Part shown: piece by piece, positions 1 through 45,019 of the stretch | How positions within the stretch are numbered: the stretch's first letter is position 1 | Layout: the number at the start of each line of letters is the position of its first letter | The notes under the pieces: model-generated | Databases searched by the model: none | Told to the model about the DNA's origin: nothing | Seen by the model: only the letters and a program-made list of their open reading frames with translations | Origin: Actinomycetes bacterium | GTDB lineage: Bacteria > Actinomycetota > Thermoleophilia > BMS3ABIN01 | Assembly: GCA_021790115.1 (NCBI GenBank) | Contig: JAJYIM010000014.1 | Span: forward strand, 1-45,019 | Direction of reading: 5' to 3' | DNA length: 45,019 nucleotides | Made by a program: the position numbers and the translations under genes

Positions 1-948
1 CACGTCTCTGTCAAAGCGCTCAATTGCCTTCACCTTCTCACTGATGCTTCCCATGTGCGACGCTTCATCGGGTGCTTCCACATGCAGGTAGACGAAGTCC
101 CGGCGCTTTAGCTCATCCAGGGCGGAGCGGGCTTTTGACACATAATCAGTATCAAGGTATCCAGTGGCTCCGGGAACCTCAATGATGTCAAGGCCGGCAT
201 ACTTGCCTAGGCCCTTGACCAGGTCCACGGCGGAGACGACGGAGCCGCTCAGGCCAAAGCGCTCCTTGAACGTGGGCAGCCTGGGAGCTGTTCCCTGCCC
301 CCAGAGCCAGATCATGTTGGCGGGCGGCTTGCCCTGGCTGCGCCGCCTCTCATTGACGGGATGGTTTTGCAGAAGTTTTGCTGAAGCCTCCATTAGCCCT
401 CTCAGCCAGTCGCCGCCGGCGCCCCGGGGCAGATAACCGGATATCGGCTGTCCGGTAATATCGTGGGGCGGCGTGCACTGCGCCTTAAGTCCGCGCCCCC
501 CTGACACCATGATGTGCCGGTAGCTTAAGCCGCGGAAGAAAGAAGCATCCGGGCCGCCGATATGATCTTGCACAAAACCGATAAGCTCGCCTGCCTCATC
601 CGTGCTGATGTGGCCGGCGGCAAAATCGCGCATTGTGCCGTCCTCCACAAAGACAAGGTTGCAGCGGAAAGCTATGTCTGCCGGCCCCAGGCTGACGCCC
701 AGGCTTGCCGCTTCCAGGGGCGCCCGGCCGGTGTAGTAGAGATGAGGGTCATAACCGAGGACGCAGAGGTTGGCCACGTCGCTGCCGGGGGGAAAGCCGG
801 CCGGGATCGTGTTTACTAGTCCTACAGCGCCGGTGTTGGCCAGCCGGTCCATGTTGGGAGTAGCCGCGGCCGCCAGCGGCGTTTTGCCGCCCAGCTCGCG
901 GCACGGATGATCGGCCGCGCCGTCGGGAATGAGAACCATGTATTTCAT
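1..948 (-). CDS. ApgM-family phosphoglycerate mutase-like protein, probable homoserine kinase substitute (3' end outside window)
   Basis: Open for 316 codons from an ATG at 948 to the window edge; the C-terminus is missing. It belongs to the alkaline-phosphatase/metalloenzyme superfamily, as cofactor-independent archaeal-type phosphoglycerate mutase (ApgM) does. Visible metal-site motifs are IPDGAADHP (Asp9), GSDVANL with the probable nucleophile Ser56, and HVEAPDEASH (Asp294, His298), followed by FDRDV. The gene starts 3 nt after the thrC stop, so it is translated from the hom-thrC transcript. A subgroup of this family encoded next to hom and thrC has been proposed to act as homoserine kinase, and no classical GHMP-type thrB is seen here. 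I infer that role from context. Ordinary glycolytic phosphoglycerate mutase remains possible, and the sequence alone does not separate the two. Confidence 0.85.
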   Translation of the reverse strand, partial: MKYMVLIPDGAADHPCRELGGKTPLAAAATPNMDRLANTGAVGLVNTIPAGFPPGSDVANLCVLGYDPHLYYTGRAPLEAASLGVSLGPADIAFRCNLVFVEDGTMRDFAAGHISTDEAGELIGFVQDHIGGPDASFFRGLSYRHIMVSGGRGLKAQCTPPHDITGQPISGYLPRGAGGDWLRGLMEASAKLLQNHPVNERRRSQGKPPANMIWLWGQGTAPRLPTFKERFGLSGSVVSAVDLVKGLGKYAGLDIIEVPGATGYLDTDYVSKARSALDELKRRDFVYLHVEAPDEASHMGSISEKVKAIERFDRDV

Positions 949-951
949 CGC

Positions 952-2019
952 TCAGAAAAGTCCGAGGACCGCCGCCACGCGGCTGAAGTCGGCCTCCACC
1001 CTGGTCACGGGCCGGCCGGTGCCTATGGCGGTGTCCGGGTCCTTAAGGCCGTGGCCGGTAAGCACGCAGACCACGCTGGCCCCCTCGTCAAACAGCTCTT
1101 CATTTTTCTTCTTGATGACGCCGGCCAGGCTTGCCGCTGAAGCCGGCTCGCAGAATGTTCCTTCCTTGGCGGCCACCAGATGGTAGGCGTCAATGATCTC
1201 TTCATCGGTGACCGAGTCAATCAGTCCGCCGGAGTCGCGCGCTGCCTGAAGCGCCTGCGCGCCGCGGGCGGGATTGCCGATTCTGATTGCGGTAGCAATT
1301 GTCTCCGGGTTATCAACGCGGCTGCCGCTGACAAGCGGCGCGGCGCCGGCAGCCTGAAATCCGATCATCCGCGGCAGGCCGTTGCAGAGGCCGGCGCTCC
1401 GGTACTCGTTAAACCCCTGCCAGTAGGCGCTGATGTTGCCGGCGTTGCCCACCGGAATGGCCAGGTAGTCAGGCGCCTGCCCCAGGCTGTCGACAACCTC
1501 AAAAGCCCCTGTTTTTTGGCCTTCCAGGCGGTAGGGATTGATCGAATTGACCAGCGTTACCGGAAACTTGTCAACGATCTCCCGGACAATCGCCAGCGCC
1601 TGGTCGAAATTGCCGGCCACCGCCAGCACCTCGGCGCCATGCGTGATCGCCTGGGCCAGCTTGCCGGCGGCAATTTTGCCTTCGGGAATGATGACGATGC
1701 AGCGGATGCCGGCGCGGCCGGCGTATGCCGCCGCCGCCGCCGAAGTGTTTCCGGTTGAAGCGCAGATGACTGCGGTAGCGCCTTCTTCCACCGTCTTGGA
1801 AACTGCCAGCGTCATGCCCCTGTCCTTAAAGCTGCCGGTTGGGTTAAGGCCTTCCAGTTTCAGGTAAAGGTTTATGCCAAGCTCATCGCCCAAGCGCGGC
1901 GCTTTTATCAGCGGTGTGTTTCCTTCCGCCAGGGAGATTACTGGAGTCTTGTCTGAAACCGGCAGGAAACTGCGGTACCTGTCAATCAGCGGCAGGTTGC
2001 CGTTATTCCCCGCCGCCAT
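952..2019 (-). CDS. thrC: Threonine synthase
   Basis: A 355-residue fold-type II PLP enzyme that converts O-phospho-L-homoserine to threonine in the cytosol. The PLP lysine is Lys65 in the motif GSFKDRG, and the phosphate-binding loop follows as [15 protein letters not shown]-terminal GxxxP-type segment ([12 protein letters not shown]) is also typical. Length matches the short bacterial ThrC class (about 350 residues). The ATG start has a good ribosome site (GGAAGGAAATC just upstream) and overlaps the 3' end of hom by 17 bp in another frame, so the two are translationally coupled. The apgM-like gene follows 3 nt after the stop. Its substrate must be supplied by a homoserine kinase, which in this operon is most likely the apgM-like protein. 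Confidence 0.95.
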
Positions 2020-3304
2020 GATTTCCTTCCACCCGGATGGGCCGGGGCGTGGACTTGATTACCTCGAGCCTGCCTGCTTCTTCAATAGCCGCCGCAAACC
2101 TGGCTTCTTTGACAGGATGAAAGACCATGACAAGTTCGGCGCGGGCGCCGCGGCCTTTTTGGATTACGCTCTGGATGCTGACCCCATGCTTGCCAAAAGC
2201 GCTGGCAATGGCGGCCAGCACTCCCGGCTCGTCCTCCACCTCGAGCCGCAGGTAAAACGTGGAGACAACCTCTTCATCGGGGAAGAATTCCAGGCCGCGG
2301 TAGGCAACCGGGTACTCCAGGAAGCCGGGAGACTCGCGCCGGGCCACCACGGAGACAATGTCGCTGACCACGGCGGAGGCGGTTTCCATGCCGCCGGCTC
2401 CGGGACCGGACAGCATGATCTCATCGATGGCCGCTCCTTTAAGGAAGACGGCGTTGTAGGCGCCGCTCACGGAGGCCAGAGGATGGTCCTGTTTTAAAAG
2501 CGCCGGGTATACCCGGACATTGATCCTGTCCTGATAAAGCCTGGCCACTCCCAGGAGTTTGACGGCGAGACCGAGGTCCCGTGCGTAGGCGATGTCCAGC
2601 CGGCTGACGTTCTCAATGCCGGTGCAGGCGACGTCGTCCAGCCCGACGTTGGTATGAAAGGCTATCGACGCCAGGATAGCCATCTTGGCCGCGGCGTCCT
2701 TGCCGTTGATATCCTCGCTGGGGTCAGCCTCGGCGTAGCCCCATTCCTGCGCCCGCGCCAGGGCGTCATGGTAGCGGGCGCCGGTGCGGCTCATCTCGGT
2801 AAGAATAAAGTTTGTCGTGCCGTTGACGATGCCGTAGATGCTTTTCAGGCCGGCGGCCACCATTGATTCCCGCAAGACCTTGATCACAGGTATGGCGCCG
2901 GCGACGCTGGCCTCAAAACTGATCTGGGTTTTTTTATCCTGTGCGAGCCGGAACAGGTAGAATCCTTGCCGGGAAAGCAACTGCTTGTTTGCCGTGACCA
3001 CTGCCTTGCCGTGCTCAAGGGCCGCTGTCACGAAATCAAAAGCAGGCTCGGTGCCACCAATCAGCTCCACGACAATCGAGATGGCGGCATCGTTTAAAAT
3101 ATCCTCAAAATTGCCGGTGAACAGTTCTGGCGGAGCCCCCGCGCGGGGCAGCGACGGGTCGCGCACCAGTATTTTGTTGATAGAAATCGAAGCCCCGGTG
3201 GCTTTCTTGATCTCGGCGGCCTGCTCTTCCAGCAATGAATAAACGTTTGAGCCCACTGTGCCATACCCCAGCAGGCCGATATTTATTTTTTCTGAAGGCT
3301 CCAA
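2003..3304 (-). CDS. hom: Homoserine dehydrogenase with C-terminal ACT domain
   Basis: 433 residues. It reduces aspartate semialdehyde to homoserine with NAD(P)H, the branch step towards threonine and methionine. The N-terminal Rossmann motif [12 protein letters not shown] lies at residues 10-21. The catalytic domain carries [12 protein letters not shown] and [16 protein letters not shown]. An ACT domain from about residue 350 ([19 protein letters not shown]) indicates feedback control by an amino acid, usually threonine. The start is TTG at 3304, preceded by GGGAG with a 5-nt spacer; no better in-frame ATG lies upstream. It is the first gene of the minus-strand hom-thrC-apgM operon, and thrC begins inside its last codons. 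A small hairpin (CAGCC-TTCC-GGCTG) sits just upstream of the ribosome site. Confidence 0.95.
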
Positions 3305-3396
3305 TTATGCTCCCGCCAGAGTTCACAGCCGGAAGGCTGCGGCAGTAATGAACCGACGCCAAATATTATCAAGAGAGAGGTGGCGTGGGAAGCACA

Positions 3397-3435
3397 AGTA
3401 GATGGCGGGTTTTCCAGACTGCCTTCGGGAGGTTT
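3397..3435. repeat. Short dispersed repeat, same family as 6700-6768
   Basis: Read on the minus strand this segment (CCTCCCGAAGGCAG, then CTGGAAAACCCGCCATCTACT) closely resembles the plus-strand segment at 6700-6735 (CCTCCCAAAGGCAG, then GCTAAAAGCCTGCCATCTATC). It lies in the leader of hom. It is a degenerate small palindromic intergenic repeat with no coding content. Confidence 0.5.
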
Positions 3436-3455
3436 ATTTTTGTGCACTTACGGCC

Positions 3456-3527
3456 TAGAGCTTATCCCGGTAGGTTATTCGTAGCGAGGCCGGCCGCAGC
3501 AGAATGCGCCTACCGGGATAAGCCCTA
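3456..3527. repeat. 72-bp palindromic repeat element, short form
   Basis: Near-perfect 19-bp inverted termini, TAGAGCTTATCCCGGTAGG at 3456-3474 and its complement (CCTACCGGGATAAGCCCTA) at 3509-3527, flank a core GTAGCGAGGCCGGCCGCAGCAGAATG. The same ends and core flanks occur in the 259-bp element at 19236-19494, so this is a deleted or minimal member of one family. The right end contains the TAG stop of the minus-strand NlpC/P60 gene. The hairpin may therefore also act as that gene's transcription terminator. Confidence 0.8.
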
Positions 3528-4691
3528 AAGCCGGCAGGCCCCGGCGTAATCTCCCCCCGGGCCGCCGACGTTGGCAATGGAGACTACCGAGCCTGGATAA
3601 GGAGCATGAATCATCTGGCCGCCGCCGATATAGATGCCAACATGGCTGATCGGGTGGTAAAAGAAGACGAGGTCGCCGGGCTGGAGCTGCGAATAGGCAA
3701 TCGGCGTGCCGGAGTAGTACTGGGCTGCCGCAGAGTGCGGCAGGTTAATGCCAATCTGGGCGTAGACGTACATGACCAGGCCGGAACAGTCAAATCCGCT
3801 GGGGGAAGCTCCGCCCCAAACATAGGGAACGCCCAGGTATTTCATGGCAATAGAAGCCGCGCCCCCGGCTGAAGCCGGCGGAGCCGGCGCTGGCTGGGGA
3901 GCAGGGGCAGGTGCAGGCGCAGGCGCGGATGATGTGCCAGGAGCAGGAACAGGAGCCGGGTTGGAAGCCGGCGGCTGTGGCCGGGCCGGCGCAGCGCCGG
4001 CTCCTGCGCTTCCGCCAGCGGCTGGTGCAGGTCTCTGCCACTGCTCTTGCTCCTGCTGGGCGACCATCTGGGCAATGTCGCCTTTAACATTTGAAAGCAC
4101 CGCCTGGCGCGCAGCCAGCTGTGATTCTACCCCAGAGCGCTGGTCCGACAGGTTCTTAAGGACTTCTCCCTGTTTCTGTTTGGCTTGAGCCAGGTCGGCC
4201 TGTGTTTTTTCGATCTCTGATTTATAGCCGATCACCGCTTCGACATCGCTCCGGTCCTGATCGCCGATCTTGCCGAGCAGATCAAAGCGGGTGATAAAAT
4301 CGCTGAAGCTTTGTGTGCTCAGAATGACGTCAAGCATGCTAAGCTTGCCGTCACGGTAGATGCCGGTCAGGCGCTTGCCAAGCCGCTCCTGCGCTACTTG
4401 CAGCTTAGCCTGGGCCTCGCCCAGGGACTTCTCGTTGTCGGCAATCTTCTGATTGGTGCTGGTCAGCTCGGCGTTTGCCTCATCGTAGCGTTCGATAGCC
4501 TGCTCGGCATTCTGATTTATTGTTGCTATCTCGGCTTCAATTTTTGTGGCCTCTGCCTGCTTGGAGGCCAGGTCTCCCGGTGACGCCAGCGCCGGAGACA
4601 AGAGGATAAAGAAGATTATCAAGCTGGAAATGACGACGGATGCAAGGCCGCAAACAATGATGCCTTTTGCATTTCTTTGCCGTACTTTCAT
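3525..4691 (-). CDS. Secreted NlpC/P60 peptidoglycan endopeptidase with coiled-coil N-terminus
   Basis: Start taken at ATG 4691 (MKVRQRNAKG), which gives 388 residues and a clean signal peptide. A basic n-region is followed by a hydrophobic stretch of about 20 residues and a probable cleavage after SPALA. A longer GTG start at 4742 would add 17 residues and spoil the n-region. The mature protein has a long charged coiled coil (roughly residues 38-205), an Ala/Pro-rich linker, and a C-terminal NlpC/P60 domain. The catalytic triad is Cys302 (FDCSGL), His350 (SHVGIY) and His362 (IHAP). The layout matches RipA/CwlO-type D,L-endopeptidases that cut stem peptides during cell separation or elongation. 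It is transcribed divergently from the GGDEF/HD-GYP gene, and its stop codon lies inside the palindromic repeat at 3456-3527. Confidence 0.92.
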   Translation of the reverse strand: MKVRQRNAKGIIVCGLASVVISSLIIFFILLSPALASPGDLASKQAEATKIEAEIATINQNAEQAIERYDEANAELTSTNQKIADNEKSLGEAQAKLQVAQERLGKRLTGIYRDGKLSMLDVILSTQSFSDFITRFDLLGKIGDQDRSDVEAVIGYKSEIEKTQADLAQAKQKQGEVLKNLSDQRSGVESQLAARQAVLSNVKGDIAQMVAQQEQEQWQRPAPAAGGSAGAGAAPARPQPPASNPAPVPAPGTSSAPAPAPAPAPQPAPAPPASAGGAASIAMKYLGVPYVWGGASPSGFDCSGLVMYVYAQIGINLPHSAAAQYYSGTPIAYSQLQPGDLVFFYHPISHVGIYIGGGQMIHAPYPGSVVSIANVGGPGGDYAGACRL

Positions 4692-4908
4692 ACTTTTTTC
4701 TTTCAGCCGCGCCTGCCGCCGCCGGGGCATCGAACAACCCACGCCTCTCGTCAGGCGTTAATGGACAGTAGATTGCTTCAACTTCGGCCGCCGATCCCCT
4801 TTAATTTAGTTTTCGTCGGCGCGCTGCCTTCAAGCAAGAGGCCTCGGCCTAAAGATAATCCGGCCAAAGCCGATTGATCTGGCAAGGAATTTTTCGTCGC
4901 CTGGGCGG

Positions 4909-6666
4909 ATGGATATGTTTATAAACATGATGCGGAGCCGGAGCCTGCTTTACGGGGTTGTCGGGGCTGTTTTTGGCTTCGGATATGCCTTTTTTGCCGT
5001 CAGGCTTGATAGCGCGCTGGGCGCAGGTTCAGATCTGCACATGCTGCTGGCTCCTGTGCTGCTGGGGGTGCTGGCGTTTGTCATCGGCCGTGAGCAAGAC
5101 CGTATTCAGCACCAGGCAAAAATACTGGACGACGCGCGCCAGCGCTTTTCTTCCCTGACCCATGAAGCCATAACCGAGCGCGACTGGGATGTTAGTTTCT
5201 ATGACAGGCAGATTCCTACGTGCTGGCAAGTCAAGCATTGTCAGCAGACAGACTGCCCATCGTATAGCAAACAGCATGTTCGTTGCTGGCTGGTAGCAGG
5301 CACTTTCTGCAGGGGGGAGGTCCAGGGCCATTTCGCCCAGAAGCTTGGCAACTGCGCCAAATGCGAAGTTTATCAGGAGGCGGTTGGACGAGATCCGATT
5401 AACGAGATCGGCGAAAACTTTAACAGCCTCATGTGGGCGCTGCAGGAAAAAGAAGACCTGCTGGCGTCGGCAAATAATGAGTTGCAGGCGCAGTACACGT
5501 CGCTGCAGGAACTGCAGAAGCAGACCAAGCAGCTTGCAGATACCGATATGCTCACCGGCCTGAGGAACCATCGCCACTTCCAGCAGTTTTTGAGGAGCCG
5601 GGTGATTTTGGCAACGCAGCAAGAAACACCGCTGTCGTTGATGATGCTCGACTTGGATTTCTTCAAGTCAATTAATGACGAATTTGGCCATCAGAAAGGG
5701 GACGCTGTCCTCAGCCGGTTGGGAAAACTGTTGCTGGCAGAGATTCGCCAGGGCGACTATGCCGCCCGTTACGGGGGCGAGGAGTTCATGATTGTCATGC
5801 CCGGCACTCTCGGACAGGACGCGCTTAAGGTGGCGGAGAAGCTGCGCCAGAAAGTAACAAATATCGCTGCAGAGGTAAATCTTCCCGGCCATTATGTGGC
5901 CGCCAGCTTCGGCATCGCTGACCTGCCTGATTGCGCCAGCGACGCCGCCAGCCTGATTGCCGCCGCCGACGCCGCCTTGCTGTTTGCCAAGCGTAAGGGG
6001 CGCAACCGGGTCGCCTACTTCCGCGACCTTTCTGAAGCCGAGCTGCGGGAAGGCGATCTGGAGCGGCTCCATAGCCGGTTGGAAGGAGCCAGCCTGCAGA
6101 CGATCCGCGCCCTGGCGGAGGCCGTCGATGCCAATGACCAGTATACCGACGAGCATGACAGACGTATGAAGAGCATGGTGGAGAAGATGGCCGGCAGGCT
6201 GGGGCTGAACCAAAAGCAGGCCGACGCCCTGGCGCTGGCAACGCGGCTGCATGACATTGGCAAGCTGGGCATCCCCAGCTCGGTTCTGAGAAAGAAAGAA
6301 AAACTTTCACCCAGCGAGCTTTCGATGGTGAAGCGCCACCCGGAGATCGGCCGGCGCATTCTCCAGGAGATGGAGCAGATCCAGGACCTGATCGCCGCCA
6401 TTCTTTATCACCATGAGCGCTGGGACGGAAACGGTTATCCCGAGCGCCTCAAGGGTGAGCAGATTCCATTAATGGCGCGCGTTGTCGGCATTATGGACGC
6501 CTACCGGGCCATGCTTAGCAACCGCCCCTACCGGCCGGCGCTCACGCCCCAGCAGGCCAACGCCGAGCTGAGGAAGGGAGCCGGCTCCCAGTTTGACCCG
6601 CAGCTTGTTGATATGTTCATTGAGCTTATCGGAGAGCAGGGTTCCGAATTGAAGCAGGCCGTCTGA
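4909..6666 (+). CDS. Membrane GGDEF/HD-GYP c-di-GMP protein with two-CW cysteine-rich module
   Basis: 585 residues. Two membrane segments (about 13-31 and 43-60) are followed by a cysteine-rich region with C105, C111, C116, C126, C134, C149 and C152, including CW at 105 and 126. This resembles the two-CW module found in some signalling proteins, and its ligand is not established here. A coiled coil (about 170-210) leads to a GGDEF domain with intact active site GGEEF (289-293) and inhibitory site RQGD (280-283). A complete HD-GYP domain follows, with HD at 448-449 and HHERWDGNGYP at 501-511. Synthesis and hydrolysis of c-di-GMP are thus potentially combined in one polypeptide. The ribosome site is weak (GGGCGG), and Met3 or Met7 are alternative starts. 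The gene appears monocistronic. Confidence 0.92.
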   Translation: MDMFINMMRSRSLLYGVVGAVFGFGYAFFAVRLDSALGAGSDLHMLLAPVLLGVLAFVIGREQDRIQHQAKILDDARQRFSSLTHEAITERDWDVSFYDRQIPTCWQVKHCQQTDCPSYSKQHVRCWLVAGTFCRGEVQGHFAQKLGNCAKCEVYQEAVGRDPINEIGENFNSLMWALQEKEDLLASANNELQAQYTSLQELQKQTKQLADTDMLTGLRNHRHFQQFLRSRVILATQQETPLSLMMLDLDFFKSINDEFGHQKGDAVLSRLGKLLLAEIRQGDYAARYGGEEFMIVMPGTLGQDALKVAEKLRQKVTNIAAEVNLPGHYVAASFGIADLPDCASDAASLIAAADAALLFAKRKGRNRVAYFRDLSEAELREGDLERLHSRLEGASLQTIRALAEAVDANDQYTDEHDRRMKSMVEKMAGRLGLNQKQADALALATRLHDIGKLGIPSSVLRKKEKLSPSELSMVKRHPEIGRRILQEMEQIQDLIAAILYHHERWDGNGYPERLKGEQIPLMARVVGIMDAYRAMLSNRPYRPALTPQQANAELRKGAGSQFDPQLVDMFIELIGEQGSELKQAV

Positions 6667-6699
6667 GGCATCGCCGCAATGGCCGGTGCGGACAAAGAG

Positions 6700-6768
6700 C
6701 CTCCCAAAGGCAGGCTAAAAGCCTGCCATCTATCGTTTTACTGCAGGTTGAAAGCTTGCCATTCTACC
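6700..6768. repeat. Two tandem copies of a small palindromic repeat
   Basis: Copy one (6700-6735) contains the hairpin GGCAGGCTAAAAGCCTGCC followed by ATCTATC. Copy two (6742-6768) reads TGCAGGTTGAAAGCTTGCC followed by ATTCTACC and is more diverged. A related copy lies at 3397-3435, and a similar AGGC-loop-GCCT hairpin at 31897-31917. The first hairpin could terminate transcription of the upstream c-di-GMP gene, but no clear T-tract follows. Confidence 0.55.
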
Positions 6769-6831
6769 GGCTGTGGCACAGGGTGAGTAGGCACATGCTT
6801 GCTTTTTAGCCTGTACAGGCATGGAGCAAAG

Positions 6832-6860
6832 TTGAAATCCGGCTTTGACTTCAATATGAT
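6832..6860 (+). promoter_or_regulatory. Probable sigma-70-type promoter of the leu operon
   Basis: TTGAAA at 6832-6837, a 17-bp spacer and TATGAT at 6855-6860 closely match the housekeeping consensus. Transcription would start near 6867, giving a leader of about 204 nt before leuA that contains the leader peptide and the pairing elements described below. Confidence 0.65.
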
Positions 6861-6929
6861 ACTTTTCTAATGGTTTCCTTTGCAGCATACCGTGCGCAAC
6901 TGGAAGCTTCCCCCGCGGGAGGCGGCTTA

Positions 6930-6995
6930 ATGCTGCCTGCCGCCGTCATCCTCCTTGGTTTGCTTCTCCTCCCCCAGGCGGGGGAGATTATCTAA
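6930..6995 (+). CDS. Leucine-rich leader peptide of the leu operon
   Basis: A 21-codon reading frame, MLPAAVILLGLLLLPQAGEII, with 7 leucines, six of them within residues 8-14 (LLGLLLL), plus Val6, Ile7, Ile20 and Ile21. It has its own ribosome site, GGGAGG, 7 nt before the ATG. It lies 70 nt downstream of a good promoter and ends 75 nt before leuA. Composition and position are those of an attenuation leader peptide sensing leucyl-tRNA charging. The four consecutive leucine codons at 6960-6971 coincide with the segment complementary to the leuA Shine-Dalgarno sequence. A GCAGCAT at 6882-6888 could pair with the leader start codon (ATGCTGC, 6930-6936). Not confirmed as translated. Confidence 0.75.
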   Translation: MLPAAVILLGLLLLPQAGEII

Positions 6996-7071
6996 CAGTT
7001 TGCCCGTGCGGCAAACCAGTCACTTTTCTTTCTTTACATCAAACTTTTTGTGGCTTGTTAAGGAGAAGCAA
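6960..7071 (+). promoter_or_regulatory. Predicted translational attenuator: leucine-codon run pairs with leuA ribosome site
   Basis: TTGCTTCTCCT at 6960-6970 (the Leu codons of the leader peptide) is a perfect 11-nt complement of AGGAGAAGCAA at 7061-7071, which is the whole leuA Shine-Dalgarno region plus the A of its ATG. Competing structures are the hairpin CTCCCCC/GGGGGAG (6969-6975 with 6980-6986) and GTTTGCC/GGCAAAC (6998-7004 with 7010-7016). TGGTTTGC (6956-6963) can also pair with GCAAACCA (7011-7018). In the model I infer, a ribosome stalled on Leu codons keeps the segment away from the leuA ribosome site and permits translation. When leucine is plentiful the segment pairs and represses. 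Confidence 0.65.
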
Positions 7072-8591
7072 TGAGTTCCGAACGCATATTCATATTTGAC
7101 ACGACGCTGCGCGACGGCGAGCAGTCGCCCGGCATTAGCCTCAATTCGTTTGAGAAGCTGGAGATTGCCGAGCAACTGGCGCGCCTCGGTGTCGATGTCA
7201 TCGAGGCCGGTTTTCCCATCTCGTCGCCGGGGGATTTCGAGGGCGTCCGCAAGATCGCCCGGAGCGTCCGCGGCGTTGCCGTCTGCGCCCTGGCGCGCGC
7301 GATTGAGAATGACGTTACGACAGCCTGGGATGCGATCAAGGAGGCCGAGAGGCCGCGCATCCATACCTTTATCTCAACAAGCGATGTCCATCTGAAGCAT
7401 CAGCTGCGCAAGTCGCGCGCCGAGGTCCTGGAGATTGCCAGGAAGATGGTGGCGCTGGCGGCGAGCCTCTGTGACGATGTCGAGTTCTCGGCGATGGACG
7501 CTACCCGCAGCGACCCCGACTTTCTGGCCGGCGTGCTGGCGGCGGCCGTTGAGGAGGGTGCCCGCACCATCAACATCCCCGACACAGTCGGTTATGCGGT
7601 CCCGTCCGAGTTCAGCAGTTTTATCCGCGGGCAGTTTGAGCGCGCCCCGGCTCTGAATGATGTCGTTGTCAGCGTGCACTGCCACAACGACCTGGGGCTG
7701 GCGGTCGCCAATTCGCTGGCCGCAATTGAAGCCGGCGCAACACAAATCGAGTGCGCGGTCAATGGCCTGGGCGAGCGCGCCGGCAACGCCTCCCTGGAGG
7801 AAATCGTCATGATTTTGGAGACGCGGCGCGCGTTGCTGGGGCCGGTCACAGGTGTCAACACAACGGAGATCACCCGCACCAGCCGCCTGGTGAGCCAGCT
7901 GACCGGCTACGATGTGCAGCCAAACAAGGCGATCGTGGGCAAGAACGCCTTTGCGCACGAGTCTGGCATCCATCAGGATGGCGTGCTGAAGGAGCGCACC
8001 ACGTATGAGATCATGAACGCGGCCACGGTCGGGCGCGGCCAGAGCGACATCGTGCTCGGGAAGCACTCCGGCCGGCACGCCCTGAAGAGCGCCATGGAGG
8101 AGCTGGGCTACCGGCTGCAGGAGGAGGAGCTGAACCAGGCTTTTGCCCATTTCAAGAAGATTGCGGACCGGAAAAAGCAGGTAACCGCAGTGGACCTGGA
8201 GCACCTGGTCAGCGAAGAGGTGCGTGAGCTGTCCGATATCTTCGAGCTGAAGTCGTACGACGTGGCGGCCAGCTCTGACAGCGTCCCGGCCAGCCGGGTC
8301 GTCATCGAGAAGGAAGGCGGTCGGCTCGCGGGTAAGAGCGAGTCCGGCGGCTCGATGGAGTCGATCTTTAAGGCGATCGACAATGCCGTTGGCGCCAAGG
8401 GCAAGCTGAAGGACTACCAGGTGCGCTCGGTGACCGAAGGCAAGGACTCGCTCGGGGAGGTGCGCGTGGTGGTGGAGGTGGCGGAAAAGCCCTACGCCGG
8501 CGCGGCGCTGTCGATTGACGTAGTGGAAGCGAGCGCCAAGGCGTACGTGCGGGCGCTGAACAATGCATACAGGGCCGGGGCGGTGAAATAG
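7071..8591 (+). CDS. leuA: 2-isopropylmalate synthase
   Basis: 506 residues. It condenses acetyl-CoA with 2-oxoisovalerate, the first committed step of leucine synthesis. The N-terminal TIM-barrel shows the metal/catalytic motif DTTLRDGEQSPG, then NIPDTVGYAVPSE and HCHNDLGLAVANS, and NGLGERAGNASLEE follows. The linker has KNAFAHESGIHQDG. The C-terminal LeuA dimer/regulatory domain (from about residue 365) is the usual leucine feedback site. The ATG at 7071 has the ribosome site AGGAG with a 5-nt spacer, which is also the target of the leader-RNA pairing. It is the first gene of the operon and abuts leuC with no gap. The citramalate synthase family has its own separate member at 12585. Confidence 0.96.
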   Translation: MSSERIFIFDTTLRDGEQSPGISLNSFEKLEIAEQLARLGVDVIEAGFPISSPGDFEGVRKIARSVRGVAVCALARAIENDVTTAWDAIKEAERPRIHTFISTSDVHLKHQLRKSRAEVLEIARKMVALAASLCDDVEFSAMDATRSDPDFLAGVLAAAVEEGARTINIPDTVGYAVPSEFSSFIRGQFERAPALNDVVVSVHCHNDLGLAVANSLAAIEAGATQIECAVNGLGERAGNASLEEIVMILETRRALLGPVTGVNTTEITRTSRLVSQLTGYDVQPNKAIVGKNAFAHESGIHQDGVLKERTTYEIMNAATVGRGQSDIVLGKHSGRHALKSAMEELGYRLQEEELNQAFAHFKKIADRKKQVTAVDLEHLVSEEVRELSDIFELKSYDVAASSDSVPASRVVIEKEGGRLAGKSESGGSMESIFKAIDNAVGAKGKLKDYQVRSVTEGKDSLGEVRVVVEVAEKPYAGAALSIDVVEASAKAYVRALNNAYRAGAVK

Positions 8592-9854
8592 ATGGGAATG
8601 ACGATCACAGAGAAGATACTGGCCCGCGCCTGCGGCCGGGACGAGGTGCAGGCCGGGGAGTTTATCAATGCCGGGCTCGACCTGGCGCTGGCCAACGATA
8701 TCACGGCACCGCTGGCGATCAAGGAGTTTGAGGCGGCCGGCGCCGATCGGGTTTGGGATCCAGAGCGGGTGGTGCTGGTGTTGGATCACTTCGTCCCCAA
8801 CAAGGACATCAAGTCGGCCGAGCAAGCCAGGTTCGTGCGCAGTTTTGCGCGGCGGCAACGACTGGATAACTTCTATGACGTGGGCCGCATGGGCATCGAG
8901 CATGTCATTCTGCCGGAGAAGGGGCTGGTTGTGCCGGGCGACGTTGTGATTGGCGCCGATTCGCACACCTGCACCTACGGCGCGCTGGGGGCGTTCGCCA
9001 CCGGCGTGGGCTCGACCGACCTGGCGGCTGGTATGGCTACCGGCGAGGTATGGCTGCGCGTGCCGGAGACAATCCGCTTCAATTTGGAGGGGAGGCCGGG
9101 CCGCTATGTTACCGGCAAGGATTACATCCTCTACATCATCGGCATGATCGGGGTGGACGGGGCCCTGTATGCGGCGATGGAGTTCGCCGGCGGCGCCATG
9201 CGGGAGTTATCGATGGACGGCCGCTTCACCATGTGCAACATGGCCATCGAGGCCGGCGCCAAGAACGGCATCGTCGAGCCGGACGCCGTGACCGAGGAGT
9301 ACTGCCGTGGGCGGGCGCGGCGCCGGCCGGTGATGCTGGCCGGCGATACGGACGCGGCGTTTGCGCGGGTGGTCGACATCGACGTCAGTGCGATCGAGTC
9401 ACAGGTGGCCAGGCCGCACCTGCCGTCAAACGCTGTTCCCGCCAGCGAGCTGGCGGACCTGAAGATTGACCAGGTCGTGATCGGCTCCTGCACCAACGGT
9501 CGCATCGAGGACCTGCGGATGGCGGCCGAGGTCATGAAGGGCCGCAAGGTGAGCCCTGAGGTGCGCACGATCGTCATCCCCGGCAGCCAGGAGGTCTACC
9601 AGCGGGCGATGCACGAGGGGCTGATCGACATCTTCATCGGTGCGGAGGCCGCGGTGAGCACGCCCACCTGCGGGCCCTGCCTGGGCGGCCACATGGGCGT
9701 CCTGGCAGCCGGCGAGCGGGCGGTGTCGACGACCAACCGCAATTTCGTCGGCCGCATGGGCCATGTTGACAGCGAGGTTTATCTGGCAGGGCCATACGTG
9801 GCGGCGGCCACGGCGGTTGCCGGCACGATTTCGGTTCCCGAGGCGGCGCGGTGA
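8592..9854 (+). CDS. leuC: 3-isopropylmalate dehydratase large subunit
   Basis: 420 residues, aconitase family. With LeuD it isomerises 2- to 3-isopropylmalate. The [4Fe-4S] cluster cysteines are seen in GSCTNGRIEDL and TPTCGPCLGGHMG, and the substrate/active-site segment GADSHTCTYGALGAFATG is intact. The length is that of the shorter (about 420) class common in archaea, Firmicutes and anaerobes. The ATG follows the leuA stop codon immediately, so translation is coupled; ATG 8598 (MTITEKIL) is an equally good start. It ends just before leuD in the same operon. Confidence 0.95.
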   Translation: MGMTITEKILARACGRDEVQAGEFINAGLDLALANDITAPLAIKEFEAAGADRVWDPERVVLVLDHFVPNKDIKSAEQARFVRSFARRQRLDNFYDVGRMGIEHVILPEKGLVVPGDVVIGADSHTCTYGALGAFATGVGSTDLAAGMATGEVWLRVPETIRFNLEGRPGRYVTGKDYILYIIGMIGVDGALYAAMEFAGGAMRELSMDGRFTMCNMAIEAGAKNGIVEPDAVTEEYCRGRARRRPVMLAGDTDAAFARVVDIDVSAIESQVARPHLPSNAVPASELADLKIDQVVIGSCTNGRIEDLRMAAEVMKGRKVSPEVRTIVIPGSQEVYQRAMHEGLIDIFIGAEAAVSTPTCGPCLGGHMGVLAAGERAVSTTNRNFVGRMGHVDSEVYLAGPYVAAATAVAGTISVPEAAR

Positions 9855-9916
9855 ACCGGATACTGGATCCTGGAAACTTCAAACTGTGGTTCGCCGGGTG
9901 CAAAGGAGGCCGAAAG

Positions 9917-10429
9917 ATGATGTTTGAAGGCACAGTTTTCAAGTTCGGGCGCGACGTTGACACAGATGTCATCATCCCGGCCCGATACTTAAACACGACT
10001 GACCCCCAGGAACTGGCGGCGCACGTGATGGAGGACATAGACCCTGAGTTCATTAACCGGGTCAAGGCGGGAGATATCATCGTCGCCGAGGAGAACTTCG
10101 GCTGCGGCTCCTCGCGCGAGCAGGCGCCGGTGGCGATCAAGGCTGCGGGAGCAGCCTGCGTGGTGGCGGTATCGTTCGCTCGCATTTTTTACCGCAATGC
10201 AATCAATATCGGCCTGCCGATCCTGGTTTGCCCGGAGGCTGCACGCGGGGCCGAAAGCGGCGACTTGCTGCGGGTCAATCTGGATAAGGGAGAGGTCGTT
10301 AACCTGACGAAACAGAAGATTTATCAAGCGGACCGCTTTCCGGAGTTCATGCAGGAGATCGTGGCGGCCGGCGGGCTGATGAACCGGGTGAAGGAGAAAT
10401 TGGCGGGTCGCAGGCCGGGGCCTTCATGA
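9917..10429 (+). CDS. leuD: 3-isopropylmalate dehydratase small subunit
   Basis: 170 residues from ATG 9917. It is the swivelling-domain partner of LeuC. Family motifs are RDVDTDVIIPARYLN, ENFGCGSSREQAP and SFARIFYRNAINIGLP. The frame is open back to a GTG at 9851 that overlaps the leuC stop, but a strong AAAGGAGG stands 7 nt before ATG 9917. The protein from there begins MMFEGTVFKFG like the family, so the shorter start is preferred. Length fits the small stand-alone LeuD class. Confidence 0.94.
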   Translation: MMFEGTVFKFGRDVDTDVIIPARYLNTTDPQELAAHVMEDIDPEFINRVKAGDIIVAEENFGCGSSREQAPVAIKAAGAACVVAVSFARIFYRNAINIGLPILVCPEAARGAESGDLLRVNLDKGEVVNLTKQKIYQADRFPEFMQEIVAAGGLMNRVKEKLAGRRPGPS

Positions 10430-10482
10430 ACGGCGCGCGAGGTAGGCTGGCTGTAGGCCGGTAAGAAAAAAATGGAGGATAC

Positions 10483-11541
10483 ATGCACAACATAGCAGTC
10501 ATGCCGGGTGACGGCACCGGGCCGGAGGTGGTGCGCGAGGGGCTGAAGGTGCTTAAGGCCGCCGCCGGGCGCTTCGGGTTCGAGTATCAGGCGACGGAGT
10601 ACGATTTTGGCGGCGACCGCTACCTGAAGACGGGCGAGACGCTGCCTGATTCAGCGGTCGATGAACTGCGCGGGCAGGACGCCATCTTCCTGGGGGCCAT
10701 CGGCCATCCCGGCGTCAAGCCGGGCATCCTCGAGCAGGGCATTCTGCTGAAGGCACGCTTTGCGCTCGACCAGTTCATAAACCTGCGGCCGGTCAAACTC
10801 TATCCCGGCGTGGAGACGCCGCTTAAAGACAAGGGGCCGGACGATATTGATTTCGTTGTCGTGCGCGAGAACACCGAGGGCCTCTACGTCGGCTCCGGCG
10901 GTTTCCTGAAAAAGGGGACGCCGGATGAGGTGGCCGTCCAGGAAAGCATCAATACCCGCAAGGGGGTGGAGCGCTGCATCCGCTACGCCTTTGATTACGC
11001 TCAGAAGCGGAACAAGGACAACAAGCTGACACTCTGCGGCAAGACCAACGTGCTTAATTATTCCCAGGATCTATGGATGCGCACGTTCACTGAGACCGGC
11101 GCCGATTATCCCGCCGTCGCCACCGACTACGCGCACGTGGATGCAATCTGCATGTGGTTTGTCAAGAACCCGGAGTGGTTTGACGTTATTGTCACTGATA
11201 ATATTTTTGGTGATATTATTACGGACCTGGGCGCGATGATCCAGGGCGGCATGGGCATCGCCGCCGGCGGCAACATCAACCCGGATGGTGTCTCCATGTT
11301 CGAGCCAATCGGCGGCTCGGCGCCGAAGTACACTGGCCAGAATGTGATCAACCCGCTGGCCGCCATCGCTGCGGTGCAGATGATGCTGGAGTTTCTGGGG
11401 GAGAACGAAGCGGCTGCGGCTGTTGAGGCGGGAATCGTGCATGTTACCGGTGAGAGGCTTTCCAGCCTGGCGGTAGGCAAGATGGGTTTTACCACCAGTG
11501 AGATTGGCGACATGGTGGCGGCGCAGGTGCGGGAAGATTGA
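10483..11541 (+). CDS. leuB: 3-isopropylmalate dehydrogenase
   Basis: 352 residues, isocitrate/isopropylmalate dehydrogenase family. It oxidises and decarboxylates 3-isopropylmalate to 2-oxoisocaproate with NAD. Motifs are MPGDGTGPEVV at the N-terminus, FVVVRENTEGLYVG, KTNVL, the metal-binding VTDNIFGDIITDLGAM and EPIGGSAPKYTGQN. The position after leuCD supports LeuB rather than isocitrate dehydrogenase. The ribosome site GGAGG stands 6 nt before the ATG. It is followed by ilvE 51 nt later. Confidence 0.93.
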   Translation: MHNIAVMPGDGTGPEVVREGLKVLKAAAGRFGFEYQATEYDFGGDRYLKTGETLPDSAVDELRGQDAIFLGAIGHPGVKPGILEQGILLKARFALDQFINLRPVKLYPGVETPLKDKGPDDIDFVVVRENTEGLYVGSGGFLKKGTPDEVAVQESINTRKGVERCIRYAFDYAQKRNKDNKLTLCGKTNVLNYSQDLWMRTFTETGADYPAVATDYAHVDAICMWFVKNPEWFDVIVTDNIFGDIITDLGAMIQGGMGIAAGGNINPDGVSMFEPIGGSAPKYTGQNVINPLAAIAAVQMMLEFLGENEAAAAVEAGIVHVTGERLSSLAVGKMGFTTSEIGDMVAAQVRED

Positions 11542-11592
11542 CGCAGTCGGGCTGCCGGCGTATCGTCCGGGAAAGGGTTTGAAAGGAGCATC

Positions 11593-12507
11593 ATGCCGAT
11601 AACAGAGGTGGATAAAATCTGGATGAACGGCGAGCTGGTGGACTGGGCCGACGCCAAGCTGCATCTGCTGACCCATGCGCTGCACTATGGCTCGGGCGTT
11701 TTTGAGGGAATTCGGGCTTATGATACTACGAAAGGAACGCATGTCTTTAGGCTGACCGATCACATCGCCCGGCTGATGCGCTCCGCCAAGATTTACATGA
11801 TGGATGTTCCATTCAGTTCGCGGGAGCTGATTGAGGCGACCAAGGACGTCATCAAGGCAAACGGGCTTGAGAGCTGCTACATCCGGCCGATCATTTACCG
11901 CGGCTACGGCGAGATGGGCCTCTTTCCGCTCAAGGCTCCGGTTGATGTGGCTATTGCTGTCTGGCCCTGGGGAACTTATCTTGGCGACGAGGGCATCGCG
12001 CACGGCATCCGCGCCAAGATCTCCTCGTTCCGGCGCTTCGGTCCCAACAGCATGCCGCCGGCCGCCAAGGCGACGGGGCAGTATATCAACTCCAGCCTGG
12101 CCAAAGTGGAGGCGGTCAAGGCCGGCTATGAGGAGGCCATATTACTTGACGATCAAGGTAATCTTTCCGAAGGCTCGGGAGAAAACCTTTTCGTGGTCAG
12201 GGAAGGAACTGTCGCCACGCCGCCGACGGCATGCGACGTGCTGGAGGGCATCACGGCGGACACGGTTTATGCGATCTGCGCTGACGAAGGCATTCCTCTG
12301 CAGCGGCGGGTGATGGTGCGATCGGACCTCTATGTCGCCGACGAGGCCTTCCTCACCGGCACGGCCGCTGAGATCGTGCCGCTCCGGGAAGTTGATGACC
12401 GCGTCATCGGCGAGCCGGGGCCGATTACGAAGAGAATCCAGGAGATCTTCTATAGCATTATAAAAGGCGAAAATGACAAGTACGCTGATTATCTGGAGTG
12501 GGTGTAA
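11593..12507 (+). CDS. ilvE: Branched-chain amino-acid aminotransferase
   Basis: 304 residues, fold-type IV PLP enzyme. It transaminates 2-oxoisocaproate, 2-oxoisovalerate and 2-oxo-3-methylvalerate with glutamate. It shows HYGSGVFEGIRAY near the N-terminus, the PLP-lysine region AAKATGQYINSSLAK, and the cofactor-binding NLSEGSGENLF, with FLTGTAAEI near the C-terminus. The ribosome site GAAAGGAG precedes the ATG. It completes leucine synthesis within the same operon as leuABCD and also serves valine and isoleucine. D-amino-acid transaminases share the fold, but the operon makes IlvE the best call. Confidence 0.94.
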   Translation: MPITEVDKIWMNGELVDWADAKLHLLTHALHYGSGVFEGIRAYDTTKGTHVFRLTDHIARLMRSAKIYMMDVPFSSRELIEATKDVIKANGLESCYIRPIIYRGYGEMGLFPLKAPVDVAIAVWPWGTYLGDEGIAHGIRAKISSFRRFGPNSMPPAAKATGQYINSSLAKVEAVKAGYEEAILLDDQGNLSEGSGENLFVVREGTVATPPTACDVLEGITADTVYAICADEGIPLQRRVMVRSDLYVADEAFLTGTAAEIVPLREVDDRVIGEPGPITKRIQEIFYSIIKGENDKYADYLEWV

Positions 12508-12512
12508 AAATT

Positions 12513-12578
12513 AGTTCCGAATTCCGAGGTAATACCTTGATACGGAAACTTGGGACTCGGAACATTGGACTTTCTTGA
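12513..12578. repeat. Facing inverted 7-bp-period repeats between ilvE and cimA
   Basis: The left block AGTTCCGAATTCCGAGGT (12513-12530) faces a right block beginning at 12544 (GGAAACTTGGGACTCGGAAC). Both are built from degenerate GTTCCRA-type heptads, and they are roughly complementary, so the RNA between ilvE and cimA can fold into a hairpin. It occupies the whole 77-bp gap and leaves cimA without a recognisable ribosome site. Confidence 0.6.
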
Positions 12579-12584
12579 CCAAAG

Positions 12585-14177
<1,593 letters not shown>

Positions 14178-14189
14178 CTTTGGCGAGGC

Positions 14190-14825
14190 ATGCGAATGGC
14201 CCGTCTTAAGCTGCGCCTGCCGGGCAAGATCGTCGCCGTTGGCCTCAACTACCGCTGCCATGCTGCTGAGCTGGACATGCCGGTGCTGGCGGAGCCGGTG
14301 CTTTTCCTGAAGCCGCCGTCGGCGGTAATCGGCCCGGGCGATGCGATCCGACTGCCGCCCCAGTCGCGCCAGGTTGACTACGAGGGCGAGCTGGCCGTGG
14401 TGATTGGCAAGACCGCGCGCAACGTCGGCGCCGCCGCCGCAGATTACGTGCTCGGCTATACCTGCGCCAATGACGTCACTGCCCGCGACCTGCAGCAAAA
14501 GGACGGCCAGTGGACCAGATCAAAGAGTTTTGACACTTTCTGTCCGCTGGGGCCATGGATGGAGACGGCGGCACCGCCGCCCGAAACCCGCGTCGAGCTG
14601 GCGCTAAACGGCGAGCTGCGCCAGGGCGCCCCCATTTCCGATATGGTTTTTTCGCCGCTTGAGCTGGTGGCGTATATCACTTCGGTGATGACGCTCGAGC
14701 GGGGCGACGTCATCCTCACCGGCACGCCGCCGGGAGTGGGACGGTTGCGGGCGGGGGACAATGTGGCCGTGAGCATTGCGGGTATTGGGAAACTGGAAAA
14801 TACGGTAAGCAGGGCAGGCAGCTAG
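14190..14825 (+). CDS. Fumarylacetoacetate hydrolase (FAH) family protein
   Basis: 211 residues covering only the FAH catalytic domain. It has KIVAVGLNYRCHAAEL at the N-terminus, metal ligands in VDYEGELAVVIGK (ExE pattern), YTCANDVTARDLQ, and LTGTPPGVG at the C-terminus. Members hydrolyse or isomerise acylpyruvates and related beta-diketo acids, or decarboxylate oxaloacetate. The precise substrate cannot be read from sequence. It lies 12 nt after cimA at the end of the leu operon. A role in clearing a damaged or side-product 2-oxo acid of the pathway is a guess from position only. Confidence 0.88.
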   Translation: MRMARLKLRLPGKIVAVGLNYRCHAAELDMPVLAEPVLFLKPPSAVIGPGDAIRLPPQSRQVDYEGELAVVIGKTARNVGAAAADYVLGYTCANDVTARDLQQKDGQWTRSKSFDTFCPLGPWMETAAPPPETRVELALNGELRQGAPISDMVFSPLELVAYITSVMTLERGDVILTGTPPGVGRLRAGDNVAVSIAGIGKLENTVSRAGS

Positions 14826-14837
14826 GCATTTTTTGCA

Positions 14838-14855
14838 GGGAAAAGGATTTTTCCC
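14838..14855 (+). terminator. Possible terminator hairpin after the leu operon
   Basis: GGGAAAA (14838-14844) and TTTTCCC (14849-14855) form a 7-bp stem with a 4-nt loop 13 nt after the FAH-family stop. The sequence after it is C-rich rather than T-rich, so it would be a weak or factor-dependent terminator. Confidence 0.35.
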
Positions 14856-14939
14856 CCCGAAATATTTATTGCAAAGGCTGTTCGTTCAAAACCTGTTATC
14901 TTACAAGACAACATAATTATGTTTCGTTACCGGGCTGTA

Positions 14940-14968
14940 TTGAACAGTCAAAGATAGAAGAGTAGAAT
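14940..14968 (+). promoter_or_regulatory. Probable promoter of dnaE
   Basis: TTGAAC (14940-14945), a 17-bp spacer and TAGAAT (14963-14968) match a housekeeping promoter. The start would fall near 14975, about 23 nt before the GTG start codon and just upstream of the AAGGGAG ribosome site. Confidence 0.6.
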
Positions 14969-14997
14969 CTCCCCGTGGTGAGGGTAAGGGAGAACCA

Positions 14998-17900
14998 GTG
15001 AACGAGCAAAATGCCACTCCGGTTGGCGCCGGTCCGGCACCCCGGTCGGAGACGCAGGCGCCGCAACGGCCGCGGCCGGAACCACCGTCACAGCCGGGCT
15101 TTTTTCACCTGCACGTTCATAGCGAGTACTCCGAGCTTGACGGCGCCTGCGCCATAAGCGCCCTGCTTGACCGCTGCGCCGAGCTGGGCATGAGCGCGGT
15201 TGCGGTCACCGACCACGGCGTGCTTTACAGCGCTGTTGAATTTTACCGGGAGGCAACAAAGAGGGGCATTAAGCCAATTATCGGGCTGGAAGCCTACGTT
15301 GTTGATGACCGCTTAAATAAGGGCAACGCCAAGGAAAAACGCCACCATCTGACCCTGCTGGCCGCCAGTAACGCCGGCTACCGGAATTTGATCAAGATCT
15401 CTTCCCGCGGTTTCCTGGAAGGATATTATTACAAGCCGCGGATTGACGCCGAAGTTCTCAAGGAGCACGCGGAGGGGATCATCTGCCTCAGCGGCTGCCT
15501 TAACAGCCGCCTCTGCCATTTTCTTTACAGCGGCGACAGGCAGGCCGCCCTGGCTGAGGTTGACAGCCTGAAGCAAATCTTTGGCGAGGATAATGTCTAC
15601 ATTGAGATCCAGTCCCACGGGCTGGCCGAGCAGGAGAAGGTCAACCCGCTGCTGATCAAGCTGGCGGCGGAGACGGGCCGGCCGCTGGTGGCCACCAACG
15701 ACGTTCACTACCTGAAAAAAGAGGACGCCACAAGCCACGACGCCCTGCTCTGCATCCAGACAGGCAGCACGCTGCTGGATGCCAACCGGCTCAAGTTTCA
15801 GGGCGAGGAATTTTACCTCAAGGATTACGAAGAGATGGCGGCGGCGCTGCCGCAGGCGCCGGCGGCCCTGGCGAGCACGGTGGAGATTGCCGGCCGCTGC
15901 CAGGTAGAGATGGAGCTGGGCAAGCTTTGCCTGCCTGTCTACGAACTGCCGGGCAGGGGCAGCCAGGATGAATATTTAAGGCGGCTTAGCGAGGAGGGAT
16001 TCGCACGCCGCTTTCAGGGTGAGGAAGCAGAGGCGGCGCGCCAGCGCCTGGAGACGGAGCTGGCCACGATAGCCGAGATGGGCTTTGCCTCTTACTTCCT
16101 GATTGTCTGGGACTTTGTCAAGTTCGCCAAGGACAACGGCATCGCCGTTGGCCCCGGCCGCGGCTCGGCTGCGGGCAGCCTGGTGGCATTCTGCCTCGGC
16201 ATTACCCAGGTTAATCCGCTTCAGTATGATCTTCTGTTCGAGCGCTTTTTAAGTCCCGGCCGCCGAACGATGCCGGACATCGATATTGATTTTTCGCCGG
16301 AAGGCCGCGACAGGGTGATCGCTTACGTGGCCGAGCGCTACGGCCGCCAAAATGTTGCCCAGATCATCACGTTCGGCACCTTTGCCGCCCGCGGCGGCAC
16401 CAGGGACGCCGGCCGCGTCCTGGGCGTGCCTTATGGCGACGTTGACAAGATCGCCAAGCTGATTCCGGAAGGGCCGGGCGTCACCTTCGCCGCCTGCCTG
16501 GAGCGGGGACAGGAGCTGCGCGCAGCCTATGATGACGATCCTCAAACCAAACAGATCGTTGACCTGGGCTGCTTTCTGGAAGGGCTTGTGCGCCAGGACA
16601 GCATCCATGCCGCCGGCGTGGTCATTTCCGACCAGCCGCTGACAGAATACCTGCCGCTGCAGCAAAAGGGCGCTGCCGAGGTCGTGACGCAGTTCGCCAT
16701 GGAAGACGTGGAAGCTCTGGGGCTCCTGAAAGTGGATTTCCTGGGGCTGCGCAACCTCGATGTGATCAAGGATGCCGTCCGGCTTATTAAAGAGAAGAGC
16801 GGCGTCCAGATCGACCCGGACGCGGTCCCGCTGGATGATGCTCTTACTTACAAAATGCTTTGCCGCGGCCAGAGCGACGCTGTTTTCCAGTTTGAGAGCT
16901 CGGGGATGAAAGACGCGCTCCGGCTTGTGGGGCCGACCCGTTTTGAAGACCTGGTGGCAATCGTCGCCCTCTACCGCCCTGGGCCAATGCAACATATCTC
17001 CCGGTTTGCCAAAAACAAGAAAAACCCGGCCGCCATAACTTACGATGATCCCCGCCTGGAGCCGATTCTGGAGCCGACCTACGGCGTCGCCCTTTACCAG
17101 GAGCAGTTGATGGAAATCTCCAAGGCGCTGGCCGGCTTTTCCCCGGCGGAGGCCGATGACCTGCGCAAGGGGATCGGCAAAAAAAAGCATGATTTGCTGG
17201 CAAGCCTGAAGAGCAAGTTTCTGGAAGGATGCCGCCGTAACCAGGTTGGCGCCGGGGCGGCGCAGAAACTTTGGGAAATGATGGAAGCGGCCGGCGACTA
17301 CTCGTTCAACAAGTCCCACGCTGTGGGCTATGCCCTGATTGCATACCAGACGGCATATCTGAAGGCCCATTACCCGCGGGAGTACATGGCTGCCACCATT
17401 TCCAGCGTCATGACCACCAAGGACAAGGTGCCGTTTTATGTCAATGCCTGCGCCAACATGGGAATCGAGGTGCTGCCGCCGGACATCAACGAGAGCCTCA
17501 GTGATTTCACTGTTGTGGAGGGCCGCATCCGTTTCGGCCTCACGGCCGTAAAGAATGTGGGCGCCACGGTGATCGCATCGGTGATATCAGCCAGGGAGCA
17601 GGGCGGGCCATTTATTTCTATCTTTGACTTTTGCCGCCGGGTTGATTCCGGACCCTTAAACAAAAAAGCCTTGGAAAGCCTGATAAAATGTGGCGCTTTT
17701 GGTTCAACCGGCTCAACCCGCAAGGGCATGCTGGAAGTAATGGGGCAGGCGCTGGCAGTGGGGTCCCAGAGCCAGCAGGACAGCGTCCTGGGCCAAGGCT
17801 CTATTTTCGAGCTGGCGGGCGGTGACGACGCGCCCGGCAGCGATGTCGATCCCGCCATCCCGGAAGGGGAATTTGGCGCCGACACGTTGCGCCGGCTGGA

Positions 17901-18561
17901 AAAGGAAACCCTGGGCCTTTACGTTTCCAGTCATCCATTGAAAGACCTGCAGCAAGAGGTAGCGGCGACGGGCGCGATCTCGATGGCGGCGCTCCGGGAT
18001 ACGGCGGACCGCTCCCGTGTCGCTGTCGTTGGCCTGGTGGCTGCAGTTAAGCGTCTTACTACTAAAAAAGGTGATCCGATGGCGTTCGTCACTATTGAGG
18101 ACATGGAGGGCAGCGCCGAGGTGGTGGTTTTCAGTGAGCTGTTTGCCAAGCACAGACATCTGCTGGTGAAAGATCAGATAATCCTGGTCAAGGGATCCAT
18201 TGACTACAAAGGTGAAGATGATATAAAAATAATAGCAACGGCCGTGGAGTTGATGCCGGCCGGGGACGGCGCCGGCGGCAGCGCCACCGGCGGCCACGAG
18301 GCTGGCCGAGGGCAGGTGCAGCTTAAGTTGAATGTCGATGCCCGGGTGGTGGGGCCGGACCTGATTGGCAGCATGAAAAGCCTCTGCCGCAGCTATCCCG
18401 GCGCCGTGCCTGTAATCCTTGACCTAGTTACTGATGACGGGGTAAGAAAGCTGAGACTGGGGAATAATTTCCTGGTGGATGCCGGCGCCGAGTTCATTGC
18501 CGGGATGGAGGAGCTGCTTGGCTCTGGCGGGGTGCGACTGGAAACAGGCAACCGGTTATGA
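14998..18561 (+). CDS. dnaE: DNA polymerase III subunit alpha
   Basis: 1187 residues, the replicative C-family polymerase. After a Pro-rich N-terminal tail of about 33 residues comes the PHP domain (FHLHVHSEYSELDG, VAVTDHGV). The polymerase palm has PGRGSAAGSLVAF, PDIDIDF with catalytic Asp429 and Asp431, and VDFLGLRNLD with the third carboxylate at Asp580. Their spacing is close to that of E. coli DnaE. Fingers/beta-binding regions follow (SFNKSHAVGYALIAYQTAYLKAHYP). An OB-fold lies near residues 1000-1080 (VAVVGLVAAVKRLTTKKGDPM). The start is GTG with AAGGGAG 6 nt upstream; no later in-frame start precedes the PHP domain, so the tail is probably real. No exonuclease domain is inserted, so it is DnaE-type, not PolC. 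Confidence 0.96.
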   Translation: MNEQNATPVGAGPAPRSETQAPQRPRPEPPSQPGFFHLHVHSEYSELDGACAISALLDRCAELGMSAVAVTDHGVLYSAVEFYREATKRGIKPIIGLEAYVVDDRLNKGNAKEKRHHLTLLAASNAGYRNLIKISSRGFLEGYYYKPRIDAEVLKEHAEGIICLSGCLNSRLCHFLYSGDRQAALAEVDSLKQIFGEDNVYIEIQSHGLAEQEKVNPLLIKLAAETGRPLVATNDVHYLKKEDATSHDALLCIQTGSTLLDANRLKFQGEEFYLKDYEEMAAALPQAPAALASTVEIAGRCQVEMELGKLCLPVYELPGRGSQDEYLRRLSEEGFARRFQGEEAEAARQRLETELATIAEMGFASYFLIVWDFVKFAKDNGIAVGPGRGSAAGSLVAFCLGITQVNPLQYDLLFERFLSPGRRTMPDIDIDFSPEGRDRVIAYVAERYGRQNVAQIITFGTFAARGGTRDAGRVLGVPYGDVDKIAKLIPEGPGVTFAACLERGQELRAAYDDDPQTKQIVDLGCFLEGLVRQDSIHAAGVVISDQPLTEYLPLQQKGAAEVVTQFAMEDVEALGLLKVDFLGLRNLDVIKDAVRLIKEKSGVQIDPDAVPLDDALTYKMLCRGQSDAVFQFESSGMKDALRLVGPTRFEDLVAIVALYRPGPMQHISRFAKNKKNPAAITYDDPRLEPILEPTYGVALYQEQLMEISKALAGFSPAEADDLRKGIGKKKHDLLASLKSKFLEGCRRNQVGAGAAQKLWEMMEAAGDYSFNKSHAVGYALIAYQTAYLKAHYPREYMAATISSVMTTKDKVPFYVNACANMGIEVLPPDINESLSDFTVVEGRIRFGLTAVKNVGATVIASVISAREQGGPFISIFDFCRRVDSGPLNKKALESLIKCGAFGSTGSTRKGMLEVMGQALAVGSQSQQDSVLGQGSIFELAGGDDAPGSDVDPAIPEGEFGADTLRRLEKETLGLYVSSHPLKDLQQEVAATGAISMAALRDTADRSRVAVVGLVAAVKRLTTKKGDPMAFVTIEDMEGSAEVVVFSELFAKHRHLLVKDQIILVKGSIDYKGEDDIKIIATAVELMPAGDGAGGSATGGHEAGRGQVQLKLNVDARVVGPDLIGSMKSLCRSYPGAVPVILDLVTDDGVRKLRLGNNFLVDAGAEFIAGMEELLGSGGVRLETGNRL

Positions 18562-18602
18562 TAGCTTCCCGTTTTGTACAGCCAGTTTGACGAGGAGAAA
18601 AA

Positions 18603-18980
18603 TTGCCTGCGCCCGAGGAAGCCTTAAACGAGTTATTGGAGATGTCTGCCAGCGTTCGCCAGGCGGTGCTGGTCCGCAGCGAGAACGACGTCCTTGCCAG
18701 CACATTCGCCGACAAGGGTTCTGAGGAGGTCATGGTGAAGACGGCGCGCGCGATGTTGGACGCCGCCCGCGGCGAGTCCAAGGCAATGGGCAGGACGGCG
18801 CTCAGCCAGCTGTTTGTGGAGGCGGCGTCAGGGTGCGTTTTTATTGTTGCCGGTGAAAAGGACACCTGGCTGGCTGCTACAACCGGCACCGACCCCACCG
18901 TGGGGCTGGTGTTGTACGATATGAACACCGCGCTTAGGACCGCCCTGGAGGGAGAGGCCGAAGGCGCATACTCCAAGTAG
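18603..18980 (+). CDS. Roadblock/LC7-domain protein
   Basis: 125 residues. A single roadblock/LC7 (MglB-like) alpha/beta domain, recognisable from the helix-strand opening ASVRQAVLVRSENDVLASTFAD and the strand VFIVAGEKDTWLAATTGTDPTVGLVLYDM. Family members act as regulators or GAPs of Ras-like small GTPases, or as scaffold subunits. No GTPase gene is visible nearby. The start is TTG 18603 with GAGGAG 5 nt upstream. It sits 41 nt after dnaE and 6 nt before a small membrane-protein gene, so the two probably form a unit. No polar or motility genes are here to suggest a specific partner. Confidence 0.8.
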   Translation: MPAPEEALNELLEMSASVRQAVLVRSENDVLASTFADKGSEEVMVKTARAMLDAARGESKAMGRTALSQLFVEAASGCVFIVAGEKDTWLAATTGTDPTVGLVLYDMNTALRTALEGEAEGAYSK

Positions 18981-18986
18981 GGAGTT

Positions 18987-19196
18987 ATGGCAAAAGGAAG
19001 ATTCTTTTTCACAGGGTTTTTATTGTCGGCGGCTTCAGCCTTAGGGATCACGTACCTGCTCAAGAAAGTGCGCCGCCAGCCGCGGGTTGAGCTTTATTTT
19101 GATGATGGCTCCCTGCTGGCGGTAAACAACAAGAGCTCCAGTCTGTCGGTTAAACTGACAGGCATGGCGGATGAGCTTTTAAAGCAGGCGCTGTAA
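18987..19196 (+). CDS. Small membrane-anchored protein of unknown function
   Basis: 69 residues, not recognised. An N-terminal hydrophobic segment (about residues 6-25, FFFTGFLLSAASALGITYLL) is followed by a basic patch KKVRRQPR. A short soluble part follows, with the strand-like VELYFDDGSLLAV and an amphipathic C-terminal helix. The predicted topology is a single anchor with about 40 residues in the cytoplasm. The ATG has GGAG 3 nt upstream. It overlaps no other gene and lies 6 nt after the roadblock gene, so a membrane partner for that protein is plausible. Confidence 0.65.
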   Translation: MAKGRFFFTGFLLSAASALGITYLLKKVRRQPRVELYFDDGSLLAVNNKSSSLSVKLTGMADELLKQAL

Positions 19197-19235
19197 GACC
19201 TGTTATCTGCCGAGCCTGTCATCTATCCTCTTCAT

Positions 19236-19494
19236 CTAAGAGCTTATTTCGATAGGTAATTCGTTGCGAGGCCGAGCGAAAAGGCGATGGGCAAGGACGC
19301 AGGAGTAAAAAGCCCGCAGTCGTACCCGCTGCGGTACGTCGAGGACTTTTTGCTCCGAGGACGCCGCCCATCGCCTTTGCAGCCGGCAGCAGCAGAAGAT
19401 GCCTTTTGAGATAGATTCTTATTACTCCGAGGACGCAGCCCATGGTCTTTGTAGTCGGCCGCAGCAGAATACGCCTATCGAAATAAGCTCTAAG
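19236..19494. mobile_element. 259-bp inverted-repeat element (MITE-like), long form
   Basis: The termini CTAAGAGCTTATTTCGATAGG (19236-19256) and its near-perfect complement (19474-19494) match the ends of the 72-bp element at 3456-3527 (AGAGCTTAT, GCAGCAGAAT). Inside, AAGGCGATGGGC...GTACC and GGTAC...GCCCATCGCCTT form a long imperfect hairpin centred on GTACCCGCTGCGGTAC. The right part is duplicated in tandem: CTCCGAGGACGCCGCCCATC from 19354 and CTCCGAGGACGCAGCCCATG from 19426 begin two about 70-bp units that both end in a GATA-TTCT/ATAAGCTCT-like terminus. No transposase is encoded, so it is a non-autonomous element. It lies between the 69-residue gene and tldD. Confidence 0.8.
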
Positions 19495-19524
19495 ATCAGA
19501 CATGGTATCAATAATGGAGGATTG

Positions 19525-20910
19525 TTGCTGATTAATGGGCATCTGGCTGAGAAGGCCCTGGCGGCGGCGCTTGAGCGGGGCGGTGAGTTTGCCGACCTTT
19601 ATGCAGAGCGCCGCGCCTCCATGTCGTTGAGTCTTGAAGACGGCAAGCTGGAAAAGATCGCGCGCGGGCTGGACGCCGGGGCCTCCATCAGGGTGATTCG
19701 GGGCAGGAGCATCTCTTTTGTATCCACTGAAAAGACGGATGAGCGTTCGCTGATCGAGGCTGCGCGCCTTGCCGGCGAGGCGGTCAGGGGAGGCGGGAGC
19801 AACATAGCACCGCTGGCTGCCCTTGCACCCGCTTCTGTTCACACAATCGAGGTCCCCCCCGATTCGGTAGCCGCGGGCGAAAAAGCGAAGCTGCTGCGGG
19901 CGGCCGACAGGGCGGCCCGGGCCATGGGGCCGGAGGTGGTCCAGGCTTCCATCGGCTTCAGTGATGATATCAGCCACATTATGATCGCAAATTCCGAGGG
20001 CTGCCTCGCCCAGGAGGAGCGCGCCCGCGTGCGCCTGATCGCGCGGGTAGTCGCTTCGCGGGAAGGCGTCCTCCAGACCGGCTACGACAGCATCGGTGCC
20101 CTGAAGGGGATGGAGCTTTTTGCTGCGGGCTCGGCGGAGCGGCTGGGCGCTTCCGCAGCGGAAAAGGCCATCACCATGCTTGACTCCCGGCCGGCTCCCA
20201 GCGGCAAGATGGCGGTGGTGATGCACCGCGGCTTTGGCGGCGTTCTTTTTCATGAGGCCTGCGGCCACGGGCTGGAGGCAGACGCCGTGGAAAAGGGAGC
20301 CAGTGTCTTTGCCGGTCGCGTCGGTGAGCGGGTCGCCTCCGGGCTGGTGACGCTGATTGATGATGGCAGCATTGCCAACGAATGGGGCTCGGGAAGCTTC
20401 GATGATGAAGGCGTCCCCACGCGGCGGAACATTCTGATTGAAAAAGGGGTGCTGAAAGGGTTTATGTTTGACAGGCTGCGGGCGCGCAGCGCCGGCGCTG
20501 TCCCAACGGGAAACGGCCGGCGCCAGTCTTTCCGGCATCCGCCAATCCCGCGGATGACAAACACTTTTATCCTTGCCGGAAGCGCGGTTGCCGATGAGAT
20601 CATCGCAGCGACGGAGCATGGTTTTTTCGCCAAGACGCTCTCCGGTGGCCAGGTGGAGCCGGCGACTGGCGATTTCGTGTTCGGAGTTTCCGAAGGCTAT
20701 CTGATTGAAAACGGCAAGGTGAGTTATCCCCTGCGGGGAGCAACCTTGATCGGCAATGGGCTCACTGCGATGAAAAATGTTGACATGGTGGCCGGCGATT
20801 TTGAGATGAACATTGGCGTCTGCGGCAAGGACGGACAGGGAGTGCCGGTGGGAAGCGGCCAGGGAACGCTTCGAATTCTCAATATGACCGTGGGCGGGAC
20901 GGAAGTTTGA
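19525..20910 (+). CDS. tldD: TldD, metalloprotease subunit of the TldD/TldE complex
   Basis: About 461 residues from TTG 19525. With TldE it forms a heterodimeric zinc protease that digests unfolded peptides and matures RiPP/microcin precursors in other bacteria. The zinc motif is HEACGH (HExxxH), and a conserved Cys follows in GVCGKDGQGVPV. Other family motifs are ANEWGSGSFDDEGVPTRRN and MTNTFI. The frame is open back to ATG 19399, but the first 30-odd codons there lie in the repeat element. A GGAGG at 19516-19520 points to TTG 19525 or CTG 19528 as the true start, and the resulting length is usual for TldD. tldE follows 140 bp later on the same strand. Confidence 0.93.
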   Translation: MLINGHLAEKALAAALERGGEFADLYAERRASMSLSLEDGKLEKIARGLDAGASIRVIRGRSISFVSTEKTDERSLIEAARLAGEAVRGGGSNIAPLAALAPASVHTIEVPPDSVAAGEKAKLLRAADRAARAMGPEVVQASIGFSDDISHIMIANSEGCLAQEERARVRLIARVVASREGVLQTGYDSIGALKGMELFAAGSAERLGASAAEKAITMLDSRPAPSGKMAVVMHRGFGGVLFHEACGHGLEADAVEKGASVFAGRVGERVASGLVTLIDDGSIANEWGSGSFDDEGVPTRRNILIEKGVLKGFMFDRLRARSAGAVPTGNGRRQSFRHPPIPRMTNTFILAGSAVADEIIAATEHGFFAKTLSGGQVEPATGDFVFGVSEGYLIENGKVSYPLRGATLIGNGLTAMKNVDMVAGDFEMNIGVCGKDGQGVPVGSGQGTLRILNMTVGGTEV

Positions 20911-20919
20911 AACCAGACG

Positions 20920-20982
20920 CTGGACGCTGGATGCTGGACTCTGGATATTGGATAAAAACCAAAAAACTGGAGGCTGGAGGTC
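20920..20982. repeat. Degenerate heptad array between tldD and tldE
   Basis: CTGGACG, CTGGATG, CTGGACT, CTGGATA and TTGGATA run head to tail at 20920-20954 with a strict 7-bp period. A second short block, CTGGAGG twice, lies at 20967-20980. The array occupies much of the 140-bp gap inside the tld operon. No opposite-facing block is obvious here. Confidence 0.7.
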
Positions 20983-21050
20983 CGGTGAAGCCTAATTTAA
21001 CGATCTTAATGCAGCGCAGTGTAAAAATTGAAACAGGCAGTTAAAAAGCC

Positions 21051-22394
21051 ATGATGGAGCTGGCTAAAAAGGCGCTCGAGCAGGCGATAGCGACCGGCGC
21101 GGAGCAGGCAGAGGCGTTTGCCCAGCTTAACAGGTCGATGCGAGTCAAGGTTTACCGGCAAGAAGTGGAAGAGTTGGTCAGCGCCACCGGCAGCGGCGTC
21201 GGCATCCGCGTCATCAGCGGCGGATCGGTTGGCTATGCCTACACGTCCGACCTTTCCGCCGGCGGCATCGAGGCCGCCGCCCGGGCAGCGGCCGAGGCAA
21301 TGTCGGTGACATCTGCGGACGAGTTTGCCGGCCTGCCTGAGCCGGCGGCAGAATTTCCGCGGCTTGACCTTTACTCCGAGCGGCTGGGAGCTGTACCGGT
21401 GGCGGACAAGATCTCGCTGGCGATGGCGGTGGAGAAGGCGGCGCTGGAGCATGACTCCCGCATCCAGCAGGTCGAGGCGGCGACTTACAGCGAGAGCGAC
21501 AGCTCCGTCGCCATCGCCAACTCATTGGGGTTTGCCCGCAACTACGCGGAGACTTCCTGTTTTGCTTTTCTGCAGGCTATCGCCGCCGCGGACGGCCAGA
21601 TGCAGACGGGTGTCTCTTTTGTCACAGGCAGGGAACCTGGTCAACTCGATGCCGCCGCTGCTGGCAAGGAAGCTGCCCGGCGGGCGCTGTCGCTGCTGGG
21701 AGCCAGGCAGTGCGCCAGCATGAGCTGCCCGGTGGTAATGGATCCCTTTGTGACTGCCAGCGTTATCGGAGTCGTTGGCTCGGCGCTTACCGGCGAAGCG
21801 GTGCAGAAACGGCGCTCCATGTTTGCCGGCCGGCTGGGAGAGCAGGTGGCCGGCGGACTGGTGAACCTGCTTGACGACGGTCTCCATCCCGAGGGACTGG
21901 CCAGCGCTCCTTTTGATGGTGAAGGCGTTCCCACCAGGCAGACAAAATTGATTGAAAGTGGCGTTTTGCAGGGTTTCTTATATGACACATATTCGGGCAG
22001 AAAGGAAGGCCGTGCTTCCACCGGCAATGGGGCCAGGCGCTCCTACCGCTCGCAGCCACATGTCGGGCCTACAAATCTGCGGCTGATTGGCGGCGGCGCG
22101 GCTCCGGCTGCATTGCTGGACGGTATTGATCTTGGCTTACACGTCATGGACGTAACTGGAATGCACTCCGGCGTCAACATGGTCTCCGGCGATTTTTCCG
22201 TAGGCGCCACCGGCCGGTTGATAAGAAATGGCAATTTGTCAGAACCGGTGCGTGAGGTCACGATCGCCGGCAACTTGCTGGATATGCTTGGTAATATCAA
22301 AGAAATCGGAAATGACAACCGGTGGGTTCCATTTGGCGGCAGCGTCAACGCTCCCTCGATCCTGATTGCTCCGATGACTGTCAGCGGAAAGTGA
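21051..22394 (+). CDS. tldE: TldE/PmbA, partner subunit of TldD
   Basis: 447 residues, homologous to TldD but without HExxxH, as expected for the non-catalytic subunit. Shared features are GVGIRVISGGSVGYAYTSDL near the N-terminus, the middle-domain segment MSCPVVMDPFVTASVIGVVG, FDGEGVPTRQTKLIE, and the C-terminal VSGDFSVGATG with INAP-like NAPSILIAPMTVSG. The start is ATG 21051 or the adjacent ATG 21054; neither has a clear Shine-Dalgarno sequence. Its place directly after tldD supports the heterodimer. No RiPP precursor or toxin-antitoxin pair is visible nearby, so its substrate here is unknown. Confidence 0.93.
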   Translation: MMELAKKALEQAIATGAEQAEAFAQLNRSMRVKVYRQEVEELVSATGSGVGIRVISGGSVGYAYTSDLSAGGIEAAARAAAEAMSVTSADEFAGLPEPAAEFPRLDLYSERLGAVPVADKISLAMAVEKAALEHDSRIQQVEAATYSESDSSVAIANSLGFARNYAETSCFAFLQAIAAADGQMQTGVSFVTGREPGQLDAAAAGKEAARRALSLLGARQCASMSCPVVMDPFVTASVIGVVGSALTGEAVQKRRSMFAGRLGEQVAGGLVNLLDDGLHPEGLASAPFDGEGVPTRQTKLIESGVLQGFLYDTYSGRKEGRASTGNGARRSYRSQPHVGPTNLRLIGGGAAPAALLDGIDLGLHVMDVTGMHSGVNMVSGDFSVGATGRLIRNGNLSEPVREVTIAGNLLDMLGNIKEIGNDNRWVPFGGSVNAPSILIAPMTVSGK

Positions 22395-22412
22395 AAAACA
22401 GCCGAAAATGGC

Positions 22413-22441
22413 TTGTAAAGCGCATTTCCATCTGATAATGT
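22413..22441 (+). promoter_or_regulatory. Probable promoter of hup
   Basis: TTGTAA (22413-22418), a 17-bp spacer and TAATGT (22436-22441) lie just after the tldE stop and about 45 nt upstream of the HU start codon. GATAAT at 22434 is an alternative -10. Confidence 0.45.
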
Positions 22442-22486
22442 CCATAACCGCCAGCTTCTTAAACCCTTAAAACAGGAGGCATGGAA

Positions 22487-22759
22487 GTGGGAAAGTCCGA
22501 GTTTGTAAGTGCAATTGCCGACAAGGCAAATCTTAACAAGACGCAGGCGGCCGCGGCCGTCGATGCCTTCATCGATACGGTGACGGCGTCGCTGAAGAAA
22601 GGCGAAGAAGTGCAGTTCACCGGCTTCGGCAAGTTTAGTGTCCAGAAGCGGTCTGCGCGCGAGGGCATCAACCCGCAAACGAAGCAAAAGATCCAGATTC
22701 CAGCCAGCAAGGTTCCCAAGTTCAGCGCCGGCAGCCAGTTGAAGCAGGCAGTAAAATAA
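22487..22759 (+). CDS. hup: Histone-like DNA-binding protein HU
   Basis: 90 residues from GTG 22487, which is 7 nt after AGGAGG. The ATG at 22481 is only 1 nt from that site and would be a poor start. The protein begins MGKSEFVSAIADKANLNKT, as in HU. It has the core VQFTGFGKFSVQKRSAREGINPQT with the DNA-intercalating arm (NPQTKQKIQIPAS, with the proline of IP) and the C-terminal strand VPKFSAGSQLKQAV. It compacts DNA and assists repair and recombination as a dimer. It lacks the long Lys/Ala-rich tail of mycobacterial and streptomycete HU. A strong hairpin terminator follows. Confidence 0.95.
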   Translation: MGKSEFVSAIADKANLNKTQAAAAVDAFIDTVTASLKKGEEVQFTGFGKFSVQKRSAREGINPQTKQKIQIPASKVPKFSAGSQLKQAVK

Positions 22760-22810
22760 GCCGGGAAGCCGGAGGCCTGTCCCCGGCGTCTATTTGACAG
22801 AGGTGTTTCA

Positions 22811-22839
22811 GGCCGCGGGAGCCTTCGGCTCCCGCGGCC
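22811..22839 (+). terminator. Strong hairpin terminator after hup
   Basis: GGCCGCGGGAGCC and GGCTCCCGCGGCC form a perfect 13-bp stem with a 3-nt loop (TTC), followed by CTCTTC rather than a T-run. It lies 52 nt after the hup stop and separates it from rpe. Confidence 0.7.
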
Positions 22840-22904
22840 CTCTTCATCCAGGCCCGTCTAGGCCGGCAAATTCTGCGCCGGCCGCGCTGGAAACATAACC
22901 CTGT

Positions 22905-22930
22905 TGGGGCGGGCTCTTTTTGTGCTAGAA
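22905..22930 (+). promoter_or_regulatory. Extended -10 promoter very close to the rpe start
   Basis: TGTGCTAGAAT is an extended -10 (TG, then TAGAAT ending at about 22930), with TTGGGG about 16 bp upstream. Only 8 nt separate the -10 from the rpe GTG, so the mRNA would be leaderless or nearly so, which agrees with the lack of a Shine-Dalgarno sequence. Confidence 0.5.
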
Positions 22931-22938
22931 TCACCCCC

Positions 22939-23634
22939 GTGAGCTACGATCTTCTGACCACATACCAACTGGCGCCGTCAATTCTGTCAGCTAATTTTGG
23001 CCGGCTTGAGGAAGAAGTCGGCAAGGTGATGGACGCCGGAGCGCGCGTCGTCCACATAGACGTCATGGACGGGCGCTTTGTCCCCAATATCACCATCGGA
23101 CCGGTTGTTGTCGAATCGATCCGGGACCAGGTCCACGAAGCCGGCGGCGTTCTGGACGTCCATCTGATGATTGAAAATCCCGAGCGCTACATCGAAGCAT
23201 TCGCGGCGGCGGGGTCCGACTGGATCAATGTTCATGCCGAGGCCTGTATCCATCTGAACGCCGTGCTGGCCCAGATCAGGGCGGCTGGCTTAAAGGCCGG
23301 CGTTACCCTCAACCCGGCCACGCCGCTGGCGACAATTCAGGAAGTCACCGGCGATATTGATTTCGCGCTGATGATGACGGTCAATCCGGGCTTCAGCGGC
23401 CAGCAATTCATTGCCTCGGTGCTGCCTAAAATCAGGCGGGCCCGCATGCTGCTCCCCGACCATGTCGGCATCGAGGTTGACGGCGGCGTTGCGCCGGACA
23501 CGATTGAAGCGGCGCTTGACACCGGCGCCAACCTGTTTGTGGCCGGCTCGGCGGTATTCGGCGCGCCGGACCCGGCTGCGGCGGCGCGCAGCTTGATTGA
23601 AGCAATGGAGAGTCGAAAGGAATTCTCAGATTAG
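22939..23634 (+). CDS. rpe: Ribulose-phosphate 3-epimerase
   Basis: 231 residues, a TIM-barrel enzyme interconverting ribulose-5-phosphate and xylulose-5-phosphate. Motifs in order are LAPSILSANFGRLEEE, VHIDVMDGRFVPNITIGP, DVHLMIENPERYIEAF, MTVNPGFSGQQFI and VDGGVAPDTIEAALDTGAN. The metal-site His/Asp residues (HIDVMDG, DVHLM, EVDGG) are intact. The start is GTG 22939 without a ribosome site. It lies directly upstream of the FMN riboswitch. Ribulose-5-phosphate is also the RibB substrate, so its position next to the riboflavin operon makes sense, but it has its own promoter. Confidence 0.94.
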   Translation: MSYDLLTTYQLAPSILSANFGRLEEEVGKVMDAGARVVHIDVMDGRFVPNITIGPVVVESIRDQVHEAGGVLDVHLMIENPERYIEAFAAAGSDWINVHAEACIHLNAVLAQIRAAGLKAGVTLNPATPLATIQEVTGDIDFALMMTVNPGFSGQQFIASVLPKIRRARMLLPDHVGIEVDGGVAPDTIEAALDTGANLFVAGSAVFGAPDPAAAARSLIEAMESRKEFSD

Positions 23635-23760
23635 AGACTGCCGGGACAGGCTCTTGGGCGCCCGGAGCTTGCTGAAATAGGCTCGTTGGGTGGAAACGCT
23701 TTCTCCTATTTGTTATCATTTTCACGTGTAATAATTTAATAGCGCTGTGATGGCAGCAGT

Positions 23761-23874
23761 ATCTTCGGGGCGGGGTGGAACTCCCCACCGGCGGTCAAAG
23801 TCCGCGACCCTCCTTAGGGAGGCTGACCAGGTGAAATTCCTGGGCCGACAGTAAAAGTCTGGATGGGAGAAGAT
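23761..23874 (+). ncRNA. FMN riboswitch (RFN element)
   Basis: The segment carries the highly conserved RFN landmarks in order. ATCTTCGGGGC closes with GGGAGAAGAT as P1. GGTGGAACTCCCCACCGGCGGT and AGTCCGCGACCC follow, then a variable stem CCTCC-TTAG-GGAGG. After that come CTGACCAGGTGAAATTCCTGG and CCGACAGTAAAAGTCTGGATGG. It binds flavin mononucleotide and switches off the downstream rib genes when FMN is abundant. A hairpin with a T-run stands 24 nt after P1, so control is probably by transcription termination. A promoter candidate (TTGTTA, 16 bp, TAATTT) lies at about 23711-23738. Confidence 0.95.
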
Positions 23875-23898
23875 ATAAGCTTGTTTAAGCTTGGATGC

Positions 23899-23927
23899 CC
23901 TGGGATGTACGCTGCCCGGGTTTTTTT
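23899..23927 (+). terminator. Riboswitch-controlled intrinsic terminator
   Basis: CCTGGG (23899-23904) pairs with CCCGGG (23915-23920), followed directly by seven T residues. It stands between the FMN aptamer and ribD, the position of the expression platform. Confidence 0.8.
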
Positions 23928-23928
23928 A

Positions 23929-23955
23929 GTTCCAAGTTCAAGGTTTATAACTTGG
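23929..23955. repeat. Short facing heptad repeat after the rib terminator
   Basis: GTTCCAAGTTCAAGG faces AACTTGG, belonging to the same GTTCCAA-type heptad family as the arrays at 25284 and 43802. It lies in the ribD leader downstream of the T-run. Confidence 0.5.
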
Positions 23956-24043
23956 CGCTTGCGGTCGAAGAAACGGATTAGCTTAGACAAACCAGTTCAA
24001 GAGATGAAGGGCTCAACATTGAAGAAAGTTAAAAATGGTTTTA

Positions 24044-24070
24044 ATCCACCATCCACCATCCACCATCCGC
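24044..24070. repeat. ATCCACC heptad array upstream of ribD
   Basis: Three exact ATCCACC units and a partial fourth (ATCCGC) run in tandem. The 13-nt end ATCCACCATCCGC (24058-24070) is the exact inverted complement of GCGGATGGTGGAT at 25203-25215 behind ribD, so the gene is bracketed by facing arrays. Confidence 0.8.
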
Positions 24071-24100
24071 TGTTTGATAACTGGCATTGACATCAGCTTC

Positions 24101-25198
24101 ATGCAGCGGGCATTGAACCTGGCCGAACTGGGCCGGGGCAGAACCAGCCCCAACCCGGTCGTGGGCGCTGTTATCGTCAAGAGCGACGAAGTTATCGGCG
24201 AAGGTTATCACGAAAGGGCCGGAGCCGACCACGCGGAAGTGGCGGCCATCAAGTCCGCAAAAGGGGACATCAGGGGCGCGACTGTTTACGTAACTCTTGA
24301 GCCGTGTTGCCATAAGGGCAGGACCGGCCCCTGCACCGAGGCCCTGATTCAGGCGGCTGTTTCCCGCGTGGTTGTAGCTGCGCTTGACCCTTCCACGAAA
24401 GTTAACGGCAAGGGCGCCGGCGCCCTCAAGGAAGCTGGCATCGAGGTCGAGTTGATTGACGGCGCCGTTGCCGCCCGGGCCCGCGCTCAGAACGAGGGCT
24501 TCCGCAAGCACGCCGTCACCGGCCTGCCTTTTGTTACATTTAAGAGCGCCATGAGCCTGGACGGAAAGATTGCGACAAAGTCGGGGGATTCCCGCTGGAT
24601 CTCCGGGGAGGAGAGCCGGGCGCTGGTTCACTCTCTCCGCTCTGGGGTTGACGCCGTCGCCGTGGGCGGTGGCACCGCCCTGGCTGATGATCCCATGCTC
24701 ACCTGCCGTTTGGATGGCGATTTTTCGCAGCCACTCCGGATTGTTTTTGACTCTGGCGCCAATTTGTCGCCCGGCAGCAAGCTGGTCAAGACCGCCGGTG
24801 AGCCCCGGACACTGGTTATTGCTTCCCCGGAAGCGCCGCCGGCAAAGGTGGATGCTCTGAGGCAGGCGGGAGCGGAGGTAATGATCGCCGCCTCCGCACG
24901 CAGCCGCATTGACATCGGCGATGCCCTGACGAGGCTGGGATCGATGGACCCGCCCGTTTTGAGCCTGCTGCTGGAAGGCGGTCCGACGCTGGCGGCATCG
25001 TTTGTCGAGGCGGGCGCTATTGATAAGGTGATGATGTTTGTTGCTCCCAAACTGATTGGTGGCGAATCGGCAAAGACACCGGTCGAGGGCGGCGGTTTTA
25101 ACTTGGTGGGCGAGGCAATGCCGCTCTTCCGCCTGTCGCACAAGCGTATCGGCGAGGATGTGCTGATCACTGCATATACTGCGGAAGATGAATGGTGA
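24101..25198 (+). CDS. ribD: Bifunctional riboflavin biosynthesis protein RibD
   Basis: 365 residues from ATG 24101. The N-terminal deaminase domain acts on 2,5-diamino-6-ribosylamino-pyrimidinone phosphate. Its zinc motif is HAEVAAIKSA and PCCHKGRTGPC, preceded by GRGRTSPNPVVGAVIV. The C-terminal reductase domain starts near FVTFKSAMSLDGKIATKSGDS and includes LLLEGGPTLAASF. The frame is open upstream to ATG 24035, but those codons are the ATCCACC array. The protein part resembling other RibD begins at about IDISFMQRAL, so the true start may be ATG 24101 or a rare ATT at 24086; no Shine-Dalgarno sequence marks either. It is the first gene of the FMN-riboswitch-controlled rib operon. Confidence 0.94.
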   Translation: MQRALNLAELGRGRTSPNPVVGAVIVKSDEVIGEGYHERAGADHAEVAAIKSAKGDIRGATVYVTLEPCCHKGRTGPCTEALIQAAVSRVVVAALDPSTKVNGKGAGALKEAGIEVELIDGAVAARARAQNEGFRKHAVTGLPFVTFKSAMSLDGKIATKSGDSRWISGEESRALVHSLRSGVDAVAVGGGTALADDPMLTCRLDGDFSQPLRIVFDSGANLSPGSKLVKTAGEPRTLVIASPEAPPAKVDALRQAGAEVMIAASARSRIDIGDALTRLGSMDPPVLSLLLEGGPTLAASFVEAGAIDKVMMFVAPKLIGGESAKTPVEGGGFNLVGEAMPLFRLSHKRIGEDVLITAYTAEDEW

Positions 25199-25202
25199 TA
25201 AG

Positions 25203-25300
25203 GCGGATGGTGGATATTGGATTTTGGATAAAGCCAAAAAAACTGGAAAACAACTTGTCAAATGATAAATATTAAGTACAGTATTTTGGAACTTGGAACT
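25203..25300. repeat. Heptad arrays between ribD and ribE
   Basis: GCGGATGGTGGATATTGGATTTTGGAT (first 20 nt GCGGATGGTGGATATTGGAT) at 25203-25229 has GGATNTT-type heptads, and TTTTGGAACTTGGAACT at 25284-25300 has GGAACTT heptads. The first block is the inverted counterpart of the array before ribD. The second block directly precedes the ribE start codon and takes the place of a ribosome site. Confidence 0.65.
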
Positions 25301-25305
25301 AAATC

Positions 25306-25959
25306 ATGTTCACAGGCGTAGTTGAAGAATTGGGAAAACTTATCAGCCTGGAGATGGGCGCCGACAGCGGCGTCATCACCATAGAGGCAGCGATGGTGCT
25401 GGAAGGAACGCGGCTGGGCGATTCCATCGCCGTCAATGGTGTCTGCCTGACGGCGCGGTCTCTTGGCAAAAGCACTTTTTCCGCCGACGTGATGCCGGAG
25501 ACGCTCAGGAAGAGCAACCTGGGGAGCTTAAGGCGCGGCGCCGTTGTTAACCTGGAACGGGCGATGAGCCTGGGCGGGCGCCTGGGCGGGCACCTGATGC
25601 TTGGCCATGTTGACGCCACCGGTAAAGTGGTTTCCGTCCGCCCGGAAGGGACGGCGGTTGTTTACACAATCTCGGCGCCGGAGGGGCTGCGTCGTTATAT
25701 CTTGCCGCAGGGCTCGGTGGGCGTGGACGGCATCAGCCTCACCGTCGCCCGGCTGGAGGGTGGGCGGTTCAGCGTCTCGCTGATCCCGCATACGGTGAAG
25801 ATGACGACGCTGGGTCACTGTGGAGTCGGCTACGAGGTCAATCTTGAAGCCGACGTTATCGGCAAGTATGTCTACAAAATGCTCAAGGGAGGACTGCCCG
25901 GGGGCCAGGGGGAAGGCGGCCTCACCATTGAGAAGCTGGCAGAGGGGGGATTTTTGTAA
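25306..25959 (+). CDS. ribE: Riboflavin synthase alpha chain
   Basis: 217 residues. It dismutates two 6,7-dimethyl-8-ribityllumazine molecules to riboflavin. Two tandem lumazine-binding barrels are visible: MFTGVVEELGKL with SIAVNGVCLTARSL in the first half, and GHLMLGHVDATGKV with SVGVDGISLTVARLEG in the second. The usual C-terminal helix follows (LTIEKLAEGGFL). Length is typical. The ATG is preceded by a GGAACTT heptad block rather than by a normal Shine-Dalgarno sequence. It is second in the rib operon, 107 nt after ribD. Confidence 0.95.
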   Translation: MFTGVVEELGKLISLEMGADSGVITIEAAMVLEGTRLGDSIAVNGVCLTARSLGKSTFSADVMPETLRKSNLGSLRRGAVVNLERAMSLGGRLGGHLMLGHVDATGKVVSVRPEGTAVVYTISAPEGLRRYILPQGSVGVDGISLTVARLEGGRFSVSLIPHTVKMTTLGHCGVGYEVNLEADVIGKYVYKMLKGGLPGGQGEGGLTIEKLAEGGFL

Positions 25960-25971
25960 CCGTTCTCGCCT

Positions 25972-26007
25972 GAACTTTAAACTTGTAATATCGAACTTCT
26001 AATCTGT
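25972..26007. repeat. Decayed heptad array between ribE and ribBA
   Basis: GAACTTT, AAACTTG, TAATATC, GAACTTC and TAATCTG can be read with a 7-bp period. It is poorly conserved and probably an old member of the GAACTTG-type arrays. Confidence 0.4.
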
Positions 26008-26027
26008 TTGGAGCGTGAGCACAAGGC

Positions 26028-27311
26028 ATGACAGCAAAAAGCAAACAGCAGGACAAAAAAGAAAAGCAGGACACGCCGTTTAGCTCGATTGACGAAGCCA
26101 TCGCCGATATTCAGGCCGGCAAGATCATCGTCGTTTGCGACGACGAGGACCGCGAAAACGAGGGCGACCTGACGATGGCGGCCCAGTTCGCCACGCCGGA
26201 GGCCATCAATTTCATGGCCACCCATGGCCGCGGCCTCGTCTGCCTGGCGATGACGCCGGAGAAATGCGGCGAGCTTGATCTGCCGCAGATGGTGCAGAAG
26301 AACGAGGCCACTTTCAGCACCGCCTTCACCGTCTCGATCGAGGCGCGCCACGGGGTGACAACCGGCATCTCCGCCGCCGACCGCGCCCACACGATTCAGA
26401 CCGCCATCAAACCGGACGCCAGGCCGGCAGACCTGGTGCAGCCGGGCCATGTTTTTCCGCTCCGGGCCAAGCCGGGCGGGGTGCTGGAGCGCACCGGCCA
26501 GACTGAGGCCTCTGTTGACCTTGCCAGGCTCGCCGGCCTGGAGCCGGCCGGCGTCATCTGCGAGATCATGAATGAGGACGGCACCATGGCGCGCGTCCCG
26601 GACCTCGTGCCATATTGCCGCAAACACGGGCTGAAGATAATCACCGTCGCCGACCTGATCAAGCACCGCCGCAAGACCGAGAAGCTGGTCAGACGGGCCG
26701 CCGAGGCGCGGCTCCCGACCCGGTTCGGCGACTTTAAGGCGATTGGCTACGAGAGCCTGCTTGATGGCGAGCACCACGTGGCCCTGGTCAAGGGCGATGT
26801 GGCCGGCGCCGAGAATGTGTTGGCGCGGGTACATTCGGAGTGCCTCACCGGCGATGTCTTCGGCTCAATGCGCTGCGATTGCGGCGAGCAGCTTTACCAT
26901 GCCATGCGCATGATCGAGGAGGAAGGCAAGGGGGTGTTGCTCTACCTATCCCAGGAAGGCCGCGGCATCGGCATCCTCAACAAGTTGAAGGCCTACGAGC
27001 TGCAGGAACGGGGCCGCGACACGGTCGAGGCCAATGAGGAGCTTGGCTTTCCTGCCGATTTGCGAGACTATGGGATCGGCGCCCAGATCCTGGTTGACCT
27101 GGGGCTTTCCACCATCCGCCAGATGACGAACAATCCCAAAAAAATCAAGGGGCTGGAAGGATATGGGCTTAAAATTGTGGAAAGAGTGCCCATCGAGATG
27201 CCGCCCCAGTGCGAAAACGTCGCCTACCTGGCAACCAAGAAAGCTAAGATGGGGCACATTCTGCATCATCAGGATCTCCGGTTTGGGGCGGATGAGGAGG
27301 AAGAAAGATAG
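26028..27311 (+). CDS. ribBA: 3,4-dihydroxy-2-butanone-4-phosphate synthase / GTP cyclohydrolase II
   Basis: 427 residues, a fusion supplying both riboflavin precursors. After a Lys/Gln-rich tail of about 15 residues, the RibB domain (about 18-218) has [18 protein letters not shown] and [10 protein letters not shown]. It also has [14 protein letters not shown] and [23 protein letters not shown]. The RibA domain (about 225-410) has [20 protein letters not shown] with the three zinc cysteines, and [18 protein letters not shown]. The catalytic and metal residues of both halves appear intact. It is third in the rib operon. The ribosome site before ATG 26028 is weak (AAGG at 1 nt, GGAG further away). 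Confidence 0.96.
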
Positions 27312-27379
27312 CGCCTGGCGCCCGGCCGCAGCAGGACCGCATCGCCGCAAAGGATTTCATAAGACGAAAGGAATGATTT

Positions 27380-27853
27380 ATGGCCAACGATTTCAAGAGT
27401 TATGAGGGAATGCTTGATGCCAAAGGCCTTAAGTTTGGCATCGTGGTGGCCCGCTTTAACGAATTTATCTCCGCGCGCCTGCTGGACGGCGCTCTCGATT
27501 GCCTTGTCCGCCACGGCGCCGGCAAGGGCGCCATCGAGGTCGCCTGGGTGCCGGGCGCGTTTGAGATCCCGCTGGTGGCGGCGAAGATGGCCGCCAGTGA
27601 CAAATATGACGCCGTCATCTGTCTCGGTGCCGTCATCCGCGGCGGCACGCCGCATTTTGACTACGTAGCTGCCGAGGTGTCAAAAGGAATCGCCAAGGTT
27701 TCGCTGGACAGCAAGGTGCCGGTGGCAATGGGCGTGCTGACCACGGACAGCATCGAGCAGGCCGTCGAACGCGCCGGCACCAAGGGCGGCAATAAGGGCT
27801 GGCAGGCCGCCGCCGGCGCCCTGGAAATGGCGCAGCTGATGAAACAACTTTAA
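27380..27853 (+). CDS. ribH: 6,7-dimethyl-8-ribityllumazine synthase
   Basis: 157 residues. It joins the RibA/RibD and RibB products to lumazine. Signature segments are [51 protein letters not shown] with the catalytic His in TPHFDY, and [21 protein letters not shown]. Members assemble as pentamers or 60-mer shells. The ATG has AAAGGA 8 nt upstream. It is the last riboflavin gene of the operon; the M4 protease gene starts only 5 nt after its stop. Confidence 0.96.
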
Positions 27854-27858
27854 AGTTA

Positions 27859-28923
27859 ATGGACAGAGGCAGCCGGAAATCACCGGAGCGCGTTTTTCCG
27901 CGGCAGTTGGTTTTTATTGTCCCGCCGCATATCCAGAAGGAGATCATCAGGAACGGCACGGCCGCCGAGCGCGAAGCGATGCTGCATCAGCTGTCGGTCT
28001 CAGAGATGCTGCGTGGCGGGAGGCAGGCTTTCGCCGGACCGGCCGCGGCGGTGCCGGCGGGCCGGAGGCGCCGCGCCGTTTACGATGCCGGCGGCTCCGA
28101 GCAGTTGCCGGGGCTGCTGGTGCGCGAGGAAGGCGGCCGCGCATCCCGGAACCGCGCCGTCAACGAAGCCTACAGCGCCAGTGGCCGCATGTACGATTTC
28201 ATGGCAAAGGTTTACGGCCGCAGCTCCATCGACGGGCGCGGCATGCGCCTTGACGCCAGCGTCCATTTTGGCGTCCGCTACGACAATGCCTTCTGGAATG
28301 GCAGCCAGATGGTTTACGGCGATGGCGACGGCATGGTCTTTAACCGCTTCACCAGGGCTATCGATGTAGTCGGCCACGAGCTGACGCATGGAATCACCCA
28401 AAACGAGGCCGGGCTTCAGTACCGGGACCAGCCGGGCGCGCTGAACGAATCCTTTTCTGATGTTTTTGGTTCCCTCCTCAAGCAATGGGTGAAAAAACAA
28501 ACCGCGGCCCAGGCAGACTGGATCATTGGCGAGGGCCTCTTCACCAGGAGGATCAAGGCGGCGGGCTTAAGGTCGATGAAAGCGCCCGGCACCGCCTATG
28601 ACGACCCCCTGATCGGACGCGACCCGCAGCCGGCCCACATGAAAGATTATTACCGCGGCGCAGATGACAACGGCGGCGTTCACATCAACTCCGGCATTCC
28701 CAACCATGCTTTTTACCTGGCCGCCGTTGCCATTGGCGGCAACGCCTGGGAAAAAGCCGGCCGGGTCTGGTACGTGGCCTTGTGCGACCGGCTCCGGCGC
28801 GGCTCTTCGTTTGCCGATACGGCCAGGATCACCGTGGCTGTGGCTGGCGAGCTTTTCGGTAGGGGCGGCAAGGCGCAGGCAGCCGTGCAAAGCGCCTGGA
28901 AACAGGTCGGCGTGGCCGGGTAA
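27859..28923 (+). CDS. M4-family (protealysin-like) zinc metalloprotease
   Basis: 354 residues, thermolysin family. Zinc and catalytic motifs are VVGHELTHGITQNEAG (HExxH), LNESFSDVFG with the third zinc ligand Glu, and HINSGIPNHAFYLAA with the transition-state His. There is no signal peptide. The short N-terminal part contains a protealysin-type propeptide motif, VPPHIQKEIIRNG, instead of the long thermolysin propeptide. The enzyme is therefore probably cytoplasmic or exported by a non-Sec route. A gene for an emfourin-type inhibitor follows 47 nt later, the classic protealysin arrangement. The start is ATG 27859, 5 nt after the ribH stop and without a strong ribosome site, so it may be read through from the rib operon. 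Confidence 0.93.
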   Translation: MDRGSRKSPERVFPRQLVFIVPPHIQKEIIRNGTAAEREAMLHQLSVSEMLRGGRQAFAGPAAAVPAGRRRRAVYDAGGSEQLPGLLVREEGGRASRNRAVNEAYSASGRMYDFMAKVYGRSSIDGRGMRLDASVHFGVRYDNAFWNGSQMVYGDGDGMVFNRFTRAIDVVGHELTHGITQNEAGLQYRDQPGALNESFSDVFGSLLKQWVKKQTAAQADWIIGEGLFTRRIKAAGLRSMKAPGTAYDDPLIGRDPQPAHMKDYYRGADDNGGVHINSGIPNHAFYLAAVAIGGNAWEKAGRVWYVALCDRLRRGSSFADTARITVAVAGELFGRGGKAQAAVQSAWKQVGVAG

Positions 28924-28970
28924 GCGCAGGCAGGCAAGGCGCAACCTGGCGAGACTGATAGGCAAGGCTG

Positions 28971-29270
28971 ATGAAGATAAGCTTCGAGCGCAGCGGCGGA
29001 TTTGCGGGAATGCACCTGGCGGTCAAGTTTGAGCTGGGCTCGCTGGGAGGCGCCGATGCCGGCCGGCTTCGCCAACTAGTCAGCGATGCCGGCTTTTTTG
29101 ACCTGCCGGCGCAGGTTTTGTCAAAGGAGCGGCAGCCGGACCGTTTTAGTTACAGGCTGACGGTGACCGGGAAGGAGCGCAGCCACACGGTCGAGGTTGA
29201 CGAGGAAGTGGTTCCAGGCCAGCTCGCGCCCCTGATTGACTGGTTGACAAGGATGGCAGCTTCGCGGTAG
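28971..29270 (+). CDS. Emfourin-type inhibitor of the M4 protease
   Basis: 99 residues. The opening MKISFERSGGFAGMHLAVKF and the middle LRQLVSDAGFFDLPAQ are characteristic of emfourin, the small protein inhibitor first described with protealysin. It also shows YRLTVTGKERSHTVEVDEE and the final helix LAPLIDWLTRMA. No signal peptide is present, consistent with a cytoplasmic partner. It is encoded directly downstream of the protease, so the pair probably acts as enzyme and controlling inhibitor. The name rests on family resemblance read by eye. Confidence 0.82.
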   Translation: MKISFERSGGFAGMHLAVKFELGSLGGADAGRLRQLVSDAGFFDLPAQVLSKERQPDRFSYRLTVTGKERSHTVEVDEEVVPGQLAPLIDWLTRMAASR

Positions 29271-29309
29271 TTATCCAAGAGGAAACGCGCCGCCGGAGAG
29301 AGGCTGTTG

Positions 29310-29501
29310 CTAGACGGCTTTTTGCACCTTGCCGGCGCTGATGCACTTGGCGCAGACGTAGGCGCGCGTGGGGGCGCCGCCCTGGATGATCCTGATCTTT
29401 TGCAGGTTGGGGTTAAACCGCCGCCGGGTGGCGCGGTTGGAGTGGCTGCGGTTGTTGCCGTAGCCGGGCTTTTTGCCGCAAACTGAACAGACTTTTGACA
29501 A
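29310..29501 (-). CDS. rpmB: 50S ribosomal protein L28
   Basis: 63 residues, [32 protein letters not shown] and onward (first 20: [20 protein letters not shown]). It keeps the zinc-type cysteine pairs CSVC and CAKC, i.e. the C+ paralogue class used when zinc is sufficient. It is highly basic, as expected of a large-subunit protein. The start is TTG 29501 (GGAACG upstream), since no ATG fits the family start. It is transcribed convergently with the emfourin gene and divergently from recG. Confidence 0.95.
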
Positions 29502-29590
29502 TAGCGTTCCTTTGTTTTAAGGTTTATCAATAATTAAGCACGCCATCAAGCCGGATCCCAGTATCCAGCGTCTGCTTAACGGCGTAATTA

Positions 29591-29599
29591 TGCTATAGT
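29591..29599 (+). promoter_or_regulatory. Possible extended -10 promoter of recG
   Basis: TGCTATAGT supplies a TG-extended -10 (TATAGT, 29594-29599), only 10 nt before ATG 29610. No good -35 is seen. If used, the recG mRNA would have an almost absent leader when started at 29610. Confidence 0.35.
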
Positions 29600-29609
29600 C
29601 GCTGCTTAA

Positions 29610-31784
29610 ATGCAAGAAGGAGAGGCCATAACCAAGCATGGCTGCACCGTTGCCTTCGCCGGGTCTGGGCCGCTTCAGCCGGCAAAACTGCCTCCCACTT
29701 CCAAAGCCTGTTTTAACCCTCCCCGGCTGGCGGAGCCGCTCACGGTTCTTCCCGGCGTCGGGCCGGCAACAGCCGGCGCGGCCGGCAAGCTGGGCTTGGC
29801 CGTCCTCGGCGACCTCCTTTTTCATTATCCCTTTCGCCACGAGGATTTTACCAGCAGGAAAAAGATCGGCGAGCTAAAGTATGGCGAGGAGGCAACCGTC
29901 GCCGCCAGCGTGGAAAGGGTGGCGCTGGCGCGCACACGGCGGCGCAGCCTGCATCTTGTGAGGGCAGTGGTCCGCGACGAGACCGGGTACATGCAGGCGG
30001 TCTGGTTCAATCAGGATTACCTCGCCGAGCTGCTCAGGCCCGGGGAAAGCCTGCTCCTGCGCGGCTCCTACGGCGCCGGCGCCTTTAAGGTGAGGGAGCA
30101 TGAGATATTGGGGCGCGGCGAAGCAGGACTGCACACTACCGGTTACGTGCCTGTTTATGCCACCACGGAAAGGATCACGGTAAAACGGCTGCGCGGCTGG
30201 CTGGCGCGGGTCCGGCCGCTGATGGCGCAGCTGGCCGATCCTCTGCCGGCGCCGCTCAGGGCGGAGTTGCGCCTGCCGTCTAAAGCCGACGCCGTGCTTG
30301 CCATGCACTTTCCCCGCACGCCGGCGGACTTCCGGCAGGCAGAGCGGCGCCTGGTCTTTGAAGAGCTGTTTCTGCTGCAGGCGGCGCTGCTTTGGCGCCG
30401 GCGCCAGTTTGCGGCTTTGCAAAACGGGGTTAAATTGGGGCCGGTGGGGGAGTTAACCAAGAGTTTTATCCGCGCCCTGCCTTTCAACTTGACAAAAGAC
30501 CAGAAGCGCGTTTGCAGCGAGATTTCTGCTGATCTGCAGAGCCCGCGGCCGATGCAGCGCCTGCTGCAGGCAGATGTTGGCGCCGGCAAGACGGTTGTCG
30601 CTCTCTACACGATGCTGCGGGCGGCAGAATCCGGCCGCCAGGCGGCGCTGATGGCTCCCACCGAGGTGCTGGCGGAGCAACATTTTTTCAGTCTGGAGCG
30701 GATGCTCGCCGGCCTGCCGGTGCGCATTGCTTTTCTTTCCAGCCGCCTGAAGGCCGCTGAGCGGCGCCGGCTACTGGACCGGATTGCTTCCGGCGAAGTT
30801 GACATCGTGGCCGGCACCCACGCGCTGATTCAGGAGGGCGTCAGCTTCGTCTCCCTGGCGGTGGTCGTTGTTGACGAGCAGCACCGCTTTGGCGTCAGTC
30901 AGCGCGAAAATCTTGCTGTCAAGCCCGGCGGTGGCGGCCCGGTTCCCCACGCTTTGCACATGACGGCAACGCCTATCCCCAGGTCGCTGGCGCTGACGCT
31001 ATACGGCGACCTTGAGACCAGCGTCATCAGGTCGCTGCCGGCAGGGAGGCGCAAGGTCGGCACCTGGCAGGTCCCCGAGGCCAAGCGCGCCGCCGCCTAC
31101 CGGTTTATCCGCCGGCAATTGGACGAGGGCCGCCAATGCTACGTTGTCTGCCCCTTGATTGAGGAGTCAGATACAGTTCAGGCCCGGGCCGTGGAGACGG
31201 AGGCCGCGCGCCTGAAGGGCAGCGAGTTTTCCGGCTACCGCCTCGGCGTCCTCCATGGCCAGATGCCGCCCGCGCAGAAGCAGCGGGCCATGCAACTGTT
31301 TGCATCCGGCGTTATCCAGGTGCTGGTGACCACAACCGTGATTGAAGTCGGCGTCGATGTTCCCAATGCGTCTGTGATGATGATCGAGGAGGCCGACCGT
31401 TTCGGCCTGGCGCAGCTGCATCAGCTGCGCGGCCGCGTCGGCAGGGGCAGTCACAAATCATATTGCCTCCTTTTCGGCGACCCGAAAACAGAGCAGGCCA
31501 GGCGCAGGCTGGCGGCGATGGAGTCGGCCGCCGACGGTTTCGCCCTCGCTGATCTTGATCTTCAGATCAGGGGGGAGGGGCAGCTGTTTGGCGAGCGCCA
31601 GTCCGGCCTGCCGGATTTAAAGCTGGCGCGGCTGGCCCGCGACCAGGAAGTCCTGGCGCTGGCGCGCCGGAAGGCGGGGGCGCTGGTGGGCGCCGGCCGC
31701 GGGCTGGCCGGCCCCGAGCACGCCTTGCTGCGGGACGAGATCAAGCGTGTTTTTGGCGATGTGGGGCGGCTGGGGCGGGTTTGA
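29610..31784 (+). CDS. recG: ATP-dependent DNA helicase RecG
   Basis: 724 residues. It regresses stalled forks and processes branched DNA. The N-terminal wedge region begins near LTVLPGVGPATAGAAGKLGL and continues through an OB-fold (ASVERVALARTRRRSLHLVRA). Helicase motifs are QADVGAGKTVVAL (Walker A), VVVDEQHRFGVSQRE (DEQH box), MTATPIPRSLALTLYGD, TTVIEVGVDVPNASVM and LHQLRGRVGRGSHKS. The TRG region (QLFGERQSGLPDLKLA) closes the protein. Length is normal. The first 40 residues are not conserved-looking, so the true start may be later than ATG 29610. A strong palindromic terminator follows. Confidence 0.95.
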   Translation: MQEGEAITKHGCTVAFAGSGPLQPAKLPPTSKACFNPPRLAEPLTVLPGVGPATAGAAGKLGLAVLGDLLFHYPFRHEDFTSRKKIGELKYGEEATVAASVERVALARTRRRSLHLVRAVVRDETGYMQAVWFNQDYLAELLRPGESLLLRGSYGAGAFKVREHEILGRGEAGLHTTGYVPVYATTERITVKRLRGWLARVRPLMAQLADPLPAPLRAELRLPSKADAVLAMHFPRTPADFRQAERRLVFEELFLLQAALLWRRRQFAALQNGVKLGPVGELTKSFIRALPFNLTKDQKRVCSEISADLQSPRPMQRLLQADVGAGKTVVALYTMLRAAESGRQAALMAPTEVLAEQHFFSLERMLAGLPVRIAFLSSRLKAAERRRLLDRIASGEVDIVAGTHALIQEGVSFVSLAVVVVDEQHRFGVSQRENLAVKPGGGGPVPHALHMTATPIPRSLALTLYGDLETSVIRSLPAGRRKVGTWQVPEAKRAAAYRFIRRQLDEGRQCYVVCPLIEESDTVQARAVETEAARLKGSEFSGYRLGVLHGQMPPAQKQRAMQLFASGVIQVLVTTTVIEVGVDVPNASVMMIEEADRFGLAQLHQLRGRVGRGSHKSYCLLFGDPKTEQARRRLAAMESAADGFALADLDLQIRGEGQLFGERQSGLPDLKLARLARDQEVLALARRKAGALVGAGRGLAGPEHALLRDEIKRVFGDVGRLGRV

Positions 31785-31810
31785 AGCCAGGAGAAGAGGG
31801 GTTGGAAAAA

Positions 31811-31849
31811 GACGGGGCGCGGCAATCCGGAGGATTGCCGCGCCCCGTC
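31811..31849. terminator. Bidirectional terminator between recG and the dsrC-like gene
   Basis: An 18-bp perfect stem (GACGGGGCGCGGCAATCC and its complement, 31811-31828 with 31832-31849) with the 3-nt loop GGA lies 26 nt after recG. It sits between two convergent genes and can act in both directions; no long T-run follows on the plus strand. Confidence 0.75.
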
Positions 31850-31896
31850 GCCACCATTTTCAATGTCTTTCAGGCAGGCACAGGCCCCTTCAGCAG

Positions 31897-31935
31897 GCGC
31901 AGGCCTTTAGCCTGCGCAGACCCGAAACCCGAAAC
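31897..31935. repeat. AGGC hairpin repeat followed by CCCGAAA heptads
   Basis: GCGCAGGC (31897-31904) and GCCTGCGC (31910-31917) form an 8-bp hairpin, the same type as at 6710. Directly after it, ACCCGAAACCCGAAAC (31919-31934) is a 7-bp-period repeat like that at 40120. Confidence 0.5.
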
Positions 31936-31943
31936 TGATTTTT

Positions 31944-32279
31944 TTACACCGGCCGCTTCAAGTAGGAAACAACTTCATCGACCGGCTCAGGCCGGCCGGC
32001 AATCTTCCAGGCCTTAAGCGGATCAATAAATTCCTCATTGACGCATTCGCGCGGCTGGTGTACGTGGCGGCAAACAGAGCCGAGAATTGGGAATGACTGG
32101 TAATTCGCGTAATAGGTTCTCATGAACTTAAGCACCCCCATCTGCTCCGGCGTTAGCTCCCCGATACCTTCCTGATCGGCCAGCGCCTGGGCCACGTTTT
32201 CATTCCAGTTGTCCGCATTGATCAAATAACCATCCTCGTCAACATTGACTCTTTCGTTTCCGCATACAAGCTGTGGCAT
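31944..32279 (-). CDS. DsrC/TusE-family protein lacking the C-terminal redox cysteines
   Basis: 111 residues with the DsrC fold signature: VNVDEDGYLINADNWNENVAQALA, LTPEQMGVLKFMRTYYANYQ and FIDPLKAWKIAGRPEPV. In true DsrC the flexible C-terminal arm has two cysteines that carry sulfur (around the KIAG-PKP motif and the penultimate position). Here the first is replaced by Trp (AWKIAG), the second is absent, and the arm ends DEVVSYLKRPV. Sulfur-relay function in the usual way is thus unlikely. Cysteine-free DsrC homologues have been considered regulatory. Other cysteines (VCGNE, SVCRHVHQPREC) are present. The ATG has AAAGGA upstream. It follows a small unknown gene on the minus strand. Confidence 0.85.
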   Translation of the reverse strand: MPQLVCGNERVNVDEDGYLINADNWNENVAQALADQEGIGELTPEQMGVLKFMRTYYANYQSFPILGSVCRHVHQPRECVNEEFIDPLKAWKIAGRPEPVDEVVSYLKRPV

Positions 32280-32323
32280 TGTTATTCCTTTCCGAAAAGT
32301 TACGGCAGAGAAGCCTTTCTTTT

Positions 32324-32391
32324 TTGGATTCTTGACCTTGGATGTTTGGTTTAGGTTTTATCCAAAATCCAAAATCCAATGTCAAATGTCC
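32324..32391. repeat. Facing heptad arrays between the two minus-strand small genes
   Basis: TTGGATTCTTGACCTTGGAT with GTTTGG (32324-32349) faces TCCAAAATCCAAAATCCAAT with GTCAAATGTCC (32360-32391). The heptads are TTGGATN/CCAAAAT, and the two blocks can pair into a hairpin with a loop of about 10 nt. Confidence 0.7.
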
Positions 32392-32395
32392 GGGT

Positions 32396-32671
32396 TTAAA
32401 GCTCGCCCATCTGTTCAAGATCGTTCTCCAGGTCGCGCACGTACTGGTCGATCAGTACACCCAGGTAGAGGCACTGCTGGCCGTCCATGCAGCCATCAGC
32501 ATCCTTTTTGTCCAGAAAGGCGTAGCGGCTGTGGCCGCCTTTCCTAAACCTTACTACCCAGGCGTCTCTCTCGTCGTCAGAGGCGAGACTAAGCGCGATT
32601 TTATGCCTGCTGAGCTCGGGATACATTTCCAGTAATCGATCTTCCAGTGCTACCTGCGTATAACCCATCAT
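32396..32671 (-). CDS. Uncharacterised small acidic protein
   Basis: 91 residues, not recognised. It contains an N-terminal helix (YTQVALEDRLLEMYPELSRH), a strand-rich middle (DAWVVRFRKGGHSRYAFLDK), two cysteines (DGCMDGQQC) and a C-terminal acidic helix (LIDQYVRDLENDLEQM). No signal peptide or membrane segment is seen. A strong AAGGAGG precedes two adjacent ATG codons; the second (32668) has the better spacing. It precedes the DsrC-like gene on the same strand, separated by a heptad hairpin, so the two are probably cotranscribed. They are divergent from the acs cluster. Confidence 0.75.
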   Translation of the reverse strand: MMGYTQVALEDRLLEMYPELSRHKIALSLASDDERDAWVVRFRKGGHSRYAFLDKKDADGCMDGQQCLYLGVLIDQYVRDLENDLEQMGEL

Positions 32672-32850
32672 TCCTCCTTATGACGGTAGGGCATGCAACA
32701 AAGTTATCTGCATTGGAACAGCAGCTTGACTTATTCATTTCCACTTGGCGAGAATTTAAGCATCGCCGGCTGACGCCATTTGCCGTTGATTCCTGAGCAA
32801 TCCAATGAAGATAAAGCGCTGCTTCTGATTATTCTTATCTGCAAATCTTA

Positions 32851-32880
32851 TTGACGCTTGCAGCAAAACGGTGATATTAT
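32851..32880 (+). promoter_or_regulatory. Probable promoter of the acs cluster with a long leader
   Basis: TTGACG (32851-32856), an 18-bp spacer and TATTAT (32875-32880) form a good housekeeping-type promoter. Transcription from about 32887 would leave a 5' leader of about 310 nt before acsD. Confidence 0.55.
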
Positions 32881-32886
32881 CCCCCA

Positions 32887-33195
32887 TTACCATGAAATAA
32901 GAGTCAGCATGTAGGAAATCAGCATTGAGGCGTTTCGCAAAGCGTCTCGCCAGGTTATTGAGGCACGGCTGTTTTTGTCCCGCCAGAGATTGAGACAGCT
33001 TGTGATCTTGAGGTCCGGGTCGCCGGGTGGTTTCGGGACAGTATCCTGAACGCCTGATGGCGGCGGCTCGAACCTTTAATATTTTGGGGCATTATGAGTA
33101 CACCTTGATTAGTTCGAGGGAGTTGTCGTTTTGGTGCCACCCGCAGTTGCTGAAATTAAGCCAGGCGTCCCATAAGGACAGAAAGAGAGGTTGGC
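32887..33195 (+). other. Non-coding stretch upstream of acsD, possible regulatory leader
   Basis: About 310 nt without a credible gene. A 9-bp hairpin with two wobble pairs, GAGGCGTTT-CGCA-AAGCGTCTC, lies at about 32927-32948. A G-rich region GTCCGGGTCGCCGGGTGG follows near 33016-33033. No known riboswitch consensus (cobalamin, THF, SAM) could be recognised. The acsD ribosome site GAGAGG stands 5 nt before its ATG at 33196. Confidence 0.35.
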
Positions 33196-34155
33196 ATGTC
33201 TTTCGAGCCGCCAATTGAACAGGTCAAGGGAAAAATTCGTGAAATGATAGTCGGTGAGGCCACCCGGGTTGGCGGGGAGTCCACATTCCCGTTTCATCTT
33301 TGGGAGGGTGGCATGCCAAACCCGCCGGTTGTTGCCATGGAAGTTTATGACGAGCCCCAGCGCGAGTGGCCCGAGGCTGTCCGCAAGGTTTACGAAGACG
33401 TTATGGACGACCCCGTTGCCTGGGCGAAAAAATGCCAGGATGAGTTTGGCGCCGACGCCATTGCCCTCAAACTTCAGAGCACCGACCCCAACGGAACCGA
33501 TGCCCCTCCGGAAGCAGCCGCAGAAATAGTGAAGAATGTCAACAGCGCTATTGACATTCCCCTGATTATCTATGGCACAGGTTCACCGGAAAAGGATACA
33601 GAGGTGCTGAAAAAAATTGCCGAGTCGCTTCCCGATGACAATATTCTCATTGGCCCGGTGGAAGAATCAAATCACCGCCAGATTGGCGCTGCGGCAATGG
33701 GCTACAAAAAGCCGGTAATCGCTTTTACTTCCATGGATGTGAACCTGGCCAAGCAGCTGAACGTGCTGTTGACCCAACTGGGGGTGCCGGATGACAAAAT
33801 CATCATTGACCCCACCACCGGCGCCTTGGGATACGGGCTGGACTATTGCTATTCTATTATGGAGAGAGACAGATTGGCTGCTCTTGCCCAAAATGACGGC
33901 AAGATGCAGATGCCCATATTTAATAATGTGGCTCCCGAGACCTGGAAGGCCAAGGAGGCCAAGGTTAGCGAAGAAGAAGAACCTACCTTCGGTGACGTTA
34001 CGACCAGGGGGATCCTGTGGGAGGCCGTCACTGCCACTTCCTTGCTTCTGTGCGGCTCGAACGTGCTGGTCATGCGCCATCCTGAGGCTGTGAAACTGGT
34101 GCGCAAAGCGATCGAGGGTCTTCAGGAGCAGGCTAAGGAGAAAATCGCATCATGA
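33196..34155 (+). CDS. acsD: Corrinoid iron-sulfur protein small subunit (acetyl-CoA synthase complex delta)
   Basis: 319 residues, CdhD/AcsD family, a TIM barrel that with AcsC binds the cobamide and carries the methyl group from AcsE to AcsB. Recognisable segments are IVGEATRVGGESTFPFHLWEGGMPNPPVVAMEVYD (first 20: IVGEATRVGGESTFPFHLWE), DAIALKLQSTDPNGTDAP, PLIIYGTGSPEKDTEVL, IDPTTGALGYGLDYCYSIMER and RGILWEAVTATSLLLCGSNVLVMRHPEAV. It is the first gene of the cluster, and its TGA overlaps the cooS ATG (ATGA), so translation is coupled. Length matches bacterial AcsD. Confidence 0.94.
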   Translation: MSFEPPIEQVKGKIREMIVGEATRVGGESTFPFHLWEGGMPNPPVVAMEVYDEPQREWPEAVRKVYEDVMDDPVAWAKKCQDEFGADAIALKLQSTDPNGTDAPPEAAAEIVKNVNSAIDIPLIIYGTGSPEKDTEVLKKIAESLPDDNILIGPVEESNHRQIGAAAMGYKKPVIAFTSMDVNLAKQLNVLLTQLGVPDDKIIIDPTTGALGYGLDYCYSIMERDRLAALAQNDGKMQMPIFNNVAPETWKAKEAKVSEEEEPTFGDVTTRGILWEAVTATSLLLCGSNVLVMRHPEAVKLVRKAIEGLQEQAKEKIAS

Positions 34156-36110
34156 GTGATTCTGAAGAGACAAAGAAGAAGGCGGAGCCCCGCAAGAAAA
34201 CTATCGATCCAGCGGCGCTGGAGGTGCTGGCCAAGGCTGAGGCCGCCGGCATCAGCACTGTTTTTTCCCGCGTTGATGAAATGAAGGCCTGCCCGATCGG
34301 CGCCGCCGGCTCCTGTTGCCAGCTGTGCGCCATGGGCCCCTGCCGCCTGGTGGGAAAAGGAGCGGCGGAAAAGACGGGCATCTGCGGCGCCACCCACGGC
34401 ACGATCGGCGCCCGTTACATGGTCCGCGCTATTGCCGGCGGCGTAGCCGCCCATTCCGATCATGGCCGCGACATCGCCCGCACTTTGCTGGCGGTGGCAA
34501 AGGGACACGCCGGCAGCTACCAGGTCAAGGATACGGACAAGCTTTACCATGTGGCGGAAATGATGAATATTGCTACGGAAGGGCGAGAGGTCAATGACAT
34601 CGCCGCCGACGTGGCCCAAAAAGCGCTGGACAACTTCAACGGCACCGCCGGCGACGAGCTTACTTATGTTACCCGCGCGCCGGCCCGGCGGCAGGAGATC
34701 TGGCGCAAGTACGGGCTTGTCCCCCGCGGCGTTGACCGCGAAGTGGTGGAGAGCATGCACCGCACCCACGTGGGCGTAGACCAGGAGGCTGGGCACCTGC
34801 TGGACCAGGGCATGCGCACTTCACTGGCCGATGGCTGGGGCGGCGCCATGCTGGCGACTGACCTTTCCGACATTCTCTTCGGTACTCCCAAGCCGCTGGT
34901 TTCCCAGGCTAACCTGGGCGTGCTGAAGAAAGATGAGGTGAACATCATTGTTCATGGACACGAGCCGACGCTGTCGGAAATGATCGTCGCCGCGGCCCAG
35001 GATCCGGAGCTGATCGAATACGCGAAAAGCAAGGGCGCCGCCGGCATTAACCTGGCCGGCATCTGCTGCACGGCCAATGAGGTTTTAATGCGCCACGGCA
35101 TCCCGCCGGCCGGCAACTTTCTGCACCAGGAGCTAGCGATAATCACCGGCGCCGTGGAAGGGATGATCGTGGACGTGCAGTGCGTCTTGCAGGCGCTCTC
35201 GCCGCTGGCGCAGAAGTTCCACACCAAACTAATTACGACATCTCCAAAAGCGAAGATTCCGGGGGCGACGCACGTGGAGTTTGACGAGGAGCGTGCCCTG
35301 GAGACCGCCAAGGAGATCGTGAAGATGTGCATTGACAATTATGAGAACCGTGGCGACGTCGCCATCCCGGAGTATACCGGCGACCTGGTGGCGGGATTTT
35401 CCCACGAATACATCAATTACATGCTGGGCGGGCGCTACCGCGCCTCGTTCCGGCCGCTGAACGACAACATTATCAACGGCAGGATCCAGGGCGCTGTGGC
35501 GATTGTTGGCTGCAACAATCCCCGTGTCACCCAGGATGAGGGCATCATTTACCTGGTGCATGAGTTGATCAAGCGCGACATTCTGGTTGTCCAGACCGGC
35601 TGCGCCGCCCACGCTTCCGGCAAGCACGGCCTGTTGACGCCGGAGACGATGCAGATTGCCGGCGATGGCCTGCGCGAGGTCTGCGAAGCTGTTGGCATGC
35701 CGCCGGTGCTGCACCTGGGAAGCTGTGTTGACAACTCGCGCATTATGACCATATTAAGCCAGGTTGTCGAAGAAGGCGGTCTCGGCAATGACATCTCCGA
35801 TCTGCCGGTGGCGGCAATCTGCCCTGAGTATTACTGCGAAAAAGCCCTGGCGATTGGCACCTATGCCGCTGCTTCCGGCGTTTTCGTGGTATTCGGCGTC
35901 CGCAATCCGGTTGCCGACTGCACCGAGGTAGTTGACATCATGTCCAATGGCTGGGAGCAGAAGGTGGGCGGCCAGCTTGTCTTCGAGCCCGATTATGAAA
36001 AGATCCTGGAGATGGTGACCGGCCGCATTCAGGAGAAGCGCCAGGCTCTGGGAATCCATGAGGAAAAAGAGCGCGTGCTCTTCGATATGGCTGCCAGGCG
36101 TGAGTTGTGA
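34152..36110 (+). CDS. cooS: Anaerobic carbon monoxide dehydrogenase catalytic subunit
   Basis: 652 residues, Ni-Fe-S CO dehydrogenase (CooS/AcsA). It interconverts CO2 and CO and passes CO through a tunnel to AcsB. The N-terminal cluster cysteines are in KACPIGAAGSCCQLCAMGPCRL and GICGATHG (B/D clusters; about residues 45-80). C-cluster ligands are in GICCTANEVLMRHG, QTGCAAHASGKHGLL, LGSCVDNSRI and CPEYYCEKALAIGTYAAASG. A lysine/acidic N-terminal tail of about 20 residues precedes the fold. The gene overlaps acsD by 4 bp and is followed by acsB, so it is the AcsA component of the bifunctional complex rather than a stand-alone CODH. Confidence 0.96.
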   Translation: MSDSEETKKKAEPRKKTIDPAALEVLAKAEAAGISTVFSRVDEMKACPIGAAGSCCQLCAMGPCRLVGKGAAEKTGICGATHGTIGARYMVRAIAGGVAAHSDHGRDIARTLLAVAKGHAGSYQVKDTDKLYHVAEMMNIATEGREVNDIAADVAQKALDNFNGTAGDELTYVTRAPARRQEIWRKYGLVPRGVDREVVESMHRTHVGVDQEAGHLLDQGMRTSLADGWGGAMLATDLSDILFGTPKPLVSQANLGVLKKDEVNIIVHGHEPTLSEMIVAAAQDPELIEYAKSKGAAGINLAGICCTANEVLMRHGIPPAGNFLHQELAIITGAVEGMIVDVQCVLQALSPLAQKFHTKLITTSPKAKIPGATHVEFDEERALETAKEIVKMCIDNYENRGDVAIPEYTGDLVAGFSHEYINYMLGGRYRASFRPLNDNIINGRIQGAVAIVGCNNPRVTQDEGIIYLVHELIKRDILVVQTGCAAHASGKHGLLTPETMQIAGDGLREVCEAVGMPPVLHLGSCVDNSRIMTILSQVVEEGGLGNDISDLPVAAICPEYYCEKALAIGTYAAASGVFVVFGVRNPVADCTEVVDIMSNGWEQKVGGQLVFEPDYEKILEMVTGRIQEKRQALGIHEEKERVLFDMAARREL

Positions 36111-36114
36111 AAGC

Positions 36115-36144
36115 GGATCTTGGATGTTGGACATTGGACTTTGG
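36115..36144. repeat. Heptad array between cooS and acsB
   Basis: GGATCTT, GGATGTT, GGACATT and GGACTTT follow one another with a 7-bp period, filling the first half of the 78-bp gap. A normal ribosome site (GGAAGG) stands after it, before acsB. Confidence 0.7.
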
Positions 36145-36188
36145 AAAAAGCAGCCTGACTTTGGGGTGAAGCAAAGGAAGGAAGATAA

Positions 36189-38387
36189 ATGAGCAAGATC
36201 ATTGCGACATCAGTTATCGCCGGCGCCCACCAGTATGTCGCCGAGGCGGAAGAAGCTTTTGAGAAGGCAATGGACACGGCCGGCCCCGAAGCCACAATTG
36301 AGCTTCCCAATACAGGCTACTTCCTGCCGGTCATTTACGGGCTTACGGGCATCAAGGTGGAGAAGATCAAGGATATTGAGCAGGTGCTCAGGCATGCCCG
36401 TGAGCTGCTGCCTGAGGGTCCGGCCGGGCGTCTCTGGACTCCGTACCTGGGCACGGCGCTGGACGCCGGCGTCGCCACCCTCTTTTCCTGCGAGATCATC
36501 GAATCGCTGCGGTATCTGCTGGAGCCGGACTTCTACACGGCCACTGATTCCCCAACGGATGATAACCTCTGGCTGGGCGCCGCCGACGACCTCATCATGC
36601 GCGAGCGCGGCGTTGAGTTCGTGGACGGCACGGCGCCCGGGTTTGCCGCCATCACCGGCGCGGCCCCTGACGTGGAGACCGCCGTCGGGATCGCCAACCA
36701 GTTAAAGCAGAAAATGCTTTACGTGTTCATCGCCGGCAAGGACGGCGGCGTCAGCTTCGCCGAGCAGCTGGTTGAGGGCGGGGTGGACTTGGGTTGGAAT
36801 ACGCGCCTGGTGCCGTTTAGCCCTCATGTCTCCGGGCACATCTGGTCGCTGGGCTTCGCCGCGCGCGCGGCGCTGTCGTTTGGCGGCGTCGAGGCTGGCG
36901 ATTACCGCAAGGTGCTCAGGTACAACAAGGAGCGCATCTTTGCCTTTGTGCTGGCTTTTGGCGAAGTCACCGACAGGAAATACGCCGTGGCCGCGGGCGC
37001 CATCTCCTATGGTTTTCCCACGATTGCCACCAGTGACATACCCGAGATTCTGCCGACCGGCGTCTGTACTTACGAGCATGTCGTCAGCAATGTCGCCTGC
37101 GAGGAGATTGTCAACCGCGCCATAGATGTGCGCGGCCTCAAAGTCGTCGTCACGGAAGTGCCGGTGCCGGTCTCCTACAGCCCTGCTTTTGAGGGAGAGC
37201 GCATTCGCCGGGGCGAGTACTGGGTGGAGATGGGCGGTCCCAAGTCGCTTGGCTGCGAGTTCACCGAGATCGCCGGGGAAGTCGAGGATGGCAAGGTGAC
37301 TGTTGTCGGTCCCGAGATAGGCGATGTCGAGGAGGGCTCCACGATTCCAATCGCTATTCACGCCGAGGTGCAGGGCCGCAAGATGCAGAAGGATTTCGAG
37401 CCCATCCTGGAGCGCCAGGGCCATTCATTTTTTAACGAGGCCGAAGGCGTGCTGCACATGGGCCAGCGTGACACGGTCTGGATGCGGATCAGCAAGCGCG
37501 CTCATGACGCCGGCTTTACTTTTGAGCACCTGGGCAAGATTATTCACGCCCGCTACCATGCGGACTTCGGCGAAGTTGTTGATAAAGTTCAGATTACTGT
37601 TTATACAAAGCAGGAAGACGTGGAAAGGGTTCTGGAGCGCGCCCGCCTGGCATATCATGAGCGTGACGAGCGGCTAGGAAGTCTCACCGATGAAAGCGTC
37701 GACACCTTTTATTCCTGCATTCTCTGCCAGAGCTTCGCGCCGACGCATGTTTGCGTCATCACTCCCGAGCGCCCGGGGCTGTGCGGCTCCTATAACTGGC
37801 TCGATGGCAAGGCCGCCTACGAGATGAATCCAACGGGCGGCAACCAGCCGGTGCCCAAGGGCGAGACCCTCGATGAGGATCGTGGCCAATGGAGTGGCGT
37901 GAATGAATATGTCAAGGAACATTCCCAAGGCCAAGTTGAAGCTTTTAACACATATTCGATGATGGAAAACCCGATGACTTCCTGCGGCTGCTTCGAGGTG
38001 ATCAGTTGTGTGCTGTCCATGTGCAACGGCATCATGACGGTTAACCGGGAGTTCAAGGGAGACACGCCTTCAGGGATGAAGTTCTCCACCTTGGCCGGCT
38101 CGGTCGGCGGCGGCGTCCAGACTCCCGGCTTTTTGGGCCACTCCCGCTTTTATATGGGCTCGCCCAAGTTCATTGCTGCCGATGGCGGCATCAAGCGGCT
38201 GGTCTGGATGCCCAAGGAGCTTAAGGAAGAGATGCGGGAAATCCTGGAGAAAGCTGGCGAGCGTGCCGGGGTTCCAGACCTGGTCGACAAGATCGCTACC
38301 GAGGAAAATGGCAGCGAGGAAGCGGAAGTCTTCGAATACCTCCAGAAAGTCGGACATCCGGCGCTGGAGATGGAGCCGCTGTTCTAA
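36189..38387 (+). CDS. acsB: CO-methylating acetyl-CoA synthase
   Basis: 732 residues, the bacterial full-length AcsB (ACS alpha subunit). The N-terminal CODH-contact domain, absent from archaeal CdhC, is present. It joins a corrinoid-bound methyl group, CO and CoA at the Ni-Ni-[4Fe-4S] A-cluster. The A-cluster cysteines are all visible: Cys510, Cys513, Cys522 and Cys532 (CILCQSFAPTHVC, PGLCG) and the Cys599-Gly-Cys601 motif (TSCGCFE). These match the spacing of the Moorella enzyme. The N-terminus (ATSVIAGAHQYVAEAEEAF) and SFGGVEAGDYRKVLRYN are typical. It follows cooS by 78 bp and precedes acsC. A Ni-insertion factor gene (acsF/cooC) is not in the window. Confidence 0.96.
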   Translation: MSKIIATSVIAGAHQYVAEAEEAFEKAMDTAGPEATIELPNTGYFLPVIYGLTGIKVEKIKDIEQVLRHARELLPEGPAGRLWTPYLGTALDAGVATLFSCEIIESLRYLLEPDFYTATDSPTDDNLWLGAADDLIMRERGVEFVDGTAPGFAAITGAAPDVETAVGIANQLKQKMLYVFIAGKDGGVSFAEQLVEGGVDLGWNTRLVPFSPHVSGHIWSLGFAARAALSFGGVEAGDYRKVLRYNKERIFAFVLAFGEVTDRKYAVAAGAISYGFPTIATSDIPEILPTGVCTYEHVVSNVACEEIVNRAIDVRGLKVVVTEVPVPVSYSPAFEGERIRRGEYWVEMGGPKSLGCEFTEIAGEVEDGKVTVVGPEIGDVEEGSTIPIAIHAEVQGRKMQKDFEPILERQGHSFFNEAEGVLHMGQRDTVWMRISKRAHDAGFTFEHLGKIIHARYHADFGEVVDKVQITVYTKQEDVERVLERARLAYHERDERLGSLTDESVDTFYSCILCQSFAPTHVCVITPERPGLCGSYNWLDGKAAYEMNPTGGNQPVPKGETLDEDRGQWSGVNEYVKEHSQGQVEAFNTYSMMENPMTSCGCFEVISCVLSMCNGIMTVNREFKGDTPSGMKFSTLAGSVGGGVQTPGFLGHSRFYMGSPKFIAADGGIKRLVWMPKELKEEMREILEKAGERAGVPDLVDKIATEENGSEEAEVFEYLQKVGHPALEMEPLF

Positions 38388-38401
38388 TGTTGCCGGCTCG
38401 G

Positions 38402-38524
38402 CGCCGGGGACATTTCCTTTCACTTACGTTTGCGGGAGGAAACGAATCGATTGGCGTTTAACTCAGTTGGAAAGCGCTACTCGATTGCCCGCAAGCCGAA
38501 CCGCTTCAGGAAACGTCCCCGGCG
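38402..38524. mobile_element. 123-bp palindromic MITE-like element between acsB and acsC
   Basis: The ends CGCCGGGGACATTTCC (38402-38417) and the complement of CGCCGGGGACGTTTCC (38509-38524) match at 15 of 16 positions. A second inner pair (TTTGCGGG and CCCGCAAGC) makes the unit largely self-complementary. The GGGGACATTTCC/GGAAACGTCCCC ends resemble repeats left near REP-associated or IS-type transposases in environmental genomes. No transposase is encoded. It sits inside the acs operon. Confidence 0.7.
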
Positions 38525-38645
38525 TCTTCGACTGAAGTTTGTTGCGGTATCCGTATTAGTTTGTCAAGGGCCGGCCTCAGCGCAGCGAAGGATTTTGAGT
38601 TTAAATATTGTCAACGACCGGAGTTATTCGAAGGGAGTGTAACAC

Positions 38646-39992
38646 GTGGCTCTAAGCGGTCTGCAAATTTTTAAGCTGCTGGCAAAGACCAATTGCAAGG
38701 AATGCGGTTTCCCCACCTGTATGGCATTCGCCATGCAGTTGGCTGCCGGCAAGACAGAGCTGGACAAATGCCCCTATGTTTCTGACGAAGCAAAAGCGGC
38801 GCTGGGCGAGGCGTCGGCGCCGGCGGTACGCAAGGTGACTGTTGGCGCCGGCGACCTGGCTGTGACCGTAGGCGAGGAGACTGTCATGTACCGGCATGAG
38901 AAGCGCTTTGAGAACATGCCGGGAATTGGCGTAATGATTACCGATGAGATGGATGACGCCCAAGTGGACGGCCTGCTGGGACAGCTTAAGGAACAGCAGT
39001 TCAATTACGTCGGCCGGACACTGCGGCCACGGGTTGCCGCCGTTAAGGCGGCCGATGGGGCGGCGCTGGCGGCCTTGGCCGCCAAGGTCGATGCCGGCTC
39101 AGGCGCAGCGCTGGTCTTAATGCACGACGATGCCGGCGTTTTGCAGGCGGCCGCCGGCCCCCTAAAGGATAAGAAGCCGCTGCTTTACGCCGCCACAGAA
39201 GCGAATTTTGACGCGGTTGCCGGCGTCGCCAACGAGCTGGAAGTGCCATTTGTGATCAAGTCGGACAGTTTTGACAAGCTGGCCGGACTGGGACAAAAAG
39301 CGCTGGACGGCGGCTTTAAGGAAGTAATGCTTGATCCTGCGTCGGGCAGCCTGGGCGATGTGCTAATGGACCAAACGCTTATCCGCCGGGCGGCTATCAA
39401 AAAAACGCTGCGGGCCCTGGGTTTCCCGACGATTGGCTTTCCCTGCAATATGACGGATGACAAAATGCTGGAAGCCGTCTACGCGGCGGTGTTCGTCGCC
39501 AAGTACGCCGGCATTGTCATCCTCTCTGATCTGGAGCCGGCCCGGACGCTGCCGCTCCTGTACCTGGGCCAGAACATCTACACCGATCCCCAAAAGCCGA
39601 TGCAGATGGAGCAGGGTGTTTATCCGCTTAATGAGCCCGGTCCGGAGTCGCCGATCCTGGTGACGACCAACTTTTCACTGACCTACTTTACTGTTTCCTC
39701 AGAGGTTGAAGCCAGCAAGGTCCCTGCTTGGCTGTGCATCATGGATGTGGAGGGCCAGTCGGTTCTTACCGCCTGGGCGGCGGGCAAGTTCGTTGCCGAC
39801 GCCATTGCGCCTTTCCTGAAGAAAAGCGGCATCGGGGAGAAGGCGCCGCACAAGAAAGTTGTTATCCCCGGCTACGTCGCCCAGATCTCGGGTGAGCTGG
39901 AAGAGGAGCTGGGCGACGGCTGGCAGGTGCAGGTGGGCGTGCGCGAGGCCGCCGACATACCAAAGTTCCTCAGACAGTGGAGTGCGAATTAA
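38646..39992 (+). CDS. acsC: Corrinoid iron-sulfur protein large subunit (acetyl-CoA synthase complex gamma)
   Basis: 448 residues. The N-terminal [4Fe-4S] domain has Cys17, Cys20, Cys25 and Cys42 (TNCKECGFPTC, DKCPY), the low-potential cluster that re-reduces Co(II). A TIM barrel (MYRHEKRFENMPGIGVMI onward) and a C-terminal cobamide-binding domain (SEVEASKVPAWLCIMDVEGQ, then KKVVIPGYVAQISGELEEEL) follow. With AcsD it shuttles methyl groups from AcsE to AcsB. The start is GTG with GGGAGTG upstream. It is separated from acsB by a 258-bp gap holding a MITE-like element, whereas such genes are usually adjacent. Confidence 0.95.
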   Translation: MALSGLQIFKLLAKTNCKECGFPTCMAFAMQLAAGKTELDKCPYVSDEAKAALGEASAPAVRKVTVGAGDLAVTVGEETVMYRHEKRFENMPGIGVMITDEMDDAQVDGLLGQLKEQQFNYVGRTLRPRVAAVKAADGAALAALAAKVDAGSGAALVLMHDDAGVLQAAAGPLKDKKPLLYAATEANFDAVAGVANELEVPFVIKSDSFDKLAGLGQKALDGGFKEVMLDPASGSLGDVLMDQTLIRRAAIKKTLRALGFPTIGFPCNMTDDKMLEAVYAAVFVAKYAGIVILSDLEPARTLPLLYLGQNIYTDPQKPMQMEQGVYPLNEPGPESPILVTTNFSLTYFTVSSEVEASKVPAWLCIMDVEGQSVLTAWAAGKFVADAIAPFLKKSGIGEKAPHKKVVIPGYVAQISGELEEELGDGWQVQVGVREAADIPKFLRQWSAN

Positions 39993-39998
39993 AACTTT

Positions 39999-40137
39999 GG
40001 TTTCGGGTTAGGGGTTTCGGGTTGCGGGAGCTTCACGAATAGCACCGAAAATATTCCGGCAAACAACAACTGAGTACCAGGCGGGCTTTAAAAAATCAGT
40101 CCCCTGGGGGTTCTACTCACAACCCGAAACCCGAAAC
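39999..40137. repeat. Facing GGGTTTC/CCCGAAA heptad arrays between acsC and the flavoprotein gene
   Basis: GGTTTCGGGTTAGGGGTTTC with GGGTTGCGGG (39999-40028) faces CAACCCGAAACCCGAAAC (40120-40137). The right block is a perfect complement of GTTTCGGGTT-type units on the left, so the entire 156-bp gap can fold as a hairpin. The flavoprotein start at 40149 follows with no visible Shine-Dalgarno sequence. Confidence 0.75.
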
Positions 40138-40148
40138 TATTTCTTATC

Positions 40149-42146
40149 ATGGCCAACCAGACAGCGACCTTGCGTTCTTTTTCCCGCCCTGTCCCGGGTG
40201 ACGAGTTAAGACGTCCTCCCTGCGAAGTTGCCTGCCCGATACGTACGGATGCCCAGCGTTATATCCAGCTCGTGGCTGAGGGCAGGTCCGCTGAGGCGCT
40301 GGCAGTCGTGCGGAAGACAAACCCTCTGCCACAAGTGATCGGCCGTATCTGTCCGCATCCCTGCGAGGACGCCTGCCGCCGCGGCCAGGTGGATGAGCCG
40401 ATCGCTATCTGCAATTTAAAGCGGGTGGCTTCAGACGGGGCCAAGGCCGCGGAGCTGGGATTTAAGCCGCCTAAGGCAGCATTTACCACGGGGAAAAAAG
40501 TTGTCATCATCGGTTCCGGTCCATCGGGCCTGGCTGCGGCGCACGACCTGGCGCTGATGGGAGTGCAGCCGGTTGTTTTTGAGAAACAGCCCGAGGCCGG
40601 CGGTTTCCTGCGCAGCGGCATCCTGAGCTACCGCCTGCCGAAAAATATTCTCGACGAGGACATTGATTATATCCGTGGGATGGGCGTTGAGATCAAGACT
40701 GGCGTCAGGGTGGGAGAAGATGTGGATTTCAGCGATCTGGCGCAGGAATTTGACGCCGTGCTGATCGCGGTCGGGCTCTCTGAGAGCCGCTCGCTGCCGG
40801 TCCCGGGCGCCGGCCTGCCCCAGGTGCTACTGGCGGTGCCCTACCTGGAAGCGGTCAATGCCGGCCGCCCGGTGCCGGAGCTGGGGAAGGAAATCATCGT
40901 CATTGGCGGCGGCAACGTCGCCATTGATGTGGCCCGCTCCGCCAGGCGCCTGACCGGCGGAAAAGTGACGATGGTTTGTCTGGAAGCCGACTACGAGATG
41001 CCCGCCCATAGCTGGGAGATAGAGGACGCCACGGCCGAGGGCATTGGCATCATCTGCAGCCAGGGGCCGAATGCCATTATCGGCGAGGACAGGGTCGAGG
41101 GCCTGCAGGTGAAGAAATGCGAATCGGTCTTTGACGGGCAGGGCCGCTTCGCGCCGAAATTTTGCGAGACCGAGCTTTCCCTGATCTCGGGTGATACGGT
41201 TATCATCGCCATCGGGCAGATGTCAAATCTTGCTTTTCTACCAGATACAGGACCAGATATCAATGAGCGCGGCATCCTCATTTTTGACCGCGAGCAGTGC
41301 ACAACTACCCGCCGCGGCGTCTTTGCCGGCGGCGAGGTGGTCACCGGCCCGGGTGCGGCGGTAAATGCGCTGGCCAGCGGCAAGCGGGCGGCAATTGCCA
41401 TAGCGCATTACCTTGGCGTGGCTGTTGACTTTCCGGAAGAGCCGGTCGCAATCGGCGAGGTTCCCGCGGCTGTTGCTGAGAAAGTAAAGCCGGCGCCGCG
41501 AAGGAAAATGCCGGCCCGGCCTGCCGGCGGGCGGCTTCAGGATTTCAATGAAGTGGAGCTGGGGCTAACTGAAGTGGAGGCCCGCTGTGAAGCTTCCCGC
41601 TGCCTGCTTTGCACAGCCGGCGCCAGGTACTCGCAGCTAAAATGCATCGCCTGCCTGACATGTGTGCGCGTCTGTCCTTATGGAGCCCCCTGGGCCGACA
41701 AGGACGGCCTCGGCGGCATCTCGCCGGAGCGCTGCCAGGCGTGCGGCATCTGCTTTACCCAATGCCCGGCCAAAGCGATCGACCTGACGCTTCTTTCAGA
41801 GAATGACATTGAACGGGAGATCGGGGTTGCCCTGGCAAACGAATCGGGCGATGTCGAATTTGGCTGCTGGTATTCGCAATCGAGAGTCGAGCCCGAGGCG
41901 GGACTGGTGTTGCTCCCGTGCACGGGGCGTTTGAGCGCCGGGCTCATTTTAAATGCTTTTGAGCAGGGCGCAGGCAAGGTTTATGTCGCCGTCTGCAGTG
42001 AAAGCGAAGACGGTCATTTTATCCATGGTCACCGGCAGGCCAGGGCGGCGGTGGCAGAAGCGCAAAAGGCGATCGAGGAGGCCGGGCTCGGGCCGGAATC
42101 GATTGAAGTCCGCCTCGAGCCGGAGTTGAAATGTAAGAAAATATAG
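40149..42146 (+). CDS. GltD-like FAD/NAD(P) oxidoreductase fused to 2[4Fe-4S] ferredoxin and FlpD/MvhD-like domain
   Basis: 665 residues. The N-terminal domain has cysteines in PPCEVACP and ICPHPCEDACRRG, as in GltD/NfnB-type reductases. Next come an FAD site (VVIIGSGPSGLAAAHDLA) and an NAD(P) Rossmann site (IIVIGGGNVAIDVARSARRL), with IAIGQMSNL and the FAD end motif GVFAGGEVVTGPGAAVNALASG. A two-cluster ferredoxin follows (CIACLTCVRVCP and CQACGICFTQCP, about residues 497-540). The C-terminal 100 residues resemble FlpD/MvhD (LLPCTGRLSAGLILNAFEQGA), but several of its cysteines are missing. It lies between acsC and metVF. I infer an electron-transfer partner, possibly bifurcating, for methylene-THF reductase or the corrinoid protein. 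The exact partners are not known. Confidence 0.85.
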   Translation: MANQTATLRSFSRPVPGDELRRPPCEVACPIRTDAQRYIQLVAEGRSAEALAVVRKTNPLPQVIGRICPHPCEDACRRGQVDEPIAICNLKRVASDGAKAAELGFKPPKAAFTTGKKVVIIGSGPSGLAAAHDLALMGVQPVVFEKQPEAGGFLRSGILSYRLPKNILDEDIDYIRGMGVEIKTGVRVGEDVDFSDLAQEFDAVLIAVGLSESRSLPVPGAGLPQVLLAVPYLEAVNAGRPVPELGKEIIVIGGGNVAIDVARSARRLTGGKVTMVCLEADYEMPAHSWEIEDATAEGIGIICSQGPNAIIGEDRVEGLQVKKCESVFDGQGRFAPKFCETELSLISGDTVIIAIGQMSNLAFLPDTGPDINERGILIFDREQCTTTRRGVFAGGEVVTGPGAAVNALASGKRAAIAIAHYLGVAVDFPEEPVAIGEVPAAVAEKVKPAPRRKMPARPAGGRLQDFNEVELGLTEVEARCEASRCLLCTAGARYSQLKCIACLTCVRVCPYGAPWADKDGLGGISPERCQACGICFTQCPAKAIDLTLLSENDIEREIGVALANESGDVEFGCWYSQSRVEPEAGLVLLPCTGRLSAGLILNAFEQGAGKVYVAVCSESEDGHFIHGHRQARAAVAEAQKAIEEAGLGPESIEVRLEPELKCKKI

Positions 42147-42206
42147 TTTCAGGTTTGGGCAACGAACTCTCGTCCTAACAATTACTCGAATTCATTAACC
42201 CGAAAC
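42146..42206. repeat. Short facing GTTTCAGG/CCCGAAAC repeat before metV
   Basis: GTTTCAGGTTTGGG (42146-42159) faces CCCGAAAC (42199-42206). It occupies most of the 71-bp gap. The metV ATG at 42218 has no recognisable ribosome site after it. Confidence 0.5.
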
Positions 42207-42217
42207 CAATATTTCAA

Positions 42218-42886
42218 ATGATTACAGCTGAACGTAAAGAATTTGATGAAATCAGGCAGATGACCGATCCGCACGAGAACGTGCTCGTGGCCGGCTGCAA
42301 CACCTGCGTGGCTGTTTGCCTGACCGGCGGGGAGAAAGAAGCCGAGCAGCTTGCCCAGCAGCTGCGCATCGCCCGCAACCATGATGGCATCAAGGGCAAG
42401 GTTGAGGCGGTTACCGTTCTTAGGCAGTGCGAGAATGAGTACCTTGATTCGATCAGTGAGCAGGTGGAAAGGGCCGACATTGTTCTCTCTACTGCCTGCA
42501 GCATCGGTCCCCAGGGGCTGGTTTTCCGCTATCCCGCCAAACGGGTGGCGCCGGCAATGAACACAAATATGATGGGGTATGTCAAGGAGCATCATGTCTG
42601 GACCGAATACTGCGCCGCCTGCGGGTCGTGCCTGATTGCGGCCACCGGCGGCATCTGTCCCGTCGCGCGCTGCGCCAAGACGCTCCTTAACGGCCCCTGC
42701 GGAGGCTCCCAGAATGGCCGCTGCGAGATCTCGCCGGAAGTCCCCTGCGCCTGGCAGGAGATTTATGACCGGCTGGCGGCCCTCGGTGATCTTGATACGT
42801 TAAAAAGGATCGTTGGCCCCAAAAAATGGAATCTTTCCAATTCCGGCGGCCCGCGCACCATGAAAAAAGAAGGGTTCGAGCCATGA
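42218..42886 (+). CDS. metV: MetV, zinc-binding partner of methylenetetrahydrofolate reductase
   Basis: 222 residues of the methylene-tetrahydrofolate reductase C-terminal domain family (MetV). The cysteine-rich signature is present: AGCNTCVAVCLTGG near the N-terminus, STACSIGPQGL, and the C-terminal YCAACGSCLIAATGGICPVARCAK with LNGPCGGSQNGRC and VPCAWQ. In Moorella and other acetogens MetV binds MetF and mediates electron delivery to it. The stop codon overlaps the metF ATG (ATGA), confirming coupled expression. The start ATG lies after a heptad repeat and lacks a Shine-Dalgarno sequence. Confidence 0.92.
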   Translation: MITAERKEFDEIRQMTDPHENVLVAGCNTCVAVCLTGGEKEAEQLAQQLRIARNHDGIKGKVEAVTVLRQCENEYLDSISEQVERADIVLSTACSIGPQGLVFRYPAKRVAPAMNTNMMGYVKEHHVWTEYCAACGSCLIAATGGICPVARCAKTLLNGPCGGSQNGRCEISPEVPCAWQEIYDRLAALGDLDTLKRIVGPKKWNLSNSGGPRTMKKEGFEP

Positions 42887-43791
42887 AGACAGGCTCGAAC
42901 CTGGAGCGAATCCTGGAGTCGGGCGCTTTCGCGGTTACAGCCGAGCTTGGCCCGCCAAAGTCGGCCGATCCCCAGGTTATTATTGACAAGGCGGCAATTC
43001 TCAAAGACCATGTTGATGCGGTAAACATAACAGACAACCAGACGGCCATCGTGCGCATGTCAAGCGCGGCGGCTGCGAAAATCTGTATCGAGCAGGGCCT
43101 CGAGCCCGTGATGCAGATGACTTGCCGCGACCGCAACCGGCTGGCAATCCAGGCCGATATCCTGGGGGCGGCGGCGCTGGGCGTAAAGAACCTGCTTTGC
43201 CTCACAGGGGACCACCAGTGTTTCGGGAACCATCCGCAGGCGCTTGGGGTTTTCGATCTTGACTCAATTACCATGATCAGGATGGTCAAGGATATGCGGG
43301 ACGGCCCAATGTTTCAGAACGGCGAAGAGATTACCGGGCCGGCGCCGAAGCTGTTTATCGGCGCCGCCGCCAACCCCTACGCCGATCCGTTTCCGTACCG
43401 GGCGCTCAGGCTGGCCAAGAAGGTTGATGCCGGGATAGGTTTTGTCCAGACGCAGATAGTCTTCAACGTAGACAAGTTTGAAGAATTCATGCACCAGTGC
43501 CGTGAGCTGGGGGTGAGCGAGCGCTGCCGCATCCTTGCCGGCGTCGCGCCGCTCAAAAGCGCCGGCATGGCGAAGTACATGAAAAACCGGGTGGCCGGCA
43601 TGGACGTCCCCGATAAAATCGTCACCCGCATGTCCGGCGCCAAAGATGCCCAGGATGAGGGCATTCAGGTTTGCGTTGACATCATCAACCGCATCCGTGA
43701 AATCGAAGGTGTCGCGGGCGTCCATATCATGGCTGTTGAATGGGAGACCTCGGTGTCTGAAATAGTGAGAAGGGCGGGGCTGAAGAAATAG
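42883..43791 (+). CDS. metF: 5,10-methylenetetrahydrofolate reductase
   Basis: 302 residues from ATG 42883, which overlaps the metV stop. It is a FAD TIM-barrel enzyme reducing methylene-THF to methyl-THF, the last methyl-branch step before AcsE. Segments typical of the family are FAVTAELGPPKSADPQ, VDAVNITDNQTA, MQMTCRDRNRLAIQADILGAAALG, NLLCLTGDH, FIGAAANPYADP, GIGFVQTQIVFNVDKFEEF and AGVAPLKSAGMAKYM. The frame is open upstream to 42826 within metV, but those codons do not resemble MetF, and AGAAGGG precedes ATG 42883. It acts with MetV and probably with the flavoprotein upstream. Confidence 0.95.
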   Translation: MKTGSNLERILESGAFAVTAELGPPKSADPQVIIDKAAILKDHVDAVNITDNQTAIVRMSSAAAAKICIEQGLEPVMQMTCRDRNRLAIQADILGAAALGVKNLLCLTGDHQCFGNHPQALGVFDLDSITMIRMVKDMRDGPMFQNGEEITGPAPKLFIGAAANPYADPFPYRALRLAKKVDAGIGFVQTQIVFNVDKFEEFMHQCRELGVSERCRILAGVAPLKSAGMAKYMKNRVAGMDVPDKIVTRMSGAKDAQDEGIQVCVDIINRIREIEGVAGVHIMAVEWETSVSEIVRRAGLKK

Positions 43792-43801
43792 TTCCCGGTT
43801 T

Positions 43802-43898
43802 AAAGTTCAAAGTTCCAAGTTCCAAGTTCCAGGTTAGGGAGAGCTTGGATAAGATCTTTAACAGCGAACTTTTGAACAAACTTGGGACTTGGAACTTT
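43802..43898. repeat. Facing GTTCCAA heptad arrays between metF and acsE
   Basis: AAAGTTCAAAGTTCCAAGTT continuing with CCAAGTTCCAGG (43802-43833) faces GAACTTTTGAACAAACTTGG continuing with GACTTGGAACTTT (43866-43898). The arrays have a clean 7-bp period (AAGTTCC) and can form a long hairpin with a loop of about 32 nt. The acsE ribosome site GGAGGG lies just beyond. Confidence 0.8.
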
Positions 43899-43918
43899 CA
43901 ATTGAGATTGGAGGGTTT

Positions 43919-44707
43919 ATGAAGGCAATTGCTGAGAACATCAATGTGATGAACAAGAAGATCGGGGAGGCAATGCAGGCGCGCAACCCGGAGCCCGTCC
44001 AACAGCTGGCGCGTGAGTGCACCGAGGCCGGCGCCGACCTGCTTGACGTTAACCTGGGTCCGGCGCGCAAGGACGGCCCGGCGCTGATGGAATGGATGGT
44101 GAAGACAATCCAGGAGGTCTCCGACCTGCAGCTCTGTCTTGATACCAGCAATCACGAGGCGATGGAAGCCGGCATCAAGGCATGCGCCAAGCCGCCGCTG
44201 ATCAATTCCTTTAGTGCCCAGCCCGACAAGATGGAGAACATTCTGCCGCTGGCGGCGAAGTACGATTGCGAGATAATCGGGCTGACGATGTCCACCCATA
44301 TTCCCGTGGACGCCGATGAGCGCATCGGGCTCGCCTACGAGCTGGTGGCGGCCGCCAACGCCCTGGGCGTTCCCAACGAGCGCATCTGGATTGACCCGAT
44401 CATCCTGCCGATTGGCGTTGAAGTGGGTCAGGCGCATGCAGTGGCGGTGCAAAATGTGCTAAAATCGCTGCCCGACCTGTTTGAGGAGCCGGTGCAGGCC
44501 ACCTGCGGCCTTTCCAATGTCTCCAATGGCGCGCCGGATGAGTTGCGTAGCCCGATTGAGCGTGTTTTTCTGCCGATGCTGGTCAGCGCCGGCATGACCT
44601 CCGCCATTTGCAATGTGAAGGATCCGGAGATGATGCGCACCATCAGGCTGATCAAGGACTTGAAGAATGAAGCGCTTTATTCGGTCTCGGACGCCGAGCT
44701 GAAATAG
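43919..44707 (+). CDS. acsE: Methyltetrahydrofolate:corrinoid/iron-sulfur protein methyltransferase
   Basis: 262 residues from ATG 43919 (GGAGGG 4 nt upstream). The frame is open further up to 43889, but that part is heptad repeat. It is a pterin-binding TIM barrel that transfers the methyl group of methyl-THF to Co(I) of AcsC/AcsD. Recognisable segments are AENINVMNKKIGEAMQARNP, GADLLDVNLGPARKDGP with the Asp of the folate site, LQLCLDTSNHEAMEAGI, LINSFSAQPDKMENILPLA, WIDPIILPIGVEVGQAHA and CGLSNVSNGAP. It follows metF in the same orientation and links the methyl and carbonyl branches. Confidence 0.95.
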   Translation: MKAIAENINVMNKKIGEAMQARNPEPVQQLARECTEAGADLLDVNLGPARKDGPALMEWMVKTIQEVSDLQLCLDTSNHEAMEAGIKACAKPPLINSFSAQPDKMENILPLAAKYDCEIIGLTMSTHIPVDADERIGLAYELVAAANALGVPNERIWIDPIILPIGVEVGQAHAVAVQNVLKSLPDLFEEPVQATCGLSNVSNGAPDELRSPIERVFLPMLVSAGMTSAICNVKDPEMMRTIRLIKDLKNEALYSVSDAELK

Positions 44708-44741
44708 GATTATTAACGAACGACAGTTTTTGAGGAGGCTA

Positions 44742-45019
44742 ATGTACAAGATACTGGAAAAGGTTGACTATTCTGATGATGTGTACATGCAGGTCATCGA
44801 GGCGCCGGCGGTTGCGGGCGCCGCCCGGGCGGGGCAGTTCGCCATTTTAAGGATTCACGAGGAGGGCGAAAGGATTCCGCTGACGATCGCTGATTTTGAC
44901 CGCGGCAAGGGAACAATCACCATTGTTGTCCAGGCGGTCGGCAAATCCACCCGCCATCTGCAGACGCTGAGTGCGGGCGACTCCCTGGCGAATTTCATCG
45001 GTCCCCTCGGCCTGCCGAG
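44742..45019 (+). CDS. NfnA/SudB-like ferredoxin-NAD(P) oxidoreductase subunit (3' end outside window)
   Basis: The first 92 codons only. MYKILEKVDYSDDVYMQVIEAP, then ARAGQFAILRIHEEGERIPLTIADFD and TIVVQAVGKSTRHLQTLSAGD, is the N-terminal FAD-binding domain of the sulfide dehydrogenase/NfnA/PyrK-type family. RIPLTIAD is the flavin-contact motif, and GPLGLP begins the next segment. The ATG has a strong GAGGAGG 3 nt upstream, 34 nt after acsE. NfnA normally partners a GltD-like NfnB to couple ferredoxin, NADH and NADPH. Whether an NfnB follows cannot be seen. Confidence 0.88.
   Translation, partial: MYKILEKVDYSDDVYMQVIEAPAVAGAARAGQFAILRIHEEGERIPLTIADFDRGKGTITIVVQAVGKSTRHLQTLSAGDSLANFIGPLGLP

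Follow-up and report, generated by a model that had tools for sequence, protein, structure and literature searches.

We analyzed a window of 45,019 nucleotides that constitutes a whole contig of a MAG (1.81 Mb; 97.6% complete) whose named relatives are Actinomycetota MAGs. The window ends in a gene cluster with the order acsD-cooS-acsB-acsC-fusion-metV-metF-acsE-nfnA, in which nfnA is cut by the contig end (Table 1). The gene referred to here as the fusion encodes GltD-like, ferredoxin-like, and FlpD (MvhD)-like parts in one chain. The first-pass annotation of this DNA had described such a protein, and its open reading frame proved exact and its domains were recovered by Pfam as claimed. The same annotation placed the gene directly before metV-metF, which we confirmed (same strand; gap to metV, 71 bp), and noted an NfnA-like subunit after acsE, which we recovered as a partial NfnA/PyrK-like reading frame.

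Table 1. Features of the fusion gene and its neighbors (positions in the window; residues of the fusion protein)
Feature	Position	Strand	Remarks
acsD - cooS/acsA - acsB	33196..38387	+	
acsC, corrinoid protein large subunit	38646..39992	+	
GltD - two 4Fe-4S - MvhD-like fusion gene	40149..42146	+	665 aa; ATG start; complete ORF
Fusion, N-terminal Fer4_20 domain, residues 22-100	40212..40448	+	Pfam; C25, C29, C68, C72, and C76 invariant in 49 fusions
Fusion, FAD/NAD(P)H Pyr_redox_2 domain, residues 116-411	40494..41381	+	Pfam; GltD/NfnL/StnC fold
Fusion, nucleotide motif VTMVCLEADYEMPAHSW, residues 273-289	40965..41015	+	Acidic CLE; YRR there in NADPH-type NfnB
Fusion, SRCLLC and two ferredoxin 4Fe-4S motifs, residues 485-545	41601..41783	+	Ten Cys invariant in 49 fusions
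Fusion, MvhD (FlpD)-like tail, residues 565-665	41841..42143	+	C573, C591, and C616 kept; C622 equivalent is Gly; family-specific C662
metV (DUF5981)	42218..42886	+	Single copy in genome
metF (MTHFR)	42883..43791	+	Single copy in genome; 4-bp ATGA overlap with metV
acsE, methyl-THF:corrinoid protein methyltransferase	43889..44707	+	
nfnA, 5' part, cut by contig end	44742..45017	+	NfnA/PyrK-like; E, 8.5e-35

The decamer ACCCGAAACC occurs five times in the window (positions 31920, 39999, 40013, 40122, and 42198; 0.05 expected). Four of the copies are intergenic and lie on both flanks of the fusion gene in opposite orientations; the decamer is perhaps a dispersed repeat or a structured element. 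At 43806 to 43901, the spacer of metF and acsE has a second inverted repeat, AAGTTCCAAGTTCC.

The Pfam search located a 4Fe-4S dicluster at about residues 494 to 545 of the fusion and an FlpD domain (PF02662) at residues 576 to 654 (49.7 bits; gathering cutoff, 22.3) that is without about 20 N-terminal profile positions. The closest curated model was the GltD-like subfamily PRK12771 (NCBIfam NF009410), and the fusion scored below the curated cutoff of this model (473 versus 516 bits). Residues 492 to 655 matched the C-terminal ferredoxin-MvhD end of HdrA2. An AlphaFold2 model of the fusion, built from an alignment of 49 fusions, had a pLDDT of 89.7 and a pTM of 0.87. Over its first approximately 550 residues, the best matches were the chains of NfnABC and StnABC that carry GltD (Z, 46 to 49), with NfnL and GltD as the next matches. 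The tail was also folded alone (pLDDT, 90.5) and compared with the PDB; four chains had E values of <1e-3, all of them MvhD (Z, about 10; next best, 6.5). The predicted fold of the tail is that of MvhD, with low pLDDT at the C-terminal tip, where C662 sits. A PDB sequence search with MetV retrieved no relative with a solved structure.

In the alignment of the 49 fusions, C25, C29, C68, C72, C76, and ten cysteines between residues 485 and 539 are all invariant, and of the 18 other genomes in the window's family, 16 have orthologs (70 to 83% identity). The fusion is not a chance reading frame because of these orthologs and of the invariant ferredoxin-type cysteines. Regarding the N-terminal cluster proposed in the first-pass annotation, the Fer4_20 domain is in place, but it holds five of the usual eight GltD-type ligands, the number also described for StnC (PMC7483475). 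The annotation had further claimed an FlpD/MvhD-like tail that misses several cysteines. Canonical MvhD has five (FxCxxC, CSGR, and GCxxxxC). The equivalents C573, C591, and C616 are retained in 45 to 49 of the 49 fusions, and the second cysteine of the CxxC motif is missing in all 49. The last MvhD cysteine is present in 36 fusions and replaced by glycine (i.e., G622) in exactly 13, the sampled members of the window's family; the same 13 have a cysteine aligned at position 662. The tail in this family consequently has three of the five canonical cysteines plus C662, so that the claimed loss amounts to two ligands and is qualified by a family-specific cysteine near the C terminus. C662 looks like a moved ligand for the lost MvhD cysteine. 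Because two of the five canonical cysteines are lost, the presence of a 2Fe-2S cluster in the tail of this family is uncertain.

Full fusions among 120 near relatives were confined to the window's family, apart from one remote copy. Across the phylum, the fusion was detected in 35 of 396 sampled genomes belonging to more than a dozen families, with some copies cut by contig ends. Genes in the neighborhoods were called by a simple ORF and homology method, and copies for which only metF was called were counted as metVF linked, given that the gap fits metV. With this definition, 37 distinct copies from Actinomycetota had sequence downstream of the fusion; in all of them, metV and metF were the next recognizable genes, and 4-bp overlaps occurred at several of these fusion-metV(F) loci. 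A metV-type domain was found in 32 of the 35 genomes with a fusion versus 82 of the 361 without one (Fisher P, 5e-16, with kinship ignored). In the three exceptions, the sequence ends at contig breaks, one of them with a truncated metV. One Actinomycetota genome has a stop that splits the fusion into GltD-ferredoxin and MvhD, which could be a sequence error.

An orphan glutamate synthase-like reductase unlinked to metVF in relatives, the possibility raised against the original proposal, is thus not what the Actinomycetota loci contain. In Bacillota, 9 of 13 fusions are not beside metVF but adjoin unrelated genes (e.g., an FMN reductase gene). Because of these nine copies, the GltD-MvhD architecture is a more general module that can serve other partners. 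The fusion itself might be a general NAD(P)H oxidoreductase of this kind, whose place before metVF reflects only common regulation with Wood-Ljungdahl genes. The nine Bacillota copies beside other genes and the related GltD-ferredoxin proteins in nuo operons are compatible with this explanation. However, metV itself, not just the cluster, adjoins the fusion in the 37 Actinomycetota and four Bacillota loci, translational overlaps occur, the MvhD tail is retained, and the metVF-linked fusions have at least two separate origins (see below); we regard a general oxidoreductase as quite unlikely.

Two other arrangements of GltD-domain proteins were observed in these neighborhoods. Seven Actinomycetota loci (L194, L205, L206, L207, L208, L209, and L215) contain a GltD-type oxidoreductase-ferredoxin fusion inside nuo-like operons, as if it provided a GltD-type input to complex I. 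In family f26 (L189 to L193, L197, and L199), an 815- to 828-aa GltD-domain protein and a 527- to 539-aa protein follow acsE in the acs cluster; the pair may represent a formate dehydrogenase module linked to NAD(P)H.

In Bacillota, the Moorella-type order acsE-HdrC-HdrB-HdrA-MvhD-metV-metF (HdrA, 1,433 to 1,495 aa) alternates with acsE-fusion-metV-metF, the latter in four genomes. Families of the same class as the source genome have a 1,440- to 1,610-aa HdrA that includes a GltD domain and is surrounded by MvhD, metV, metF, HdrC, and HdrB. Fusion- and HdrA-associated copies are separated by at least three changes on the MetF tree and at least four on the MetV tree. The source genome encodes single copies of metF and metV, both at the fusion locus, and its complete Hdr set is located elsewhere, on contig C26. 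There, two genes of ferredoxin type and one for a PyrK-like NAD-binding protein come after HdrC-HdrB-HdrA-MvhD, which in gene content is an HdrABC-Flx-like arrangement with its own predicted NADH input. These observations agree with the earlier suggestion that a single GltD-type fusion stands in place of HdrABC-MvhD: it occupies the same slot before metVF, and the genome's own HdrABC-MvhD set does not accompany metF. The fusion appears to replace the four-gene HdrCBA-MvhD complex found before metVF in other acetogens. Given that the Moorella-type HdrA already holds a related GltD domain (published for M. thermoacetica HdrA; PMC9430772), the fusion can be read as an input module of MetVF that dispenses with HdrA and HdrBC.

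We also searched the source genome for the components of other known reductases. No HdrA part was detected in the fusion or its cluster; HdrA is encoded on C26, together with the Flx-like genes, and on C40, where an AprA-like gene accompanies it. HdrB and HdrC were likewise not found in the fusion cluster, and CCG domains (HdrB) were restricted to C26, C40, and C30. As regards RnfC2, the genome has one MetV domain, and the genes around metV contain no RnfC-type domain. The nuoEFG genes are not upstream of metVF, and NuoF-type genes were found only on C38 and C54.

Several other redox gene sets were noted. On C40 of the source genome (L140), genes for a 140-aa ferredoxin-like protein, an AprA-like flavoprotein, an HdrA-like protein, and an HdrA-FlpD protein lie in a row, an AprBA-QmoAB-like set that suggests sulfur-compound respiration in the source organism. 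On C30 of the source genome (L138), genes for two GltD-like proteins (564 and 565 aa) are repeated next to other duplicated genes (399/438 and 358/358 aa) in a tandem cluster. In two loci (L203 and L213), metV-metF is followed by a gene for fused HdrC-HdrB (about 465 aa); L203, from Actinomycetota, combines it with a GltD-MvhD fusion and has no HdrA.

The second Rossmann motif of the GltD domain contains CLE in 44 of the 49 fusions and also in the Moorella-type HdrA (L268; 1,487 aa). In M. thermoacetica, NADH is oxidized by the HdrA subunit (PMC9430772, PMC8515935). The CLE motif suggests NADH as the donor for the 44 fusions. The fusion in the window can probably take electrons from NADH. The other five fusions (L052, L143, L196, L198, and L203), all metVF linked, have the YRR of NfnB proteins at this site, an NADPH-like motif. 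Such a motif is by itself an indirect indicator of cofactor preference.

All trees described here were obtained by quick searches. In the full 119-row tree, the GltD domain of the fusion fell into a 54-row clade with most of the fusions (SH-aLRT, 100). This clade lay next to the GltD domain of the metVF-linked HdrA from Bacillota, with SH-aLRT values of 90 (full tree) and 100 (reduced tree). The five YRR fusions were placed outside the clade, and a single origin of all fusions was rejected by the AU test (41 rows; LG+G4; p-AU, 1e-55). On this basis, it seems that similar modules came to lie upstream of metVF on at least two occasions, and the separately recruited modules probably use different pyridine nucleotides.

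Given the common cluster and the homology of the fusion's GltD domain to NfnB, a two-subunit transhydrogenase of the fusion and its NfnA-like neighbor could be imagined, and the first-pass annotation had considered the two as partners. In relatives, however, nfnA is directly followed by its own nfnB (about 500 aa), and the source genome encodes NfnB on contig C46 (3.7 kb). The fusion's GltD domain is only about 35% identical to NfnB, and the 665-aa protein, with its extra domains, is not an NfnB/NfnL chain (about 470 to 500 aa) paired with NfnA. The transhydrogenase is very unlikely, and the partnership was not upheld; by comparison with the relatives, the gene at the contig end is half of an ordinary NfnAB pair. 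A second idea, that the fusion reductively reactivates the corrinoid protein AcsCD, would fit the adjoining acsC and low-potential clusters. It was rejected in view of a separate RACo-type activator in the same genome (contig C57; E, 4e-103). Furthermore, a Bacillota locus with a metVF-linked fusion (L258) has a RACo-like gene in its acs cluster (638 aa; recognized by eye from the start of the sequence), and the Bacillota fusion adjoins metV and acsE, not acsC. We give reactivation hardly any credence.

We consider it fairly probable that the fusion is the NAD(P)H-oxidizing electron-input subunit of MetVF. NADH has a potential of about -320 mV. With methylene-THF at -200 mV (PMC9430772), the transfer is downhill, and the reaction can proceed without bifurcation; for this reason, and because HdrA is missing, the simplest reading is non-bifurcating and NADH dependent. 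We infer a complex with MetVF, a preference for NADH over NADPH, and the absence of bifurcation. In the proposed path, whose cofactor order and between-protein steps are all part of the model, NADH would reduce the GltD-domain FAD by hydride transfer, and single electrons would then travel via the 4Fe-4S clusters of ferredoxin type into the MvhD-like tail. The tail would dock on MetV, which would pass the electrons to the flavin of MetF, and MetF would reduce methylene-THF to methyl-THF for AcsE. The model is based on the linkage to metVF, the role of MvhD in solved complexes as a connector between input module and acceptor (PMC12350162), the NADH role of Moorella HdrA, and the finding that Sporomusa MetVF was pulled down with HdrBCA and MvhD (PMC9430772). 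Two points weigh against the model: genes may be linked without their products forming a complex, and MetVF of some acetogens, when purified without any input subunit, can work with ferredoxin (PMC8515935).

Alternatively, the GltD FAD might act as in NfnL and, without HdrA, split the electrons of NAD(P)H between methylene-THF (via the tail and MetVF) and ferredoxin. The best structural matches of the fusion are indeed chains of bifurcating complexes (NfnABC, StnABC, and NfnL), and energy would be left over in the transfer from NADH to methylene-THF. The fusion is nevertheless without the HdrA TrxR-like domain, the carrier of the bifurcation signature residues, NfnL bifurcates jointly with NfnS, and NfnA here has its own NfnB. 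To our knowledge, GltD-type proteins of glutamate synthase do not bifurcate. Despite the common view that the related reductase of Hdr type bifurcates (PMC9430772, PMC8515935), we regard bifurcation by the fusion as rather unlikely. It is unlikely, too, that one GltD flavin without HdrA couples NADH to both methylene-THF and ferredoxin while the MvhD-like tail is the common MetV plug of input modules.

The coupling of methylene-THF reduction to energy conservation, and the contribution of Hdr modules to it, is a live question of acetogen biochemistry. Lineages in which MetVF has changed between two partners, HdrCBA-MvhD and an HdrA-free NAD(P)H module of one gene, represent a natural experiment, and a comparison of the two would show directly whether HdrA-based bifurcation is what Hdr modules add. 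The fusion precedes the methyl-forming enzyme of CO2 fixation across many little-known anaerobic bacteria. A gltD gene has been listed in actinobacterial CODH/ACS neighborhoods (PMC7325909). The fusion type is absent from the reductase classifications of PMC8515935 and PMC13040438, and our literature search on GltD, FlpD, or MvhD with MetF found no description of it; a 2021 article in ISME J that deals with the pathway in Actinobacteria may mention the fusion.

Among known systems, the fusion resembles the HdrCBA-MvhD-MetVF reductase (type IV, 6S; Moorella thermoacetica), with which it shares MetV, MetF, an MvhD-type domain directly before metV, the position in the acs cluster, and a related GltD-type NAD(P)H/FAD domain (about 42 to 46% identity to that of Moorella HdrA; same CLE motif). 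It differs from this reductase by the absence of the HdrA TrxR-like bifurcating domain, HdrB, and HdrC, and GltD, ferredoxin, and a degenerate MvhD domain form one 665-aa chain instead of a 1,487-aa HdrA plus MvhD. The proposed model, MetVF with one NADH-oxidizing subunit, is like that of RnfC2-MetVF (type III, 3S; Acetobacterium woodii), whose input subunit is unrelated (i.e., RnfC type with a MetV domain). An exchangeable NADH module before metVF also characterizes the X-type NuoEFG-MetVF of Dethiosulfatarculus (PMC8515935), which uses NuoEFG genes rather than a GltD-MvhD fusion. StnC of StnABC and NfnA of NfnABC (8oh5, 9bov, and 9n5u) likewise combine GltD, with a reduced N-terminal cysteine set, and a ferredoxin region, but they have a NuoG/FdhA-like C terminus and NuoE and NuoF partners, and NADP(H) binding has been proposed for their GltD part. 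Finally, the tail shares its predicted fold and three of five cysteines with MvhD (5odc_D, 7bkb_F, and 8rvu_F), from which it differs in being fused and in having lost the second CxxC cysteine in all fusions and the last cysteine in the window's family.
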